A DNA stretch of 64,000 nt from Crocinitomicaceae bacterium (lineage in GTDB: Bacteria; Bacteroidota; Bacteroidia; Flavobacteriales_D; Parvicellaceae): contig PBNK01000041.1 in NCBI GenBank assembly GCA_002723085.1, positions 1 through 64,000 of the forward strand. Reading direction: 5' to 3'. Every line of letters begins with the position of its first letter. Positions within the stretch are counted from its first letter, which is position 1. Under the pieces are notes generated by a model. It was given only the letters and a program-made list of their open reading frames with translations, searched no databases and was not told the origin of the DNA. The position numbers and the translations under genes were made by a program. This document shows, piece by piece, positions 1-64,000 of this stretch.

Positions 1-166
1 AATTGTTTTCAAGATTAAAATAAATTTGCAAACCGTAATCAGAACCCATATTTACTTGACTTACATTTGCTGTCCTTATTTGAGGTTCAATAGGTATTTC
101 TTCTTTTAAACATGAAATATAAATCGTGGAAAGTGATAATATATAGATTATGTTTTTCACTTTCAT
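1..166 (-). CDS. HmuY-like lipoprotein, N-terminal fragment (runs off the window)
   Basis: The reading frame starts at the ATG whose complement lies at 164-166 and continues past base 1, so only about 55 residues are visible. The N-terminus is a lipoprotein signal with a lipobox ending in Cys (IYISC), followed by a Glu/Pro-rich tether. The stretch MGSDYGLQIYFNLENN resembles the start of the HmuY heme-binding domain and parallels GYSNQSYYNLNTG in the protein encoded at 2278-3519. The start lies only 2 bases after the TonB receptor stop, so it is the third gene of that operon. Inference: a surface-exposed heme-binding lipoprotein that feeds the receptor. The heme ligands and C-terminus are not visible, and the family call rests on one motif. 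Confidence 0.7.
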   Translation of the reverse strand, partial: MKVKNIIYILSLSTIYISCLKEEIPIEPQIRTANVSQVNMGSDYGLQIYFNLENN

Positions 167-168
167 TG

Positions 169-2274
169 TTAAAAATTTAATTTAAATGATGTGAAAAATG
201 ATCTTCCCCAACTCATTGGTATTGATCCGCTATTGCTTGAGTGGACTCCGTTATTCGTATTGTTTGAAGTGATGGATTGAACATCTAATAAGTTTTTGCC
301 TCCAATTGATAAAATTATTCTATCGTTATTAAATGTTTTACTAAAATTTAAATCTAACATAGTGAAGTTACTTATCTCTGATTGTGAGACTTCACCATCA
401 TCATTTATAAAAAAGCCTAAAGTTCTGCCAGTGTACTTATATAATGAAGAAATTTTAATGTTAAATTTAGGTATGTTGTAAGTCATAGTAAATCTAATTT
501 CTGGTGTGAAACTAAATGAAGGAATTTCTGATGAGCTGATAAAATAGAACCAAAAAAAAGATTTAAAAACATTAAGTATGGGAATCTTAGAGGAATCTGA
601 TAGTGAGTTGTACCTTCCAATGTTAGCTAATCCAATATTAATGTTTAATTTTTCATGTTTTAAACTTCCATTTAGTTGAATACCTGTGGTTTTGTTTTTT
701 CTTAAATTAAAATATGTATACTGATTACCTAAACCAGATTGTGCAAGTGTTATTAAATTGTCAATATCATTGTAAAATGCACCAAAATCAATTTGAATTA
801 CATGTTCGTTAGTTTTTTTACTCCAAACAATATCACTTGAAAAATTAGTTGATTGTTCGGGAATGAGGTCTTTATTACCAACAATGTTATGATTAATGTC
901 TACAAAATTAAAATAAAGCTCTTTCAAGCTTGGTGCTCTGAAACCTCTAGCATAAGAGCATCTAAAATTTAAATTTTTGGTTTGATATTTAAAATTTAGC
1001 GATGGTATAACAGGTACATTGTACATAGAGTTATATGTAAATCTTACAGCGGGTTTGATTATTAATTTTTCAATTTCTTTAAACTCGTAGCTTCCAAATA
1101 ATGCATAATCTGATTGAGTTTTAAGATTCCCTTCAATTCTTTTTCCATAAGCTGTCTCATGGTTAAATTCATAACCTAATTGGTAATTATTTTTCCCAAT
1201 TAAATTAGTCCAAGTTCCTCTACTTAAAATAGTATTGAATTTTATGGTGTCTTGATCTTCAGAAGAGCTGGTTTGTTGTTGTTCAAGTGTAGTTAAATCT
1301 TTAAAGTAGGTGTTTTTTATTCTTTTATAATTGTTAAAACCTCCAAGAATTCTTATTTGACTACCAGATTCTAATTTTTTATTATAATCCAATCCAATAT
1401 CTTTTCGCCATGTATAATAATAATCATCAAAAGCTGTTTCAAAATAGGGGGATCTAGGTGTTCCTCTATTTGTTATTTTTTCGTCAAATAGATTTACAAA
1501 AGTCCTTATTGATGAATTTTCATTTGAAAGAGAATATTCAATTTTAGAAAATAATTGTTCTTTAGGTTTCCAATCTTTGAATCTTGAAGAATCGGCAGGT
1601 TTAGAAACAGGAAACTCTATAAAAACATCTTCTGAATTCCATCCATCAAAGAAATTTCTTCCACCAGAAATGTTAAGGCTTCCTTTATTTAATTTATAAA
1701 ACACACTGGCATCTAAATTATATTGCCCTACAGTTTCATAATATGAATTTAGATCAAAGGAAAATTTTTTATCGCTTGATTTTTTAGAAATTAGATTAAT
1801 GGTTCCTGCGAGTGCATCAGTTCCATAATTTACTGAAAGAGGTCCTTCAACAATTTCAATTTGTTCAATGTTGTTTAGGTTTATTTGTGATATATCAACA
1901 TTGCCATTTACCCTGCCAATAACAGGTATACCATCAATTAAAATTTTTATGTTTTGACCAGAAACACCTTGTAAAGACATGCTGCTTCCAAGTATATTGT
2001 CTTGAGATAATCTTATGTTATTCTCAAAAGATAGAACATCTTTAAGATTAACAGCTCCTAAAGCTTCTATTTTTTCTCTGTCAATTACCTTTATTTTATT
2101 TATAGATTTTTCTTTATCTATTTTTTCATATTGGGCAGTAATGACAAATGTTTCTAATTCAAATAGTTTGTTGGGAATTACTGAATCAGTTTTGCTTTTT
2201 GTTAGTTCTTGACAAAAACTATTTATAGTAAAACCAAAAAAAAATAAAACCAGTATATTTCTTCTTATTATCAA
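169..2274 (-). CDS. TonB-dependent outer-membrane receptor, probably heme/iron uptake
   Basis: A 701-residue protein with a signal peptide (about residues 1-22, cleaved near SFCQ). A plug domain follows at about 55-165, with the typical segments VNLKDVLSF, LIDGIPVIG and IEIVEGPLSVNYGTDALAGTINLI. The rest is a beta-barrel with alternating aromatic strands, ending in the aromatic-terminated strand FTSFKLNF expected for BAM recognition. It lacks the N-terminal carboxypeptidase-like domain of SusC-type receptors, fitting a siderophore/heme/vitamin receptor. It sits between two HmuY-like genes, 3 bases after one and 2 before the other, and opposite an FTR1 iron permease. This context suggests heme or iron as substrate. 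Substrate specificity is inference; vitamin or metal-chelate uptake cannot be excluded. Confidence 0.9.
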   Translation of the reverse strand: MIIRRNILVLFFFGFTINSFCQELTKSKTDSVIPNKLFELETFVITAQYEKIDKEKSINKIKVIDREKIEALGAVNLKDVLSFENNIRLSQDNILGSSMSLQGVSGQNIKILIDGIPVIGRVNGNVDISQINLNNIEQIEIVEGPLSVNYGTDALAGTINLISKKSSDKKFSFDLNSYYETVGQYNLDASVFYKLNKGSLNISGGRNFFDGWNSEDVFIEFPVSKPADSSRFKDWKPKEQLFSKIEYSLSNENSSIRTFVNLFDEKITNRGTPRSPYFETAFDDYYYTWRKDIGLDYNKKLESGSQIRILGGFNNYKRIKNTYFKDLTTLEQQQTSSSEDQDTIKFNTILSRGTWTNLIGKNNYQLGYEFNHETAYGKRIEGNLKTQSDYALFGSYEFKEIEKLIIKPAVRFTYNSMYNVPVIPSLNFKYQTKNLNFRCSYARGFRAPSLKELYFNFVDINHNIVGNKDLIPEQSTNFSSDIVWSKKTNEHVIQIDFGAFYNDIDNLITLAQSGLGNQYTYFNLRKNKTTGIQLNGSLKHEKLNINIGLANIGRYNSLSDSSKIPILNVFKSFFWFYFISSSEIPSFSFTPEIRFTMTYNIPKFNIKISSLYKYTGRTLGFFINDDGEVSQSEISNFTMLDLNFSKTFNNDRIILSIGGKNLLDVQSITSNNTNNGVHSSNSGSIPMSWGRSFFTSFKLNF

Positions 2275-2277
2275 AGT

Positions 2278-3519
2278 TTATTGAACTAGTAATTTTTCGG
2301 TAATTCTTGAATTTCCGCATATGAAATTAACAAAATATACACCAGAATTAAGATGTGATAAAGATATTTTCTTTTGGGTAAAGCCAATTGAATTTAGTTT
2401 ATGAGTGTCCACTAAACTTCCATTAGCATTGTAAATATTTAAATAGTTATCAGTAGAATGATTATTTACATCATATAAAATAGTAACCTCTTTGTTAGTT
2501 GAAGGATTAGGATAAATAGCAAATGAATTAATCTCATCTATATCCATGGTATTTGCTGAAACTATAGACTCTTTTATGAAATTTATTTTTCCGGTTGAAC
2601 TGCCTTCAAAACCGATTAATTGAATTTTCCATATGTTTTCAGAAATATCCTTAACAAAGTAACATAACGAGTCTTGAATGTCATAACTAAAAGATGACAT
2701 GTTGAATGACTTCCAGTTATAACCAATGCTATTTATAGGACTTACAAAGGAATGAGAGTTATGATCAACATTATTTACATCAACGTTTTCAGCTTTGGCA
2801 ATTTGAATGTCTTTATTAGATAAAACACCAGTTACTCCATACATTGTTCCTGAACCTAGTTTGGTAACATATTTTGTGAAAACAATATGCCAATTGGATG
2901 AAATTGGTTCTCGATCTAGTTCAGCTTTATTTTGAATAGAGTAGTATCCGAAATTTTTTGTAGAGTAAGCTGTTTTAGAAACAGATGTAACTACTTCATT
3001 GGAACCGTCTAGGTTTGCATATTTAAAGTTATATGTTCCACTTGCTAGTTTGATTATTTGTAATTTTTTAAAGTCACCATTTGCAAGCTTTATTACATGT
3101 AAAGAATCACCTGTAATATGATGAGTTATTGTGCTGTAAATACCCCAGCCAAGATCCATTCCATTAGTTGGGTCAGCACTAGAGTTAAATGCTCCAATGC
3201 TCCAAGAGGTATCTGAGTTATGTAATTCTTTCCAGTTGCTGATTCCAATAGTGTCAATTGAAGCCCAATCATTAATAGCGCCATTTGGATAGGTATATAA
3301 TTTGATGTTAGCTTGACTGTTTATTCTAATAGCAGACCCGTAACCACCAGAACTAAATGCAAGATCCCAATCATTATTATCTATATTGGCAACTTCACCA
3401 GTGTTTAAGTTATAATACGATTGATTTGAATATCCAGTTTGAAGAAAAACTGAATCAGCCTCTTGAGCTGAAATATTTAAAATTAATAAACTAAAAGCTA
3501 AGGAAATGTAATTTTTCAT
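2278..3519 (-). CDS. HmuY-like heme-binding protein with type IX secretion C-terminal domain
   Basis: A 413-residue secreted protein with signal peptide MKNYISLAFSLLILNISA. Residues about 25-320 resemble the HmuY family: YSNQSYYNLNTG, then WDLAFSSGG and AIRINSQ, and later WHIVFTKY with YGVTGVLSN. Residues about 335-413 form a type A type IX sorting domain (FAIYPNPS, then a beta-sandwich, LNSGVYFVNF and a KLLVQ end). HmuY proteins are heme-binding partners of TonB receptors and are usually lipoproteins. Here one is built for T9SS export and would be released or attached through the sorting machinery. It is the first gene of the operon with the receptor. The divergent upstream region carries two palindromic sites. 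Heme binding is inferred; the ligand residues were not identified. Confidence 0.8.
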   Translation of the reverse strand: MKNYISLAFSLLILNISAQEADSVFLQTGYSNQSYYNLNTGEVANIDNNDWDLAFSSGGYGSAIRINSQANIKLYTYPNGAINDWASIDTIGISNWKELHNSDTSWSIGAFNSSADPTNGMDLGWGIYSTITHHITGDSLHVIKLANGDFKKLQIIKLASGTYNFKYANLDGSNEVVTSVSKTAYSTKNFGYYSIQNKAELDREPISSNWHIVFTKYVTKLGSGTMYGVTGVLSNKDIQIAKAENVDVNNVDHNSHSFVSPINSIGYNWKSFNMSSFSYDIQDSLCYFVKDISENIWKIQLIGFEGSSTGKINFIKESIVSANTMDIDEINSFAIYPNPSTNKEVTILYDVNNHSTDNYLNIYNANGSLVDTHKLNSIGFTQKKISLSHLNSGVYFVNFICGNSRITEKLLVQ

Positions 3520-3579
3520 GACTGATTTTTTTTATAGAATAATATCCGGCAAAATAATTAATAAATCCTTTTTTCATCA

Positions 3580-3597
3580 ATACCTTTAATAAGGTAT
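3580..3597. promoter_or_regulatory. Putative operator 1, ATACC-N8-GGTAT
   Basis: The 18-bp site ATACCTTTAATAAGGTAT has perfect 7-bp arms (ATACCTT/AAGGTAT) around a 4-bp centre. It lies 61 bases upstream of the hmuY-like start. A second site of the same outer pattern and length lies 49 bases further on. The regulator is unknown; an iron- or heme-responsive repressor is an inference from the flanking genes. Confidence 0.5.
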
Positions 3598-3646
3598 TTT
3601 ATTCATAATCAACTATTTAAATAACTTAATTTTTAAAATTATTTAT

Positions 3647-3664
3647 ATACCATGAAAAAGGTAT
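3647..3664. promoter_or_regulatory. Putative operator 2, ATACC-N8-GGTAT
   Basis: The 18-bp site ATACCATGAAAAAGGTAT repeats the outer arms and exact length of the site at 3580-3597. Both are followed by the same AAGGTATTTT context. It lies 53 bases upstream of the iron permease start, so each divergent transcription unit has one copy at a similar distance. The inner bases are less symmetric than in site 1. Confidence 0.5.
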
Positions 3665-3716
3665 TTTTTATTGTGAGATAAAATCTTAAAATTGCACAAA
3701 ATTTAAAATAATAAAA

Positions 3717-4598
3717 GTGAATACATTTATCATTACTTTCCGAGAATCTCTTGAAGCATCTTTAATAATTGGGATTATTTATACTATTCTTCATAGGAAG
3801 CAATTGTCTTCTCATATAAAATTCCTTTGGTTTGGTTTGTTAGCTGCAGTTGTATCATCTGTAGTTTTTGCTTTATTATTAGAATGGATAAATAAATCCA
3901 TAGAAAATGAATCAATAGAAAAGTTAACTGAAGGATTGTTAATGGTTGTTACTGCTGGATTTGTGTATTATGTTATTTTTTGGTTATCTAAACACGTTTC
4001 ATCAAAGGAAGCTATTGAATCTGATACATTAAAATCCACAGCAAAAACAATGGGAGTTTTTTGGATGGTTTATTTTACTGTATTAAGAGAGGGTTTTGAA
4101 ACGGTTATGTTCCTTTTTTCTGGATCTAAGATGGATGAATCTAATTTTTATTTAAACTTTTTTGCTGGCATTTTGCTGGCTTGTGGAATTGGATATTTAA
4201 TTTTTATACAAGGGAAAAGACTTAATCTTAGAAAGTTCTTTAAAGTAACTTCATTTTTATTGGTCATTTTTGCTTCTGGGATGGTTGCCTATGGTATTCA
4301 TGAAATTGAAGAGTTTTTTGTTAAAGGTGATCATTTAAGTTCTATTGGTATTGAAGATAAAAATGATATTGGCAGAGTATGGGATATACTACAACCTACA
4401 AAAGAATTGCCTGAGGGCGCTAATCCAAGTTTTTACAATGAAGTTAAAGGAAAGTATGTTCATGTTTTACATGATAAAGGATCTGTAGGTGGTGTTCTTA
4501 AGGGATTTACAGGTTACAATTCTAATCCAAACTGGGTCGAATTTATAATGTGGATTCTTTCTTTTGGATTCGGTATTTATTTATGGAGAAAATCATAA
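3717..4598 (+). CDS. FTR1-family high-affinity iron permease
   Basis: A 293-residue integral membrane protein with about seven hydrophobic segments. It carries both hallmark REXXE iron-translocation motifs: RESLE at residues 9-13 in the first helix and REGFE at 124-128 in the fourth. The start is GTG; no ATG lies closer to the first motif. In the family (yeast Ftr1, bacterial EfeU) these Glu residues move ferric iron released by a partner ferroxidase or peroxidase. No EfeO/EfeB partner is present in the window. Its divergent arrangement with the HmuY/TonB operon, with a matching operator on each side, suggests co-regulation and movement of iron across the inner membrane. The stop codon abuts the stop of the convergent DUF423 gene with no spacing. 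Confidence 0.9.
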   Translation: MNTFIITFRESLEASLIIGIIYTILHRKQLSSHIKFLWFGLLAAVVSSVVFALLLEWINKSIENESIEKLTEGLLMVVTAGFVYYVIFWLSKHVSSKEAIESDTLKSTAKTMGVFWMVYFTVLREGFETVMFLFSGSKMDESNFYLNFFAGILLACGIGYLIFIQGKRLNLRKFFKVTSFLLVIFASGMVAYGIHEIEEFFVKGDHLSSIGIEDKNDIGRVWDILQPTKELPEGANPSFYNEVKGKYVHVLHDKGSVGGVLKGFTGYNSNPNWVEFIMWILSFGFGIYLWRKS

Positions 4599-4994
4599 TT
4601 ATTTCCTCACTTTAAAAGGAACCAAAACCCATCCAATTATAAGTAAAGTACCTCCCAAAGGGGTTATCGGAATCATTATTTTACCAATAATGTTTAAATC
4701 AGCATAAAATGTTTTCACTATAGCTATGGTGTATAAAGAGCCAGAGAAAAATACGATTCCGATTAGTAGTAAAATACAACAAACTTTTACTTTTTTCACA
4801 AAATCAGATTTTTCTAAAAGAACCAAAGCAATTATTCCTAAACTATTTATGATTTGATAAAATATGCCTTTATTCCAAATGTCCATATAATAAGAGCTAA
4901 AGTGCTCTTTTAAGGCATGTGCACCAAAAGCACCAAATAGAATAGAAATTGCTATGCTAAAAGCTGCAATTTTAACAAATGATTTATTAGTCAT
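4599..4994 (-). CDS. DUF423 family membrane protein (YgdD-like)
   Basis: A 131-residue protein with four predicted transmembrane helices and the DUF423 signatures: GAFGAHALK near the N-terminus, IWNKGIFYQ, FFSGSLY in the middle and ITPLGG followed by GW near the end. The molecular function of this family is unknown. Its start overlaps the end of the upstream DUF4476 gene by 8 bases, implying translational coupling. Family membership is secure; no role can be assigned. Confidence 0.9.
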   Translation of the reverse strand: MTNKSFVKIAAFSIAISILFGAFGAHALKEHFSSYYMDIWNKGIFYQIINSLGIIALVLLEKSDFVKKVKVCCILLLIGIVFFSGSLYTIAIVKTFYADLNIIGKIMIPITPLGGTLLIIGWVLVPFKVRK

Positions 4995-5754
4995 TTTCTT
5001 TAATTATTTTTAAAAATAGATTTTTTGATTTTTCAAATTTGAATAATTCAATTAGTGAATGAAAATTATCTAAATCATAAATGTTTGGATACACTTCATT
5101 ACATAGTTCTATCCTATGATCTTCATAAGGGATAGATAATAAAAGTGTTCTTAGCTGAGTTGTTTTAATGCAGTTGTTTACCAGACCTTTTTTTAAAATA
5201 ATTAATTTTTTTTCAGAACTGTATATGCTATCTATTTTAATCAATAATTCATTTATCTTAACATTGGGTTCGCAACCAATATTCCCACTATAAGTTATTA
5301 CGTTGTTGTTTTTTAAGTTTTCATTTTTTTTTGTAGAATCCAATAATAAAATGCTGTCTTGAAAAAGTAAAATATTTTGATTAGTGTCCGAAATATTTAA
5401 GGTTGTAGATTCCCCATTATAAACCAGATGAGGGATACTGTCTTTAATAATTAGATTAAGAAATATTTTTGTGTTTTCTTTTTCAAAAAATATTGATTTA
5501 TTTATTTTTTCACTTGTACTGTCTAAAGCAACTGTGATTAAATGACTTTCATTAGCTAAGTTGCCAATGGTGATTTCATTCGAATTTAATTTTTGATTTA
5601 TTAATTGGTTATTGATGTATAAAAAAAAATGAGTGGAATCATCAAAATTAATAACCACCTGATTTGTCCCTTGTGAATGACCCATAGAAGGGAAATAGCA
5701 AAGAAGTAATATAAAAATAACAGTTCTTATTTTCTTGATTTCTAAACTATTCAT
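4987..5754 (-). CDS. Secreted DUF4476-domain protein
   Basis: A 255-residue protein with a signal peptide ending around MGHSQG. The N-terminal half looks like a small beta-rich domain with short strands. The C-terminal ~90 residues match the DUF4476 pattern seen in Bacteroidota: a helical segment, then SIPYEDHRIELCNEVYPNI, DLDNFHSLIELF and a closing KSKNLFLKII. The function is unknown. It is the first gene of a two-gene unit with the DUF423 membrane protein and lies 66 bases from the divergent saccharopine dehydrogenase-like gene. Confidence 0.75.
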   Translation of the reverse strand: MNSLEIKKIRTVIFILLLCYFPSMGHSQGTNQVVINFDDSTHFFLYINNQLINQKLNSNEITIGNLANESHLITVALDSTSEKINKSIFFEKENTKIFLNLIIKDSIPHLVYNGESTTLNISDTNQNILLFQDSILLLDSTKKNENLKNNNVITYSGNIGCEPNVKINELLIKIDSIYSSEKKLIILKKGLVNNCIKTTQLRTLLLSIPYEDHRIELCNEVYPNIYDLDNFHSLIELFKFEKSKNLFLKIIKEND

Positions 5755-5820
5755 GACTATTTAGCTAAATTTATTCGAAATTTAGAATAATTTATTTGCT
5801 TTGCAGTATAAAATTTTTCA

Positions 5821-7170
5821 ATGACAACAATTTTAGTAATAGGAGCTGGTAGATCATCCTCAACAATGATAAAATATTTACTTGAAAATGCAGTACAACA
5901 AGACTGGATGGTAAATGTCGTAGATGCTAATCTTTCATCAGCAAAAGAAAAAGTAAATGGCCATGAAAGGGGCAGATGTTTTGAATTTGATGCAACTAAT
6001 AAAAAAGATAGAGTTGAAAAGGTAAAAGAAGCAGATATTGTCATTTCAATGCTTCCAGCTCATCTTCATATTGAAGTGGTAAAAGATTGTATATTTTATA
6101 AAAAACATATTATTACACCAAGTTATATTTCTGAAGAAGTTAAAGCTTTGGATGCTCAAGCTAAAGAGGCTGGGATCATGGTGTTAAATGAAATGGGACT
6201 TGATCCAGGGATTGATCATATGTCTGCTATGAAAGTAATAAATGATATTTCTGAAATGGGGGGGGAGTTAACAGGATTTGAATCTTTTACTGGAGGTCTA
6301 GTTGCTCCTGAAAGTGATGATAACCCTTGGCATTATAAGTTTACATGGAACCCAAGAAATGTTGTTTTAGCAGGTCAAGGTGGAGCTGCAAAGTTTATTC
6401 AAGAAGGAAATTATAAATATATTCCTTATAACAAGTTATTTAGAAGAACTGAAATTATTGAGATTGATGGGTATGGAAAATTTGAAGGATATGCCAACAG
6501 AGATTCACTTAGATACAGATCTGTTTATGGGTTGGAAAATATTCCAACTATGTTTAGAGGAACATTAAGAAAAATTGGATTTTGTCGTGCATGGAATATG
6601 TTTGTTCAATTGGGTTGTACTGATGATACTTATGTAATTGAGAATTCTGAATCTATGACCAATAGAGAGTTTATTAATTCTTTTTTAGCTTACAATCCTC
6701 ATGATTCGGTTGAACTTAAATTCAGATACCATTTGGGTATTGAACAAGACGATTACATATGGGAAAAGTTTATTTCTTTAGGTATTTTTGATAATGTTAA
6801 AATCGGATTAAAAAACGCTACACCTGCACAAATTCTTCAAAAGATTTTAGAAGATAAATGGTCTTTAAGTGATGACGATAAAGATATGATTGTAATGTGG
6901 CATAAGTTTAATTTTAATTTGAATGGAATTCAAAAAGAAATCAGATCACATATGGTTTATATTGGTAAAGATATGACCTATACAGCTATGAGCGATACAG
7001 TTGGTTTACCAGTTGCTATTGCTGCAAAAATGATTCTTTCGAACGAGATAAATAAAACTGGAGTACTTCTTCCTATAGAAGCAGAAATTTATAAACCTAT
7101 TCTTAAAGAAATGGAGTCATTTGGTGTCCGTTTTCAAGAAAAAGAAGTGGAACCCGTTTTATACAAATAA
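5821..7170 (+). CDS. Saccharopine dehydrogenase-like NAD(P)-dependent oxidoreductase
   Basis: A 449-residue protein with an N-terminal Rossmann fold (TILVIGAGRSSS, glycine-rich loop near residues 8-13), then VVDANLS and ADIVISMLPAHLH. NEMGLDPGIDHM marks the junction to the C-terminal catalytic domain, as in Lys9/LKR-SDH type enzymes. The family interconverts saccharopine with lysine or 2-aminoadipate semialdehyde plus glutamate. Related enzymes also act on carboxynorspermidine, so the substrate is not certain. Length and the DPGIDH motif favour true saccharopine dehydrogenase. Codons near 6258-6265 form an eight-G run encoding Gly-Gly. It converges on cphA with a 7-base gap and is not in the same operon. 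Confidence 0.8.
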   Translation: MTTILVIGAGRSSSTMIKYLLENAVQQDWMVNVVDANLSSAKEKVNGHERGRCFEFDATNKKDRVEKVKEADIVISMLPAHLHIEVVKDCIFYKKHIITPSYISEEVKALDAQAKEAGIMVLNEMGLDPGIDHMSAMKVINDISEMGGELTGFESFTGGLVAPESDDNPWHYKFTWNPRNVVLAGQGGAAKFIQEGNYKYIPYNKLFRRTEIIEIDGYGKFEGYANRDSLRYRSVYGLENIPTMFRGTLRKIGFCRAWNMFVQLGCTDDTYVIENSESMTNREFINSFLAYNPHDSVELKFRYHLGIEQDDYIWEKFISLGIFDNVKIGLKNATPAQILQKILEDKWSLSDDDKDMIVMWHKFNFNLNGIQKEIRSHMVYIGKDMTYTAMSDTVGLPVAIAAKMILSNEINKTGVLLPIEAEIYKPILKEMESFGVRFQEKEVEPVLYK

Positions 7171-7177
7171 TTTTCTC

Positions 7178-9835
7178 CTAGTCTTTAAGGTTTGGTATTT
7201 CTTTTTTAGAATGAGGATATAATTCCTTTGTTTCTTTTTCTTTAAGTTTCATAACAATATTTAAAGCATCAGGAACTACATCGCTACTTACTACAATCAA
7301 AGAGCCTTCTTTGGCATGTTCAACGGCGTATTTAATGGCTTCGCTTTCTAAATTGATGATTTTAACTGGTTTTTTAGGGTCAACATCAAGAATTCCGTCA
7401 TGAATTTCTTTAATTAGAGTTTCTTCATCTTTGCCTCTAAGATTTCTATCTTGTCTAATAATTACTTCATCAAACATTTCAGCAGATATTTGACCAAGTT
7501 CAAAATTATCTTGTTTTCTTCTATCGCCAATTCCAGCTACAATACCAACCTTAGGTTTTCCATCAAGTTTTTTTACATATTGATGTAAAGCTCGAAGTCC
7601 AGCTGGATTGTGAGCATAATCTAAAAGAACATCGAATTTATCAAAGTTAAACATGTTTAATCTTCCAGGAGTTTGTGATGGTGATGGAATAAAAGATTCT
7701 ATTGCTACTTTAATGTCCTCAATAGAAAATCCTTGTAAATAGGTTGCTAGTACACTTGCAAGAACATTTTGAATCATAAATGAAGCTTTTCCACCTTTAG
7801 TTAATGGAACATTAACCGCTTTAGAAACTCTCATTTTCCATTCTCCTCTATAAATTGTGATGTATCCATTTTCATATATTGCTGAAACACCTCCATTTCT
7901 AGAATGTTTTTTAATTCTAGGATTGGACTCTTCCATCGAGAAAAAAGCAACTTTTGATTGAACATTATTCTTCATATCATAAACCCTGTCGTCATCTGCA
8001 TTTAAAATAGCATAACCGTCTGGTTTTACAGTTTCAGGAACAACTCCTTTTACTTTTGCCAATTGATCAATCGTATGAATTCCTTTTAGTCCAAGGTGGT
8101 CGCCAGCTACATTGGTTACCACCCCAATGTCACATTTTTTAAATCCAAGACCAGCTCTTAAGATACCACCTCTTGCACATTCTAAAACAGCAAAATTTAC
8201 TGTAGGATCTTTTAAAACAAATTCAGCACTAACAGGACCTGTGCAGTCTCCAGTCATGAGCAATCTGTTTTGAATGTAGACTCCATCAGTTGTGGTATAA
8301 CCAACTCTTTTACCTTTCATTTTTGCAATGTGCGCAATTAATCTTGTGGTAGTCGTTTTTCCATTTGTCCCAGTTACTGCAATAATTGGGATTCTTGAAC
8401 TAGACCCAGGAGGAAATAGCATATCAACAACATGGCCACCAACATTTCGTGGTAAACCGCTTGTGGGTTGAATGTGCATTCTAAAACCAGGGCCAGCATT
8501 AACTTCAAGAACAGCTCCACCAGATTCATTTAAAGGCTTAGTCAAATCATGAGCCATTATGTCGATTCCACAAATGTCTAATCCAATGATTTTTGAAATT
8601 CTTTCCGCCATGAATACATTGTATGGGTGTATTAATTCAGTAACGTCTTCAGCAGTACCACCCGTACTTAAGTTTGCTGTACTTTTTAGATGAACCATCT
8701 GGTCTTTGTCAAGAACAGTTTCTGGAGTCATATTTTTTTCTTTAAGCAATTCAATAGTAAGTGAATTGATATCAATTTCAGTTAATACTTTTTCATGGCC
8801 ATAACCACGTCTTTCATCTTTATTTACTTCATCGACCAATTCTTGAATTGTTGATTTTCCATCTCCAACAACATGAGCAGGGGTTCTTTTGGCAGCAGCA
8901 ACAAGCTTGTTATCAATAACCAACAACCTATAATCTTCTCCAGTAATGAACTTCTCTACAATTACGAGTCTTGAAATTTCTTTAGCTTCACCAAAAGCTA
9001 TTAAAGCTTCGTCAATTGAGTTAATATTGGTAGTGATTCCTCTTCCATGATTTCCATTAACTGGTTTTATAACCAATGGAAAACCAACATAATCTACGGC
9101 TTCCCTTAACCCTCTTTCGGTTCTAATAATATCTCCTTTTGGAATTGGAACTTCAGCTTGTTCAAGTAAATCTTTAGTTTCTTCTTTATCACATGCTAAA
9201 TCAACTCCAATGTTGCTTGTTTGACTTGTTACAGTAGCTTGAATTCTTTGTTGATTAGCTCCATAACCAAGTTGGCATAATGAATATCTATTTAACCTAA
9301 GCCAAGGAATATTTCTCGCCTCAGCTTCTTTAATTATTGAAGCAGTACTTGGTCCTAGACCTTCATTTTGACGGATTTCTTTCATAGCCATTATGTCTTC
9401 TTCAAGATCATAACTTTCACCACTAATAAGGGCTTCAGCAATTCTAAATGCAGATTTTGCAGCGTATCTACCAACTTTACCAACCATATGGTTAAATACC
9501 ACAAAATAAACACCATGTTCACCATATGTTCTAGTTCTTCCAAAACCAACATCCATCCCTGCAAGCGTTTGAATTTCTAAAGCAATATGTTCAATAACAT
9601 GTCCCATCCAAGTTCCTTCTTCAACTCTTTGGAAAAACCCTCCAGCACAACCAACCGAACAACGATGTTCATACATCGTAGGAAACATATCCATTAATCT
9701 TTGGTGAAAACCATCAATTTTATTAGTTGGTAATTCTTCCATTTCTTCTAGATCAAGAACCATAACTGTTAGGTTATGTCTTCTAACGGACCAATAATTT
9801 GGACCTCTCATGGTTTTTATGTCAATTATCTTCAT
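7178..9835 (-). CDS. cphA: Cyanophycin synthetase
   Basis: An 885-residue protein of typical CphA length (about 870-900). Residues 1-160 form the N-terminal domain. An ATP-grasp domain covers about 215-470, with FPLVIKPVNGNHGRGI and VLEVNAGPGFRMH. A Mur-ligase-like domain follows, with P-loop GTNGKTTTT at 489-497, ECARGGILR at about 551-560 and the C-terminal segment LLDYAHNPAG. The enzyme makes multi-L-arginyl-poly-L-aspartate: the ATP-grasp domain adds Asp to the backbone and the Mur-like domain adds Arg to the side chain. The cyanophycinase gene is divergent from it and an isoaspartyl peptidase gene lies beyond, giving synthesis and breakdown together. Synthesis implies a cytoplasmic nitrogen/carbon store in this heterotroph. 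Family assignment is confident. Confidence 0.95.
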   Translation of the reverse strand: MKIIDIKTMRGPNYWSVRRHNLTVMVLDLEEMEELPTNKIDGFHQRLMDMFPTMYEHRCSVGCAGGFFQRVEEGTWMGHVIEHIALEIQTLAGMDVGFGRTRTYGEHGVYFVVFNHMVGKVGRYAAKSAFRIAEALISGESYDLEEDIMAMKEIRQNEGLGPSTASIIKEAEARNIPWLRLNRYSLCQLGYGANQQRIQATVTSQTSNIGVDLACDKEETKDLLEQAEVPIPKGDIIRTERGLREAVDYVGFPLVIKPVNGNHGRGITTNINSIDEALIAFGEAKEISRLVIVEKFITGEDYRLLVIDNKLVAAAKRTPAHVVGDGKSTIQELVDEVNKDERRGYGHEKVLTEIDINSLTIELLKEKNMTPETVLDKDQMVHLKSTANLSTGGTAEDVTELIHPYNVFMAERISKIIGLDICGIDIMAHDLTKPLNESGGAVLEVNAGPGFRMHIQPTSGLPRNVGGHVVDMLFPPGSSSRIPIIAVTGTNGKTTTTRLIAHIAKMKGKRVGYTTTDGVYIQNRLLMTGDCTGPVSAEFVLKDPTVNFAVLECARGGILRAGLGFKKCDIGVVTNVAGDHLGLKGIHTIDQLAKVKGVVPETVKPDGYAILNADDDRVYDMKNNVQSKVAFFSMEESNPRIKKHSRNGGVSAIYENGYITIYRGEWKMRVSKAVNVPLTKGGKASFMIQNVLASVLATYLQGFSIEDIKVAIESFIPSPSQTPGRLNMFNFDKFDVLLDYAHNPAGLRALHQYVKKLDGKPKVGIVAGIGDRRKQDNFELGQISAEMFDEVIIRQDRNLRGKDEETLIKEIHDGILDVDPKKPVKIINLESEAIKYAVEHAKEGSLIVVSSDVVPDALNIVMKLKEKETKELYPHSKKEIPNLKD

Positions 9836-9876
9836 GGCAACTTATGAGTTATTTTTAGTCTTGGATTAATTATTTG

Positions 9877-9884
9877 CAAATATA
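9877..9884 (-). promoter_or_regulatory. Candidate -7 element (TAnnTTTG) for cphA
   Basis: On the minus strand this reads TATATTTG, matching the Bacteroidota -7 consensus TAnnTTTG. It would give a leader of about 35 bases before the cphA ATG. No well-spaced -33 TTTG is visible, so support is partial. Confidence 0.4.
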
Positions 9885-9963
9885 TATTATCACTATCAAT
9901 AATTATTTATGATATTTGTTTTCTTTGCAAAAGTTTTTGTAAAAGTAACATTAATATAATTAG

Positions 9964-10812
9964 ATGTATAAAGGAACGCTAATCCCTATTGGAGGAAATG
10001 AAGATAAAGGTCATGAAGAAGAATCTGAACATGAATTTGTTACTGATGGGATTTTATCTCAAGTAGTTAAAGAAAGTGGGGGGGAGGATTCAATGATTGT
10101 TATTGTTCCAACTGCTTCAATGTTTCCAAAATCAGTAGGAAAGAATTACAAAAAAGCTTTTAAAAAGCTAGGGTGTACTAATGTTACAGTGCAAAACATT
10201 AATAAAAGATCTCAATGTGAAAAAAAGAAAATTATAGAGCTTTTTTCAAAAGCTGATTGTGTTTTTTTTAGTGGAGGAGATCAGTCAAGAATTGTCGACT
10301 TTATTGCAGATACAACAATTCATCAACTAATTATTGATAGACTCAAGAACGAAAATTTTGTTTTAGCTGGAACTAGTGCTGGAGCCATGTCCATGTCTAA
10401 AGAAATGATAATGGGAGGAAGCAGTAGCGAGTGTTTGGTTAAAGGTGCAGTAAAAATGAGAGAAGGAATGGGTTATATTGATGACATGATCATTGATTCT
10501 CATTTTGTAAATAGGGGAAGGTTTGGAAGACTTGCAGAAGCTATTGCGCAATTTCCAACACTCTTTGGTGTGGGCTTAGCTGAAGATACAGGTTTAATTA
10601 TTAAGGAAAATAAATTTGAAGTCATTGGCTCTGGAATGGTTATCATCTTCGATGCATCAAATTTAAGTCACAATAATCATAAAATATTAGAAGAAGGATT
10701 ACCTATGACAATGGCTAATTTAACTACACATATTTTAGCTTGTGGTGATAGTTTTTCAATATCTGACAGATCTGTTGAAGTCATGTCATTAGAAGTTTAT
10801 TTTAATCAATAA
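9964..10812 (+). CDS. cphB: Cyanophycinase (S51 serine peptidase)
   Basis: A 282-residue protein beginning with the family signature KGTLIPIGGNEDK. The nucleophile elbow GTSAGAMSMS places catalytic Ser at residue 138; VFFSGGDQSRI (about 100-110) and a conserved DSHFVNRGRFGRL segment follow. Cyanophycinase is a cytoplasmic exopeptidase that releases beta-Asp-Arg dipeptides from cyanophycin. No signal peptide is present, consistent with mobilising an internal store rather than scavenging external polymer. The gene is divergent from cphA (128-base gap), and its stop overlaps that of the convergent isoaspartyl peptidase gene by 7 bases. A seven-G run (10078-10084) encodes Gly-Gly. Confidence 0.95.
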   Translation: MYKGTLIPIGGNEDKGHEEESEHEFVTDGILSQVVKESGGEDSMIVIVPTASMFPKSVGKNYKKAFKKLGCTNVTVQNINKRSQCEKKKIIELFSKADCVFFSGGDQSRIVDFIADTTIHQLIIDRLKNENFVLAGTSAGAMSMSKEMIMGGSSSECLVKGAVKMREGMGYIDDMIIDSHFVNRGRFGRLAEAIAQFPTLFGVGLAEDTGLIIKENKFEVIGSGMVIIFDASNLSHNNHKILEEGLPMTMANLTTHILACGDSFSISDRSVEVMSLEVYFNQ

Positions 10813-11756
10813 ATTTCAATTTTATAAAGACCATTATTATCCATTGCAGCTCTATACATTCCTTCTGTATTAAAAGGGAGTTGAATATTACCTGAATGAT
10901 CTATTGCAATTAAACCTCCATCACCTCCAATTTTTAGAAGTCTTTCATGAATAACTTTATTGCAAGCATCTTCTAAATTCATACCTCCAAATTCCATCAT
11001 TGAGGAAACATCATAAGCAACAACTGCTCTTAAAAAATATTCTCCACTGCCAGTACATGAAATTGCACAAGTAGAATTATTAGCATAATTTCCAACGCCA
11101 ATAACAGGACTGTCGCCAATTCTTCCAAACTTTTTATTTGTCATTCCTCCTGTAGAAGTTGCTGCAGCTAAATTTCCATTATTATCTCTAGCAACAGCCC
11201 CAACAGTTCCAAATTTTTCTGGTGGTGTTTTTTTAGAATGATCCAGTTGAAATTTATCAGTGTCTTTAATTTCTAACCATTGTTTGTGTCTAAATTCATC
11301 AAAGAAATAATTATCATTTTCTATTTTACAATTAACCAGTTTAGCAAAATCTAATGCGCCTTCACCTGTTAGCATTACGTGATCGCTTTTTTCCATTACC
11401 TTTCTGGCTAGTTCAATTGGATTTTTAATTTGTTTTACACAACAAACAGACCCTGCCTCTAAATTTTCTCCATTCATAATTGAAGCATCCATTTCATGTT
11501 TTCCCGTATTTGTAAAAACAGATCCTTTGCCAGCATTAAAAAGAGGGTTGTTTTCCAATTCTATAACGGCTTTTTCAACAGCATCTATTGCGTTTCCATC
11601 TTTTTTTAAAATTTCATATCCAGATTCTAATGCTTGCTTTAATCCATTTAGATAATTTTTTTCAAGCTCTGGGTTCATTTGACTTTTTAAAATAGTTCCT
11701 GCTCCACCATGAATTGCTATGCCAGTTTTCTTCATTTTAATATTTATATGCATCAA
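10806..11756 (-). CDS. iaaA: Isoaspartyl peptidase / plant-type L-asparaginase (Ntn hydrolase)
   Basis: A 316-residue precursor of the Ntn-hydrolase asparaginase family: AIHGGAGTI near the N-terminus, NPLFNAGKGSVF, and the autocleavage site FGTVGAVARD, whose Thr184 becomes the N-terminal nucleophile of the beta subunit. ATSTGGMTNK and GRIGDSPVIG follow. These enzymes hydrolyse beta-aspartyl dipeptides such as the beta-Asp-Arg released by cyanophycinase. This completes the path to free Asp and Arg. The first ATG gives seven extra residues (MMHINIK); a start at Met8 (11735) fits the family better. No signal peptide is visible, so it is probably cytoplasmic. It lies tail to tail with cphB. Confidence 0.9.
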   Translation of the reverse strand: MMHINIKMKKTGIAIHGGAGTILKSQMNPELEKNYLNGLKQALESGYEILKKDGNAIDAVEKAVIELENNPLFNAGKGSVFTNTGKHEMDASIMNGENLEAGSVCCVKQIKNPIELARKVMEKSDHVMLTGEGALDFAKLVNCKIENDNYFFDEFRHKQWLEIKDTDKFQLDHSKKTPPEKFGTVGAVARDNNGNLAAATSTGGMTNKKFGRIGDSPVIGVGNYANNSTCAISCTGSGEYFLRAVVAYDVSSMMEFGGMNLEDACNKVIHERLLKIGGDGGLIAIDHSGNIQLPFNTEGMYRAAMDNNGLYKIEIY

Positions 11757-11795
11757 ATTTAATATTCTAAATTATTATCAAGTCAATTATAACAA

Positions 11796-11813
11796 TAGAA
11801 ATTTATGTTTCTA
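11796..11813. promoter_or_regulatory. Palindrome TAGAAA-N6-TTTCTA between iaaA and fhs
   Basis: Perfect 6-bp arms are separated by 6 bases, 18 bp in total, in the 100-base divergent region between the isoaspartyl peptidase and formate-THF ligase genes. It is 43 bases before the fhs start. This could be a transcription-factor site. Palindromes of this size occur by chance in AT-rich DNA, so support is weak. Confidence 0.25.
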
Positions 11814-11856
11814 ATAAAAATAACATTGTGTATATTACACTCTAATTTTAATAAAA

Positions 11857-13536
11857 ATGAGTAAAGTTAAAAGCGATATTGAAATTGCTCAAGAAGCACA
11901 AATGTTACACATTAATGATGTAGCATCTAAAGTCAATATAAATATTGATGAATTAGAATTATATGGAAAGTACAAAGCTAAGCTTCCTATAGATTTGATT
12001 AGCCCTGATAGGTTGAGTCAAAACAATTTAATTTTGGTAACTGCTATGACTCCAACACCAGCTGGTGAAGGAAAAACAACTACTTCAATTGGATTAACGG
12101 AGGGATTAAATAAAATTGGAAAAAATGCCCTTGTTGTATTAAGGGAACCTTCACTTGGTCCAGTTTTTGGAATAAAAGGTGGCGCGGCAGGTGGTGGTTA
12201 TTCTCAAGTAGTTCCAATGGAAGATATCAATTTGCATTTTACTGGAGATTTTTCTGCTATAGAAAAGGCTAATAATTTATTATCTGCTCTTGTAGATAAT
12301 AACATTCAGAGCAAAACAAGAAATTTAAATATCGATCCAAGAACAATTGTTTGGAAACGAGTTATGGATATGAACGATAGAGCTCTCAGAGACATTACTA
12401 TTGGATTGGGGGGGACGGCCAATGGTGTTCCTAGACAAGATGGGTTTAATATAACACCAGCATCTGAAGTAATGGCTATATTATGTATGGCAGAAGATTT
12501 TGAAGATTTGAAAAATCGATTAGGGAATATTTTTATTGGATTCACATTTGATAAAAAGCCGATTTATGCAAAAGATTTAAAAGCAGAAAATGCTATGGCT
12601 ATTTTATTGAAAGACGCTATAAAACCTAATTTAGTTCAAACACTTGAAGGTAATCCCGCTATCATTCATGGTGGTCCATTTGCAAATATTGCTCAGGGAA
12701 CTAATACCATAATTGCTACTAAAATGGGTTTATCGTTGGGTGATTATGTAGTTACTGAAGCAGGTTTTGGTGCCGATTTAGGTGCCGAAAAATTTTTAAA
12801 TATTAAATGTGTTTCTGCTAGTTTATCTCCAAAAGCATTGGTTTTAGTTGCTACCATACGTGCATTAAGACACCATGGGGGTGCAAAAAAGGATGATTAC
12901 AATACACCAAGTTTAGAAAAAGTTAAAAAAGGCATTAATAACCTAAATAAGCATATTGAAAATTGTAAAAAATTTGGTTTAAACCCTGTAGTTGCTATTA
13001 ATGCATTTCCATCTGATTCAAATGAAGAAGTTAATTTTATTATTGAAAATTGTAAAAACATAGGAGTAAAGGCAGTTGTAGCAAGTGGTTGGGAAAAAGG
13101 TGGTGACGGTATGATAGACCTTGCTGAATCAGTAGTTGATGAAATTGAAAATGGAAATAATAGTTTTAAACCTTTGTACGATTGGAATAAATCTGTTAAG
13201 GATAAAATTGAAATGATTGCTAAACAAATTTATGGCGCAAATGGAGTTGAATATTCAAAAAAAGCAATGACTGAGCTTATTAAAATAAATGATTTAGGTT
13301 TAAATCACTTGCCAATATGTATGGCTAAAACTCAAAAGTCATTTAGTGATAATGATTCTCTTCTAGGTAGACCCGAAGGTTTCATTGTTACTGTAAGAGA
13401 GTTTGAATTTGCTGCTGGCGCTGGATTTATTATACCTATATTAGGTAAAATGATGAGAATGCCTGGTTTGCCTGCGATTCCAGCTTCAGAAGGAATGAAT
13501 ATTGATAATAATGGTAAAATTTCTGGACTTTCTTGA
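11857..13536 (+). CDS. fhs: Formate--tetrahydrofolate ligase
   Basis: A 559-residue protein matching the usual family length of about 555. The ATP-binding P-loop [10 protein letters not shown] is at residues 65-74, followed by [23 protein letters not shown] and later [14 protein letters not shown]. The enzyme joins formate and tetrahydrofolate to 10-formyl-THF using ATP and can run in reverse. It heads an operon with fdhD (stop and start share one base) and a molybdopterin formate-dehydrogenase-like gene, linking folate one-carbon units to formate oxidation. A seven-G run at 12408-12414 encodes a Gly-Gly. Highly conserved; assignment secure. Confidence 0.97.
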
Positions 13537-14315
13537 TGAATGAAGTATTGCCTAAATATCAAGCTGAAAAATTTCAGGATGGTAAACTAAATCAAGTAGA
13601 AGATTATTTATCTGTTGAAGAAGCTTTGCAAATAAACATAAATAGTACACCCTTTACTGTAATAATGAGATCGCCAGGAAATGAAATTGATATGATTAGA
13701 GGGTTACTGTATAATGAAGACATTTATACAAACTCTGAAAGTTTAACTTTTTCATATGTTAAAAAAAACAAATTAGGATATATTACTGAAGTTAATGTTG
13801 ATATTGATTCAAATTCTCTTGGAAACGGTTATTTAAATAGCAGAAGTTTATTAAGTGTTTCTTCTTGTGGAATTTGTGGAAAAAGAGAATTAGGAGATCT
13901 ATCTGTTAAAGGAAAAAAACTTAAAGGTTTTCAATTTCCTTTAGAATTAATTGATGAAATGTTTCAAGTTATGGAATCTAATCAATTAAATTTTTCAAAA
14001 TCTGGAGGATCTCATGCAGCAGCAGCTTTTGATATTTTAGGTAAAATGCTGACTATTAAAGAAGATATAGGTAGGCATAATGCAGTAGATAAAGTAGTTG
14101 GTAATTTAATAAATAAATCTTTGATTTCAAGTGCAGTTTTTATAGCTGTATCAGGAAGGGTTTCTTATGAAATTATAACGAAAACATTTAGGGCTAAAAT
14201 TCCAATTCTTTTAGCAGTTTCTGCTCCTTCTTCTTTAGCTATAGATTTTGCGAAAGAATTGGGAATTACAGTTTTTGGATTTTGTAGAAAAGGCAAATCA
14301 ACCAGATATTCTTAA
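13536..14315 (+). CDS. fdhD: Formate dehydrogenase accessory sulfurtransferase FdhD
   Basis: A 259-residue protein from the ATG at 13536 (TGATG overlap with the fhs stop). The TTG three bases earlier is a less likely start. The sulfurtransferase motif SSCGICGK places CxxC at residues 111-114. SGGSHAAAAF and DIGRHNAVDKV are typical FdhD cofactor-binding segments. FdhD passes sulfur from a cysteine desulfurase to the molybdenum cofactor, which activates formate dehydrogenases. Its position directly before a formate-dehydrogenase-like gene (11-base gap) supports the formate role of that enzyme. Confidence 0.95.
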   Translation: MNEVLPKYQAEKFQDGKLNQVEDYLSVEEALQININSTPFTVIMRSPGNEIDMIRGLLYNEDIYTNSESLTFSYVKKNKLGYITEVNVDIDSNSLGNGYLNSRSLLSVSSCGICGKRELGDLSVKGKKLKGFQFPLELIDEMFQVMESNQLNFSKSGGSHAAAAFDILGKMLTIKEDIGRHNAVDKVVGNLINKSLISSAVFIAVSGRVSYEIITKTFRAKIPILLAVSAPSSLAIDFAKELGITVFGFCRKGKSTRYS

Positions 14316-14326
14316 ATTTAATATAT

Positions 14327-16624
14327 ATGGGGAAACTTAATGAAAATTCAGCTCAACCACCGCAGAAATTTACAGGGATAAAACTTGGTCATCCTAAATC
14401 TTATGCTGCTGGTATTCCTGCTATTTTATCTTCTTTGAATCATATTAAGAAGGAAGTTGGCGTTGTTAATGGAGTTAAGTTGTTGAATAAAATGAATCAG
14501 TTTAAGGGTTTTGATTGTCCAGGTTGTGCATGGCCAGATCCTGATGATAAAAGAGCTTTACTTTCAGAATATTGTGAAAATGGAGCTAAAGCTATAGCTG
14601 AGGAGTATACTAAATTTAAAGCTGATCCTAAGTTTTTTTCTGAAAACACAGTAAAAAGTATGTTGGGATGGTCTGATTATGAAATTGGTAAATCAGGTAG
14701 AATTACTTCGCCCATGTTTTACAATTCTCAGTCTGATAAATATGAAGAAATTTCATGGAATGGAGCTTTTAAATTAATTGTTAAAGAACTGAAATCTTTA
14801 GATGATCCTAACGAAGCTGTTTTTTATACATCTGGTAGAACTAGCAATGAAGCTGCATTTTTATATCAACTTATGATTAGAAAATTTGGAACAAATAATT
14901 TACCAGATTGTTCAAATATGTGTCATGAAAGTAGTGGGACTGCTTTATCTGAAACTTTAGGTATTGGCAAAGGTTCTGTAACACTTGATGATTTTAATCA
15001 TGCTGAATTGGTTATTGTAATTGGTCAAAACCCTGGGACTAATCATCCAAGAATGTTATCTGCTTTAAGAAATACAAAGGATGCGGGTGGTAAAATTATA
15101 TCGGTTAATCCCTTGCCTGAAGCAGGATTGGTTAGTTTTAAAGATCCACAAAAACCTTTAGAATGGGTTAGTTCTGGAACAAATTTGACTGATTTATATG
15201 TTCCAGTTAGGATTAATGGAGATTTATCTTTTTTAAAGGCTGTTAATTATTTGTTAAACCAAAAGGAGAAATCTGAGCCTAATTCTCAATTTGATTGGGA
15301 TTTTATTAATTCTAAAACAGATGGATTTGAGGCTTTTATTAAAGATGTTAATAATCAGGATTTTAATAAGTTGGTTAAGAATAGTGGAGTGGAGGTTGAT
15401 GTTATAAAAAATGCTGCTGATTTAATAGGAGAAAAAAAGAAAATTATTGTTTGTTGGGCTATGGGACTCACTCAGCATAAAAACGGAGTTGCCAATATTC
15501 AAGAAATAGTTAATTTATTATTATTAAAAGGAAGTATCGGTAAAAAAGGAGCTGGTACATGTCCAGTAAGGGGGCATTCAAATGTACAAGGAGACAGAAC
15601 TATGGGGATTTGGGAGAAGCCACCTTTATCTTTTTTAAATAAACTTGGGAGTGTTTTTGATTTTACTCCACCAACAAATCATGGTTATGATGTTGTTGAG
15701 TCAATTAAAGCTATGTATGAAAACAAAGTAAAAGTGTTTTTTGCGATGGGAGGAAATTTTTTGTCAGCTACACCTGATACTGAATTAACTGGAAAAGCTT
15801 TAAAGAAATGTAATCTAACTGTACATGTTTCAACAAAATTAAATAGAAGTCATTTGATTCATGGTAAAGATGCTTTAATACTACCTGTTTTAGGTAGATC
15901 AGAAATTGATAATCAAAAAAGTGGAAAACAGTTCGTTACAGTAGAAAACAGTATGGGTGTTGTTCATTCTTCTTCAGGGTCAATGAACCCTATTTCAGAA
16001 AATTTAATAAGTGAACCTGAACTTGTTTGTAAATTATCATGTTTTCTTTTTGAAAAAGAAAAAGATATGTGGAATCTTTTTATGAATGATTACAATAATA
16101 TTAGAGATAAAATTGAGGCAGTTATTCCTGGTTTTGAGTCATTTAATGAAAGAGTTAAAAATCCTTCAGGTTTTTATCTTCCTAATAATTCTAGAGAAGG
16201 AGACTTTACCAAAACTTCAACCAAAAAGGCAAATTTTACTGTTCATCAAATACCAGAATTTTCTTTAAAAAAAGAAGAGCTCATAATGATGACCATTAGG
16301 ACTCATGATCAATATAATACAACTATTTATGGTCTACATGATAGATACAGAGGTGTTTATAATGAAAGAAGAGTAATCTTTATGAATGAATTTGATATGA
16401 CAGAAAGAGGATTACAAAATTTAGATAAAGTAGATATAGTTGGTCATTATAATGGTGAAAAAAGACATGCTAATGGTTTTCTTGTAGTCAAGTACCCAAT
16501 TCCTATAAATTGTACTGCAACTTATTTTCCTGAAGCAAATGTTTTAGTTCCTATTGATAGTGTTGCGGAAAAAAGCAATACACCTACATCGAAATATATT
16601 GTTGTAACAGTTCATAAAACATAG
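14327..16624 (+). CDS. FdhF/YdeP-type molybdopterin oxidoreductase (probable formate dehydrogenase)
   Basis: A 765-residue molybdopterin enzyme of the YdeP subgroup. It has KGFDCPGCAWPDP (Cys64, Cys67), the bis-MGD domain segments YTSGRTSNEAAFLYQ and VIGQNPGTNHPRM, and a C-terminal cofactor domain with TIRTHDQYNTTIYG. The segment NMCHESSG puts Cys199-His200 where formate dehydrogenase H has its SeCys-His pair, so Cys is the likely Mo ligand. No canonical four-Cys [4Fe-4S] motif is seen at the N-terminus, only one CxxC. The electron acceptor is unknown. The operon with fdhD and fhs supports formate oxidation; another substrate remains possible. No signal peptide, so cytoplasmic. Confidence 0.85.
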   Translation: MGKLNENSAQPPQKFTGIKLGHPKSYAAGIPAILSSLNHIKKEVGVVNGVKLLNKMNQFKGFDCPGCAWPDPDDKRALLSEYCENGAKAIAEEYTKFKADPKFFSENTVKSMLGWSDYEIGKSGRITSPMFYNSQSDKYEEISWNGAFKLIVKELKSLDDPNEAVFYTSGRTSNEAAFLYQLMIRKFGTNNLPDCSNMCHESSGTALSETLGIGKGSVTLDDFNHAELVIVIGQNPGTNHPRMLSALRNTKDAGGKIISVNPLPEAGLVSFKDPQKPLEWVSSGTNLTDLYVPVRINGDLSFLKAVNYLLNQKEKSEPNSQFDWDFINSKTDGFEAFIKDVNNQDFNKLVKNSGVEVDVIKNAADLIGEKKKIIVCWAMGLTQHKNGVANIQEIVNLLLLKGSIGKKGAGTCPVRGHSNVQGDRTMGIWEKPPLSFLNKLGSVFDFTPPTNHGYDVVESIKAMYENKVKVFFAMGGNFLSATPDTELTGKALKKCNLTVHVSTKLNRSHLIHGKDALILPVLGRSEIDNQKSGKQFVTVENSMGVVHSSSGSMNPISENLISEPELVCKLSCFLFEKEKDMWNLFMNDYNNIRDKIEAVIPGFESFNERVKNPSGFYLPNNSREGDFTKTSTKKANFTVHQIPEFSLKKEELIMMTIRTHDQYNTTIYGLHDRYRGVYNERRVIFMNEFDMTERGLQNLDKVDIVGHYNGEKRHANGFLVVKYPIPINCTATYFPEANVLVPIDSVAEKSNTPTSKYIVVTVHKT

Positions 16625-16769
16625 TTTTTATTTGTATAAAGCAATTAAAAACAAGCTCAAATAAATTTATATTTTTTGATGAAATCAATATGAATTATAA
16701 TATTGTTTAATTAAATTTTCTTTGTTATTAAATAGTTGGTTCAAATATAAATTGATATTAATTTTAGAC

Positions 16770-16777
16770 TAGCTTTG
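16770..16777 (+). promoter_or_regulatory. Candidate -7 element TAGCTTTG for the desaturase pair
   Basis: TAGCTTTG matches TAnnTTTG. A TTG lies about 15 bases upstream, and the ATG of the first desaturase is 29 bases downstream. The rest of the 182-base gap (16625-16806) is AT-rich with no gene or hairpin recognised. Confidence 0.4.
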
Positions 16778-16806
16778 CTTAATAATTGAATATAATTGTC
16801 TAATAA

Positions 16807-17892
16807 ATGAACAGTTTTAAAGCAATAAAGTTTGACACTAAAAAAAGTGAATTTGCTAAAGTTCTAAGAAAAAGAGTTAATCAATACTTTAAGGAAAAAA
16901 GCATTTCAAAACACAGTAATTTTAATATGGTTTTTAAGACATTTTTTATGATGTCTTTATACTTTATCCCTTATTCATTTTTGGTTTCAGGTTTTATTGA
17001 TTCTTACCTTTTGAATTTAGTTTTATGGTCTGTAATGGGCCTTGGTATGGCTGGAATAGGAATGAGTGTTATGCATGATGCTAATCATGGTTCTTATTCA
17101 AAAAATAAAAGAGTGAATGATATAATTGGTCAAGTTATCACTCTAATAGGGGGTAATGCAGTTAACTGGAAACTGCAACATAATGTTTTACACCATACTT
17201 ACACCAATATATCTGGAATGGATGAAGATTTAGAATCTGATCCATTAATGCGATTTTCACCTGATCAAGAAGTGAAAAAGTTTCATAAATTTCAGCACTT
17301 TTATGCTTGGTTTTTATATGGTTTAATGACTATATCCTGGTCTGTTGATAAAGATTTTTCTCAACTTTTTAGATATAGAAAAAAAGGACTTTTAAAACTT
17401 CAAAATATAAAATTTAACAGAGCTTTAACTGTACTTATTTCAACTAAAATTTTATACTATTGCTATGCTTTTGTTTTGCCAATGATTTTTGCACCTAATT
17501 GGTGGATTGCGTTGATTGGTTATTTAATTATGCACTTTGTTGCAGGATTTGTTTTAGCAATTGTTTTTCAATGTGCTCATGTTATCGAAAAAACAGATTA
17601 TCCTAAACCTTTAGAAACAGGTAATATGGAAACAGATTTTTTTGTTCATCAATTAAATACTACTGCAAATTTTGGATCAAGATCTAGATTCTTTTCTTGG
17701 TTTGTTGGTGGTTTGAACTTTCAAGTTGAACATCATTTGTTTCCAAACATATGTCATATTCACTACAAAAAAATTAGTCCTATAGTTAAAAAAACAGCAT
17801 TAGAATATGGTTATCCTTACCATTCTTTTGCTACATTTTTTGAAGCTTTAAGTTGTCATACAAGGCACCTTAAACAACTAGGTAGAGCTTAA
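16807..17892 (+). CDS. Membrane fatty-acid desaturase (linoleoyl-CoA desaturase-like), copy 1
   Basis: A 361-residue membrane protein with all three di-iron histidine boxes of front-end/acyl desaturases: HDANH (90-94), HNVLHH (125-130) and QVEHH (306-310). Paired transmembrane segments lie at about 45-90 and 205-260. There is no cytochrome b5 domain, so electrons must come from a separate ferredoxin or cytochrome. The enzyme introduces a double bond into a fatty acyl chain in the inner membrane. A paralogue follows directly, and residues FDTKK and LRKRVN near the N-terminus are shared by both. The double-bond position cannot be deduced. Confidence 0.9.
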   Translation: MNSFKAIKFDTKKSEFAKVLRKRVNQYFKEKSISKHSNFNMVFKTFFMMSLYFIPYSFLVSGFIDSYLLNLVLWSVMGLGMAGIGMSVMHDANHGSYSKNKRVNDIIGQVITLIGGNAVNWKLQHNVLHHTYTNISGMDEDLESDPLMRFSPDQEVKKFHKFQHFYAWFLYGLMTISWSVDKDFSQLFRYRKKGLLKLQNIKFNRALTVLISTKILYYCYAFVLPMIFAPNWWIALIGYLIMHFVAGFVLAIVFQCAHVIEKTDYPKPLETGNMETDFFVHQLNTTANFGSRSRFFSWFVGGLNFQVEHHLFPNICHIHYKKISPIVKKTALEYGYPYHSFATFFEALSCHTRHLKQLGRA

Positions 17893-17896
17893 CTCC

Positions 17897-17920
17897 TTTA
17901 TGTTTATAAATAAACATAAA
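17897..17920. repeat. Perfect inverted repeat between the desaturase genes
   Basis: Arms TTTATGTTTA and TAAACATAAA (10 bp each) flank a TAAA loop, starting 4 bases after the first desaturase stop. The stem is almost all A-T and no U-run follows on the plus strand, so it is a poor intrinsic terminator. It could be an operator or a processing/attenuation hairpin ahead of the second gene. Confidence 0.45.
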
Positions 17921-17973
17921 CAAAAAGTATTAATTCTATTAAGTTGTTAATTTTATAAATTAAACCACTTAAA

Positions 17974-19065
17974 ATCGGACATTCAAGTCATATTCAATTC
18001 GATACAAAAAAGACTGATTTTGTAAAAACTTTAAGAAAAAGAGTAAATTCTTATTTTAAAGAAAATAATATTTCTAAAAATCATAATTCTGGAATGGTTT
18101 TTAAATCAATTTTTATGTTTTTATTGTTTACTGTTCCCTTTACAGTAATAATATTAAATATCCTACCTAGTTGGTATAATCTAATAATGTGGTCTTTAAT
18201 GGGGTTTGGAATGGCAGGTATTGGTTTATCTGTAATGCATGACGGAAATCACGGGGCATATTCTAAAAATTCCATTTTAAATAAATTAACTGGTTATGGT
18301 TTAAATTTTGTTGGAGGATATGATTTATGTTGGCGAATTCAACATAATGTATTGCATCATACCTATACAAATATTATTGGAATGGATGAAGATGTTGATG
18401 CTGGTATAATATTGCGTTTTTCGGATTCTCAACCTCTTAAAAAGCATCATCATTACCAACATATATATGCATGGTTTTTATACGGCCTTATGAGTATTTC
18501 TTGGATAATGAGTAAAGATTTTATTCAGGTCATAAAGTACAATAAAAAAAATCTGCTTAGTACTCAAAATATTACCCTTAAACGCGCGATTATTAATCTT
18601 ATTTTATGGAAAGCATTTTATTTTTCTTACATAATAGTACTTCCAATTTTCTTATCACCTAACCTTGGGATTAATATTGGTGGATTCTTTTTAATGCATT
18701 TTATTGCAGGTTTCTTTTTAACTACAGTTTTTTTATGTGCACATATTGTAGATAAAACTGATTTTCCTTTGCCTGATAATCAAGGTGTTGTTCATAAGAA
18801 TTGGTATGAGCATCAAATGGAAACAACTGCTAATTTTTCTAATACAAAAAGTTTTTTCTCTTGGTTTATTGGCGGTTTAAATTACCAAATTGAACATCAT
18901 CTATTTCCTACTATTTGTCATGTTCATTATTATGATCTATCTAAGATTGTGAAAGCTACAGCAGAAGAATACAATTTGCCTTATCATTCTAGTAATACTT
19001 TTTATTCAGCTTTAGGGCATCATTATCAACACCTTAAATTAATGGGTAAGTTTGCCAAATCTTGA
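17974..19065 (+). CDS. Membrane fatty-acid desaturase, copy 2, apparent non-ATG start
   Basis: The first in-frame ATG is at 18094, but the frame is open back to a stop at 17956-17958. The translated upstream part (FDTKKTDFVKTLRKRVNSYF) is clearly homologous to residues 9-28 of the neighbouring desaturase. No ATG, GTG, TTG or CTG exists in that span. Aligning the two proteins places ATC at 17974 opposite the Met of copy 1, giving 363 residues against 361; ATT at 17959 is the alternative. The His boxes HDGNH, HNVLHH and QIEHH are intact, so the enzyme looks functional. Either a rare ATC/ATT start is used, or the start codon was lost (in nature or by sequencing error), leaving a shortened product. 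The product class is secure; the exact start is not. Confidence 0.8.
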   Translation: MGHSSHIQFDTKKTDFVKTLRKRVNSYFKENNISKNHNSGMVFKSIFMFLLFTVPFTVIILNILPSWYNLIMWSLMGFGMAGIGLSVMHDGNHGAYSKNSILNKLTGYGLNFVGGYDLCWRIQHNVLHHTYTNIIGMDEDVDAGIILRFSDSQPLKKHHHYQHIYAWFLYGLMSISWIMSKDFIQVIKYNKKNLLSTQNITLKRAIINLILWKAFYFSYIIVLPIFLSPNLGINIGGFFLMHFIAGFFLTTVFLCAHIVDKTDFPLPDNQGVVHKNWYEHQMETTANFSNTKSFFSWFIGGLNYQIEHHLFPTICHVHYYDLSKIVKATAEEYNLPYHSSNTFYSALGHHYQHLKLMGKFAKS

Positions 19066-20421
19066 TTAAAGTCTAACTCTAATTTTATCAATAACGTCTT
19101 TAAAGTTTTGTTTAATTGATTTTGAATTTTTTTGTCGTTTTCCACCTATATATGTTTCTTTTATAACCTTAGAATCTAACGAATAAATTATGGTGTTTAA
19201 GATGTGATTTTTCCCTGTTTTATAAATCAAGTGATGATTGCTGTTTATTTCTATAAAATCTAATGATTGACCCATTTCAAAATAATTTTTTCTATTGCTT
19301 CCCATTGCTTTTTTTCCATTAAACCACATTTGTTTAAATGAATTTAGACTTGAATTACCCGAGCTTTTATTTGTAAATGTATTTCTGTTATGGGTTGTTA
19401 ATCTCTGACCGTAATCTAAAAGTCTGATTTCTTCTAATGGAGATAAATTTACATGACTGTCGCTGCCAATTGACCAATTCCCATTATGTTTTTGATATTC
19501 TGTAAGAGGAAATATACCGTCACCAAGATTTCCCTCTGTAATCGGGCAAATAACAACATTAGCATTTGATTTTGCTAGGTTTTTAATTTCATTGCTATTT
19601 AGGTGAGTAGCGTGTACTAGATGATGATGATCTCTTAAGTTTAAATTTTCTAATAACCATTCAACTGGTCTTGCACCCCACTTTTTAATGCAGTCTTCAA
19701 CTTCAATTAATTGTTCTGAAACATGAATATGAAAAGGCATTTTCTTTATATTATATTCGTCTGTTTCAATTATTTCATTTTTATTAACGGCTCTTAGAGA
19801 ATGAATGCCAATTCCAATTTCTGCATTATCATTTGCATTTGCTATCTGTTTTGACTTTTCAATTAAATTAAAATATTCATCTGAAGATTTATTAATAAAT
19901 CTTTTTTGCTGTTCAAAAGGAGGAGTGTTGAAGCCGCCCATTTGATAAAATATAGGGATTAAAGTAATGTTGATTCCAGCATTTTTTGCTGCAGAAATCA
20001 ATCTTTCCCCCATTTCAGCAATATTGTTGTATTTATTGCCATTTTTATCATGATGTAAATAATGAAACTCTGCAACATTAGTATATCCATTTTTTAACAT
20101 TTCAGAATAAAGCATGGTGGCAATAGCTTCCATTTCATCAGGATTTAAATTCAATGCTAAATTGTACATTGCATTTCTCCATGACCAAAAATTATCTGCT
20201 TGTTTATTAATAGGGTGATATTCTGCAATTCCAGCCATTGCATATTGGAATGCATGAGAATGAGCATTTTGAAAGCCAGGAATTGCTAAATCAATTGTAA
20301 AGTCTGTGTTTTTTTGAATATCATCAATGGCTTCAATATTCCCATTGGAATTTGTAGTTATATAGATGTTATCTTTCCATCCGCTGTCAAACAATATGGA
20401 ATTAAATTTATAGACACTCAT
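19066..20421 (-). CDS. hutF: Formimidoylglutamate deiminase
   Basis: A 451-residue amidohydrolase. The metal motif HSH occurs in PGFQNAHSHAFQYAMAG. HIHVSEQ (later metal His), LVHATHL and GSDSHVNLSPLEEIRLLDYGQR follow; the last is characteristic of HutF rather than generic deaminases. HutF converts N-formimidoyl-glutamate to N-formylglutamate and ammonia in the five-step histidine degradation route. Its start overlaps the stop of hutG (20418-20421), so the two consecutive enzymes are translationally coupled. hutH is 13 kb away in this window; hutU and hutI are not present. Confidence 0.93.
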   Translation of the reverse strand: MSVYKFNSILFDSGWKDNIYITTNSNGNIEAIDDIQKNTDFTIDLAIPGFQNAHSHAFQYAMAGIAEYHPINKQADNFWSWRNAMYNLALNLNPDEMEAIATMLYSEMLKNGYTNVAEFHYLHHDKNGNKYNNIAEMGERLISAAKNAGINITLIPIFYQMGGFNTPPFEQQKRFINKSSDEYFNLIEKSKQIANANDNAEIGIGIHSLRAVNKNEIIETDEYNIKKMPFHIHVSEQLIEVEDCIKKWGARPVEWLLENLNLRDHHHLVHATHLNSNEIKNLAKSNANVVICPITEGNLGDGIFPLTEYQKHNGNWSIGSDSHVNLSPLEEIRLLDYGQRLTTHNRNTFTNKSSGNSSLNSFKQMWFNGKKAMGSNRKNYFEMGQSLDFIEINSNHHLIYKTGKNHILNTIIYSLDSKVIKETYIGGKRQKNSKSIKQNFKDVIDKIRVRL

Positions 20422-21224
20422 TTTAATAATGGTATTATGTTTTCAAATGTACTTTTAAGAATTGACTTTATTTCTGATGCTTTTTCGTAATCATACTCTG
20501 TTTCTTTGTTTTTCATGTACAAATCTTTCGACATTTCGAGCTGTATAGCATGAACATTCTCTAAGGGATTACCTTTCGATCTTGTAAGGTTTCCACCTTT
20601 AAATGGGGTATTATGAGTTAAATTTAATCCGCTTTTCTCTAATTGCTCTATACAAGTTTTTATGAAAATAGTGTCAGCAGTTTTTTGGTCATTATCGCCA
20701 ACAATTAAATCAGGAAATGGAATAGGATTAATAGTAGGGACATGTCTTCTTATTGAATGTGCATCCCAAAAAAAAACTGAAGAGAATTTAGTTTTAAATT
20801 GATTAATGAGTTGATTAATCTTATTGTGATATGGCCAAAAATAGTTTTTTAATCTTCCTTCAATTTGATCTAAACTAGGTTCCTGGTTTTTAATATATAT
20901 ATTTTCTCCTAAGAAATTAGTAGTTGGACATAGTGATGTAATTATTCTTCCATCGTTATATAATGATTTATTTTCAGGATTTCTATTTAAATCAATTACC
21001 CATCTAGAGTAATTAGCAGAAATAGTAGTAATTCCTAATTCAGGGGCAAAGTCATATAGTATATCTAAATGCCAGTCGGTATCATCTGGGTATTTTATAA
21101 GTTCTTTTTTATATTTTGATTTGATTTTTTCAGGAAATGCAGTTCCACAATGAGGAATGCTTAAAATAAAGGGTATTGGCTCAACAATAGGAGGAGTGAT
21201 CGTAAAACAGTCGTGGTCTGTCAT
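20418..21224 (-). CDS. hutG: N-formylglutamate amidohydrolase (deformylase)
   Basis: A 268-residue protein with the family features LSIPHCGTAFP, DTDWHLDILYDF, SANYSRWVIDLNR and FFWDAHSIRRHVP; the His/Asp residues are expected to bind Zn. HutG hydrolyses N-formylglutamate to glutamate and formate, the last step of the HutF-type histidine pathway. It is the first gene of the hutG-hutF pair. The released formate could be used by the formate ligase/dehydrogenase module at 11.9-16.6 kb. Confidence 0.93.
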   Translation of the reverse strand: MTDHDCFTITPPIVEPIPFILSIPHCGTAFPEKIKSKYKKELIKYPDDTDWHLDILYDFAPELGITTISANYSRWVIDLNRNPENKSLYNDGRIITSLCPTTNFLGENIYIKNQEPSLDQIEGRLKNYFWPYHNKINQLINQFKTKFSSVFFWDAHSIRRHVPTINPIPFPDLIVGDNDQKTADTIFIKTCIEQLEKSGLNLTHNTPFKGGNLTRSKGNPLENVHAIQLEMSKDLYMKNKETEYDYEKASEIKSILKSTFENIIPLLK

Positions 21225-21323
21225 ATGTTAATAAAATATAAATTATAAACAGCTGTAAGATAAAGAGCAATAAACGTATTTCAAAAACTTTATTTAATAT
21301 ATATTTAGATAAAATTTTTTAAA

Positions 21324-22283
21324 ATGTTCAAAACAGATGTAGAGGCTGCAGATGCTTTTATAAATAAATATCAGTTGCTTAAAACTGAAATATCAAAAGT
21401 AATTATTGGACAAGATCAGGTGCTTGATCAAATTCTTATTAGTGTTTTTAGTAAGGGCCATTGTCTTTTAGTGGGCGTTCCAGGCTTAGCAAAAACTTTA
21501 ATGGTTAGCTCAGTTTCAGAAGCGCTAGGGTTAAAGTTTAACAGAATTCAATTTACTCCGGATTTAATGCCTTCAGATATCATTGGTTCTGAAATTTTAA
21601 ATGAAAATAAAGAGTTTAAGTTTATGAGGGGGCCTGTGTTTTCTAACATTATTTTGGCAGATGAGATAAATAGAACACCCCCAAAAACTCAAGCTGCATT
21701 ATTAGAAGCTATGCAAGAAAGGTCTATAACAGTTGCTGGATCTAGTTATAAATTAGATGAACCCTTTTTTGTGTTAGCTACTCAAAACCCAATTGAACAA
21801 GAAGGTACTTATCCTTTGCCTGAAGCTCAGTTAGATAGGTTTATGTTTAATATTTGGGTTGATTATCCTTCCTATGAAGAAGAATTATCTATTGTTGATG
21901 CTACCACAGGTGATAAAGATGTTAAAATAAATCAAGTATTATCCTTAGAAGAAATATTAGAATTTCAAAAATTAGTAAGAAAGATACCAGTTGCTGAAAA
22001 TGTTATTCAATATGCTGTTAAATTATGCAATAAAACTAGACCAAATGGTCCTTTATCAAATGATTTAGTGAAGAAATACATTTCTTGGGGTGCTGGGCCC
22101 AGAGCCTCACAATTTTTAATTATCGGAGCAAAATGTCATGCATTATTAAATGGTAAATATTCGCCAGATATTGAAGATGTTAAAGCGGTATCTAACCCAA
22201 TTTTAAGACATAGACTTGTTAGAAATTATGTAGCAGAAGCTGACGGTTATTCAATTGATGATATAGTTAATGAATTAAAGTAA
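21324..22283 (+). CDS. MoxR-family AAA+ ATPase
   Basis: A 319-residue AAA+ protein. Walker A GVPGLAKT is at 51-58 and Walker B LADEINR at 111-117, followed by TPPKTQAALLEAMQE and sensor region ATQNPIEQEGTYPLPEAQLDRF. MoxR ATPases act as chaperones for metal insertion or assembly of partner proteins and normally sit before DUF58 and VWA genes. Here the next gene is convergent and its stop codon abuts this one, so the usual partners are missing locally. The target is therefore unknown. Confidence 0.93.
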   Translation: MFKTDVEAADAFINKYQLLKTEISKVIIGQDQVLDQILISVFSKGHCLLVGVPGLAKTLMVSSVSEALGLKFNRIQFTPDLMPSDIIGSEILNENKEFKFMRGPVFSNIILADEINRTPPKTQAALLEAMQERSITVAGSSYKLDEPFFVLATQNPIEQEGTYPLPEAQLDRFMFNIWVDYPSYEEELSIVDATTGDKDVKINQVLSLEEILEFQKLVRKIPVAENVIQYAVKLCNKTRPNGPLSNDLVKKYISWGAGPRASQFLIIGAKCHALLNGKYSPDIEDVKAVSNPILRHRLVRNYVAEADGYSIDDIVNELK

Positions 22284-23003
22284 TTACCATTCAAATACAT
22301 ATTTTACAATTTTACTCATCCAAGGGTTTGACCTTCCTTTAAGTTCTAATTCTTGCTTCAATTCATTTTCGGTATACACCTTTTTCTTGTTAATTTTAGG
22401 AGATAACTCATCTAAATCGTTATAACTTTCTTGAACAGTTTTGGCGAAATAAACAACCCCACCATCTTCAGTTGCAAGACCAAGAATAGTTCCTGGAAGG
22501 CCGTTAAAACTCTCAGGTCCAGTTGATGGTACAATTTGAGTAGTATACCATGCATATATATTAGTGCTGTCGTCTTTTTCCCAAATTGCTCTTCTACATG
22601 AATAACCAGCAATATCTCTTTTTCTTTCAGTAATTTTCCAAGTTCGTTTTGTTAAACTATCTAATACAGTTTTATTTTCACCAAGAAAATTATAAATAGA
22701 TATTCTTTCTTTTTTATTAAAATCTTGAATAACTGTATTTTTTGAAGTAGCCCAATCTGCTTTTGATGGAGTTAAAGATTCTATTGGTAAAAATAAAGAT
22801 TTTGTAGGGGAAAAGTAAAGGTTAAATCGGTCAATTTTTACTTTTTCTCCTCTTAGCCACCTTTGTGATTCTGGAGATTCGTATTTTTTTAACAGGTTTG
22901 TTTTTCTTTCAAACATTATAACCCCATTTTTTATTTGTGCAGAATAAATGCTGCTAATAAAAATTAAGATTAAAATGAAACCACATTTATTTGAAGCTTT
23001 CAT
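22284..23003 (-). CDS. GLPGLI-family secreted protein
   Basis: The likely start is the ATG at 23003 (MKASNKCGFILILIF), giving 239 residues with a clean signal peptide. An ATG at 23048 would add a 15-residue tail overlapping the upstream gene. The family signature appears as FNGLPGTILGLATEDGG, together with the CRRA and YAWYTTQI segments. The function of GLPGLI proteins is unknown. They are often found next to an outer-membrane barrel like the one immediately upstream, whose last 17 bases overlap this start. A shared envelope function is inference. Confidence 0.85.
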   Translation of the reverse strand: MKASNKCGFILILIFISSIYSAQIKNGVIMFERKTNLLKKYESPESQRWLRGEKVKIDRFNLYFSPTKSLFLPIESLTPSKADWATSKNTVIQDFNKKERISIYNFLGENKTVLDSLTKRTWKITERKRDIAGYSCRRAIWEKDDSTNIYAWYTTQIVPSTGPESFNGLPGTILGLATEDGGVVYFAKTVQESYNDLDELSPKINKKKVYTENELKQELELKGRSNPWMSKIVKYVFEW

Positions 23004-25737
23004 CTTTTGGTTTTGCATTATTGTTAAATCTATAAGTAAGTCTTGCAAGAAAATATCTTGAAATTATTGTAGTAAAATTGTCAATTATAACATTGTTTTG
23101 AATTTGCCTTTGTGCAATTATATTTTGATTTAAAATATCAAAACCTTCAAGCGATAAAATTAAATTCTCTTTTTTGGTAAAGCGTTTTTCTATTCCAACA
23201 TTTACAATTAAAAAATTAATATTATATCCATCTGATCTTTGTGTATTTATAGTGTAATTAGATTCGGTCCATATCATCATGTTAAATGGAAGTTCTATTT
23301 CAGCATCTAAACTGTATTCTTGTGTGAAAAAAGGTTGTGACCTAATTGAGCTTAAACTATTAGTTGGATTTGAATAACTTATTTCAGCTCCTATTTCGAA
23401 AAATATACTGTCCGAATCCCATTCAAATCCAATGCTGTTAGATTGAGATAGGGTAGTAGTGATATTTCTAAAATCACTAATGATATTGTTTGTTACATTA
23501 TAGTTGGAAAAGTTCCTATAATTTAATCCTAAAGGGGAATTTCCAATTGGCACTTTTCCTCCAAAATTTAGACTGCTATAAATGTTATTGTTTTCAGAAA
23601 TATTAACGGTTTTTGTAATGGTTCTGCCAATGCTATCGTAGGAAATAGCAACAGAAAAAGGGTTTTGAACTATTCTATGACTTAAGCTGCTCCAAATAAA
23701 ACTTCCACTAAGTCCTTTCCAATGGTTATAGCTTGCGTTAAATTGATGAGAATAATCAGGAATTAGTTCAGGGTTTCCTTCAATTATTTGATTTGGATTT
23801 GAATTGTTTAAAACGGGCTGTAATTGATTAACAGATGGTTGTCGTGAATTGGTTTTATAATTAAATCTAAACCTTTGTGAGTTGTTAAATTTGTGACGGT
23901 AGGAAAGCTGAGGAAGAATGTCCCAGAAATTAAGGTTAGGTGTTATAAAGTTGTCATTGTAATCTTTGTTTTGAATTTGAACATTTCTGATAAATCCTCC
24001 AATTTTTAATTTATCTTTTTTGTATTTATAACTGTAAAAAAAACCAGATCTATTTGTTAGTTTGCTGTTGTTAAATTCATTAGAAAATATGGAGTCAAGT
24101 TCATTGTAGGTGCCGTCTAATGTGTTTTTGTTAAAGGTTGACATATCTTGATTTCCCAGATTAAGTTTGTATAAATGCTCAATATCTATGCCCCATTTTT
24201 TCGTGATTGGTTCTCTAAAAAGCAATTGCGATTGATACTTATTAGAATTGGAATTAAAAATTAGATTTTGATCGATGGTGTCGTTATTAAAATTGACGTA
24301 ATTATTTTCGGTAATGTTAAATTGTATTTCTTCATTATCAGATTGATCGTATTTAAATGAATATTTTAAAAGACGATTTTTTTTAGAAAAATCTCTTCTT
24401 ATTCTAATTTCAGTAGAAAAATTAGAGTTTTCATTAATATGATTTTGATTTACAATAGATGCTGAATTAAAGTCTAGGTTAGAATTTAGGAATGTATTGT
24501 TTAATACATTAGTATCGATTCTTCTTGAAGTTGAAAATCTAGGCAATATTTCAATTTCAGTTAAACTGTCGGCTCTAATTTTAATTTTACCATTTATTAA
24601 ATGATCCTCTGTTCTTCTTTTTAATTTTGAAGAGTCTTTTACAGAGTAGGAACTGTCACTTAATAAGTATAAATAGTTTTTATTTGATTCTGCTATTAGT
24701 TCTGATTCATTATAAGTGTAGTTTAGGCCAACATCAATTTTATCATTGATTTTATCTGAGTAAAAGATTCCTGTTTTTATGGTTTTTGGAATTCCGTTGT
24801 TGTTATATCCGTCACTGCCTCCCCACCAATTTCTATCATTATCTCCAAAAAAATTACCATTGTCAGTACTTAAGCCGTATTTTTTAATATCTCCATAACC
24901 AAAATTAGCTCTAGGTGTGTTAGATCCTAAGCTGAAAACTGATAATTTAAAATCATTTTTAAATCGATTAAAGAGAAGTTCTCCTTCGTAAAAGTCAATA
25001 AAATCAGATGCTCCAGAAACTCGACCAAAATATCCGTTTTTAGCATTTTCTTTTAATTTTAAATCCATCACCTGTATGGTTTCATCAGCTGTCTCATCTG
25101 AATCAGTGTTTTCTTCTTCGTAAATTTCTACGCTTTCAATGCTTTTTGCGCCTAAGTTTTTAGTAGCAATTGTTGGGTCGCTTCCAAAAAATTCGTCTCC
25201 ATCAACTAGTACTTTGTTTACTTCTCTTCCTTGGGACGAAATGTTACCGTTTTTATCCACTTCAATTCCAGGTAGTTTTTTAAGTAGATCTTCTACAACT
25301 GCGTTTTGTTTAGTTTGAAATGAATCAGCGGTAAACACTAGGGTGTCTCCTCTAAAAAAAATAGGATCTTTATAAGCATATATAGTTACTTCCTCAAGTT
25401 TCTCGCTTTTATCAGGAAGTATTGTATTGTTGAGAATAAGTTCTTTATTGTTTTGGCTAGGAAAAAAGAAAATAATTTTATCATCATTTTTGTGATGAGA
25501 AATAATGATTTCAACAGTATCTAGTGGTTGAGTTATGCTAAATTCTCCTGTTTTGTTGGTTCTTGTAAAATCAATTAAAACTGAGTCAGATAATCTTACT
25601 AACATTATTACAGCATTTTCCTTAGGTATGTTGTTTGATGACTCGATAATATTTCCTTTTATAGTCATGTTTTGACTAAAAAATAAATATGGCGCAATAA
25701 GTATTATACAAAATATTATTTTTTTAAAATGCTTCAA
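22987..25737 (-). CDS. Outer-membrane beta-barrel protein with regulatory-like and plug-like domains
   Basis: A 916-residue protein with signal peptide (about 1-22) and an N-terminal carboxypeptidase-regulatory-like beta domain (MTIKGNIIESSNNIPKENAV). A plug-like region follows (VVEDLLKKLPGIEVDKNGNI, VNKVLVDGDEFFG), then a large TonB-receptor-like barrel (residues about 240-905) rich in Asn/Ser aromatic strands. The usual terminal aromatic residue is displaced by a short polar tail (NAKPKDESFK). It precedes and overlaps a GLPGLI gene, an arrangement seen repeatedly in Bacteroidota. The substrate is unknown; peptide or metal-complex transport is possible. Confidence 0.85.
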   Translation of the reverse strand: MKHFKKIIFCIILIAPYLFFSQNMTIKGNIIESSNNIPKENAVIMLVRLSDSVLIDFTRTNKTGEFSITQPLDTVEIIISHHKNDDKIIFFFPSQNNKELILNNTILPDKSEKLEEVTIYAYKDPIFFRGDTLVFTADSFQTKQNAVVEDLLKKLPGIEVDKNGNISSQGREVNKVLVDGDEFFGSDPTIATKNLGAKSIESVEIYEEENTDSDETADETIQVMDLKLKENAKNGYFGRVSGASDFIDFYEGELLFNRFKNDFKLSVFSLGSNTPRANFGYGDIKKYGLSTDNGNFFGDNDRNWWGGSDGYNNNGIPKTIKTGIFYSDKINDKIDVGLNYTYNESELIAESNKNYLYLLSDSSYSVKDSSKLKRRTEDHLINGKIKIRADSLTEIEILPRFSTSRRIDTNVLNNTFLNSNLDFNSASIVNQNHINENSNFSTEIRIRRDFSKKNRLLKYSFKYDQSDNEEIQFNITENNYVNFNNDTIDQNLIFNSNSNKYQSQLLFREPITKKWGIDIEHLYKLNLGNQDMSTFNKNTLDGTYNELDSIFSNEFNNSKLTNRSGFFYSYKYKKDKLKIGGFIRNVQIQNKDYNDNFITPNLNFWDILPQLSYRHKFNNSQRFRFNYKTNSRQPSVNQLQPVLNNSNPNQIIEGNPELIPDYSHQFNASYNHWKGLSGSFIWSSLSHRIVQNPFSVAISYDSIGRTITKTVNISENNNIYSSLNFGGKVPIGNSPLGLNYRNFSNYNVTNNIISDFRNITTTLSQSNSIGFEWDSDSIFFEIGAEISYSNPTNSLSSIRSQPFFTQEYSLDAEIELPFNMMIWTESNYTINTQRSDGYNINFLIVNVGIEKRFTKKENLILSLEGFDILNQNIIAQRQIQNNVIIDNFTTIISRYFLARLTYRFNNNAKPKDESFK

Positions 25738-25766
25738 ATCAGTGTTTTAAATATTTTTATTTAAAG

Positions 25767-27119
25767 TTAATTATAATAATTTTTTTCTTTTGCTTTAAAT
25801 TTAATTTTTGAAATTAATGGAGATTTAAAATCAATTTTTATTACTCCATCTCTATCAATTTCTCTAAGTTTAACTTCTTTTATTGTATTGACTAGTTCCC
25901 TGTCAAAAGGGAATTTAACTTTAACATAATTTTCTGTAAAACCATAAATGTATCCATTTTCTTCTTGTTGCTCAAAGAGTACTTTTGAAGTATTTCCAAT
26001 TTGAGATTCATAAAAGGCACGTTTCATTTTAAGACTAAGAATTCTAAGTTGTTTGCTTCTTTCTCTTCTTAATTCTATTGGCACTTCATTTTCCATTTTA
26101 GGAGCAGTTGTGTTAGCTCTTTCAGAGTAAGTGAAAACGTGTAAATAGGAAACAGGTAAAGAGTTTATGAATTCTATAGTTTTATTGAATTCTTCTTCGC
26201 TTTCACCTGGGAATCCCACAATTACATCAACACCTATGCACGCTTCAGGCATAAGTTTTTTAATTAAATTAATTCGTTTTTTGTATAATGAAGTATCGTA
26301 TTTCCTTCTCATTTTAGTAAGGAGATTGTCTGATCCGCTTTGCAGAGGAATATGAAAATGTGGAAGAAATCGTTTAGAATTTTTCACAAATTGTATAATC
26401 TCTTCAGAAAGTAAGTCAGGTTCAATGGATGAAATTCTGTAACGGTTAATTTCTTCTATTTTGTCTAATTCTTTTATTAAACCATAAAAGTTTTCATTAG
26501 TTCCGTGGCCAAAATCTCCGATATTAACTCCAGTTAAAACAACTTCATTAACTGAGCTTTTAGCAAGTTCTTTTGCTTTCAAAATGGTTTTATCAATATT
26601 TGCACTTCTGCTTCTTCCTCGAGCTAAAGGTATGGTACAGAAGGAGCAAAAGTAATTACAACCATCTTGAACTTTAAAAAATGACCTAGTTCTATCTCCA
26701 ACGCTGTATCCAGGAAAAAATGTTGTAGTATGCTTAATATGATTGTTTTTGATTATTGTTTCTTTAGATTTTACCTTGTTGTTTAAATAGTCAAGTATGT
26801 TAAATTTTTCTTGAGCTCCTAAAACTAAGTCAACACCTTCTATGGATGCAATTTCATTAGGTTTTAGCTGTGCATAACAACCTATAACAATGACAAATGC
26901 TTCTGGGTTGTAAGAAAGTGCTTTACGAACAATATTTCTACACTTTTTATCTGCTTGATCAGTAACAGAACAGGTGTTTATGACATATATATCTGCACCT
27001 TTATCAAATTCAATTTTAGCATAACCATTCTCTTCCAAGTTTCTTGAAATTGTACTAGTTTCTGAGAAATTCAACTTACAACCTAATGTGTAAAAGGCTG
27101 AGGTTCCATATTGATTCAT
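25767..27119 (-). CDS. mtaB: tRNA N6-threonylcarbamoyladenosine(37) methylthiotransferase MtaB
   Basis: A 450-residue methylthiotransferase. An N-terminal MTTase domain has three cluster cysteines (YTLGCKLN, NTCSVT, IGCYAQ). A radical SAM domain has CNYFCSFC and RGRSRS, and a C-terminal TRAM-like segment follows. The YTLGCKLNFSE start and overall length identify the MtaB subgroup rather than MiaB or RimO. It converts t6A37 to ms2t6A37 in tRNAs reading ANN codons. The gene stands 29 bases before the barrel gene; whether they are co-transcribed is unclear. Confidence 0.93.
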   Translation of the reverse strand: MNQYGTSAFYTLGCKLNFSETSTISRNLEENGYAKIEFDKGADIYVINTCSVTDQADKKCRNIVRKALSYNPEAFVIVIGCYAQLKPNEIASIEGVDLVLGAQEKFNILDYLNNKVKSKETIIKNNHIKHTTTFFPGYSVGDRTRSFFKVQDGCNYFCSFCTIPLARGRSRSANIDKTILKAKELAKSSVNEVVLTGVNIGDFGHGTNENFYGLIKELDKIEEINRYRISSIEPDLLSEEIIQFVKNSKRFLPHFHIPLQSGSDNLLTKMRRKYDTSLYKKRINLIKKLMPEACIGVDVIVGFPGESEEEFNKTIEFINSLPVSYLHVFTYSERANTTAPKMENEVPIELRRERSKQLRILSLKMKRAFYESQIGNTSKVLFEQQEENGYIYGFTENYVKVKFPFDRELVNTIKEVKLREIDRDGVIKIDFKSPLISKIKFKAKEKNYYN

Positions 27120-27218
27120 TATTATATCTTTCTAAAAGAAAATAAATTTAAACAAATATTGGCTAATGATATTTTGTTTAATATATTTATTGAAAAACTA
27201 AACAAAAATTAAATTCTA

Positions 27219-27743
27219 ATGAAAAAAATTACATCTTGTCTATTAATTTTACTAATAAATTTTTCTATTATGTCTCAAAAATCTCTTCACGAATTTACAA
27301 TTCAATCGATAGATGGTAAAGAGATTTCTCTCTCTAAATTTAAAGGAAAAAAAATATTAATAGCTAATACAGCAAGTAAATGTGGATATACTCCTCAATA
27401 CATGGAATTGCAAGAAGTTCATGAAAAATATGGAGATAAAATTGTAATTATAGGTTTTCCTGCTAACAATTTTGGTGGTCAAGAGCCTGGTACAAATAAT
27501 GAGATTAAATCTTTTTGTCAAAAAAACTATGGAGTTACATTTTTACTCTCTGAAAAAGTTTCTGTTAAAGGAAAAAATATAGATCCTTTATTTGAATGGA
27601 TGAATAATTTAGAAAATGACGGATTCAAAGGAGATATTAGATGGAATTTCGAGAAATATTTGTTTGATGAAAACGGTAATTTGGTTACAAGATTTAGAAG
27701 TTCGACCAAACCTAACTCAGACAAAATCATTTCTCTTTTATAA
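27219..27743 (+). CDS. Glutathione peroxidase-family protein (Cys type), exported
   Basis: A 174-residue protein with an N-terminal signal-like segment (CLLILLINFSIMSQ). NTASKCGYTPQY holds the peroxidatic Cys, followed by GFPANNFGGQEPG, SFCQKNYGVTF with a probable resolving Cys, and RWNFEKYLFDENG with the catalytic Trp-Asn. The position usually Cys in GFPCNQF is Ala here. Such Cys enzymes normally use thioredoxin as reductant; bacillithiol is another thiol implied by bshB in this window. It reduces hydroperoxides, probably in the periplasm. Its stop abuts that of the convergent surface-protein gene. Confidence 0.9.
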   Translation: MKKITSCLLILLINFSIMSQKSLHEFTIQSIDGKEISLSKFKGKKILIANTASKCGYTPQYMELQEVHEKYGDKIVIIGFPANNFGGQEPGTNNEIKSFCQKNYGVTFLLSEKVSVKGKNIDPLFEWMNNLENDGFKGDIRWNFEKYLFDENGNLVTRFRSSTKPNSDKIISLL

Positions 27744-30700
27744 TTATTGTTGAATTTCTAAAACTGCACCATCAGTAACTTTAATTTCTATTTCTGTACC
27801 ATCTTCTAGTTCCATTGTTCTACAAAATGCTTTACCTGGGATTCTGTCATTTATGTCAATATTTCCATCTCCGTTCATATCTTCTCCATCAACAAAACCT
27901 ATGTTGTTAATTATAGGATTATTTATTGAGCCGGTTGGTATTAAAACATCGTTATTAATGTTTGGCACATGATTGTTGTTCCAATTGCATTTGCTGAACC
28001 AATCAGAATCTATAGATCCATTCCACGTATGAAGTCCATTTATGTTATTTGGATTTGAAAGGTTTATGCTAACTGTATCTATAAATGTACATCCATTTGA
28101 TTGAGTAACTTCCAAAAAATATGTTCCGCTTTGATCAAATATTTTTGGGTTTGATGTTGTGCCATCACTCCACAAAAAGCTTGTGTTATATGTGAATTTA
28201 TCAAGGTAAATTTCTAAACTTCCATTAACGGCATTGTAAGAGTTGGTGCTTCCTGAAAAAGTGATGTTACCTATATAATCGTCAAATGTCAAATCCTTGT
28301 CATATACTTTTACTTCGTAGGTAGAAGAGCCGTTTAAAATAATAGATGATATTTTAACGTATATATCAGGATCTGATTCAATCACACTAGAAGAAGTATT
28401 TTGAATTAATGTACCATTCTCATATAATTTAATATAAATATCTGGAACTTCATTTCCATAATTATTTGGAAGGTTATAAATTGAAAAACCATATAATCTT
28501 TTGTATTCATTTTCTTCATTCAATGATATTGATATTGTGCTATCACAAATAGAATAATCATCTAAAAGTCCAGTATTTAAACTGCAATTTTCAAAACATG
28601 ATGCATTTTGATTACTACTTTCGTACCTAAATTGAGCAGGGTTCAAAGATCTGTTATATGGATAGTTATTGTTATTTGAGATATAAGAAACAGGTCCAAT
28701 TTGAGGATAAGGGAATCCATTGCAAAAATTAGGGATATTGTTTTTATATAAGCTTATTGGTAAAGTATTAATTTTATTAACATCTATATCTCCTAAATCA
28801 TTGTTACTATGTTTTGTTGTGTGATCTACGCTTGAATGAATATTGAAGTTATCTGCCCAGCCTATTGGATTAAATGTTAATTCATTTGCAATTACATTTT
28901 GATAATCAGAATTGTCACTTATTATTAATTCCTCTTTACTAGCTCTGTTTCTGAAAAATGTATTTCCAGGTCCACTTGGGCCCCACCAATCAGAAGAGTG
29001 AATGTATTCGACAACATTGCCTTCAAAAAGATTCATTAGAGGATAAAAACCATGTAGAGAAATATCTGCTTTTTGATCTCCAAGTCCAAAATTAGCTGAA
29101 TTGTCCCAACTTTCTCTACTAAAATTATATCCAAATGTGTTACCATTCGGACCATAACTAAGAACCATAGCATGTCGTAGAGTATTAAATATATTATTTT
29201 CAATTAGACTGCTAGTTGTTCTATGGTTAACAGCTACTCCATATCCATGTCCTCCTCCTCCATAATCGTATGAGTGATGAAAATAATTATCTTTTATTTC
29301 AATATGATATGATCTAGCAAGGTTTATATGAGCTTTTTGTGTATAACTGCTTTCGATATTTCTTACCCAACAATTGTAACACCCTTCTATCTGAATGTTG
29401 TAATTATCTTTTTGAGTTGGTCTATGAATTTTCAAATTCTCAATCCCTGCATTTTCAATTACATTTAATACTTTCAATCTAGGATTAAGTTTAGGATTGT
29501 ATGTAAAATTTAATTTTCGATCAACAGTTATTTCATTTCCATTAATGCTCTTTATTTTAAAAATTTCACCTACTGAATTTGCTCCCCAATTGTTGTATGC
29601 ATTACTAAATGTTGCTTGTGATAATTGAATAGGGACTAAGTTGGTGCTCATTTTATTGGTATCATTGTCTCGTCTTAGTTCAATAATATTTCCTATTGAA
29701 AATCCTGTTGGATCATCAATAATAAGTTTATTGCTTTCTTTGTGGTATCCACCCATTAATTTTTTATATCCATCTGTCCCGCTATTCCATTTATACATTC
29801 TGAATATATGATTTTTAGTATAATTTGGAGTAATTACTTCTGTGGCATCAATATTTAAAATGGTATTTAACGAACATTCTCCTCTTATAACCGTGTTGTT
29901 TGGAATATCAAAGGATTTATAACCTTGAAAAAAATAAGTTCCTGAAGGAAAATAAATGATGTTAAACCCTGGTATGTTTTTAACGTCATTTAGTACATCT
30001 AACATAGCAAAATAATTATTGTAAGTACCATCTCCAACACAATTATAAGGAGGTTGAGTCATATCTATAATATTACCTTCTTTTGGAATGTTTCCATCAT
30101 ATCCTGCAATTGACCAATTGGCTTTATTTCTATAATCTAAACAGGAATTATCAGTTCCATTTAGTGTGAAATGGGCACCTACATATTTTGCTTGTGATAA
30201 AGATACCTGACAATTTCCTAACCCATTGCATGCTCCGCTCCAACCAGAAAAGGTATAACCAGGCTCTGGAATAGCGGTTAAAATTAAGGACGAATTAGTA
30301 ACAAACTCATCGTTGCATGATTGTATACATTCGTTTATTGAATTATTATTTGAAATTTGGATGCGCCCTTTACCAGTTACTGAACTATGTAAGCTAGAAT
30401 AGTTTGATGGGGTGGTACAGTCTGTAAGCACTACATCGTCAATATATATTTTAGCAACCTTATTTCCACATCTTATAGCTAATCGAACATCATCGTCAGT
30501 ACTAAAAGGAGCATTGTTTTCAAGTAAATCAAAATGTTGATATGTAGTATTTAAGCTAACAGTATTGCTTGCTAACCAAGTCCAAGGAGAACTATTTTTA
30601 ATTAATATAACTTGAACATCTACATTTTGATCAGCCTTTAACCATAAACTTAGATGATAATCATGTCCTGATTCAATATGAAATTTATTAGTTTTTATTT

Positions 30701-30929
30701 GTGCACCTAAGACTTGTGGTGATGAAGGAACTTGAGTAATATTTATTCTTGCTGAATAATTACCGCTGTGTTCAATAGAACTTTGTATCAATGTTCCATT
30801 GTATCCTGATGAAAAATAGGAAGACCAATCTGTTAATCCATTTTCAAAATCATAATTTTCAATTATATTTTGAGAAAATGACAAAGAAGAAAAAATAAGA
30901 CTTAGAAATATTATTATGAATCTTATCAT
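27744..30929 (-). CDS. Large secreted beta-helix protein, possible polysaccharide lyase/adhesin
   Basis: A 1061-residue exported protein (signal about 1-19). Residues 20-170 look like a carbohydrate-binding beta-sandwich (NYDFENGLTDW, IYIDDVVLTDC). Residues about 180-255 are an InlB B-repeat-like module (GYTFSGWSGACNG). Residues about 285-730 form a pectate-lyase-like right-handed beta-helix (YFPSGTYFFQGY, VIRGECS, SSLIENNIFNTLRHAMVLS). Further beta modules and a calcium-loop DMNGDGNIDINDR near residue 1020 follow. No type IX sorting domain is visible; the protein ends just after GAVLEIQQ, in the middle of what looks like a repeat module. It may be truncated or exported differently. Enzymatic activity on polysaccharide is inference. 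Confidence 0.7.
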   Translation of the reverse strand: MIRFIIIFLSLIFSSLSFSQNIIENYDFENGLTDWSSYFSSGYNGTLIQSSIEHSGNYSARINITQVPSSPQVLGAQIKTNKFHIESGHDYHLSLWLKADQNVDVQVILIKNSSPWTWLASNTVSLNTTYQHFDLLENNAPFSTDDDVRLAIRCGNKVAKIYIDDVVLTDCTTPSNYSSLHSSVTGKGRIQISNNNSINECIQSCNDEFVTNSSLILTAIPEPGYTFSGWSGACNGLGNCQVSLSQAKYVGAHFTLNGTDNSCLDYRNKANWSIAGYDGNIPKEGNIIDMTQPPYNCVGDGTYNNYFAMLDVLNDVKNIPGFNIIYFPSGTYFFQGYKSFDIPNNTVIRGECSLNTILNIDATEVITPNYTKNHIFRMYKWNSGTDGYKKLMGGYHKESNKLIIDDPTGFSIGNIIELRRDNDTNKMSTNLVPIQLSQATFSNAYNNWGANSVGEIFKIKSINGNEITVDRKLNFTYNPKLNPRLKVLNVIENAGIENLKIHRPTQKDNYNIQIEGCYNCWVRNIESSYTQKAHINLARSYHIEIKDNYFHHSYDYGGGGHGYGVAVNHRTTSSLIENNIFNTLRHAMVLSYGPNGNTFGYNFSRESWDNSANFGLGDQKADISLHGFYPLMNLFEGNVVEYIHSSDWWGPSGPGNTFFRNRASKEELIISDNSDYQNVIANELTFNPIGWADNFNIHSSVDHTTKHSNNDLGDIDVNKINTLPISLYKNNIPNFCNGFPYPQIGPVSYISNNNNYPYNRSLNPAQFRYESSNQNASCFENCSLNTGLLDDYSICDSTISISLNEENEYKRLYGFSIYNLPNNYGNEVPDIYIKLYENGTLIQNTSSSVIESDPDIYVKISSIILNGSSTYEVKVYDKDLTFDDYIGNITFSGSTNSYNAVNGSLEIYLDKFTYNTSFLWSDGTTSNPKIFDQSGTYFLEVTQSNGCTFIDTVSINLSNPNNINGLHTWNGSIDSDWFSKCNWNNNHVPNINNDVLIPTGSINNPIINNIGFVDGEDMNGDGNIDINDRIPGKAFCRTMELEDGTEIEIKVTDGAVLEIQQ

Positions 30930-31042
30930 CTGTTAAATATAGTTAAATAGACAATAAAATTTTTGTTATTTATTCATATTTAGGTGTGCTTGAAATAATC
31001 TAAATGATTTTTTTATTAAATTAATTATTTAATTATTTAAAT

Positions 31043-31747
31043 ATGCTCAAATTATCAGGTTTAAAAGTTTTAATAACAGGTGGAAGTTCTGGAATTGGAA
31101 AAGCTACTGCAAAAAAATTATCTAATGCAGGTGCTATTGTTTCAATAACTGGTAGAGATAAGAAAAAATTAGAATCTGTGGCTGCTGATATAAATGTCAT
31201 TCCTATTCACCTTGACGTAACAAAATACAATAGCATTGCTGTTAAAACACTTGATGCTTTTCATTCTATGGGAGGTATTGATGTTTTGATTAATAATGCT
31301 GGAATTGGAGAATTTGGACCTTTAGAAAGTGTTAAAGTAGATCAATTTGAAAGAGTTTTCGCGACTAATGTTTATGGATTGACAATGATGACTCAAGAAG
31401 TTGCTAAGTTTATGAAAACTCAAGAGAGAGGAACCATTATTAATATTGGTTCAACGGCATCAACTAATGGTTTTGCAAGTGGTTCTGTTTATTGTGCATC
31501 AAAGTTTGCTGTAAGGGGGCTTACAGCATGTTGGAGGAATGAGCTAAGAAAAAATAATATTAGAGTGATTTTAATTAATCCAAGTGAAGTTCCAACAGCT
31601 TTTAATAACAAAGACAGAAAGGAAAGGGAAGAGGAACAAAAAAAATTAAGGTCTAAGGATATCGCCCATGCAATAATTTCAGCTATTCAAATGGATGAGA
31701 GAGGTTTTATTCCAGAATTAAATGTTTGGGCAACAAATCCTTTTTAA
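31043..31747 (+). CDS. Short-chain dehydrogenase/reductase
   Basis: A 234-residue classical SDR. The NAD(P) loop TGGSSGIGKAT is near residues 12-22, followed by NNAGIG, the catalytic Ser in INIGSTAS, and YCASK with Tyr and Lys. The length and NVYG/SGSVYCASKFAVRGL segments resemble 3-oxoacyl-ACP reductase-like or sepiapterin-like SDRs, but substrate cannot be assigned. It appears monocistronic, converging on xerD with one base between the stops. Confidence 0.9.
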   Translation: MLKLSGLKVLITGGSSGIGKATAKKLSNAGAIVSITGRDKKKLESVAADINVIPIHLDVTKYNSIAVKTLDAFHSMGGIDVLINNAGIGEFGPLESVKVDQFERVFATNVYGLTMMTQEVAKFMKTQERGTIINIGSTASTNGFASGSVYCASKFAVRGLTACWRNELRKNNIRVILINPSEVPTAFNNKDRKEREEEQKKLRSKDIAHAIISAIQMDERGFIPELNVWATNPF

Positions 31748-31748
31748 T

Positions 31749-32657
31749 TTATTTTCTTTCTAAAGGATGGTGATCTAAAATGGTTTGACGTAAGTAATTC
31801 CTATCTAAATGAGTATACACTTCAGTAGTAGTTATGGATTCATGACCTAGCATTTCTTGAACAGCTCTTAAATCTGCACCACCTTCTACTAGGTGTGTAG
31901 CAAATGAATGCCTTAATGTATGTGGTGAAACAGTTTTTTTAATTCCACTTTTAGAAGTTAAATTTTTTATGATTTTAAAAATCATTACTCTTGAAATTTT
32001 ATTTCCTAATTTATTTAAGAAAACAATGTCTTCGCATCCACTTTCAATTTTTTTGTGTTTGTTTCTTATAGTTTCTAGGTAAATTTTTAAATGTTTAGTA
32101 GCAACACTGCCTAATGGGACTAATCTTTGTTTATCTCCTTTACCAATTATTCTAACAAAACCTTCGTCCCAATATATTTCAGAGATGCTTAAATTTATTA
32201 ATTCTGAAACTCTTAAACCACATCCGTACAATACTTCAATTATAGCAACATTTCTTTCTCCATCTGGTTTTGAACGATCTATAGCAGCTATTAATTCATC
32301 AATTTCTTCAATGGTTAAAAATTCAGGAAGTTTTCTTCCTATTTTGGGAGTTTCAATTAATTCGCTTGGATTTGAAGAAATAAGTTTTTCAAGCAGAAGG
32401 TATTTATAAAATGATTTAATGCTTGAAATTGCTCTTGATTGTGATCTGGCAGAAATTTTTTCATCATGAAGAAAACTTAAAAAACCTTGAAAATCATCAC
32501 TGTCAATAGAATTATACATTTTTTGTGGAATTTTATTTGAAAAAAAATCGCAAAATTTTTTGACATCCCTAATGTAACCATCAACAGTATTTTTCGAAAG
32601 AGATCTTTCTAAAAGTAGATAATTTTTATAACCACTAATGGCTGTTTTCCATGACAT
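31749..32657 (-). CDS. xerD: Site-specific tyrosine recombinase, XerD-like
   Basis: A 302-residue protein with the N-terminal SAM-like core-binding domain (about 1-95) and a catalytic domain. All active-site residues are present: Arg149 (CGLRVSEL), Lys173 (GKGDKQR), His246 and Arg249 (HTLRHSFATHL), His272 (LGHES) and Tyr281 (YTHL). Length and the absence of phage or IS signatures nearby support a housekeeping Xer recombinase that resolves chromosome dimers at dif. No dif site was recognised here. XerC versus XerD cannot be fully separated by eye; the family pattern favours XerD. Confidence 0.88.
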   Translation of the reverse strand: MSWKTAISGYKNYLLLERSLSKNTVDGYIRDVKKFCDFFSNKIPQKMYNSIDSDDFQGFLSFLHDEKISARSQSRAISSIKSFYKYLLLEKLISSNPSELIETPKIGRKLPEFLTIEEIDELIAAIDRSKPDGERNVAIIEVLYGCGLRVSELINLSISEIYWDEGFVRIIGKGDKQRLVPLGSVATKHLKIYLETIRNKHKKIESGCEDIVFLNKLGNKISRVMIFKIIKNLTSKSGIKKTVSPHTLRHSFATHLVEGGADLRAVQEMLGHESITTTEVYTHLDRNYLRQTILDHHPLERK

Positions 32658-32714
32658 ATGCTAAAATAATAATTACATATTTGTATAAATATTATTTCCA
32701 TTAAAAATATTTTC

Positions 32715-32722
32715 TATTTTTG
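32715..32722 (+). promoter_or_regulatory. Candidate -7 element TATTTTTG for tRNA-Ser
   Basis: TATTTTTG matches TAnnTTTG and ends 9 bases before the mature tRNA 5' end, the expected distance for a start point just upstream of the tRNA. No good -33 TTTG is visible at the usual spacing. Confidence 0.5.
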
Positions 32723-32731
32723 CGCTTAATT

Positions 32732-32816
32732 GGAGAGTTGGCAGAGTGGTCGAATGCGGTGGTCTTGAAAACCATTGTGCAGCAATGTACCGGGGGTTCG
32801 AATCCCTCACTCTCCG
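32732..32816 (+). tRNA. tRNA-Ser (anticodon TGA)
   Basis: The acceptor stem GGAGAGT pairs with ACTCTCC (32809-32815), with discriminator G at 32816. The anticodon loop CTTGAAA gives anticodon TGA (32766-32768), and the stem GTGGT/ACCAT contains one wobble pair. A long variable arm (class II, as expected for Ser) and the T-arm GGTTCGAATCC are present. The terminal CCA is not encoded directly after the discriminator. A hairpin terminator follows at 32831. Confidence 0.97.
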
Positions 32817-32830
32817 CACCAATTTAATTT

Positions 32831-32858
32831 AAATGCCCCTTCTTGGGGCATTTTTTTT
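32831..32858 (+). terminator. Rho-independent terminator after tRNA-Ser
   Basis: The stem AAATGCCCC/GGGGCATTT (9 bp) with loop TTCTT is followed by a run of T, a classic intrinsic terminator. It contains the ATG at 32833, which therefore is not the hisS start. Confidence 0.9.
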
Positions 32859-32907
32859 ATTTGATTTTAAAATATCAAATGTTACATTTACATTCTATTT
32901 TTTAAGC

Positions 32908-34269
32908 ATGACAGCTCCATCCATCCCAAAAGGAACAAGAGATTTTTTACCAAAAGATATAGTCAAAAGAGAATACGTTTTTGAGACTATAAGAAATGTA
33001 TTTCGAAAATTTGCTTTTCAGCAAATAGAAACTCCATCATTAGAGAAGTTAACCACTTTAACTGGTAAATATGGAGATGAGGGGGATCAATTAATGTTTA
33101 AGGTTTTATCTAGAGGAGATAAGTTTAAAAAAGCACTAAATGTTGCTAAGTCAACTGATTTGATTTCTGAGTCTTTATTTGCTGAAGAAGCCCTCCGTTA
33201 TGATTTAACAGTTCCTTTTGCTAGATATATTGTTCAACATCAAAATGACATCAACTTTCCTTTTAAAAGATTTCAGATTCAGCCAGTATGGAGAGCTGAT
33301 AGGCCTCAAAAGGGTAGGTATAGAGAATTTTATCAATGTGATGCAGATGTTGTTGGAAGTAAATCATTGATGTTTGAAGTAGAGTTAATTCAAATAATTT
33401 CAGAAGTCTTAAATGGCCTTAAGCTTACTGATTATATTATTGAAATAAATAATCGTAAAATTTTATCTGCAATAATGCAGATTTCTGGTGAAGAAAATAA
33501 TTTTAATCTAATTACAACGATTATAGATAAACAAGATAAAATTGGAAGTGATAATGTGATTTCAGAGCTTAAAAAAGCAGGAATTGGCGACAATTGTATT
33601 TCCTTATTTAAGAAAATATTTGAATTAAATGGGTCCAATTCAACTTTGCTTAAATGGTTGTTAGATAATTTAAAAAATTCATCTATTGGTCTTACAGGTA
33701 TTGAAGAAATAAAAGAAATATTAAATCATCTTGAAATTTTAAATCTTGAATCAAATTGTAAATTAAACTTAACTCTAGCTAGGGGGTTAAATTATTATAC
33801 GGGATCTATTATTGAGGTTAAATTAACTAATGCGAAAATTGGTAGTATTGTAGGTGGAGGAAGATATGATGAATTGACGAGTATATTTGGGTTAAAAGAT
33901 GTTTCAGGTGTTGGAATATCATTTGGAGCAGATAGAATTTGCGATGTTTTAAATGAAAGAGATCTTTTCCCTAAGGCAATTTCTAGTAATGTTGATTTAT
34001 TATTGGTAACTATAGATGATTCAGACCAAAATGCTCTTAAACTTGCAAGTTTTTTTAGAGAAAATGAAATTTCAACATCAATATACCCGAGTGGGTCAAA
34101 ACTCAAAAAACAAGTTAAATATGCAAATCAAAATAACATTCCGTATTTAATTTTTGTTTCTAATAAAACTACAATTGATGGTTCATTAGAGTTTAAAAAC
34201 ATGCAGTCTGGTGAACAAAAATTTATGAGTAAATCAGAAGTTTTAAAAAATATTCAATCTAATGAGTAA
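32908..34269 (+). CDS. hisS: Histidyl-tRNA synthetase
   Basis: A 453-residue class II synthetase starting at the ATG of MTAPSIPKGTRDFLP. The frame is open upstream to 32833, but that ATG lies within the tRNA terminator hairpin. PKGTRDFLP is the conserved N-terminus. Motif 2 is around RPQKGRYREFYQCDAD, the His-specific LARGLNYYTGSI follows, and motif 3 is GVGISFGADRI. The C-terminal anticodon-binding domain follows (about 360-453). It attaches histidine to tRNA-His. The gene overlaps hutH by 8 bases, so charging and degradation of histidine are co-transcribed. Confidence 0.96.
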   Translation: MTAPSIPKGTRDFLPKDIVKREYVFETIRNVFRKFAFQQIETPSLEKLTTLTGKYGDEGDQLMFKVLSRGDKFKKALNVAKSTDLISESLFAEEALRYDLTVPFARYIVQHQNDINFPFKRFQIQPVWRADRPQKGRYREFYQCDADVVGSKSLMFEVELIQIISEVLNGLKLTDYIIEINNRKILSAIMQISGEENNFNLITTIIDKQDKIGSDNVISELKKAGIGDNCISLFKKIFELNGSNSTLLKWLLDNLKNSSIGLTGIEEIKEILNHLEILNLESNCKLNLTLARGLNYYTGSIIEVKLTNAKIGSIVGGGRYDELTSIFGLKDVSGVGISFGADRICDVLNERDLFPKAISSNVDLLLVTIDDSDQNALKLASFFRENEISTSIYPSGSKLKKQVKYANQNNIPYLIFVSNKTTIDGSLEFKNMQSGEQKFMSKSEVLKNIQSNE

Positions 34270-35752
34270 TCAACCTACTTTCATTATTAATGAAAATTCT
34301 ATTCATATTTCAGATATAGATTTTATAATATCTAATAATGCAATTATATCTATAGATGAAAAAGTAATTAGTAATGTCAAAAAGTGTAGAAATTACCTTG
34401 ACAGTAAGATAAACAATAATGAAGATGTTTTTTATGGGATAAATACTGGTTTTGGATCTCTTTGTAATAAAGTTATATCAAATAATGATTTAAAAAAATT
34501 ACAAACCAACTTAGTGAAATCTCATGCTTGTGGTTCTGGTGATGAGATTGATCCTATAATTGTCAAAATAATGATTTTACTAAAAATTAAATCTTTGTCT
34601 TTGGGTCATTCAGGAATTACTATTGAAACATTAAATAGATTGGTGTATATGTTTAATAATAACATTTTACCAGTTGTTTATGAAATGGGTTCTTTAGGTG
34701 CTTCAGGTGATTTAGCTCCTCTTGCTCATATTTCTTTAGGATTAATTGGTCAAGGGTATGTGGATTTTAATGGAAATAGAAGAAAAACAAAAGAAGTTTT
34801 TGAAGAGTTATCTATTGAACCTATTGAATTGAGCTCAAAAGAAGGTTTAGCACTTTTAAATGGGACACAATTTATGAGTGCATTTGCTACTTATTCTTTA
34901 ATTAAAATTAATCGATTAATTCCTTGGATTGAAAATATATCTGCTATTTCTATTGATGCTTTTAATTGTAGTTTAGATCCTTACCACCCTTTAATTCATA
35001 AAGTTCGCCCACATTATGGTCAAATAAAGGTAGCTCAAAGGGTTTTGGAATTGCTTTCGGATAGTTCTATTTCTAGCACTAAGAAAAACAACGTTCAAGA
35101 TCCATACTCTTTTAGGTGTATTCCACAAGTTCATGGCGCATCAATTGAAACTATTGAACGCATTACTAAAATTATAGAGTTGGAAATAAATTCTGTTACT
35201 GATAATCCAACCATTTTTCCAGATGATAATCTAATTTTATCTGCTGGTAATTTTCATGGTCAACCATTAGCGTTGAGTTTGGATTCGTTGTGTATTTCTA
35301 TTGCTGAATTAGGAAGTATTTCTGAAAGAAGAATATATAAATTAATTTCTGGCCAACGAGATTTGCCTGATTTTTTAGTGGCTAATCCTGGTTTAAACTC
35401 TGGATTTATGATTCCTCAATATACTGCTGCAAGTATTGTTAGTAAAAATAAAATATTATGTCATCCAGCCAGTGTAGATAGCATTGACTCCTCTAATGGT
35501 CAAGAAGATCATGTGAGTATGGGCTCTATTTCAGCAGTTAAGCTTCTTAGTGTTGTGGAGAATGTGGAAAGAATACTAAGCATAGAATTAATGACTTCAG
35601 CTCAAGCTATTGAGTTTAGAAAACCGCTTACAACATCATCTTATTTACAAAAGATAATTCATGATTATAGAAAGGTTGTTAATTTTGTTGATCAAGATGT
35701 AGTTTTGCATGAAAGCATGCAAAAATCTCTCAATTATTTGTTAACCAATTAG
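34262..35752 (+). CDS. hutH: Histidine ammonia-lyase
   Basis: A 496-residue enzyme of the aromatic amino-acid lyase family. The autocatalytic MIO triad Ala-Ser-Gly is at 147-149 within GSLGASGDLAPLAH. YGINTGFGSL carries the catalytic Tyr near residue 58; GNFHGQPLAL and QEDHVSMG follow. It removes ammonia from histidine to give urocanate, the first step of histidine breakdown. HutF and HutG encoded at 19-21 kb do the last steps; hutU and hutI must be elsewhere. The ATG overlaps the last codons and stop of hisS. Tyrosine or phenylalanine lyase is less likely given the hut context. Confidence 0.93.
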   Translation: MSNQPTFIINENSIHISDIDFIISNNAIISIDEKVISNVKKCRNYLDSKINNNEDVFYGINTGFGSLCNKVISNNDLKKLQTNLVKSHACGSGDEIDPIIVKIMILLKIKSLSLGHSGITIETLNRLVYMFNNNILPVVYEMGSLGASGDLAPLAHISLGLIGQGYVDFNGNRRKTKEVFEELSIEPIELSSKEGLALLNGTQFMSAFATYSLIKINRLIPWIENISAISIDAFNCSLDPYHPLIHKVRPHYGQIKVAQRVLELLSDSSISSTKKNNVQDPYSFRCIPQVHGASIETIERITKIIELEINSVTDNPTIFPDDNLILSAGNFHGQPLALSLDSLCISIAELGSISERRIYKLISGQRDLPDFLVANPGLNSGFMIPQYTAASIVSKNKILCHPASVDSIDSSNGQEDHVSMGSISAVKLLSVVENVERILSIELMTSAQAIEFRKPLTTSSYLQKIIHDYRKVVNFVDQDVVLHESMQKSLNYLLTN

Positions 35753-36465
35753 TATTGTTTTTTTTTTATGTTATTACCTTGATCATCAAAATGTGACCAA
35801 GTGCCATACTTTACATAATCGTATATGCCCATATCATATTTTAAGTGGCCTTTGAGTTTAATTGAGCCATTGGTATGGTATTCATGGTATGTATAGAGAA
35901 GTTTTTTCTTATTATCTAAAATTAATTCGTTTTCAATTTGTCCATTTTCATAATATGATTTTTTATCTAAATGATGATATTGGCTTTTATGATATTTTTC
36001 ATAATATTCGATTTTTCCATTTGAAAAATAATCCGTCCATTCCATCGCAAAATCATTTAAGTATAGTACTTCACTTTTTAAATTCCCATCTTCATAATAC
36101 AACAAAGCTTTTGATCTAAATCCATCAATGGATTTAAAATTTCTTTCAAGATTTCCATTTGGGTAATAGTTTTTATAAACTTTTAATTGTCCTTCTATAT
36201 AATACCCTTTATGTAATAATTTTCCATTAGCATATTTATCTTCTTTCCATCCGTTTAATGCATATCCTCCTTCCATTCTAGTGGAATCTCCTTTAATAAA
36301 CATGTTTAAAGGTTCGTATATTAAGATTCCATAAGTTTGATCAATTATATTATCTGTATAAACAGGTTTGTTTAATTGTTTTTCAAAATCAAATTGGCTA
36401 AATATACTATTGCTATAAAATCCAATAATTATGGATATGACTGCTATTTTAGATAAAAAATTAAT
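35749..36465 (-). CDS. Exported MORN-variant repeat protein, apparent ATT start
   Basis: The first ATG (36303) gives 184 residues made of YwqK/MORN-variant repeats such as YYPNGNLER, YYEDGNLKSE, YFSNGKIEYY and YHTNGSIKLKG. The frame is open upstream to a stop at 36481-36483 and encodes a textbook signal peptide (NFLSKIAVISIIIGFYSNS, then IFSQ) if ATT at 36463-36465 is read as Met, giving 238 residues. No ATG, GTG, TTG or CTG occurs in this upstream segment. It lies 7 bases after the glycosyltransferase stop, as last gene of the GWxTD operon. Such repeats occur in envelope and antitoxin-like proteins; the role is unknown. Its stop overlaps that of hutH by 4 bases. Confidence 0.7.
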   Translation of the reverse strand: MNFLSKIAVISIIIGFYSNSIFSQFDFEKQLNKPVYTDNIIDQTYGILIYEPLNMFIKGDSTRMEGGYALNGWKEDKYANGKLLHKGYYIEGQLKVYKNYYPNGNLERNFKSIDGFRSKALLYYEDGNLKSEVLYLNDFAMEWTDYFSNGKIEYYEKYHKSQYHHLDKKSYYENGQIENELILDNKKKLLYTYHEYHTNGSIKLKGHLKYDMGIYDYVKYGTWSHFDDQGNNIKKKQY

Positions 36466-36472
36466 ATCTGAA

Positions 36473-37489
36473 TTATTTAATTAATTGTGCGAATTTACGT
36501 TTTTGAAGCACATAATAGTTCCATATTATGCTTGAATTTAAAACCCCTTTCATTTTTTTAAAATTTTTAGGTTTATTGTTTTTTCTGTAATTGTTTAATT
36601 TTCTGATATTACTGTAATAAGAAAAGTGTGCTTTTAAAATGCTTAAAATAAAATTAGGGTTTCCACTCATGGTATATTTTAAAGAGGCGATACCATCAAG
36701 AAAAAGTCTAATAAAGATTATAATAAAAAGTGGGGTATTGGTTTTATAATTTTTATGAATCATATAAAGGTTGTTTCTATGATTTAAATACACTTTTTTC
36801 GGGCTATTGTAGTTTAATGTTCCCCCACCAACATGATATACTGTTGATTTGCCGTTATACTTGATTGATTTACCATTGTTTTTCCATCTCCAACATAAAT
36901 CAATTTCTTCCATATGAGCAAAAAAACTTGAATCAAATCCACCTTGCTCAGTAAATGCTTTTGCATTGACAAATAGACATGCTCCAGAAGCCCAAAAAAT
37001 ATCACTTATGTCATTGTAATTATTTTTGTCAATTTCCAAAGTGTTAATTATTCTTCCTCTGCAAAAAGGAAACCCCAATTTGTCAATCCAACCTCCAGCT
37101 GCTCCAGCGTGCTCAAATTTATTTTTTTCATTATAGGATTTAATTTTAGGTTGCACAGCAACAATATTTTCATCTGATTCTAAAATTTTAATATTTGGTT
37201 CAATCCAGTTTTCTGTAACTTCAACATCTGAATTAACAATAATAAAATATGAATGATGTAAATGTTTTAATCCTTCATTATAACCTCCTGCAAATCCCAA
37301 ATTTTTTTCTAGTTGAATTAAATTTATATTAGGAAATTCATTATTAATAAATTTCACAGAATCATCTGTTGATCCATTATCAATAACAACCATATCTACG
37401 TTGGTACTAAACTTAATAAAAGTAGGTAGAAATTTTTCAAGCCATTTCTGACCATTAAAGTTTAATATAACTACAGCTGTTTTTTTCAA
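36473..37489 (-). CDS. Glycosyltransferase family 2 protein
   Basis: A 338-residue GT-A fold enzyme. VVILNFNGQKWLEKFLP begins the nucleotide-sugar domain, and IDNGSTDDS, NLGFAGGYNEG, VNSDVEV (metal DxD region) and FFAHMEEIDLCWR follow. These match the rhamnosyltransferase-like/WbbL subgroup that adds sugars to lipid-linked or surface glycans. A hydrophobic, basic C-terminal part (about 245-338) suggests membrane association. The gene starts 2 bases after the GWxTD gene and is followed 7 bases later by the MORN-like gene. The acceptor is unknown. Confidence 0.9.
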   Translation of the reverse strand: MKKTAVVILNFNGQKWLEKFLPTFIKFSTNVDMVVIDNGSTDDSVKFINNEFPNINLIQLEKNLGFAGGYNEGLKHLHHSYFIIVNSDVEVTENWIEPNIKILESDENIVAVQPKIKSYNEKNKFEHAGAAGGWIDKLGFPFCRGRIINTLEIDKNNYNDISDIFWASGACLFVNAKAFTEQGGFDSSFFAHMEEIDLCWRWKNNGKSIKYNGKSTVYHVGGGTLNYNSPKKVYLNHRNNLYMIHKNYKTNTPLFIIIFIRLFLDGIASLKYTMSGNPNFILSILKAHFSYYSNIRKLNNYRKNNKPKNFKKMKGVLNSSIIWNYYVLQKRKFAQLIK

Positions 37490-37491
37490 TA

Positions 37492-38931
37492 CTATGGATT
37501 GTTGAAAAAGATATTGCTATTGCTTCCCCAATGATTGAAATTTCCTTCTTGTTCGGAGTCAATATTTCCTCTAGGAGTGTTTCTTTTATGTAAGTCAGCT
37601 TGCCATTTATTGTTTGAGTATTCACCTTGAAGAGTTGAATGTAAAATAACATATTCATTAGTGATTAAATCAGGCATATAAAAAACGAACCTTTTATTAT
37701 TAAATCTTCCAATTTTATAATAATGCCATATTTGATATGGATATGCACTTGGTTCATTTGGTCTGTCTGTAACAGTGTTAGGGGGGCCATATTTGAGGTA
37801 AATTCGTCCTCTATCAGTTTGATATCCATTTCTGACTTTTGTAGAGAACAATTGCTCTACTTTATGTACGTTTTTTTTATAAATCATCCATGCTTTTTCA
37901 GGCTCATTTGGATCTCGATTGTACCAAAAACTATATATGAACTGCCTTTTTAAAGTGTCATTTATATCTTCAATTTTATTGTCAATAATATTTAATTCAA
38001 GAGTTGAACTTATTGGTGTGAGACATTCCATAAAATCCTTTAATGAATCGCTATTCATTCTATCTGCAAAAGTGTTTTTAATATTTACAGAATTAAGCCT
38101 ATCTATCTTAATGTTGTTCACAAAACTTGTTCTTTGAAAATAACTTCTTTTTAAAGTTAAAACCTCGTTTTTTGAATTTTTTATTTCTATTTCAAGTACG
38201 TAATTTCCCGTTGGTAAAGATTCAATATTAAATGAATTTAAAATAGGTATTATAGAAGCGCTCTTTTCTTTTTTAACTTTATTAAATTGACCTGCAATTT
38301 CTCCGGTTTCGGAAATCCTAATAGATTGAGTCAATAGAAAATATTGATTTGTATCAATAAGTTTATCTATGTCATAGATTTCAAAATAATAAGCTATTTT
38401 ATCAAATTCAGGAGAAAAGTAATTTGAAATTAAAGGAATCATTGCAATTCCAGATTTACTTAATTCTGAATTTTTTTCATCTTTCCAATAACTATCTAGC
38501 ATTTCTATGTCAGATATTTCTAATTGATTTCCATATGAGATAGTAACTTTTTCAGAATGTTTTTCAGTATTATCGATGTTGTTTAAGTCAGATATTTCAA
38601 TATTTATATTGTAGGTTCCGTTTTTAAGTGGGAAACGCTGTAGATCAACTATATCGTTATGTAAACCTTCAAATTCATCTTCAACTATTTTATATTTTTT
38701 GTGAGATACAATATTATTGTTCTTATCTTCAATATACTGAAGTATTTCAACTCCTTTGCTTTTTATATTAGTATCAGAGTTAAATAAAAGAGAAGAGGAA
38801 TAGATTTGTAAATAGGTTTCAATATATGGTGTACTAGATGTATTGAATCTTTTGAAATCAAAAATAGCTTCTAATTGAGAAATTGAATTCCCAAAAATCA
38901 GTGATATGATTATCGTAAAAAATATTTTCAT
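37492..38931 (-). CDS. GWxTD domain-containing exported protein
   Basis: A 479-residue protein with signal peptide MKIFFTIIISLIFGNSIS. A beta-rich N-terminal region precedes the C-terminal GWxTD-type domain at about residues 330-445 (FWYNRDPNEPEKAW, GYQTDRGRIYLKYGPPN, PYQIWHYY). The family name motif GWxTD appears here as GYQTD, a Trp-to-Tyr change. These proteins occur in Bacteroidota and Acidobacteriota without known function. The gene heads the operon with a glycosyltransferase and a MORN-like protein, all apparently envelope-directed. Confidence 0.85.
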   Translation of the reverse strand: MKIFFTIIISLIFGNSISQLEAIFDFKRFNTSSTPYIETYLQIYSSSLLFNSDTNIKSKGVEILQYIEDKNNNIVSHKKYKIVEDEFEGLHNDIVDLQRFPLKNGTYNINIEISDLNNIDNTEKHSEKVTISYGNQLEISDIEMLDSYWKDEKNSELSKSGIAMIPLISNYFSPEFDKIAYYFEIYDIDKLIDTNQYFLLTQSIRISETGEIAGQFNKVKKEKSASIIPILNSFNIESLPTGNYVLEIEIKNSKNEVLTLKRSYFQRTSFVNNIKIDRLNSVNIKNTFADRMNSDSLKDFMECLTPISSTLELNIIDNKIEDINDTLKRQFIYSFWYNRDPNEPEKAWMIYKKNVHKVEQLFSTKVRNGYQTDRGRIYLKYGPPNTVTDRPNEPSAYPYQIWHYYKIGRFNNKRFVFYMPDLITNEYVILHSTLQGEYSNNKWQADLHKRNTPRGNIDSEQEGNFNHWGSNSNIFFNNP

Positions 38932-39028
38932 ATTGCAAATTTAAATTTAAATGCTGTTAAAATTATTTAAAAGTAAAATTTTGATGTTTTTATTAAAAAC
39001 AATTATTTTTATGACTCATTATAATTAA

Positions 39029-39691
39029 TTGGAAATTAAGAATAAATTTTTATTTGTACCCTTTATTATTTTGGGTTTATCTATTTCATCTTATTCTCAA
39101 AAAGATTCTCTTAATGAAGGTGTTTATGATAGTATTAGTGGTGTTATTTTACCCTATTATGAAATAATTGCTTCAAATAAGGATTATCTTAAAAAATGGA
39201 GGAGAACTAAGTATTTTGTCCAATCAGTTTATGATTATGCAGTAATTTCTTCAGCAATGTTAAATGCTTTTGAAGATACTTTATCAAATTTTTCTAGTTC
39301 AAGGAAGAGAAAAAAATATCTTTCAAAAGCAAATAAACAACTCAAAAAGGAATTTGGCAGTGAAATAAGAAATATGTCTATAACTAGAGGAAATTATTTA
39401 ATGAAATTAATTTACAGAAACACAGGTTTAACTACTTATGAAATAATTAAGAAATATAGAGGTGCTGGAAAAGCTTTCTGGTTTCAAGCTTTATGCGTTG
39501 TTAATGGTCAAGATTTAAAACAGACTTATAAACCAAATGAAGAAGATGTTTTAATTGAAAAAGCAGTAGAATTAATAGAATCAGGTAAACTTACTTATAG
39601 CAAAAGAGAACCTATTTCAGAAGAAGCTAAAAAAGCTTTAAAAAAGGCTGAAAAGAAAAAAAAGAAAGAAAAAAAGAAAAAGGCTAATTAG
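39029..39691 (+). CDS. DUF4294 domain-containing exported protein
   Basis: A DUF4294 protein of 218-220 residues: GVILPYYEIIASNKDYLKKW, then AVISSAMLNAFE, GSEIRNMSITRGNYLMKLI and GAGKAFWFQALCV. The frame begins with TTG (39029), directly after a stop; ATT at 39035 would give KNKFLFVPFIILGLSISSYSQ, a typical signal peptide. No ATG is available. The C-terminus is a Lys-rich tail of more than a dozen basic residues (KKAEKKKKKEKKKKAN). Function is unknown. The stop overlaps that of the convergent gene by 8 bases. Confidence 0.85.
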   Translation: MEIKNKFLFVPFIILGLSISSYSQKDSLNEGVYDSISGVILPYYEIIASNKDYLKKWRRTKYFVQSVYDYAVISSAMLNAFEDTLSNFSSSRKRKKYLSKANKQLKKEFGSEIRNMSITRGNYLMKLIYRNTGLTTYEIIKKYRGAGKAFWFQALCVVNGQDLKQTYKPNEEDVLIEKAVELIESGKLTYSKREPISEEAKKALKKAEKKKKKEKKKKAN

Positions 39692-40661
39692 AGTGTTCTC
39701 TTGAAATAACTTTTTTAATAGAAATTTTTTCTTTTACATTAAGTTCTTCTAAATCCTTTTGTGACAAATTATCTTTATATAGTTCTTTTAGGTCGGGTTG
39801 TCCTGCATTAACCCATGCTGTATACCAATATGATCCAATAGATTTAATAGATGCTCTCATTCTTTTTTCTTGCATTCCATTAAGCCTTTTGGCATATTCA
39901 GTACTAAAATCTCTACTATATACTTTCATGGTTACTTGTCCTCTTTTTTCATAAGAAAATTTTCGATCAGCTGGCCATTCATCTGTAAGGATTTGTTCAA
40001 AAGTTAAAACAGAGTCAACTGCTCTAAAACTTTGTTCAACAATGTCCCATGATTCATTTAAAGGGTTTTGAATGTATTCGGCTTTACCTACAAAAAAATC
40101 ATAGTTGTCATAAAATAGTTCTGGTACTCTTGACTCCCAAAATCCGTGAATTCCTTTATGGTTAGTAAGTTGACCATTATAATTTAATGTAGTATGTAAA
40201 GGAACATGAGCATCAGCAATATAATGACCAATTTCTGCTGAGTATTTTAGAATTCTATTAATGTCTTTATCTTTAAAAGCAAAGGTTAATTTTTTTATAT
40301 AGTTGTCAATATTCCAAGGTGATATTCCATAAGCATGCAAAGTGTCCTTTGAAAATTTGTCAACAGCATCATTCCACTTTTTTGGAACTACATCAAATGG
40401 GTCTTCATCATTTTTAGCATAGTGATCAATGTCTATGTAATGTTTTTCTGCTTCACCTTCAACGGAGTATCTTCTTTTATCAGGGTCTACAGCATGTTCA
40501 GTTAAATAATCAATATGAAATTTATAAAAATGAAATAAATCATCTTCAGGAATAGTGAAAACAGCCATTCTGTTTATTCTTTTATGCGCAAAAAAACCCC
40601 AACCAGCCTCATTTTTTAATGAAATAGACAAAAAGATAATAACTAAAAAAAACCGATTCAT
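39684..40661 (-). CDS. Zinc-dependent phospholipase C / S1-P1 nuclease-like exported protein
   Basis: A 325-residue protein with a signal peptide cleaved near EAGWGFFAHKRIN, so that the mature chain starts close to a Trp, as in zinc phospholipase C and S1/P1 nucleases. Metal-ligand-like segments follow: HYIDIDHY, EIGHYIADAHVPLHTTLNYNGQ and NHKGIHGFWE. In this fold three Zn ions are held by His and Asp residues and the N-terminal amine. Substrate (phospholipid or nucleic acid) cannot be decided. A polar C-terminal extension follows at about 265-325. Probably periplasmic or outer-membrane associated. Confidence 0.8.
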   Translation of the reverse strand: MNRFFLVIIFLSISLKNEAGWGFFAHKRINRMAVFTIPEDDLFHFYKFHIDYLTEHAVDPDKRRYSVEGEAEKHYIDIDHYAKNDEDPFDVVPKKWNDAVDKFSKDTLHAYGISPWNIDNYIKKLTFAFKDKDINRILKYSAEIGHYIADAHVPLHTTLNYNGQLTNHKGIHGFWESRVPELFYDNYDFFVGKAEYIQNPLNESWDIVEQSFRAVDSVLTFEQILTDEWPADRKFSYEKRGQVTMKVYSRDFSTEYAKRLNGMQEKRMRASIKSIGSYWYTAWVNAGQPDLKELYKDNLSQKDLEELNVKEKISIKKVISREHSN

Positions 40662-40695
40662 TTACTTTTAAATATATAAATAATTTTAGTCTTAA

Positions 40696-41421
40696 TTAGG
40701 CTGTTGTATTAATATGTTTAATTAACCACCTTTTAGCAATTGGGATAATTGAATGTTTAAATGAAAAATTTAAATCACAATGTAAGCTGTAAGTTGCAGG
40801 ATTAGGTAAATCTTTAAATTGGTTTATTAAGTTGATTTTTATAGAAGATGGAGTAGAGTTGTAGTTATATAGGTCATTATTTATTTTTTGTGTTTTTAGT
40901 CCATAATAATTATCACTTTCATAATGTATTAATGAACATTTATATCTAAAAATACTAGCATTTTTATCTCCATTTTTTGTTATGATTAAGTACCCTTCTT
41001 TATTGTAAAATGGTACTAAACCAACAGATTCTATTCTCATTTTGGAAAAAATAAAGTCATAAAGTTCCTCCCCTTGATCAATACTGTTTTTTATTTCTTT
41101 TTTAGCAAAATTTACAATGTTTATCATTTCTTCAATAACCTCATGGTCTTTAAATTTAGATTCAAAATTTATTTCTAAATTTTTAAGATCTATAGATTGA
41201 ATATTTTTATTAAAACTTTTTTTAAAGTCTTTTTGAAGGTTAATGTATTTACTAATGTTTTGGTAGTGATTAATTAAATAAGAGAAATAAGGATATAGTT
41301 TAGTTTGATTAAATAATTTATCTATTTTTTGTAAATAGGATAGTAGTTCATACTTTTTATATTCATAGTCTATCCAGCCATCACTAAACCAGTTTTTACT
41401 TAAAGTATTTAAATTATCCAT
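40696..41421 (-). CDS. Conserved-looking hypothetical protein
   Basis: A 241-residue protein without signal peptide or membrane segments. The N-terminal ~140 residues are predicted helical, rich in Lys/Asp/Asn (LSYLQKIDKLF, MINIVNFAKKEIKNSI). The C-terminal ~100 are mixed beta with SVGLVPFYNKEGYLII, FRYKCSLIHYES and PATYSLHCDLNFSFKHSI, suggesting a small folded domain. I do not recognise the family. It lies 34 bases upstream of the PLC-like gene and downstream of DUF4442 on the same strand, so it may share their transcript. Cytoplasmic by default. Confidence 0.75.
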   Translation of the reverse strand: MDNLNTLSKNWFSDGWIDYEYKKYELLSYLQKIDKLFNQTKLYPYFSYLINHYQNISKYINLQKDFKKSFNKNIQSIDLKNLEINFESKFKDHEVIEEMINIVNFAKKEIKNSIDQGEELYDFIFSKMRIESVGLVPFYNKEGYLIITKNGDKNASIFRYKCSLIHYESDNYYGLKTQKINNDLYNYNSTPSSIKINLINQFKDLPNPATYSLHCDLNFSFKHSIIPIAKRWLIKHINTTA

Positions 41422-41456
41422 ATACCTAAATATAAGGACAAATGATGAATTATTAT

Positions 41457-41951
41457 TTAATTGCTTCTAGTTTTTATTGACCATGTGAATTTATACTTAC
41501 AAACAAGTTCTCCTTTTTTATTTAAGCCATTACTTGTGGTGTTAAATGTTACTCCTTCACCAGTTTCAATAGCTTGAATAACTTTTTCTTTAACCATTGC
41601 ACTATCTTGACATGTAAATGTTGTAATATCTGTAGCTTTTTTTATAAAATCTGCTTCGCATTTTATAGGAAGAGTTGATATTGATGGTTTGTGCCCGTAA
41701 GTATATTGTAGAATTAATGCAGCACCATTCATTTCAGCTGCCATCCCTAAAACTGCCCAAAATGTTGATTTAAAAGGATTTTTGTTTATCCATTTATACG
41801 AAACTGTTACAATGCATTTTTCGTCATCAAGTTTTCTTATTCTCATCCCGCTTAAAAAACCCATTGGAAGCTTTATCATAAGATATATTCTAAAGAAAAA
41901 AGATTTTACACTATACTTTCTAATTTTGTCTACTGTTTCGTTGTTAATCAT
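41457..41951 (-). CDS. DUF4442 hot-dog fold protein (thioesterase-like)
   Basis: A 164-residue protein matching DUF4442: PMGFLSGMRIRKLDDEKCIVTV, NPFKSTFWAVLGMAAEMNGAAL and C-terminal GVTFNTTSNGLNKKGELV. The fold is that of acyl-CoA thioesterases and the YiiD C-terminal domain. A role in acyl thioester handling is an inference from fold only. Its neighbours on this strand are two small unknown genes. Confidence 0.85.
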   Translation of the reverse strand: MINNETVDKIRKYSVKSFFFRIYLMIKLPMGFLSGMRIRKLDDEKCIVTVSYKWINKNPFKSTFWAVLGMAAEMNGAALILQYTYGHKPSISTLPIKCEADFIKKATDITTFTCQDSAMVKEKVIQAIETGEGVTFNTTSNGLNKKGELVCKYKFTWSIKTRSN

Positions 41952-41979
41952 TCTTGAATTTAGATAATGAAATAAAAAA

Positions 41980-42582
41980 TTACTCTGTTGAATTTATATA
42001 TTTTTCACGCCAATTAGGTTTTTGAAAATCAGAAAGTAATTTAAACATATTATCTCCATAAAAAAAGTCATTTATATAAATAATGCCATATTGTTGTAAA
42101 ATTTGTAATTGAGGCCAACTTGGTCTTGATCTATGTTGTCCAAAACCTTGTACTAGTACGTCTCCTCCAGGTATGCAGTCAGGGGGGCAATAAGGATTTC
42201 TATTGTATCTAAGAGTCCATAAGTCAAATAATTTTAATTCATTTTTTTTTATACATTGAATAGAGTCAAACTTATAAAGACATTCTTTAATATTATATTT
42301 TTCAAATAGGTTATCTCCTAAATTATTAATCTCAGAGGATTGTAGACCCATCCCAACTAATATAAACTCAATGTGAGAAATAAATCTTGTTGAGATGTGT
42401 TTGCCGTTATTAACTCCAATTATTGCAAAATTTAAATAACCAGAATTTTGTGAAGGATTAATAGAAAAAGCTAAATGATATTTTAATGTTTCAGAATCAT
42501 TGTTTTCAATATTGCTGTAGATTTCAAAATTTATAATAATGAAAATAGATACAATTAAGTATTTAATATAAACAAGCCTCAT
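41980..42582 (-). CDS. Exported hypothetical protein with a Cys/Pro motif
   Basis: A 200-residue protein with an N-terminal hydrophobic signal segment (about 1-25). It has an AFSINPSQNSGYLNFAI stretch, two Cys in the middle and the distinctive NPYCPPDCIPGGDVLVQGFG with GQHRSRPSWPQ just after. The Cys-Pro-Pro-Asp-Cys element could form a tight disulfide or bind metal. I do not recognise a family. It lies 28 bases upstream of the DUF4442 gene. Probably periplasmic. Confidence 0.7.
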   Translation of the reverse strand: MRLVYIKYLIVSIFIIINFEIYSNIENNDSETLKYHLAFSINPSQNSGYLNFAIIGVNNGKHISTRFISHIEFILVGMGLQSSEINNLGDNLFEKYNIKECLYKFDSIQCIKKNELKLFDLWTLRYNRNPYCPPDCIPGGDVLVQGFGQHRSRPSWPQLQILQQYGIIYINDFFYGDNMFKLLSDFQKPNWREKYINSTE

Positions 42583-42643
42583 TTTTAAATAATTAATCCA
42601 AGTCTAAGTTAATAATAGACAAGGTTAAATGCAAATTAAATAA

Positions 42644-43246
42644 TCAGGTAAACTTATGTAACATACTGGTAGTCTGGCAATAATCTAATTTTATGTCATT
42701 ATCAGTTGCTTCTATTATTTCTTGTTCAGCTTCAAAAAAACTAACTCCAATTTTAATGCAATTTGTATTTAATTTAGATAGTATATTATCGTATATGCCT
42801 TTTCCATAACCTATTCTATTTCCAACACTGTCAAATGCTAAAAGTGGTACTATAATAATATTTATTTCACTATATGTAGAATTCTTGTATATGCTAGGTA
42901 TAGGAACTTTAAATGTGGTTTTTGTAAAATTAACTTTCGGATCAAATTGAACACAATCCCAACGGTTAAAAGTAGAGTTATGAATTGAACAATAAAATGT
43001 ATTATTTTCTAACATCAATTTGTTATGAAGAAACCATGTATTTACTTCTTTATTTTCTTTAATTTGATAAAATAGGTGTGTGCTCTGATCTTTAAAATTA
43101 AAATTTGCTAATAATTTATCAGATATGATTTTAGAATATTTATCTATTGTTTTTTTTGAAAGTTGATTTCTTTTCTCAATAGATTTTTTTCTTATTAATT
43201 GTTTATTTCCACTTAATGTTGCAGCCAATACTGGGTTTTTGTTCAA
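42644..43246 (-). CDS. 5-formyltetrahydrofolate cyclo-ligase
   Basis: Up to 200 residues; QLIRKKSIEKRNQLS is the conserved N-terminal ATP-contact region, and IIVPLLAFDSVGNRIGYGKGIYDNIL is the hallmark C-terminal motif. The enzyme converts 5-formyl-THF to 5,10-methenyl-THF. The only ATG (43246) makes a 44-base overlap with the thioredoxin-like gene. The conserved part begins about 14 residues later; ATA at 43195, 7 bases after the upstream stop, would be a non-ATG alternative. Functionally linked to the fhs-centred folate one-carbon pool. Confidence 0.9.
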   Translation of the reverse strand: MNKNPVLAATLSGNKQLIRKKSIEKRNQLSKKTIDKYSKIISDKLLANFNFKDQSTHLFYQIKENKEVNTWFLHNKLMLENNTFYCSIHNSTFNRWDCVQFDPKVNFTKTTFKVPIPSIYKNSTYSEINIIIVPLLAFDSVGNRIGYGKGIYDNILSKLNTNCIKIGVSFFEAEQEIIEATDNDIKLDYCQTTSMLHKFT

Positions 43247-43757
43247 AGTTTAATTCTAAATTATTTAGCATAAAATCCAACACTTTTCTTAAATCTTTTC
43301 CGTTACATTCAACCTCATTTCCAGGTCTTGAACCATCTAATTGACCTCTATATATACAAACCATATCTTTATTAAAAACACTAAAATCAGGAGTACATGC
43401 AGCGTCATATTTTTTAGCTATATCTTGAGATTCATCATACAAATATGGAAAAGGAAATTCTTTTTTAATAGCCAGTTCTTTCATTTTTTTTGGGTGATCA
43501 TCAGGATAATTTATTACATCATTTGAGCTAATAGCTACAAACCCAATTTTTTTTGGTAAATAATCATTAGCTAACCTAATAATTTCGTCCATTACATGTA
43601 CTACAAATGGACAATGATTACATATAAACATGACTACAAGTCCTTGTGAATCAGATACTTGATTTAAGTTTATATTTTTTTCTGAAACCACATCAGGAAG
43701 GTTAAAGTATGGGGCTTTAAAACCTAAAGGAATTTGAGTAGTTGGAGTTCGTGCCAT
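43203..43757 (-). CDS. Thioredoxin-family (AhpC/TSA-like) protein
   Basis: The start at ATG 43757 (MARTPTTQIPLGFKAPYFNLPDV) fits the family; an ATG at 43775 adds six residues. The 184-residue product has the redox motif CNHC in VVMFICNHCPFVVHV, followed by VAISSNDVINYPDD and a C-terminal QKPSIGCNIKWK conserved in this subgroup. This group of thioredoxin-like proteins may act as thiol reductases or peroxidases; the exact substrate is unknown. No signal peptide. It is transcribed away from the M28 peptidase gene with only 36 bases between starts. Confidence 0.87.
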   Translation of the reverse strand: MARTPTTQIPLGFKAPYFNLPDVVSEKNINLNQVSDSQGLVVMFICNHCPFVVHVMDEIIRLANDYLPKKIGFVAISSNDVINYPDDHPKKMKELAIKKEFPFPYLYDESQDIAKKYDAACTPDFSVFNKDMVCIYRGQLDGSRPGNEVECNGKDLRKVLDFMLNNLELNFEQKPSIGCNIKWK

Positions 43758-43793
43758 TTTTGTAATTTTATTCAAATTTAAACATTCTTTACA

Positions 43794-45206
43794 TTGGTCA
43801 ATACATCTAAAATTCTTTGTTTATTAATTTTATTAACCTTTCAAACGTTTATTATAAATTGTTTTTCTCAGTCAATTTCTGATTCAATTCAGATTAGAAA
43901 AATATATAATTATATGTTAGAACGAAGTTCTTCTTATGAAAATCTTCGTTCGTTATGTAAAGGCGTAGGTCATAGACTAAGTGGAACAAAATCGGCTGAA
44001 GAAGCTGTGAAATGGGCAAAATTTAAATTAAATAGCTATGATTTTGATACCGTTTATCTACAAGAAATTTCAGTTCCCCATTGGGAAAGAGGTGATGTTG
44101 AACGTTTAGATTGGACAGATATTAATGGGCAATTACATATCACAAACTGTACCGCTCTTGGCGGTACAATCGGTACAAATGGTGTTTTATCAGGAAAAAT
44201 AGTTGAAATAAATTCTTGGGATGAATTAAAGCAAATTGGCAGGGATGGAATAGAAGGAAAATTTGTGTTTTTTAATAGACCTATGAACCCTACTTATGTA
44301 AGTACTTTTATGGCTTACGGAAATTGTGTTGACCAAAGGCATGGAGGTGCTGCTAGGGCTGCTGAGTATGGTGCTATTGGTGTTATAGTTAGATCTATGA
44401 CACTTAAGTTTGATAATAATCCTCATACTGGATCAATGGGGTATAAAAAAGATATTGCTAAAATTCCTGCAATTGCAATAAGTACAAAAGATGCTCATGA
44501 TTTAAGTGAAGCATTGAAAAGCGATAATTTTGAATTGGCTAAAATGAAACTTTCATGTAAAATATTAGATGATAAAGTTTCTCATAATGTAATAGCAGAA
44601 ATTAAAGGATCTGTATATCCTGAAAAAATAATTTTAGTAGGTGGTCACCTTGATTCTTGGGATATTGGAGAAGGAGCTCATGACGATGGCGCAGGAGTGG
44701 TTCAAAGTATAGAAGTTTTAAAAACATTTATTGCTATGGGAGTTAAACCCAAGCATACTTTAAGATGTGTTTTATACATGAATGAAGAAAATGGAAATAG
44801 AGGTGGTATTGGCTATGCAGATAAAGTTAAAAAAGATGGTGAAACTCATATTTTCGCTCTGGAATCTGATAGAGGAGGTTTTAGCCCAAGAGGATATAGT
44901 ATTGATGGAACTCCAAGTCAATTAAAAAAGATTAAATCTTTTGAAACCTTATTATCTCCTTATCAATTGCATATTTTTGATAAAGGTTACAGTGGGGTTG
45001 ATATAGGGCCTTTAAAAAACGGTTCGGTTTGTTTAGTAGGGTTGATTCCTGATTCACAACGTTACTTTGATTTTCATCATGCTCCGACTGATGTTTTTGA
45101 AAATGTTAATAAAAGAGAACTAGAACTTGGTGCTGCTGCAATCACTTCTATGGTTTATTTGATAGATAAATATGGTTTTTCAGTGCCATTAGAAAATAAA
45201 AAATAA
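43794..45206 (+). CDS. M28-family zinc metallopeptidase (carboxypeptidase Q-like), exported
   Basis: A 470-residue protein starting at TTG (no ATG upstream in frame), with a signal peptide (about 1-26, FSQ cleavage). A PA-like insert at about 120-225 precedes the M28 catalytic domain: GGHLDSWDIGEGAHDDGAG (Zn His and bridging Asp), YMNEENGNRGG (catalytic Glu pair) and FDFHHAPTD (Zn His). It is expected to trim dipeptides or C-terminal residues in the periplasm. Its stop overlaps the bshB1 start (TAATG), so they form an operon. Confidence 0.92.
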   Translation: MVNTSKILCLLILLTFQTFIINCFSQSISDSIQIRKIYNYMLERSSSYENLRSLCKGVGHRLSGTKSAEEAVKWAKFKLNSYDFDTVYLQEISVPHWERGDVERLDWTDINGQLHITNCTALGGTIGTNGVLSGKIVEINSWDELKQIGRDGIEGKFVFFNRPMNPTYVSTFMAYGNCVDQRHGGAARAAEYGAIGVIVRSMTLKFDNNPHTGSMGYKKDIAKIPAIAISTKDAHDLSEALKSDNFELAKMKLSCKILDDKVSHNVIAEIKGSVYPEKIILVGGHLDSWDIGEGAHDDGAGVVQSIEVLKTFIAMGVKPKHTLRCVLYMNEENGNRGGIGYADKVKKDGETHIFALESDRGGFSPRGYSIDGTPSQLKKIKSFETLLSPYQLHIFDKGYSGVDIGPLKNGSVCLVGLIPDSQRYFDFHHAPTDVFENVNKRELELGAAAITSMVYLIDKYGFSVPLENKK

Positions 45207-45925
45207 TGATGAAATTAGATATACTTGCATTTGCTGCACATCCTGACGATGTAGAATTGGCTGCATCAGGAACGATTATAAAACATGTTCAGCTTGGTAA
45301 AAAAGTTGGTATAATAGACCTTACAAGAGGAGAAATGGGAACAAGAGGTTCAGCCGATATAAGAAATGAGGAATCAATACAATCTTCAAAAATTTTAGGT
45401 ATTTCTGAAAGGCATAATTTAGACTTAGGAGATGCTTTTTTTGATATTTCTAATGAAAACCTAATTAAGGTTATTCAAAAAATAAGAGAATTTCAACCTC
45501 AAATTGTTTTTTGTAATGCTGTTTCAGATAGGCATCCTGATCATGCTAGAGCTAGTGAATTAGTTTCAAGAGCTTGTTTTATGTCCGGATTACAAAAAAT
45601 CAAGACTTACAATGGTGAAGTTCAACAAGACTCACATCGACCAAGTGTAATATATCATTATATTCAAGATAGATGGATTGATCCTGATATAATTGTAGAT
45701 GTTTCTGATACTTTTGAATTAAAATTAAAAGCTATTAAATGTTTCAAAAGTCAGTTTTTTGATCCTAATAGCGAAGAACCCGAAACTCCTATATCCAGTG
45801 AACATTTTTTAAAATCTATTAAATCTAAAGCAATAACTTTGGGTCGATATATAAATACTGAATATGGGGAGGGCTTTACTGCCGAGCGTTTTGTTGGTAT
45901 AAATGATATAACTACATTATTATGA
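45206..45925 (+). CDS. bshB1: Bacillithiol biosynthesis deacetylase BshB1
   Basis: A 239-residue LmbE-family Zn deacetylase: AAHPDDVELAASGTI holds the metal motif HPDD, followed by RGEMGTRGS, NAVSDRHPDHARAS with further Zn His, and a C-terminal YGEGFTAERF. It removes the acetyl group from GlcNAc-malate in bacillithiol synthesis, so this organism probably makes bacillithiol as its low-molecular-weight thiol. Two ATG codons in tandem (45206, 45209) are both possible starts. Overlaps its neighbours on both sides (1 and 4 bases). Confidence 0.93.
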   Translation: MMKLDILAFAAHPDDVELAASGTIIKHVQLGKKVGIIDLTRGEMGTRGSADIRNEESIQSSKILGISERHNLDLGDAFFDISNENLIKVIQKIREFQPQIVFCNAVSDRHPDHARASELVSRACFMSGLQKIKTYNGEVQQDSHRPSVIYHYIQDRWIDPDIIVDVSDTFELKLKAIKCFKSQFFDPNSEEPETPISSEHFLKSIKSKAITLGRYINTEYGEGFTAERFVGINDITTLL

Positions 45926-46809
45926 TTTCTTTTTTTTATAAAAAATTATTTTTTTTGATTCTTATATGTTCTATTTCTTGTAATCAAGTTAGTCAACAAA
46001 TGGAAGAAAATAGTCAAGCTGTTGTTGATAGTGTAAGTATTGAGCTTGAAAATAAAAATCAAGAACTTGAAAAATTAAATAACATTATTAATGATAAAGA
46101 TTCTGTAAATAATGAATATGCTCTTTATATTCAAAATATAAAGAATAACCTTAGGGAGATTCAAAATAGTGAATCAATTATTCAAAATCATCGTTCTAAT
46201 CCTGAATTTTTTCTTTCTGATAGCATCGATATATCATCTGAAATACTAAAAATGGCTGATTTAATAAAAGAGAATCAAGATTTGATAACCAAACTTAATA
46301 AGGGCTTAAATGATTCTAAAAATGAAAATATAGCTTACAAGAATCAAATAATTGATTTATCTGAGCAAGTGTCTATTAGCAATAGAGAAATTTATTATTT
46401 ACATGAAGAATTAGAAAGCCTAGATGCATCTTTTAGTGATTTGTTTGCTAATTATTCTAAAAATGTAAACACACTTAATGAATTAGAAAATAAAGTTGAC
46501 CAGGTTTGGTACACTTTCGGAAGTAAATCTGAGTTGATTGATAATAATGTTATTTCTAAAGAAGGAGGTTTTATTGGTATTGGAAAAATTAAAAAATTAA
46601 ATAATGAATTAAATATTGATTATTTCACACTTGCTAGTAAAAAATCATTGAAAATTATAAAAATAGGAGCTAAAAATGTACAATTAGTTACTTCACATCC
46701 TGTTTCATCTTATGAATTGATTGGAGATAAAGTCATCGAAGAGTTGAAAATTATAGATAAAGAAAAATTTTGGGGTAATTCTAAATATTTAGTAATTCAA
46801 GTAAAATAA
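45922..46809 (+). CDS. Coiled-coil lipoprotein
   Basis: A 295-residue lipoprotein (lipobox ending ICSISC, about residue 20). A long coiled coil lies at about 25-190, rich in Glu/Asn/Leu. The compact C-terminal domain begins WYTFGSKSEL and ends FWGNSKYLVIQ. This C-terminal pattern recurs in Bacteroidota lipoproteins, some labelled Cbp1-like adhesins; I recall that label but cannot verify it here. It overlaps bshB1 by 4 bases, as third gene of the operon. Probably anchored in the outer membrane with the coiled coil as spacer. Confidence 0.75.
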   Translation: MISFFYKKLFFLILICSISCNQVSQQMEENSQAVVDSVSIELENKNQELEKLNNIINDKDSVNNEYALYIQNIKNNLREIQNSESIIQNHRSNPEFFLSDSIDISSEILKMADLIKENQDLITKLNKGLNDSKNENIAYKNQIIDLSEQVSISNREIYYLHEELESLDASFSDLFANYSKNVNTLNELENKVDQVWYTFGSKSELIDNNVISKEGGFIGIGKIKKLNNELNIDYFTLASKKSLKIIKIGAKNVQLVTSHPVSSYELIGDKVIEELKIIDKEKFWGNSKYLVIQVK

Positions 46810-46812
46810 TTA

Positions 46813-47586
46813 TTATAAAGCTTCTTTAACTTTTATTACTTTTTCTAAAATCGGTTCTAGCAAGTCTAGCTTTAGCATTGTGTGAGGATCACTTTTTGCT
46901 AGTGAAGGATTAGGATGTGTTTCAATAAATAATCCATCTGCACCGGTAGCTACTGCGCTTAAAGCTATAGTTTCAATTAATGAAGGATCGCCTCCAGTAA
47001 CTCCAGATGTTTGATTAGGTTTTTGAACAGCATGAGTGCAATCCATAATTACTGGAACATTATGTTTCTTAAGCTGAAAAATTGATGTAGCGTCTACAAT
47101 AAGATCATTATATCCAAAGCTATTACCTCTTTCACATAGCCAAACATTATTATTTCCTGTGGATTTTACTTTTTCTACAGCAAAGCCCATAGAACTTGGA
47201 GACATAAATTGACCTTTTTTAATATTTATACCTAATCCAGTTTTCCCTGCAGCAATTAATAAATCCGTTTGTCTACATAAAAATGCAGGTATTTGTAGGT
47301 TAGATACATATTTGGCTACTTTTTCAGGTTCATAACTTTCATGCACATCTGTAATTGTAGGTAAATTGTATTCTTGGCCAATTTTTTGAATTGTTTTTAA
47401 AGCTATTTCATCTCCAATACCAGTAAAACTATTGTTTTTTGATCGATTTGCTTTTCTATAACTTGCTTTAAAAATGTAATCTATATCATATTGATGGCAT
47501 ATGGATTTTATTTTTTCTGCAATTTTAAAACCTGTTTGATCGTCTTCAATTGCACATGGTCCAGCAACTAGTGTAAACTTTTTCAT
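46813..47586 (-). CDS. kdsA: 3-deoxy-8-phosphooctulonate (Kdo-8-P) synthase
   Basis: A 257-residue TIM-barrel synthase: VAGPCAIEDDQTG at the N-terminus, KASYRKANRSKNNSF, TDVHE, LCRQTDLL, MDCTHAVQKPN and IETHPNPSLAKSD. It condenses arabinose-5-phosphate with phosphoenolpyruvate to Kdo-8-phosphate for lipopolysaccharide core. It overlaps the kdsD stop by 4 bases, as the last gene of a kdsB-kdsD-kdsA operon. Confidence 0.96.
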   Translation of the reverse strand: MKKFTLVAGPCAIEDDQTGFKIAEKIKSICHQYDIDYIFKASYRKANRSKNNSFTGIGDEIALKTIQKIGQEYNLPTITDVHESYEPEKVAKYVSNLQIPAFLCRQTDLLIAAGKTGLGINIKKGQFMSPSSMGFAVEKVKSTGNNNVWLCERGNSFGYNDLIVDATSIFQLKKHNVPVIMDCTHAVQKPNQTSGVTGGDPSLIETIALSAVATGADGLFIETHPNPSLAKSDPHTMLKLDLLEPILEKVIKVKEAL

Positions 47587-48176
47587 TCTTTAGCCTTTTG
47601 TCCAAGATACCCGCTATGGTGTCTTTTAGCGTATTCTTCTTTAGTAAAATTAATTTTTTCCATTAAACTAACCACTAAAATGTCACCCACTACAGTCATA
47701 ACAGTTGTGGATGTGGTGGGAGTTAATCCAAGTGGACATATTTCTTTAGGATTTCCAGTAAATAAAGAGATGTCAGATATATCAGTTAGTGGGCTTTTTT
47801 CTTTCCCAGATAATGAGATTACAGGAATATTATTATGTAGTCGCTTTACCAAATAATTAAATTCTAATATTTCTCGTGTTTTTCCTGAGTTAGAAATCAA
47901 TAAAAGAACATCATTTTTTTGCACAACTCCTAAATCGCCATGTTGAGCTTCACTAGGGTGTATAAATACTGAAGGTGTTCCAGTAGATGATAGAGTAGTG
48001 GCAATATTCAGCCCAATTTGTCCAGCTTTTCCCATGCCGCTTATTATCAGCTTACCCTCTTTTTTGTGTACTCTGTTGTGGATTATATCAACAACAGGTT
48101 CAATAATACCATCAATAGGTATGTTTTGAATGGCTTCAATTTCTTTATTAATTAGTTCCTTTATTTTACTTTTCAA
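47583..48176 (-). CDS. kdsD: Arabinose-5-phosphate isomerase, SIS domain only (KdsD/KpsF)
   Basis: A 197-residue SIS-domain isomerase with GMGKAGQIG, STGTPSVFIHPSEAQHGDLG, ISNSGKTREI and LGLTPTTSTTVM, all typical of KdsD. It makes arabinose-5-phosphate from ribulose-5-phosphate for KdsA. The E. coli enzyme has about 328 residues with two CBS domains; these are absent here, and the gene stops directly before kdsA. That short form is a plausible intact variant rather than a truncation. Confidence 0.93.
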   Translation of the reverse strand: MKSKIKELINKEIEAIQNIPIDGIIEPVVDIIHNRVHKKEGKLIISGMGKAGQIGLNIATTLSSTGTPSVFIHPSEAQHGDLGVVQKNDVLLLISNSGKTREILEFNYLVKRLHNNIPVISLSGKEKSPLTDISDISLFTGNPKEICPLGLTPTTSTTVMTVVGDILVVSLMEKINFTKEEYAKRHHSGYLGQKAKE

Positions 48177-48203
48177 AGTATATTTTTTTACAAAAGTATG
48201 AAA

Positions 48204-48965
48204 TCAGTTTTCTTTCTTATTAAAATAATCACGAACAATTTTTAAATCTTCTTTAGTGTCTACAGGCTGAGAAAAGAATTCAGTAGTTGCAACTTTAATT
48301 TTTTCACCTTTTTCAAGCCATCTTAATTGCTCTAATTTTTCAGCATTTTCAAGGCTAGAATTTTCAGCATTTGAAAAGTTAATAAGCGATTTTTTTTTAA
48401 AACCATATATGCCAATATGTTGTAAATAAGCATGATGATTTGTCCAGTTTTCTTTAGAAACATCTCTTAAAAAAGGAATTGGAAATCTACTGAAGTATAG
48501 AGCAAAATCATTTATATCTTTTGTTAAATAAACACAACCTTCTTTTAATAAAGTATTTTTTTTGACTTTTAATGCTAGGGTAGCAATTGTTGTTTTTGAA
48601 TCTTCAAAACAAGAGATGATGTCGTATATGTGTTGTGTGTTTAATAGCGGTTCATCTCCTTGAATATTAATGATAATTGAGCAATTGGAATTGTTCCATT
48701 TTTGAAAAGCTTCTAAACATCTATTTGTACCTGTTGCATGGTTTTTTGATGTTATAACACAATTTCCATTAAATGATTTTACACAATCTGCAATTCGTTG
48801 GTCATCAGTAGCAACTAAAAGGTTAGTAAGTACTTCATTGGCTCTTTCATATACATGTTGAATCATAGGTTTTCCATTAATTTTCATTAAAGGTTTTCCT
48901 TCTAGTCTAGTAGAATGGTATCTTGCAGGAATAATTCCAATAATATTTGAGGTGTCCAACTTCAT
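48204..48965 (-). CDS. kdsB: 3-deoxy-manno-octulosonate (Kdo) cytidylyltransferase
   Basis: A 253-residue nucleotidyltransferase: GIIPARYHSTRLEGKPL holds the CTP-binding basic residues, followed by VATDDQRIAD, INIQGDEPL, YFSRFPIPF and HIGIYGFKK. It activates Kdo to CMP-Kdo for transfer to lipid A. First gene of the Kdo operon (27 bases before kdsD) and divergent from pdxH. Confidence 0.96.
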   Translation of the reverse strand: MKLDTSNIIGIIPARYHSTRLEGKPLMKINGKPMIQHVYERANEVLTNLLVATDDQRIADCVKSFNGNCVITSKNHATGTNRCLEAFQKWNNSNCSIIINIQGDEPLLNTQHIYDIISCFEDSKTTIATLALKVKKNTLLKEGCVYLTKDINDFALYFSRFPIPFLRDVSKENWTNHHAYLQHIGIYGFKKKSLINFSNAENSSLENAEKLEQLRWLEKGEKIKVATTEFFSQPVDTKEDLKIVRDYFNKKEN

Positions 48966-49067
48966 ATTTCGAAAATAGCTATAATCTAGTTAATACTAAC
49001 AATTATTTTATTTTGATAATTATAAGTCATTTTTTTATGGTTATAAACAAATCATTAATTTTGAGTT

Positions 49068-49724
49068 ATGTCTATTGATAAAGTTAAAAATTATATAAGT
49101 TCTGTAAGAAGAGATTTTGCAAACAAACCCCTTGAGGATAGTATGGTTAAAGATAACCCTATAGATCAATATGCTTTATGGTTTCAAGAGGCAATTTCAA
49201 GTGAAGTTTTGGATCCTTATGCTGCTTGTTTGTCTACAGTTGATGATTCAGGTCAACCGTCTTCTAGAGTGGTTTATATTAGAGATATTATTAATAGTAG
49301 TTTTGTTTTTTATACCAATTACAATTCAAAAAAAGGAAAAGATTTATTAAATAACTCAAAAGCAGCATTTAATGTTTTTTGGGGGGAACTAGAAAGACAA
49401 ATAATAATTCAGGGTGTAGTAAGTAAGGTGAATAAAGAAATATCAGATAAGTATTTCAACGCAAGACCTAGAAGAAGTAAAATAGGAGCTTGGGCATCTA
49501 GTCAAAGTAATGTTCTTAAATCAAGAAATGAATTAGAAAATAACTTTATAAAATTTGAAGAAAAGTTTAAGGGTGATGAAGTTCCTAGACCTTCAAATTG
49601 GGGTGGGTTTTCTTTAAATCCTCATAAAATTGAATTTTGGCAAGGAAGGCCAAGCAGATTGCACGATCGAATTTGTTATACAAAAGAAGGTGATTTATGG
49701 AGAAAAAATCGTTTGTCTCCGTAG
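49068..49724 (+). CDS. pdxH: Pyridoxamine/pyridoxine 5'-phosphate oxidase
   Basis: A 218-residue FMN enzyme: NPIDQYALWFQEA, PSSRVVYIRD, FYTNYNSKKGKDL, RQIIIQGVV, IGAWASSQS, and a C-terminal EFWQGRPSRLHDR with an ending like WRKNRLSP. It oxidises PMP/PNP to pyridoxal 5'-phosphate, the cofactor of the dehydratase at 62.5 kb. TAATTTTG (49056-49063) fits a -7 element but would put the start point at or beyond the ATG, implying a leaderless message if used. The last 28 bases overlap the next gene. Confidence 0.95.
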   Translation: MSIDKVKNYISSVRRDFANKPLEDSMVKDNPIDQYALWFQEAISSEVLDPYAACLSTVDDSGQPSSRVVYIRDIINSSFVFYTNYNSKKGKDLLNNSKAAFNVFWGELERQIIIQGVVSKVNKEISDKYFNARPRRSKIGAWASSQSNVLKSRNELENNFIKFEEKFKGDEVPRPSNWGGFSLNPHKIEFWQGRPSRLHDRICYTKEGDLWRKNRLSP

Positions 49725-50959
49725 TAGATAATTATTTTAACAGGTTTAATACATTTTCAAAATTAATTGATGAGCCAATTTCAAATGATTTATCTATTAT
49801 TGTGGTTATCCCATCATATAATGAAATAGATGTAGTCGATTCTATAAAGTCATTACTTTCTTGTACCTTTTCTAAGTTAATTGTTGAAGTTTTAATTGTA
49901 GTCAATCATTCTAAAGGGGCTTCTTCAGAAATAGTAGAACTAAGTGAAAAAAATTTAATTGATCTCAATAATCTTTCAAAAACCAATAAGAAAAATAACA
50001 TTACTATTTTACCAATTTATATTAATGATTTATCAAAAAAACATGCAGGAGTTGGCTGGGCTAGAAAAATTGGTATGGATGAAGCATTAAGACGTTTTCA
50101 AAAAATAAATGTAGATGGAGTAATTGTTGGTTTTGATGCAGATTCAAAAGTAGATATAAATTATTTTAATGAAATAAATCATTTTTTTAAAGATAATTCA
50201 AAATTGGGAGCATCAATTTATTTTGAACACCCTATTAAGGGAACAGAATATTCTAGTGAACAATTGTTTTATATAACCTGTTATGAATTGCATCTTAGGT
50301 ATTATAAAAATGCATTAAAATACTGTGGATTACCTTATGCCTTTCATACAGTAGGCAGTTCTTTTGCCGTTCGAGCATCTGCCTATGCTAAACAGGGTGG
50401 AATGAATAGGCGTAAGGCAGGTGAAGATTTTTATTTTATTAATAAAATAATTCAAGGAGGTGGATTTGGAGAAATAAATTCTACTAAGGTTATACCTTCA
50501 TCTAGAATTTCTGATAGAGTTCCTTTTGGAACTGGTAGAGCAATTAAAGAAGCCTTTGAGAGAAAAACAGATTTAACTTTAACTTATAGTTTTGAAATAT
50601 TTAATTCTCTAAAGATTTGGATAGAATTAATAAAATCAGGAGAATATGATTATCATTTATTTCCAGTTTTTATCAAGGATTTTTTTGATGAGTCAGATTG
50701 GAAACAGAGTTTTAATCAGTTAAAAAGCAATACAAATTCTTCTAAAGCTTTTCTAAAAAGATTCTTTGCTAAATATGATGCTTTTTGGGTGTTAAAGTTT
50801 GTTCATTTTAGTAGAGATAATTTTTTAAATGATTCGAGTTTATTTAAAAACGTAAATGCTTTTCTTTTTTCTGAATATAAAACAAGGTTGGATAATGTTT
50901 CAGAACAACTTAATTTCTTAAGGGAAGTAGATAAGAAGCAAAAAAAAAGGGATTCATAA
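49697..50959 (+). CDS. Glycosyltransferase family 2-like protein
   Basis: A 420-residue protein with a GT-A-like N-terminal domain: IIVVIPSYNEIDVV, a KHAGVGWARKIGMDEAL segment and VGFDADSKVDINYFNEI (DxD). Later segments HTVGSSFAVRASAYAKQGG and RKAGEDFYFINKI complete the GT2 pattern. It lacks membrane helices, so it is probably cytoplasmic or peripheral. The acceptor is unknown. The start ATG sits 28 bases inside pdxH in another frame; no later ATG precedes the GT motif. Its stop lies in the loop of the following terminator. Confidence 0.82.
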   Translation: MEKKSFVSVVDNYFNRFNTFSKLIDEPISNDLSIIVVIPSYNEIDVVDSIKSLLSCTFSKLIVEVLIVVNHSKGASSEIVELSEKNLIDLNNLSKTNKKNNITILPIYINDLSKKHAGVGWARKIGMDEALRRFQKINVDGVIVGFDADSKVDINYFNEINHFFKDNSKLGASIYFEHPIKGTEYSSEQLFYITCYELHLRYYKNALKYCGLPYAFHTVGSSFAVRASAYAKQGGMNRRKAGEDFYFINKIIQGGGFGEINSTKVIPSSRISDRVPFGTGRAIKEAFERKTDLTLTYSFEIFNSLKIWIELIKSGEYDYHLFPVFIKDFFDESDWKQSFNQLKSNTNSSKAFLKRFFAKYDAFWVLKFVHFSRDNFLNDSSLFKNVNAFLFSEYKTRLDNVSEQLNFLREVDKKQKKRDS

Positions 50960-50970
50960 GAATCCCTTTT
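50945..50970. terminator. Bidirectional hairpin terminator between the glycosyltransferase and rplT
   Basis: The stem AAAAGGGATTC/GAATCCCTTTT (11 bp) with loop ATAA is flanked by A- and T-runs, so it can end transcripts from both strands. The loop carries the stop codon of the plus-strand gene (50957-50959), and the rplT stop lies about 24 bases to the right. Confidence 0.85.
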
Positions 50971-50993
50971 TAAGTAAAAACAACAAGTTAAAT

Positions 50994-51338
50994 TTATTTT
51001 ATAGAATCAATTACCGCTTTGAACGCTTCAGGGTGATTCATGGCTAAATCAGCTAGAGTCTTTCTGTTAAGCTCAATACCTTTAGCATTAATTTTCCCCA
51101 TAAATTCAGAATAACTCATGTCGTACAATCTTGCACCAGCGTTAATTCTTTGAATCCAAAGTGATCTAAAATTTCTTTTCTTGGTCCTTCTATCTTTATA
51201 AGCATGAGAAAGACCTTTTTCTACAGCATTTTTAGCAACTGTATGTACATTTTTTCTTCTTCCGTAGTAACCTTTAGCAAGTTTTATAATTTTTTTTCTT
51301 CTTGCTTTAGCGGCTACACTATTTACTGATCTAGGCAT
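50994..51338 (-). CDS. rplT: Large ribosomal subunit protein bL20
   Basis: 114 residues, the usual size. The basic N-terminal extension ([26 protein letters not shown]) inserts into 23S rRNA, and [21 protein letters not shown] follows in the globular domain. Last gene of the thrS-infC-rpmI-rplT cluster. L20 is a known autoregulator of infC/rpmI operons in other bacteria; no such leader could be demonstrated here. Confidence 0.98.
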
Positions 51339-51431
51339 AATTTAATTTTTTTGGTAGATAGCGTTAGTTATCTAATCTTATCATTTTATTTGACTATGTA
51401 CCGGGTTTAACATTTAGTAACCAAGAATTGA

Positions 51432-51626
51432 TTAAGCACAAAGTTGTAGCTTAATGTTCTTAATATCTGACTTATGAACTAATCCAGCTTTAGTCAGATT
51501 TCTTTTTCTTTTAGTTGCTTTTTTAGTCAAAATATGACTTTTAAAAGCATGTTTTCTTTTGATTTTACCGCTACCAGTAAACTTAAAACGCTTTTTAGCA
51601 CTGGAGTTGGTTTTCATTTTTGGCAT
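51432..51626 (-). CDS. rpmI: Large ribosomal subunit protein bL35
   Basis: 64 residues, very basic, with the conserved [21 protein letters not shown] start and [11 protein letters not shown]. It lies between infC (27 bases) and rplT (93 bases). The rpmI-rplT gap contains a small hairpin-like palindrome (TAGATA/TATCTA) but no clear terminator. Confidence 0.98.
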
Positions 51627-51653
51627 AACTTATATATTGTGTTGTTTTTACTT

Positions 51654-52202
51654 TTATTTTTTCTTTAAAGGGTTGATCATGACAATCATTTTCTTTCCTT
51701 GTAATTCTGGCATTTTTTCAATAACACCATAATCTTCTAATTCTTGCGCAAATTTAAGCAAAAGTATTTCTCCTCTGTCTTTATATATAATAGATCTTCC
51801 TTTAAAAAAAACAAATGCTTTAAGTTTTGCTCCTTCAGATAGGAATTTAATAGCATGTTTTAGTTTAAATTGAAAATCATGTTCATCAGTATTTGGACCG
51901 AATCTAATTTCTTTAATAACAACTTTAATCTGCTTTGATTTAAGTTCTTTTTGCTTTCTTTTTTGTTCGTATAAAAACTTTTTATAATCAATAATTTTAC
52001 AAACAGGAGGTTTTGCATTTGGAGATATCTCAACTAAATCTAACTCCATTTCTTCAGCCATTTTAACTGCTTTATGGGTTGGGTAAACTCCTTGTTCTAT
52101 TCCTTCACCAACTACTCTTACTTCAGGTACTCTGATTCTTTCGTTGATTCTATGCGGGTCCTCTTTAATAACCCTTCCTCTATTTGGTCTTCTAGGTCTG
52201 AT
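51654..52202 (-). CDS. infC: Translation initiation factor IF-3, apparent ATC start
   Basis: The first ATG (52061) lies inside the N-terminal domain: upstream in frame is RRPNRGRV, then [20 protein letters not shown], the standard IF-3 start. No ATG, GTG, TTG or CTG precedes it; ATC at 52200-52202 (read as Met, then RPRRPNRG) gives 182 residues, the normal length. IF-3 discriminates against non-AUG starts and often uses AUU/AUC itself for autoregulation, as known from E. coli. [19 protein letters not shown] and the C-terminal domain are intact. Confidence 0.92.
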
Positions 52203-52231
52203 GTTTTTATTTTTTAATTATACTTATATTT

Positions 52232-54175
52232 TTATTCAAATTGGTCAACATTTTCATCAATTTGCTTTTGAATGAGTTTTGAGAACTCTTCTACAGTAAA
52301 TTGTCCAATATCACCTTTCGCTTGTTGTCTAACAGAAACTTTATTTTCTTTTGCCTCTTTCTCTCCTACAATTAGCATATAAGGAGTCTTTTGAAGCTCG
52401 GCATCACGGATTTTTCTGCCAATTTTTTCGTTCCTTTCATCAACAAGTCCGCGAATATCGTAATTTTTTAGAAGTTTTGAAACTTCTTTTGCATATTCAT
52501 TGTAGTGTTCGCTTATAGGAAGTATTGTAAATTGTTCTGGACTAAGCCAAAGTGGAAACTTTCCTCCAGTATGTTCAATCAATAATGCAATAAACCTTTC
52601 GAGAGATCCAAATGGAGCACGATGAATCATTATGGGTCTATGTTTTTCATTGTCAGATCCTGTATATTCAAGTTCAAAACGTTCAGGTAAATTATAATCT
52701 ACTTGAATTGTTCCCAATTGCCAAGACCTGTTTAAAGCGTCTTTAACCATAAAATCTAATTTAGGGCCATAAAATGCAGCTTCTCCATATTCTATTACTG
52801 TTTTAAGGTTTTTTTCATTAGCAACTTTTATAATAGCATCCTCGGCTTTGTTCCAATTTTCTTCCTTGCCAATATACTTTTCTGGTTTTTCTGGGTCACG
52901 TAATGAAACCTGTACAACAAAGTCTTTAAAGTCTAATGCCTTAAAAACGTACAATACCAAGTCTATTACTTTTTTAAACTCGTCTTCTAATTGGTCAGGT
53001 CTGCAAAAAATATGGGCATCATCTTGAGTAAACCCTCTTACTCTAGTTAATCCATGAAGTTCTCCGCTTTGTTCATACCTATAAACTGTCCCAAATTCTG
53101 CATACCTTACTGGTAAATCTTTATACGATTTTGGTGATGCTTTAAATACTTCGCAATGGTGAGGGCAATTCATTGGTTTCATTAGAAATTCTTCGCCCTC
53201 ATGTGGTGTTTTTATAGGTTGAAACGAGTCTTCACCGTATTTGTCATAATGACCAGAACATACGTATAAATCTTTATGTCCAATATGAGGAGTAGAAACT
53301 GGAAGATATCCAGCATTGATTTGAGCTTTCTTAAGAAAATCCATCAATCGTTCTCTAAGTTCTGCTCCTTTTGGGAGCCATAAAGGAAGCCCCAATCCAA
53401 CTCTTTCTGAAAAAGTGAAAAGTTCTAATTCTTTACCAAGTTTTCTATGGTCTCTTTTTTTTGCTTCTTCTATTTGTTCTAAGTGAATGTTTAATTCTTT
53501 TTGCTTTTGAAAGGTAACACCGTAAATTCTAGTAAGTTGTTTGTTTTTTTCATCGCCTCTCCAATAAGCACCAGCTATATTTAAAAGTTTTACAGCTTTA
53601 ATGAAACCTGTATGTGGAATATGAGGGCCTCGACATAAATCAGTGAAATTACCTTGGGTGTAAAAAGTAATTTCTCCATCTTTAAGATCATTGATTAGCT
53701 CTAGTTTATATGGGTCATTTTTTTTAGTAAAATAATCAAGAGCTTCTTGCTTTGAAACCTTTTTTCTTATGAAATTTTGTTTTTCTCTTGCAAGTTCTAA
53801 TATTTTTTGTTCAACTTTTATTAGATCTTTTTCAGATATTTCATAATCTCCAAAATCAACATCATAATAAAACCCATTTTCTATTGGGGGGCCAATTGCT
53901 AGTTTAATTCCAGGGTAAAAGAATTCAAGTGCTTCAGCCATTAGGTGAGCGCTACTATGCCAAAAGGTTGATTTTCCATTATTATCTTTAAAAGTGAGTA
54001 ATTTAAAATCAACATCTTCATTAATTTCTCTGTTAATATCCCATATTTCTCCATTTATTTCAGCTGCTAAAACTTGTCTAGCTAAGCCTTCACTTATGGA
54101 TTGAGCAATCTCAAAAGAGGTGATCCCTTTTTTTACTTTTCTTACAGATCCGTCAGGTAATTTTACTTCAATCAT
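52232..54175 (-). CDS. thrS: Threonyl-tRNA synthetase
   Basis: 647 residues from the ATG at 54175; a TTG just before it could also be read. N-terminal TGS domain ([12 protein letters not shown], about 1-60) and editing domain with [11 protein letters not shown] and a YCD-like C-rich [12 protein letters not shown]. The catalytic domain has [30 protein letters not shown] and [11 protein letters not shown], followed by the anticodon-binding domain (about 545-640). First gene of the thrS-infC-rpmI-rplT operon. Confidence 0.97.
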
Positions 54176-54197
54176 CAAAGATTTTTTTTACAGATGG

Positions 54198-54205
54198 CAA
54201 ATATA
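54198..54205 (-). promoter_or_regulatory. Candidate -7 element TATATTTG for the thrS operon
   Basis: On the minus strand TATATTTG matches TAnnTTTG and lies 22 bases before the thrS ATG. It is identical to the candidate upstream of cphA. No convincing -33 element is seen. Confidence 0.4.
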
Positions 54206-54262
54206 ATGATTTAACAGAGATGAGAATGATGTTATTGAAATATTCATTTACTTTGTTAGAGA

Positions 54263-54694
54263 ATGAACCAAGAAATATTAGAGAGATATCATCAAACTAA
54301 CCATTTTGGAGATAAATTAGGCATTAAATTATCAATAAATGAACCTGGAAATGTAACTTATCAAGTTGAAGTCAAAAAAGAACATCTAGCAACATTAAAT
54401 TCTGTTCATGGAGGTTTTTTAGCCGCAATAATGGATCAAGTTGTTGGTACTTCAGCTTTAACAATTGCCACTATTGAAGGTAATGTGGTGTCAACTGTGG
54501 AGTTGAAAATGAATTTTTTATCAGGTGCATTTTTAGGGGATAAACTTGTTGCTAAAGGTATAGTTTTAAAAAAAGGCAAAAGGCTATTGGTGGTTGAAGG
54601 TAAAATTTACAATCAAAATGACAAACTTTTAGTAACTGGAATGGCTACTTTAAATGCTTATCCCTTTTCTAAAAGTGATATGAATTTTAAATAA
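54263..54694 (+). CDS. PaaI-family hot-dog thioesterase
   Basis: A 143-residue protein with HFGDKLGIKL near the start and LATLNSVHGGFLAAIMDQV, where the His-Gly-Gly and downstream Asp are typical of PaaI/YbgC-like thioesterases. STVELKMNFLSGA follows. It probably hydrolyses an acyl- or aryl-CoA thioester; the substrate is unknown. It lies 8 bases ahead of the large Asp-box gene, so the two may be co-transcribed. Confidence 0.88.
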   Translation: MNQEILERYHQTNHFGDKLGIKLSINEPGNVTYQVEVKKEHLATLNSVHGGFLAAIMDQVVGTSALTIATIEGNVVSTVELKMNFLSGAFLGDKLVAKGIVLKKGKRLLVVEGKIYNQNDKLLVTGMATLNAYPFSKSDMNFK

Positions 54695-54702
54695 ATAATA
54701 AA

Positions 54703-57700
54703 ATGAGAAAAAATATATTTTGGCTATTACCAATTATACTATTTGTTAGTGCTATAACACCTAAAAAGAAAAAAGAAAAAGAAAAAACCCCTTTAGAAAA
54801 ATTAAGTATTAATGGTCTTAAATTTAGATGCGTTGGACCTGCTTTAACTGCTGGTAGAATATCAGATATTGCTGTAAATCCCAATAATAATTCTGAGTAT
54901 TATTTAGCTGTTGCGTCAGGTGGTGTTTGGAAAACTTCCAATTCAGGTAATACCTATCATCCTATTTTTGATTCTCAAGGTTCTTATAGTATAGGTTGTA
55001 TTACCATAGACCCCTCAAATGAACATGTTATTTGGGTAGGTTCTGGAGAGAATAATAACCAAAGAAGCGTTGCTTATGGAGATGGGGTTTATAAAAGTAA
55101 TGATGGTGGAAAATCTTGGAAGAATAAAGGATTGAAAAGTTCAGAACATATTGGAATGATTAAAGTTCATCCTGAAAATTCAAATTGTGTTTTTGTAGCA
55201 GCTTATGGGCCACTATGGTCAGATGGTGGAGAAAGAGGATTGTATAAAACAGTTGATGGAGGAGAAAGTTGGAAATTAATTTTAGAAGTAGATGAAAATA
55301 CTGGTGTTAATGAAGTTCATATTGATCCTAATCACCCTAATATAATGTACGCTACAGCCCATCAAAGAAGAAGACATGTTTATACATACGTTGGTGGAGG
55401 TCCCGGTTCAAAAATATATAAATCAATTGATGGGGGAGATAATTGGTTCGAGCTTAAAAACGGTCTTCCTAGTTCAATAAAGGGAAGAGTAGGTATGGCA
55501 GTATCTCCAGTTAATAGTGATATTTTGTATGCTATAATTGAAGCTGAAAAAGATAATCAAGGAGTGTATAAATCAATTGATAGAGGTGCTAGTTGGTCAA
55601 AAGTGAATAAATATGTGACCAGTGGTAATTATTATCAAGAAATTATTTGTGATCCAAATGATGAAAATGTTCTTTACTTTATGGATACTTGGTTGCATTA
55701 TAGTAAAGATGGAGGAAGAACTATTGAAAAAACTGGAGAAAAAAGTAAGCATGTTGATAATCATTGCATGTGGATAGATCCAAATGACACTGATCACTGG
55801 ATAGTCGGTTGTGACGGTGGTGTATATGAAACTTGGGATCATGCATCAAACTGGGATTTTAAATCAAATTTACCAATTACACAATTTTATAAAGTAGCAG
55901 TTGATAACGATTTCCCTTTTTATAATATTTATGGAGGAACTCAAGATAATAATAGTTTAGGTGGACCTTCAAGAACAATCAATAATCACGGAATCAGAAA
56001 TGCAGATTGGTACATTACCAATGGAGGAGATGGTTTTGAGAGTGCTATAGATCCAAATAATCCAAATATAGTATATGCTCAATCTCAGTATGGTTGGCTA
56101 GTAAGATATGATAGGTTGTCTGGAGAAAAAATGGGAATAAAGCCTATGGCGGCAAAAGGTGAAAAGCCACTTAGATGGAATTGGGATGCTCCTCTCATTA
56201 TTAGCCCTCATAACAATGAAAGACTATATTTTGCTGCAAATAAGTTATTTATGAGTAACAATAAAGGTGATTCTTGGGAATGTATAAGTCCGGATATGTC
56301 AAGGCAAATTGATAGAAACCAATTGAAGGTAATGGGTAGAATTCAGAGTTCTGATGCAATTATGAAAAATAAATCTACAACAATGTATGGAAATGTTGTA
56401 GCATTAGATGAGTCTCCAATAAAAGAGGGTCTTTTGTATGTTGGATCTGACGATGGTTTAATTCATGTTAGTCATAATAATGGTGAATCTTGGAATACAA
56501 TAAAAAGCATTAAGGGTATACCTGATACTACTTATGTGAACGCATTGCTGGCTTCACAGCATGTTGAAGGTAAGGTTTTTGCTGTATTTAACAATCATAA
56601 AAGAGGTGATTTTAAACCTTATGTTTACGTAAGTACAGATAATGGAAAAACTTGGAAATCAATAACTTCAAATCTTCCAATTAAAGGAACAGTTTATGAT
56701 ATCGCAGAAGATCATATTGATCCAAATTTATTATTTGTTGGAACTGAATTTGGTGTATTTTTCACTATTGATGGTGGCAAAGAATGGAAGCAGATTAAAG
56801 CTGGTTTACCAACAATTGCAGTCAAAGATTTAGAAATTCAAAAAAGAGAAAATGATTTGGTTTTGGCCACTTTTGGAAGAAGTTTTTATGTTCTTGATGA
56901 TTACTCTTCTCTTAGAACTTTGAATAACAAAATTCTAGAAAAGGCTCATATTTTCCCTGTTAAAAAAGCATTAATGTATATTGATGCCAGACCTTTAGGT
57001 TTAAGAGGGAAAGGGTCACAAGGTGAAAGTCATTATACGGCAGATAATCCTCCAATTGGGGCCGTGTTTACATATTTTTTCAATGATACATTAATGTCTG
57101 AAAAGGAAATTAGACAAAAGAAAGAAAATAAGTTAATTAAAGAAGGTAAAGATGTTAAATACCCTTCAATTAATGAATTAAAAAAAGAAGATAGAGAAAT
57201 AGACCCTTATTTACTATTTACAATTTACGATGAAAAGGGCAATGAGTTAAGGAAATTAATAGAGAAACCTAAGCTAGGTATAAATAGAATTGTATGGAAT
57301 TTTAGGTTAACTCCTCAAAGTTCTATACAACTAAATGTATCTAAGCCAGGAAGATATGGAGAAGCAACAAAAGGACCTTTAGCATTACCAGGAAATTACA
57401 GTGTTTCTATGCATAAGGTTGTTGATAGAACCCCTACTTTATTGGTTGATAAAACTCCTTTTTCTTGTGTTTGGTTGGATAAGTTATCTACACCAACTGA
57501 AAATAAAGAAGATTTATTGGCATTTCAAGTGAAGGTTGATAAACTAAGAAAAGCAGTAGATGCTTCTGGAAAAGTTTTGAATGATTTGAATAAAAGATTG
57601 AATTTTATTGAATCAGCTATTAAATCATATCCTAATTTAGATTTAAATAAACTCAAAGACATTCATTCTTTGAATAGCTTAAGCCATTCTTTAAGCATTC

Positions 57701-57981
57701 AATTATATGGTGATCCCTCATTGTCTAAAAGAGACATTGAGCAAAAAGAAAGTATTTCAAGTAGGGTAGGAATTATTATTTGGAACATGTGGAGAAGTCG
57801 TTCAAACCCTACAGAAACCAATAAAATACTTTATAATTCAGCTGGTGAAGATTTCACTTTATTGGTTCCTGAAATAAATAAGTTTGATAAAGGAGTTAAA
57901 GATTTAGAAAATTATCTTGAAGATAATCAGGTTCCTTATACACCTGGTAGAAGTTTGATAATTGATTGGAAAATGGACTAA
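54703..57981 (+). CDS. Exported Asp-box (sortilin/Vps10-like) beta-propeller protein
   Basis: A 1092-residue protein with a signal peptide (about 1-20), followed by a Lys/Glu-rich linker. About nine Asp-box repeats of the S-x-D-x-G-x-x-W type lie between residues 75 and 690 (KSNDGGKSW, KTVDGGESW, KSIDGGDNW, VSTDNGKTW, FTIDGGKEW), forming one or two beta-propellers like sialidases and Vps10/sortilin proteins. A C-terminal region at about 730-1090 has beta strands and a helical segment (VDKLRKAVDASGKVLNDL). No glycosidase catalytic set is evident. In Bacteroidota such proteins are secreted with unknown ligands. No type IX sorting domain is seen at the C-terminus. Confidence 0.85.
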   Translation: MRKNIFWLLPIILFVSAITPKKKKEKEKTPLEKLSINGLKFRCVGPALTAGRISDIAVNPNNNSEYYLAVASGGVWKTSNSGNTYHPIFDSQGSYSIGCITIDPSNEHVIWVGSGENNNQRSVAYGDGVYKSNDGGKSWKNKGLKSSEHIGMIKVHPENSNCVFVAAYGPLWSDGGERGLYKTVDGGESWKLILEVDENTGVNEVHIDPNHPNIMYATAHQRRRHVYTYVGGGPGSKIYKSIDGGDNWFELKNGLPSSIKGRVGMAVSPVNSDILYAIIEAEKDNQGVYKSIDRGASWSKVNKYVTSGNYYQEIICDPNDENVLYFMDTWLHYSKDGGRTIEKTGEKSKHVDNHCMWIDPNDTDHWIVGCDGGVYETWDHASNWDFKSNLPITQFYKVAVDNDFPFYNIYGGTQDNNSLGGPSRTINNHGIRNADWYITNGGDGFESAIDPNNPNIVYAQSQYGWLVRYDRLSGEKMGIKPMAAKGEKPLRWNWDAPLIISPHNNERLYFAANKLFMSNNKGDSWECISPDMSRQIDRNQLKVMGRIQSSDAIMKNKSTTMYGNVVALDESPIKEGLLYVGSDDGLIHVSHNNGESWNTIKSIKGIPDTTYVNALLASQHVEGKVFAVFNNHKRGDFKPYVYVSTDNGKTWKSITSNLPIKGTVYDIAEDHIDPNLLFVGTEFGVFFTIDGGKEWKQIKAGLPTIAVKDLEIQKRENDLVLATFGRSFYVLDDYSSLRTLNNKILEKAHIFPVKKALMYIDARPLGLRGKGSQGESHYTADNPPIGAVFTYFFNDTLMSEKEIRQKKENKLIKEGKDVKYPSINELKKEDREIDPYLLFTIYDEKGNELRKLIEKPKLGINRIVWNFRLTPQSSIQLNVSKPGRYGEATKGPLALPGNYSVSMHKVVDRTPTLLVDKTPFSCVWLDKLSTPTENKEDLLAFQVKVDKLRKAVDASGKVLNDLNKRLNFIESAIKSYPNLDLNKLKDIHSLNSLSHSLSIQLYGDPSLSKRDIEQKESISSRVGIIIWNMWRSRSNPTETNKILYNSAGEDFTLLVPEINKFDKGVKDLENYLEDNQVPYTPGRSLIIDWKMD

Positions 57982-57990
57982 ATATGATAT

Positions 57991-59151
57991 TTAGTTAATT
58001 ACACCTGATCCAATTAATTCATCTTGATCATACCATGCTATAAATTGTCCTGGTGTAATTCCTCTTTGATCGTTGTCGAACAATACTTCCATACCTTCCT
58101 CTTTGATCGTGAAAGTTGCCTTTGTTAATTCTTGTCGGTATCTAATTCTACAGTGAAATTTTTTTGTTTCTCCAACATCTAACTTAAGATCTTCTCTAAG
58201 CCAGTGTATGTCGTTTTGTTTTATAGTTAGTCCTTTTCGGTATAATCCTTTATGCTTTTCGCCTTGACCAACATAAATAATGTTTTTAGAAGTGTCAGTA
58301 CCTATTACAAATAAAGGCTTTGGAGTGCCCCCAATTTGAAGTCCTTTTCTTTGTCCTACAGTATAATAATGAGCACCATTGTGTTTGCCAATTACTTTTC
58401 CTTGAGATTTATCTAAATTATAAGTGTTAAAAAAGTCTTTTTCCTTTTGGTAAGTAAACATTTTATTGTCAGACTCTATTTCAATAACATCTCCATTTTT
58501 TGGTTTAAGTTGTTGTTGTAAAAAAACAGGAAGTTTTACTTTACCTATAAAGCACAACCCTTGAGAATCTTTTTTTTCAGCTGTATTTAACCCAATTTTA
58601 CGTGCTATATCTCTAACTTCTTTTTTTTGAAGTTCTCCAATTGGGAATAATGCTTTACTTAATTGTTCTTGATTTACCTGACATAAAAAATAACTTTGAT
58701 CTTTATTGTTGTCTTTTCCAGATAAAAGTTTGTGAATGTTTTTTCCTTTTTTAGAAATTGTTTGTTTTATACAATAATGTCCAGTAGCTACATAGTCAGC
58801 ACCTAACTCTAATGCTTTTTTAAGGAAAATATCAAATTTTATTTCCCTATTGCACAATATATCTGGATTTGGGGTTCTTCCAACTTTATATTCGTTAAAC
58901 ATATAGTTTACAATTCTTTCTTTGTATTCATTACTGAAATCTATTACTTGGAAGGGGATACCTAGTTTTTCAGCAACTTGTAAAGCATCGTTACTATCTT
59001 CAATCCATGGGCATTCATCACTAATTGTAACCGAATCATCGTTCCAGTTTCTCATAAATAAACCTATAACGTTATATCCTTGCTCAATTAGTAAATGAGC
59101 TGCTACGCTAGAATCTACACCGCCCGAAAGACCAACTACTACAGTTTTCAT
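57991..59151 (-). CDS. mnmA: tRNA-specific 2-thiouridylase MnmA
   Basis: 386 residues with PP-loop [15 protein letters not shown] near the N-terminus. Catalytic Cys100 is in [12 protein letters not shown] and Cys200 in SQGLCFIGK, and the C-terminal beta-barrel contains YTVGQRKGL and GQFIAWYD. It makes 2-thiouridine at the wobble position of tRNA-Lys, -Glu and -Gln using sulfur relayed by other proteins. Divergent from the FadH-like gene. Confidence 0.97.
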
Positions 59152-59237
59152 AGTGCAAAAATAATTTTATAAATGATTTCTTACTTATACATGATTATAA
59201 TTGTTTAATTTTTACTCTTATATTTAAGAGAAATTAA

Positions 59238-61977
<2,740 letters not shown>

Positions 61978-61999
61978 AAAGATTAAATTTCCTACAAGA

Positions 62000-62473
62000 T
62001 TAATACTTAATATTTAGTTTTTTATAAATAAAATGCATTAACCATGCTGGTCCTATTAATAAGAATTGAAGGTCTCTTAAAAAGGATGGTTTTTTCCCTT
62101 CTATATTGTGTCCTATAAATTGAAAAATCCATGCCACAATAAAAACAATAACAGAAATCCATAAAATAGAAAGTTGTAATAAAATAATTTTATTACATAT
62201 GAATAAACATAATATTGAGAAAAGACTCATCCCTATAGTAAGTTGAAAAGACATTGTTAGGTAATAAATCATTACAAGAACAATAGATATTGATGCCCAA
62301 TTTAAATAGTTTTTGTCTATTGAAAAATTTGAAAGTAAATCAAAAGGAATTGCTCTAACCAATCCGACTATGCTAAAATAAATTAATGGAACACATATCC
62401 AATGAATCAATTTATTTGTCTTGTTCTGATGGCTTTCTCCATACTCGTCAAGTAAAGCATCAATTTTTTTCAT
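62000..62473 (-). CDS. DUF962 (Mpo1-like) membrane protein
   Basis: A 157-residue protein with four hydrophobic segments and the DUF962 hallmarks MKKIDALLDEYGESHQNKTNK, IHWICVPLIYFS, AWIFQFIGHNIEGKKPSFL and a C-terminal LLIGPAWLMHF. Yeast Mpo1 is an iron-dependent dioxygenase acting on 2-hydroxy fatty acids in alpha-oxidation. The His residues in the two motifs fit metal binding. That activity has not been shown for this protein. It lies in an operon 22 bases from genes on both sides. Confidence 0.9.
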   Translation of the reverse strand: MKKIDALLDEYGESHQNKTNKLIHWICVPLIYFSIVGLVRAIPFDLLSNFSIDKNYLNWASISIVLVMIYYLTMSFQLTIGMSLFSILCLFICNKIILLQLSILWISVIVFIVAWIFQFIGHNIEGKKPSFLRDLQFLLIGPAWLMHFIYKKLNIKY

Positions 62474-62495
62474 AATCCTAAATATACGAAATTAT

Positions 62496-63434
62496 TCAAA
62501 AAGGCAGTTTAGCTAAATCCACATTTCCTCCAGTAATAATGATTCCAACTTTTTGCTTTTTAAATTTAGATTTATTTTTCAATAATATAGCTAAGGGGAC
62601 AGCGCATGAGGGTTCGATTATAATTTTCATTCTTTCCCAAATTAATCTCATTGCATAAATAATTTCATCTTCTTTACAAGTAAAAATATCTGTCACATGT
62701 TTTTGTATTATTTCAAAACCTTTATCTCCTAAACTTGTTCTTAATCCATCAGCAATTGTGTTAGGATTTATCATTGGAATAATTTCACCTTTTTTAAAAG
62801 ATCTAAATGCATCGTCAGCTCCTTCTGGTTCAGCTCCATAAACTTTTGCTTTAGAAAAATAAGTTGCAGCAAGTGCAGTCCCACTTATTAATCCACCACC
62901 ACCAACAGGGGCTATTATTGAATCTAAATTTTTAGTTTGTTCAAGTAGTTCTATTGTTGCAGTACTGTTTCCAGCAATGACATCATAGCAATTGTAAGGA
63001 TGAAGAAAAGAGGCTCCAGTCTTATTAACAAATTCATTTGCTGTTGTTTCTCTAGCTTCTAAAGTTGGTTCACATTCTATTACGCTAGCACCATATCCTT
63101 TTACGGCTTCTTTTTTAACATTAGGAGCATTGTTGGGCATTATAATAGTTGCTTTTGTTTGACTTAATTTTGCACTTAATGCAACTGCTTGTCCAAAATT
63201 TCCAGATGAATGTGTAGTTACACCTAAGTGTCTTTCAGTTTCAGATAGTTGTAATAAAGCATTGCTAGCCCCTCTCATTTTAAAAGCTCCCATTTTTTGA
63301 AAATTCTCACATTTAAAATATATCCTACACCCAGCTATTTTATTAATGCTTTCAGATTTTAAAACAGGTGTTTTATGAATAAAATGTTTAATTCTTTCAT
63401 GAGCTTTTATTAGCTCTTTATCAGATGGAATCAT
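62496..63434 (-). CDS. Threonine/serine dehydratase (PLP fold type II)
   Basis: A 312-residue PLP enzyme. Schiff-base Lys52 is in KMGAFKMRGASNAL, followed by SSGNFGQAVALSAKL and the glycine-rich phosphate loop PVGGGGLISG; ITGGNVD lies near the end. The length excludes the ACT regulatory domain of biosynthetic IlvA. It may be a catabolic threonine/serine dehydratase or a serine/aspartate racemase-type enzyme; these cannot be separated by eye. The asparaginase-like gene ends 2 bases upstream, suggesting an amino-acid breakdown operon. Confidence 0.88.
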   Translation of the reverse strand: MIPSDKELIKAHERIKHFIHKTPVLKSESINKIAGCRIYFKCENFQKMGAFKMRGASNALLQLSETERHLGVTTHSSGNFGQAVALSAKLSQTKATIIMPNNAPNVKKEAVKGYGASVIECEPTLEARETTANEFVNKTGASFLHPYNCYDVIAGNSTATIELLEQTKNLDSIIAPVGGGGLISGTALAATYFSKAKVYGAEPEGADDAFRSFKKGEIIPMINPNTIADGLRTSLGDKGFEIIQKHVTDIFTCKEDEIIYAMRLIWERMKIIIEPSCAVPLAILLKNKSKFKKQKVGIIITGGNVDLAKLPF

Positions 63435-63436
63435 TT

Positions 63437-63928
63437 TTAATTTTTTAGTTCGTATTTACCAGATTTTAAATTTCGTGTAAACTCTTTGTGTTTGGCAATA
63501 ATTCCATTAATACAAATGTAGATTCCATTAGGAAGTGTTTGAAGACCAGAAACTGCCATGCCTATATTAAAATCAGCATCAGAATCTTTAAATTTTGATG
63601 GTAAAAAAGATCCTGTAATGACGATAGTTTTATCTTTTACTTTATTAAGGTGTTTTGCAGTTTCAAGTAGAGTATCTGTTCCATGAGTAATTAAAATCTT
63701 AGAATAGTTAGTTTCTAAACAATAGTTAAATATTTTCTCTCTATCTTTTTTAGAAATTTCTTGACTGTCTTTTTTACATATTTCTTCAACTTCAAATGAA
63801 TAATTAGTTGGAATTTTATTTAAAATTGAATTTATTGCTGGAGCTGCAATTTCAAAAGCCCATCCATTTTTGTTTTTTGGATAATCTTTATCAATTGTTC
63901 CACCTGTTTGAATACAAAGAAATTTCAC
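63437..63928 (-). CDS. Single-domain asparaginase-like protein
   Basis: 163 residues from GTG at 63926-63928. It contains the asparaginase N-domain motifs: QTGGTIDKDYP with the first nucleophile Thr, THGTDTLLETA with the second Thr-Asp pair, and TGSFLPSKFKDSDADFNIG. A standard type I/II asparaginase has about 325 residues and needs a C-terminal domain, which is absent here. The stop is close to the next gene (2 bases), so this is a compact form rather than a frameshift remnant. Activity is uncertain. Short asparaginase-domain proteins of this size do exist in bacteria. Confidence 0.82.
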   Translation of the reverse strand: MKFLCIQTGGTIDKDYPKNKNGWAFEIAAPAINSILNKIPTNYSFEVEEICKKDSQEISKKDREKIFNYCLETNYSKILITHGTDTLLETAKHLNKVKDKTIVITGSFLPSKFKDSDADFNIGMAVSGLQTLPNGIYICINGIIAKHKEFTRNLKSGKYELKN

Positions 63929-64000
63929 GCTTAAAAGTTACTTAAAAAACAAAATAAATCAATTAATTTGTACTTACATTAATTGGTAGTTTTTTTTAAT

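Follow-up and report, generated by a model that had tools for sequence, protein, structure and literature searches.

Knowledge of the mechanisms that control iron uptake in Bacteroidota has been called scarce (PMC10434189). Among the described systems, Fur binds the flavobacterial box ATTTAGAATTATTCTAAAT, which has gel-shift support in Riemerella anatipestifer (PMC5609570), and in Porphyromonas gingivalis the response regulator CdhR activates hmuYR, with no binding sequence given in either report (PMC9666725, PMC10101095). Sites for the response regulator NarL are inverted heptamers separated by 2 bp (e.g. the engineered strong site TACCCCTAAAGGGGTA), and those that activate lie at -40/-49 in napF and at -38/-47 in yeaR (PMC4549865). 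The open-licence literature that we searched holds no description of the element reported here.

The element occurs in a window of 64,000 nucleotides, i.e. the whole stretch of DNA that was analysed. A 197-bp gap between an HmuY gene (start at 3519, minus strand) and an FTR1 gene (GTG start at 3717) holds two 18-mers that match ATACC-N8-GGTAT exactly: ATACCTTTAATAAGGTAT at 3580-3597 and ATACCATGAAAAAGGTAT at 3647-3664. They lie 67 bp apart, start to start, exactly as an earlier note on this DNA had written them, and that observation is confirmed as real. Base composition alone predicts 0.06 exact matches in 64 kb, and the probability that chance places two of them within 100 bp is ~5e-6. The features of the locus are as follows:

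169 to 2274, minus strand: TonB-dependent receptor, encoded second in the HmuY operon and separated from the HmuY gene by 3 nt (Pfam PF00593, PF07715)
2278 to 3519, minus strand: HmuY-family protein with a type IX secretion sorting tail (Pfam PF14064, E 5e-11; PF18962, E 8e-14)
3550 to 3557, minus strand: predicted sigma-A -7 box TTATTTTG of the HmuY operon, one mismatch to TAnnTTTG, 22 nt past operator 1
3580 to 3597, minus strand: putative operator 1, palindrome ATACCTTATTAAAGGTAT as read on the minus strand, an exact match and, with its -7 box, a composite with one mismatch; would serve the HmuY-TonB receptor operon
3647 to 3664, plus strand: putative operator 2, palindrome ATACCATGAAAAAGGTAT, an exact match and a composite with one mismatch; would serve FTR1
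3687 to 3694, plus strand: predicted sigma-A -7 box TAAAATTG of FTR1, 22 nt past operator 2, in the same register as in relatives
3717 to 4598, plus strand: FTR1 iron permease, GTG start (Pfam PF03239, E 4e-44)

A shared downstream context, AAGGTATTTT, had also been claimed for the two sites. This holds on the plus strand only, and not for site 1, which works on the minus strand and reads AAAGGTATTGATG in that orientation. As expected of promoters for the Bacteroidota primary sigma factor, a -7 box lies downstream of each site, with one mismatch to TAnnTTTG in both window promoters and in the register found in relatives. The constant spacing of 22 nt from site to sigma-A -7 box goes beyond what the earlier note had seen, and suggests that each site is part of its own promoter and is bound by an activator.

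Pattern searches, on which all genome-wide statements here are based, find five exact ATACC-N8-GGTAT sites in the 2.43-Mb genome against ~2.2 expected by composition, and none for the reversed control. Given that expectation, the count is weak on its own; its force comes from the locations, which are non-random and iron-linked at all five sites. Specifically, two are the window sites in the HmuY/FTR1 gap; another two, spaced 79 bp apart, occupy the interval from a DUF4856-imelysin(M75)-HTTM-TonB receptor operon to a DUF6607 gene; and the fifth immediately precedes a hemerythrin-like gene. In this genome FTR1 and DUF4856 belong to separate units, with sites at both. The composite of palindrome and -7 box, allowing up to one mismatch, occurs five times against 0.18 expected: in the two window promoters, ahead of DUF4856, ahead of the hemerythrin-like gene, and once on contig C33. 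Of the pair at DUF4856/DUF6607, one site lacks a good -7 box on its DUF6607 side. Two extra 1-mismatch palindromes are located where genes converge or inside coding DNA, and patterns with two mismatches are mostly noise in this genome.

The near-composite on C33 (one mismatch; L352:1520-1600, ~15.06 kb) faces a gene for a 212-aa protein without a family assignment. The palindrome ATGCAACATTGTTGCAT, by its look a Zur-type box, lies next to the near-composite and precedes a divergent TonB receptor gene; a Fur-family gene is located 2.7 kb from there.

Comparison with relatives reveals that the sites are conserved. The gap between FTR1 and the DUF4856 operon contains sites in three genomes of the same family (G009, G011, and G012); in G009 and G011 they form a pair, with one site on either side. 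Sites also precede the hemerythrin-like gene in G006, G009, G011, and G012, FeoB in G001 and G002, and the SUF Fe-S assembly operon in G010. We then have an unbiased view from 80 DUF4856 loci of other genomes, partly from near-identical genomes and thus not all independent, which were searched for palindromes without presupposing the motif. The top palindrome ahead of DUF4856 was again ATACC-N8-GGTAT (plus a one-base extension), present at 41 of 51 loci of the closer group and at none in shuffles; the second most frequent was the Fur-like TTAGA-N5-TCTAA. Across 399 Flavobacteriales genomes, ATACC-N8-GGTATTG-N19..21-TAnnTTTG is found in 168, and its reversed control in none. These results, pointing to a control circuit not previously described that acts alongside Fur, place the same arrangement ahead of iron/heme-uptake genes across Flavobacteriales. 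In one genome (G013), 12 places include several near-identical ATACCCCTGTTGGGGTAT-like sites, which by their look belong to a repeated element and not to the regulon.

The position of the palindrome within the promoter is nearly constant. The spacer to an exact TAnnTTTG measures 22 nt in 32 of 53 site-bearing loci, and in 41 when one mismatch is allowed, with an exact TAnnTTTG expected by chance ~0.04 times per spacer. In the larger sample of distinct promoters, 82 of 90 have the 22-nt spacer. With TAnnTTTG taken as -12 to -5 (PMC9723704), the palindrome spans -52 to -35, is centred at ~-43.5, and adjoins and overlaps the -33 region, i.e. it has the fixed position by the -33/-35 region that marks class II operators. 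This near-constant distance to the -7 box, beside the -33 region, suggests a class II activator site. A repressor would tolerate other registers, and the Fur box in these promoters does so. Given that palindrome and -33 region overlap, some of the constancy might nevertheless come from promoter architecture and not from activator contact. Our best reading is that the sites represent class II activator operators, often combined with Fur repression. Some sites directly abut the -7 box, namely those of the sufA-sufB operon (G010) and of the gene for a 470-aa protein without a family assignment (G010/G011), with palindromes at L060:5090-5107 and L059:4970-4987 in G010 and at L062:4982-4999 in G011. 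A protein bound at these two would block the promoter, so the same protein may act as a repressor elsewhere.

The bases at positions 9-10 of the palindrome are almost invariably AA or TT, and are complementary in 9 of 90 cases against 41 expected. This A- or T-tract centre may reflect DNA bending.

The 90-promoter sample, which joins the returned loci with listed sites chosen regardless of function, is non-random and includes related genomes; within it, at least 72 of the 90 downstream genes are iron-linked. These genes include DUF4856 (29), HmuY-like proteins (13), an unclassified 400-aa protein (11), FeoA (10), TonB receptors (7), imelysin (7), DUF6607 (3), hemerythrin-like proteins (3), and a few others. 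The operator marks three kinds of protein without a known function, DUF4856, DUF6607, and the 400-aa protein, as iron-linked. The sites in this genome and in relatives support the earlier proposal that they serve a shared regulator of an iron/heme regulon; neither of the two contrary outcomes that the note had named, hits random with respect to gene function and a lack of conservation in relatives, is seen.

Fur boxes frequently occur in the same promoters. With up to four mismatches allowed to ATTTAGAATnATTCTAAAT, the box that has gel-shift support in Riemerella (PMC5609570), 49 of the 90 promoters carry one, against 0.4 in shuffles; it is placed either within the spacer or a little past the -7 box. 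In this genome's own promoters no ATTTAGAATnATTCTAAAT box is recognisable, the best matches having 6-8 mismatches (chance level); in G012 the FTR1 side has one with three mismatches. A separate promoter (L234:1500-2012) combines the palindrome with an overlapping Fur box (one mismatch) ahead of a methionine sulfoxide reductase-like gene.

Taken together, the element is, on comparative sequence evidence, a conserved operator of an iron/heme-uptake regulon set in a fixed promoter architecture. The two window sites are probably operators of a dimeric transcription factor that controls this regulon at sigma-A promoters, most likely by activation. Such a factor would bind the palindrome just upstream of, and overlapping, the -33 region, centred near -43.5, and would presumably respond to iron need; from operator 1 it would drive the HmuY-TonB receptor operon, and from operator 2 FTR1. 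In many relatives Fur would add a further input, by way of a separate box that lies within the spacer or near the start site.

The leading candidate for the binding protein, which we favour with somewhat less than even confidence, would be an order-wide NarL/FixJ-type response regulator encoded beside site-driven feoA and ZIP genes. The flanks of the 80 DUF4856 loci contain no recurrent regulator gene; the lead emerged elsewhere, where sites adjoin NarL-type genes. Specifically, a scan for regulators in the flanks of sites finds a NarL/FixJ-type gene directly upstream of the site that precedes feoA in G001-G004, and directly upstream of the site that precedes a ZIP transporter gene in G010 and G011; the two sets of adjacencies represent two genera. 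By a rough estimate that allows for ~40 single-copy regulators, two independent adjacencies would arise by chance with a probability near 0.02. LytTR and LysR-type genes also lie near a few sites.

The candidate is related to VraR and NarL and, by our reading of the alignment, keeps Asp55 and Lys103, as expected of a phosphorylatable receiver. Two cysteines (C106 and C126) are invariant in an alignment of five sequences and could be part of a sensor. The gene is present in 374 of 399 genomes, including some that lack the pattern; since the regulator is nearly universal and its recognition helix nearly constant, its co-occurrence with the pattern does not discriminate. In this 95%-complete assembly the regulator was not found at E 0.01, and the gene that adjoins it in G012, a member of the same genus that has the regulator, was also not found (YbaB-like, by our reading). 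The joint absence of both genes favours, without proving, an assembly gap over loss. In the 7-2-7 comparison with NarL sites, the outer TACC/GGTA ends have the right length, and the inner heptamer positions are unconserved and off the NarL consensus.

The strongest rival to the NarL-type candidate is a MerR-like activator of the MliR type, although we regard it as unlikely to be the protein that binds the operator. When mliR is deleted in Bizionia argentinensis, an imelysin, TonB receptors, and a FeoB-associated protein fall to lower levels, and MliR is presumed to act as an activator (PMC9478572). A MerR-family protein of similar size (114 aa) is encoded in this genome, but its gene has no site nearby. 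The classical binding position of MerR proteins is between the -35 and -10 boxes and not upstream (a long spacer is noted in PMC9478572), whereas the palindrome spans -52 to -35; the same study publishes no binding site for MliR.

An improbable alternative is that a metal-dependent regulator of the DtxR family uses the sites as repressor sites overlapping the -33 region. This genome has one such gene, beside a ZIP transporter gene and a TonB receptor gene, and nearly all genomes of the family have one; however, none of 30 DtxR loci carries an exact site, the strict register would be unusual for a repressor, and Fur boxes already supply iron repression in relatives. The arms of the palindrome (ACC...GGT) also run opposite to the DtxR/IdeR consensus, in which the box reads AGGT...ACCT. 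The single DtxR-family gene is found on contig C3 (L138:1315-2828), where a ZIP-like transporter gene comes next and a TonB receptor gene diverges from it.

It is still less probable that the sites are Fur boxes or are bound by a second Fur-family protein, even though the targets are iron-linked and this genome has three Fur-family genes. The palindrome, in which the earlier note had seen no match to a Fur box, differs from the flavobacterial box ATTTAGAATTATTCTAAAT (PMC5609570). In the same promoters ATTTAGAATTATTCTAAAT forms an element of its own, at offsets unlike those of the palindrome, for which reason Fur was rejected as the palindrome binder; moreover, an exact site is found at 0 of 30 Fur-family loci. 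A binder of this kind could be a divergent Fur paralogue with a new specificity. Among the binders that the note had named (Fur, DtxR, and AraC-type proteins), Fur is an unlikely one for the palindrome, DtxR lacks positive evidence, and AraC-type proteins were covered solely by a one-sequence scan of flanking genes.

An Rrf2/IscR-type site was considered because SUF and hemerythrin genes are among the targets, and was rejected because the family is absent here: Rrf2 proteins have 0 matches in this genome and in most close relatives. Exact sites were found at 0 of 10 Rrf2 loci examined.

Finally, that these are chance palindromes in AT-rich intergenic DNA, as the ~2.2 sites expected by composition and the 1-mismatch sites between convergent genes or in coding DNA might suggest, is extremely improbable in view of the conservation, the fixed spacing, the functions of the downstream genes, and the empty reversed control over 399 genomes.

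Returning to the NarL-type candidate, we tentatively propose, with rather low confidence, that Flavobacteriales may switch on iron/heme import through this nearly universal regulator acting at -43.5, layered on Fur repression, and that the present lineage may have little or no Fur input at these promoters. The operator is common to genes for FTR1, HmuY, FeoA, imelysin/DUF4856, DUF6607, and hemerythrin-like proteins in an order whose members are abundant in aquatic habitats. Its presence suggests that iron uptake in these organisms needs activation and not just relief of Fur repression. An operator with a fixed register also lets iron regulons be predicted from sequence, and a short list of regulators to test follows from it.

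Compared with the known systems, the operator resembles the R. anatipestifer Fur box in the gene classes controlled and, in relatives, often in the very promoter, but differs from it in sequence; the Fur box also lies at several offsets to the promoter and is unrecognisable in the window promoters. MliR of B. argentinensis is a presumed flavobacterial activator that affects imelysin, TonB receptor, and Feo-associated genes (PMC9478572), but the classical position of a MerR operator differs from that of the palindrome. The 7-2-7 operators of Escherichia coli NarL/NarP (napF, yeaR) share with the sites a 16-bp inverted repeat with TACC...GGTA ends, and activating sites are centred there near -42.5 to -44.5 (PMC4549865), against ~-43.5 here. 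The feoB-side site of G002 is identical to the engineered NarL site at 14 of 16 positions, and the window sites at 11 of 16, with the inner heptamer positions not conserved; the targets differ, being nitrate respiration in E. coli and iron uptake here. The candidate would resemble CdhR of P. gingivalis, a response regulator that activates an HmuY-receptor operon (PMC9666725, PMC10101095).
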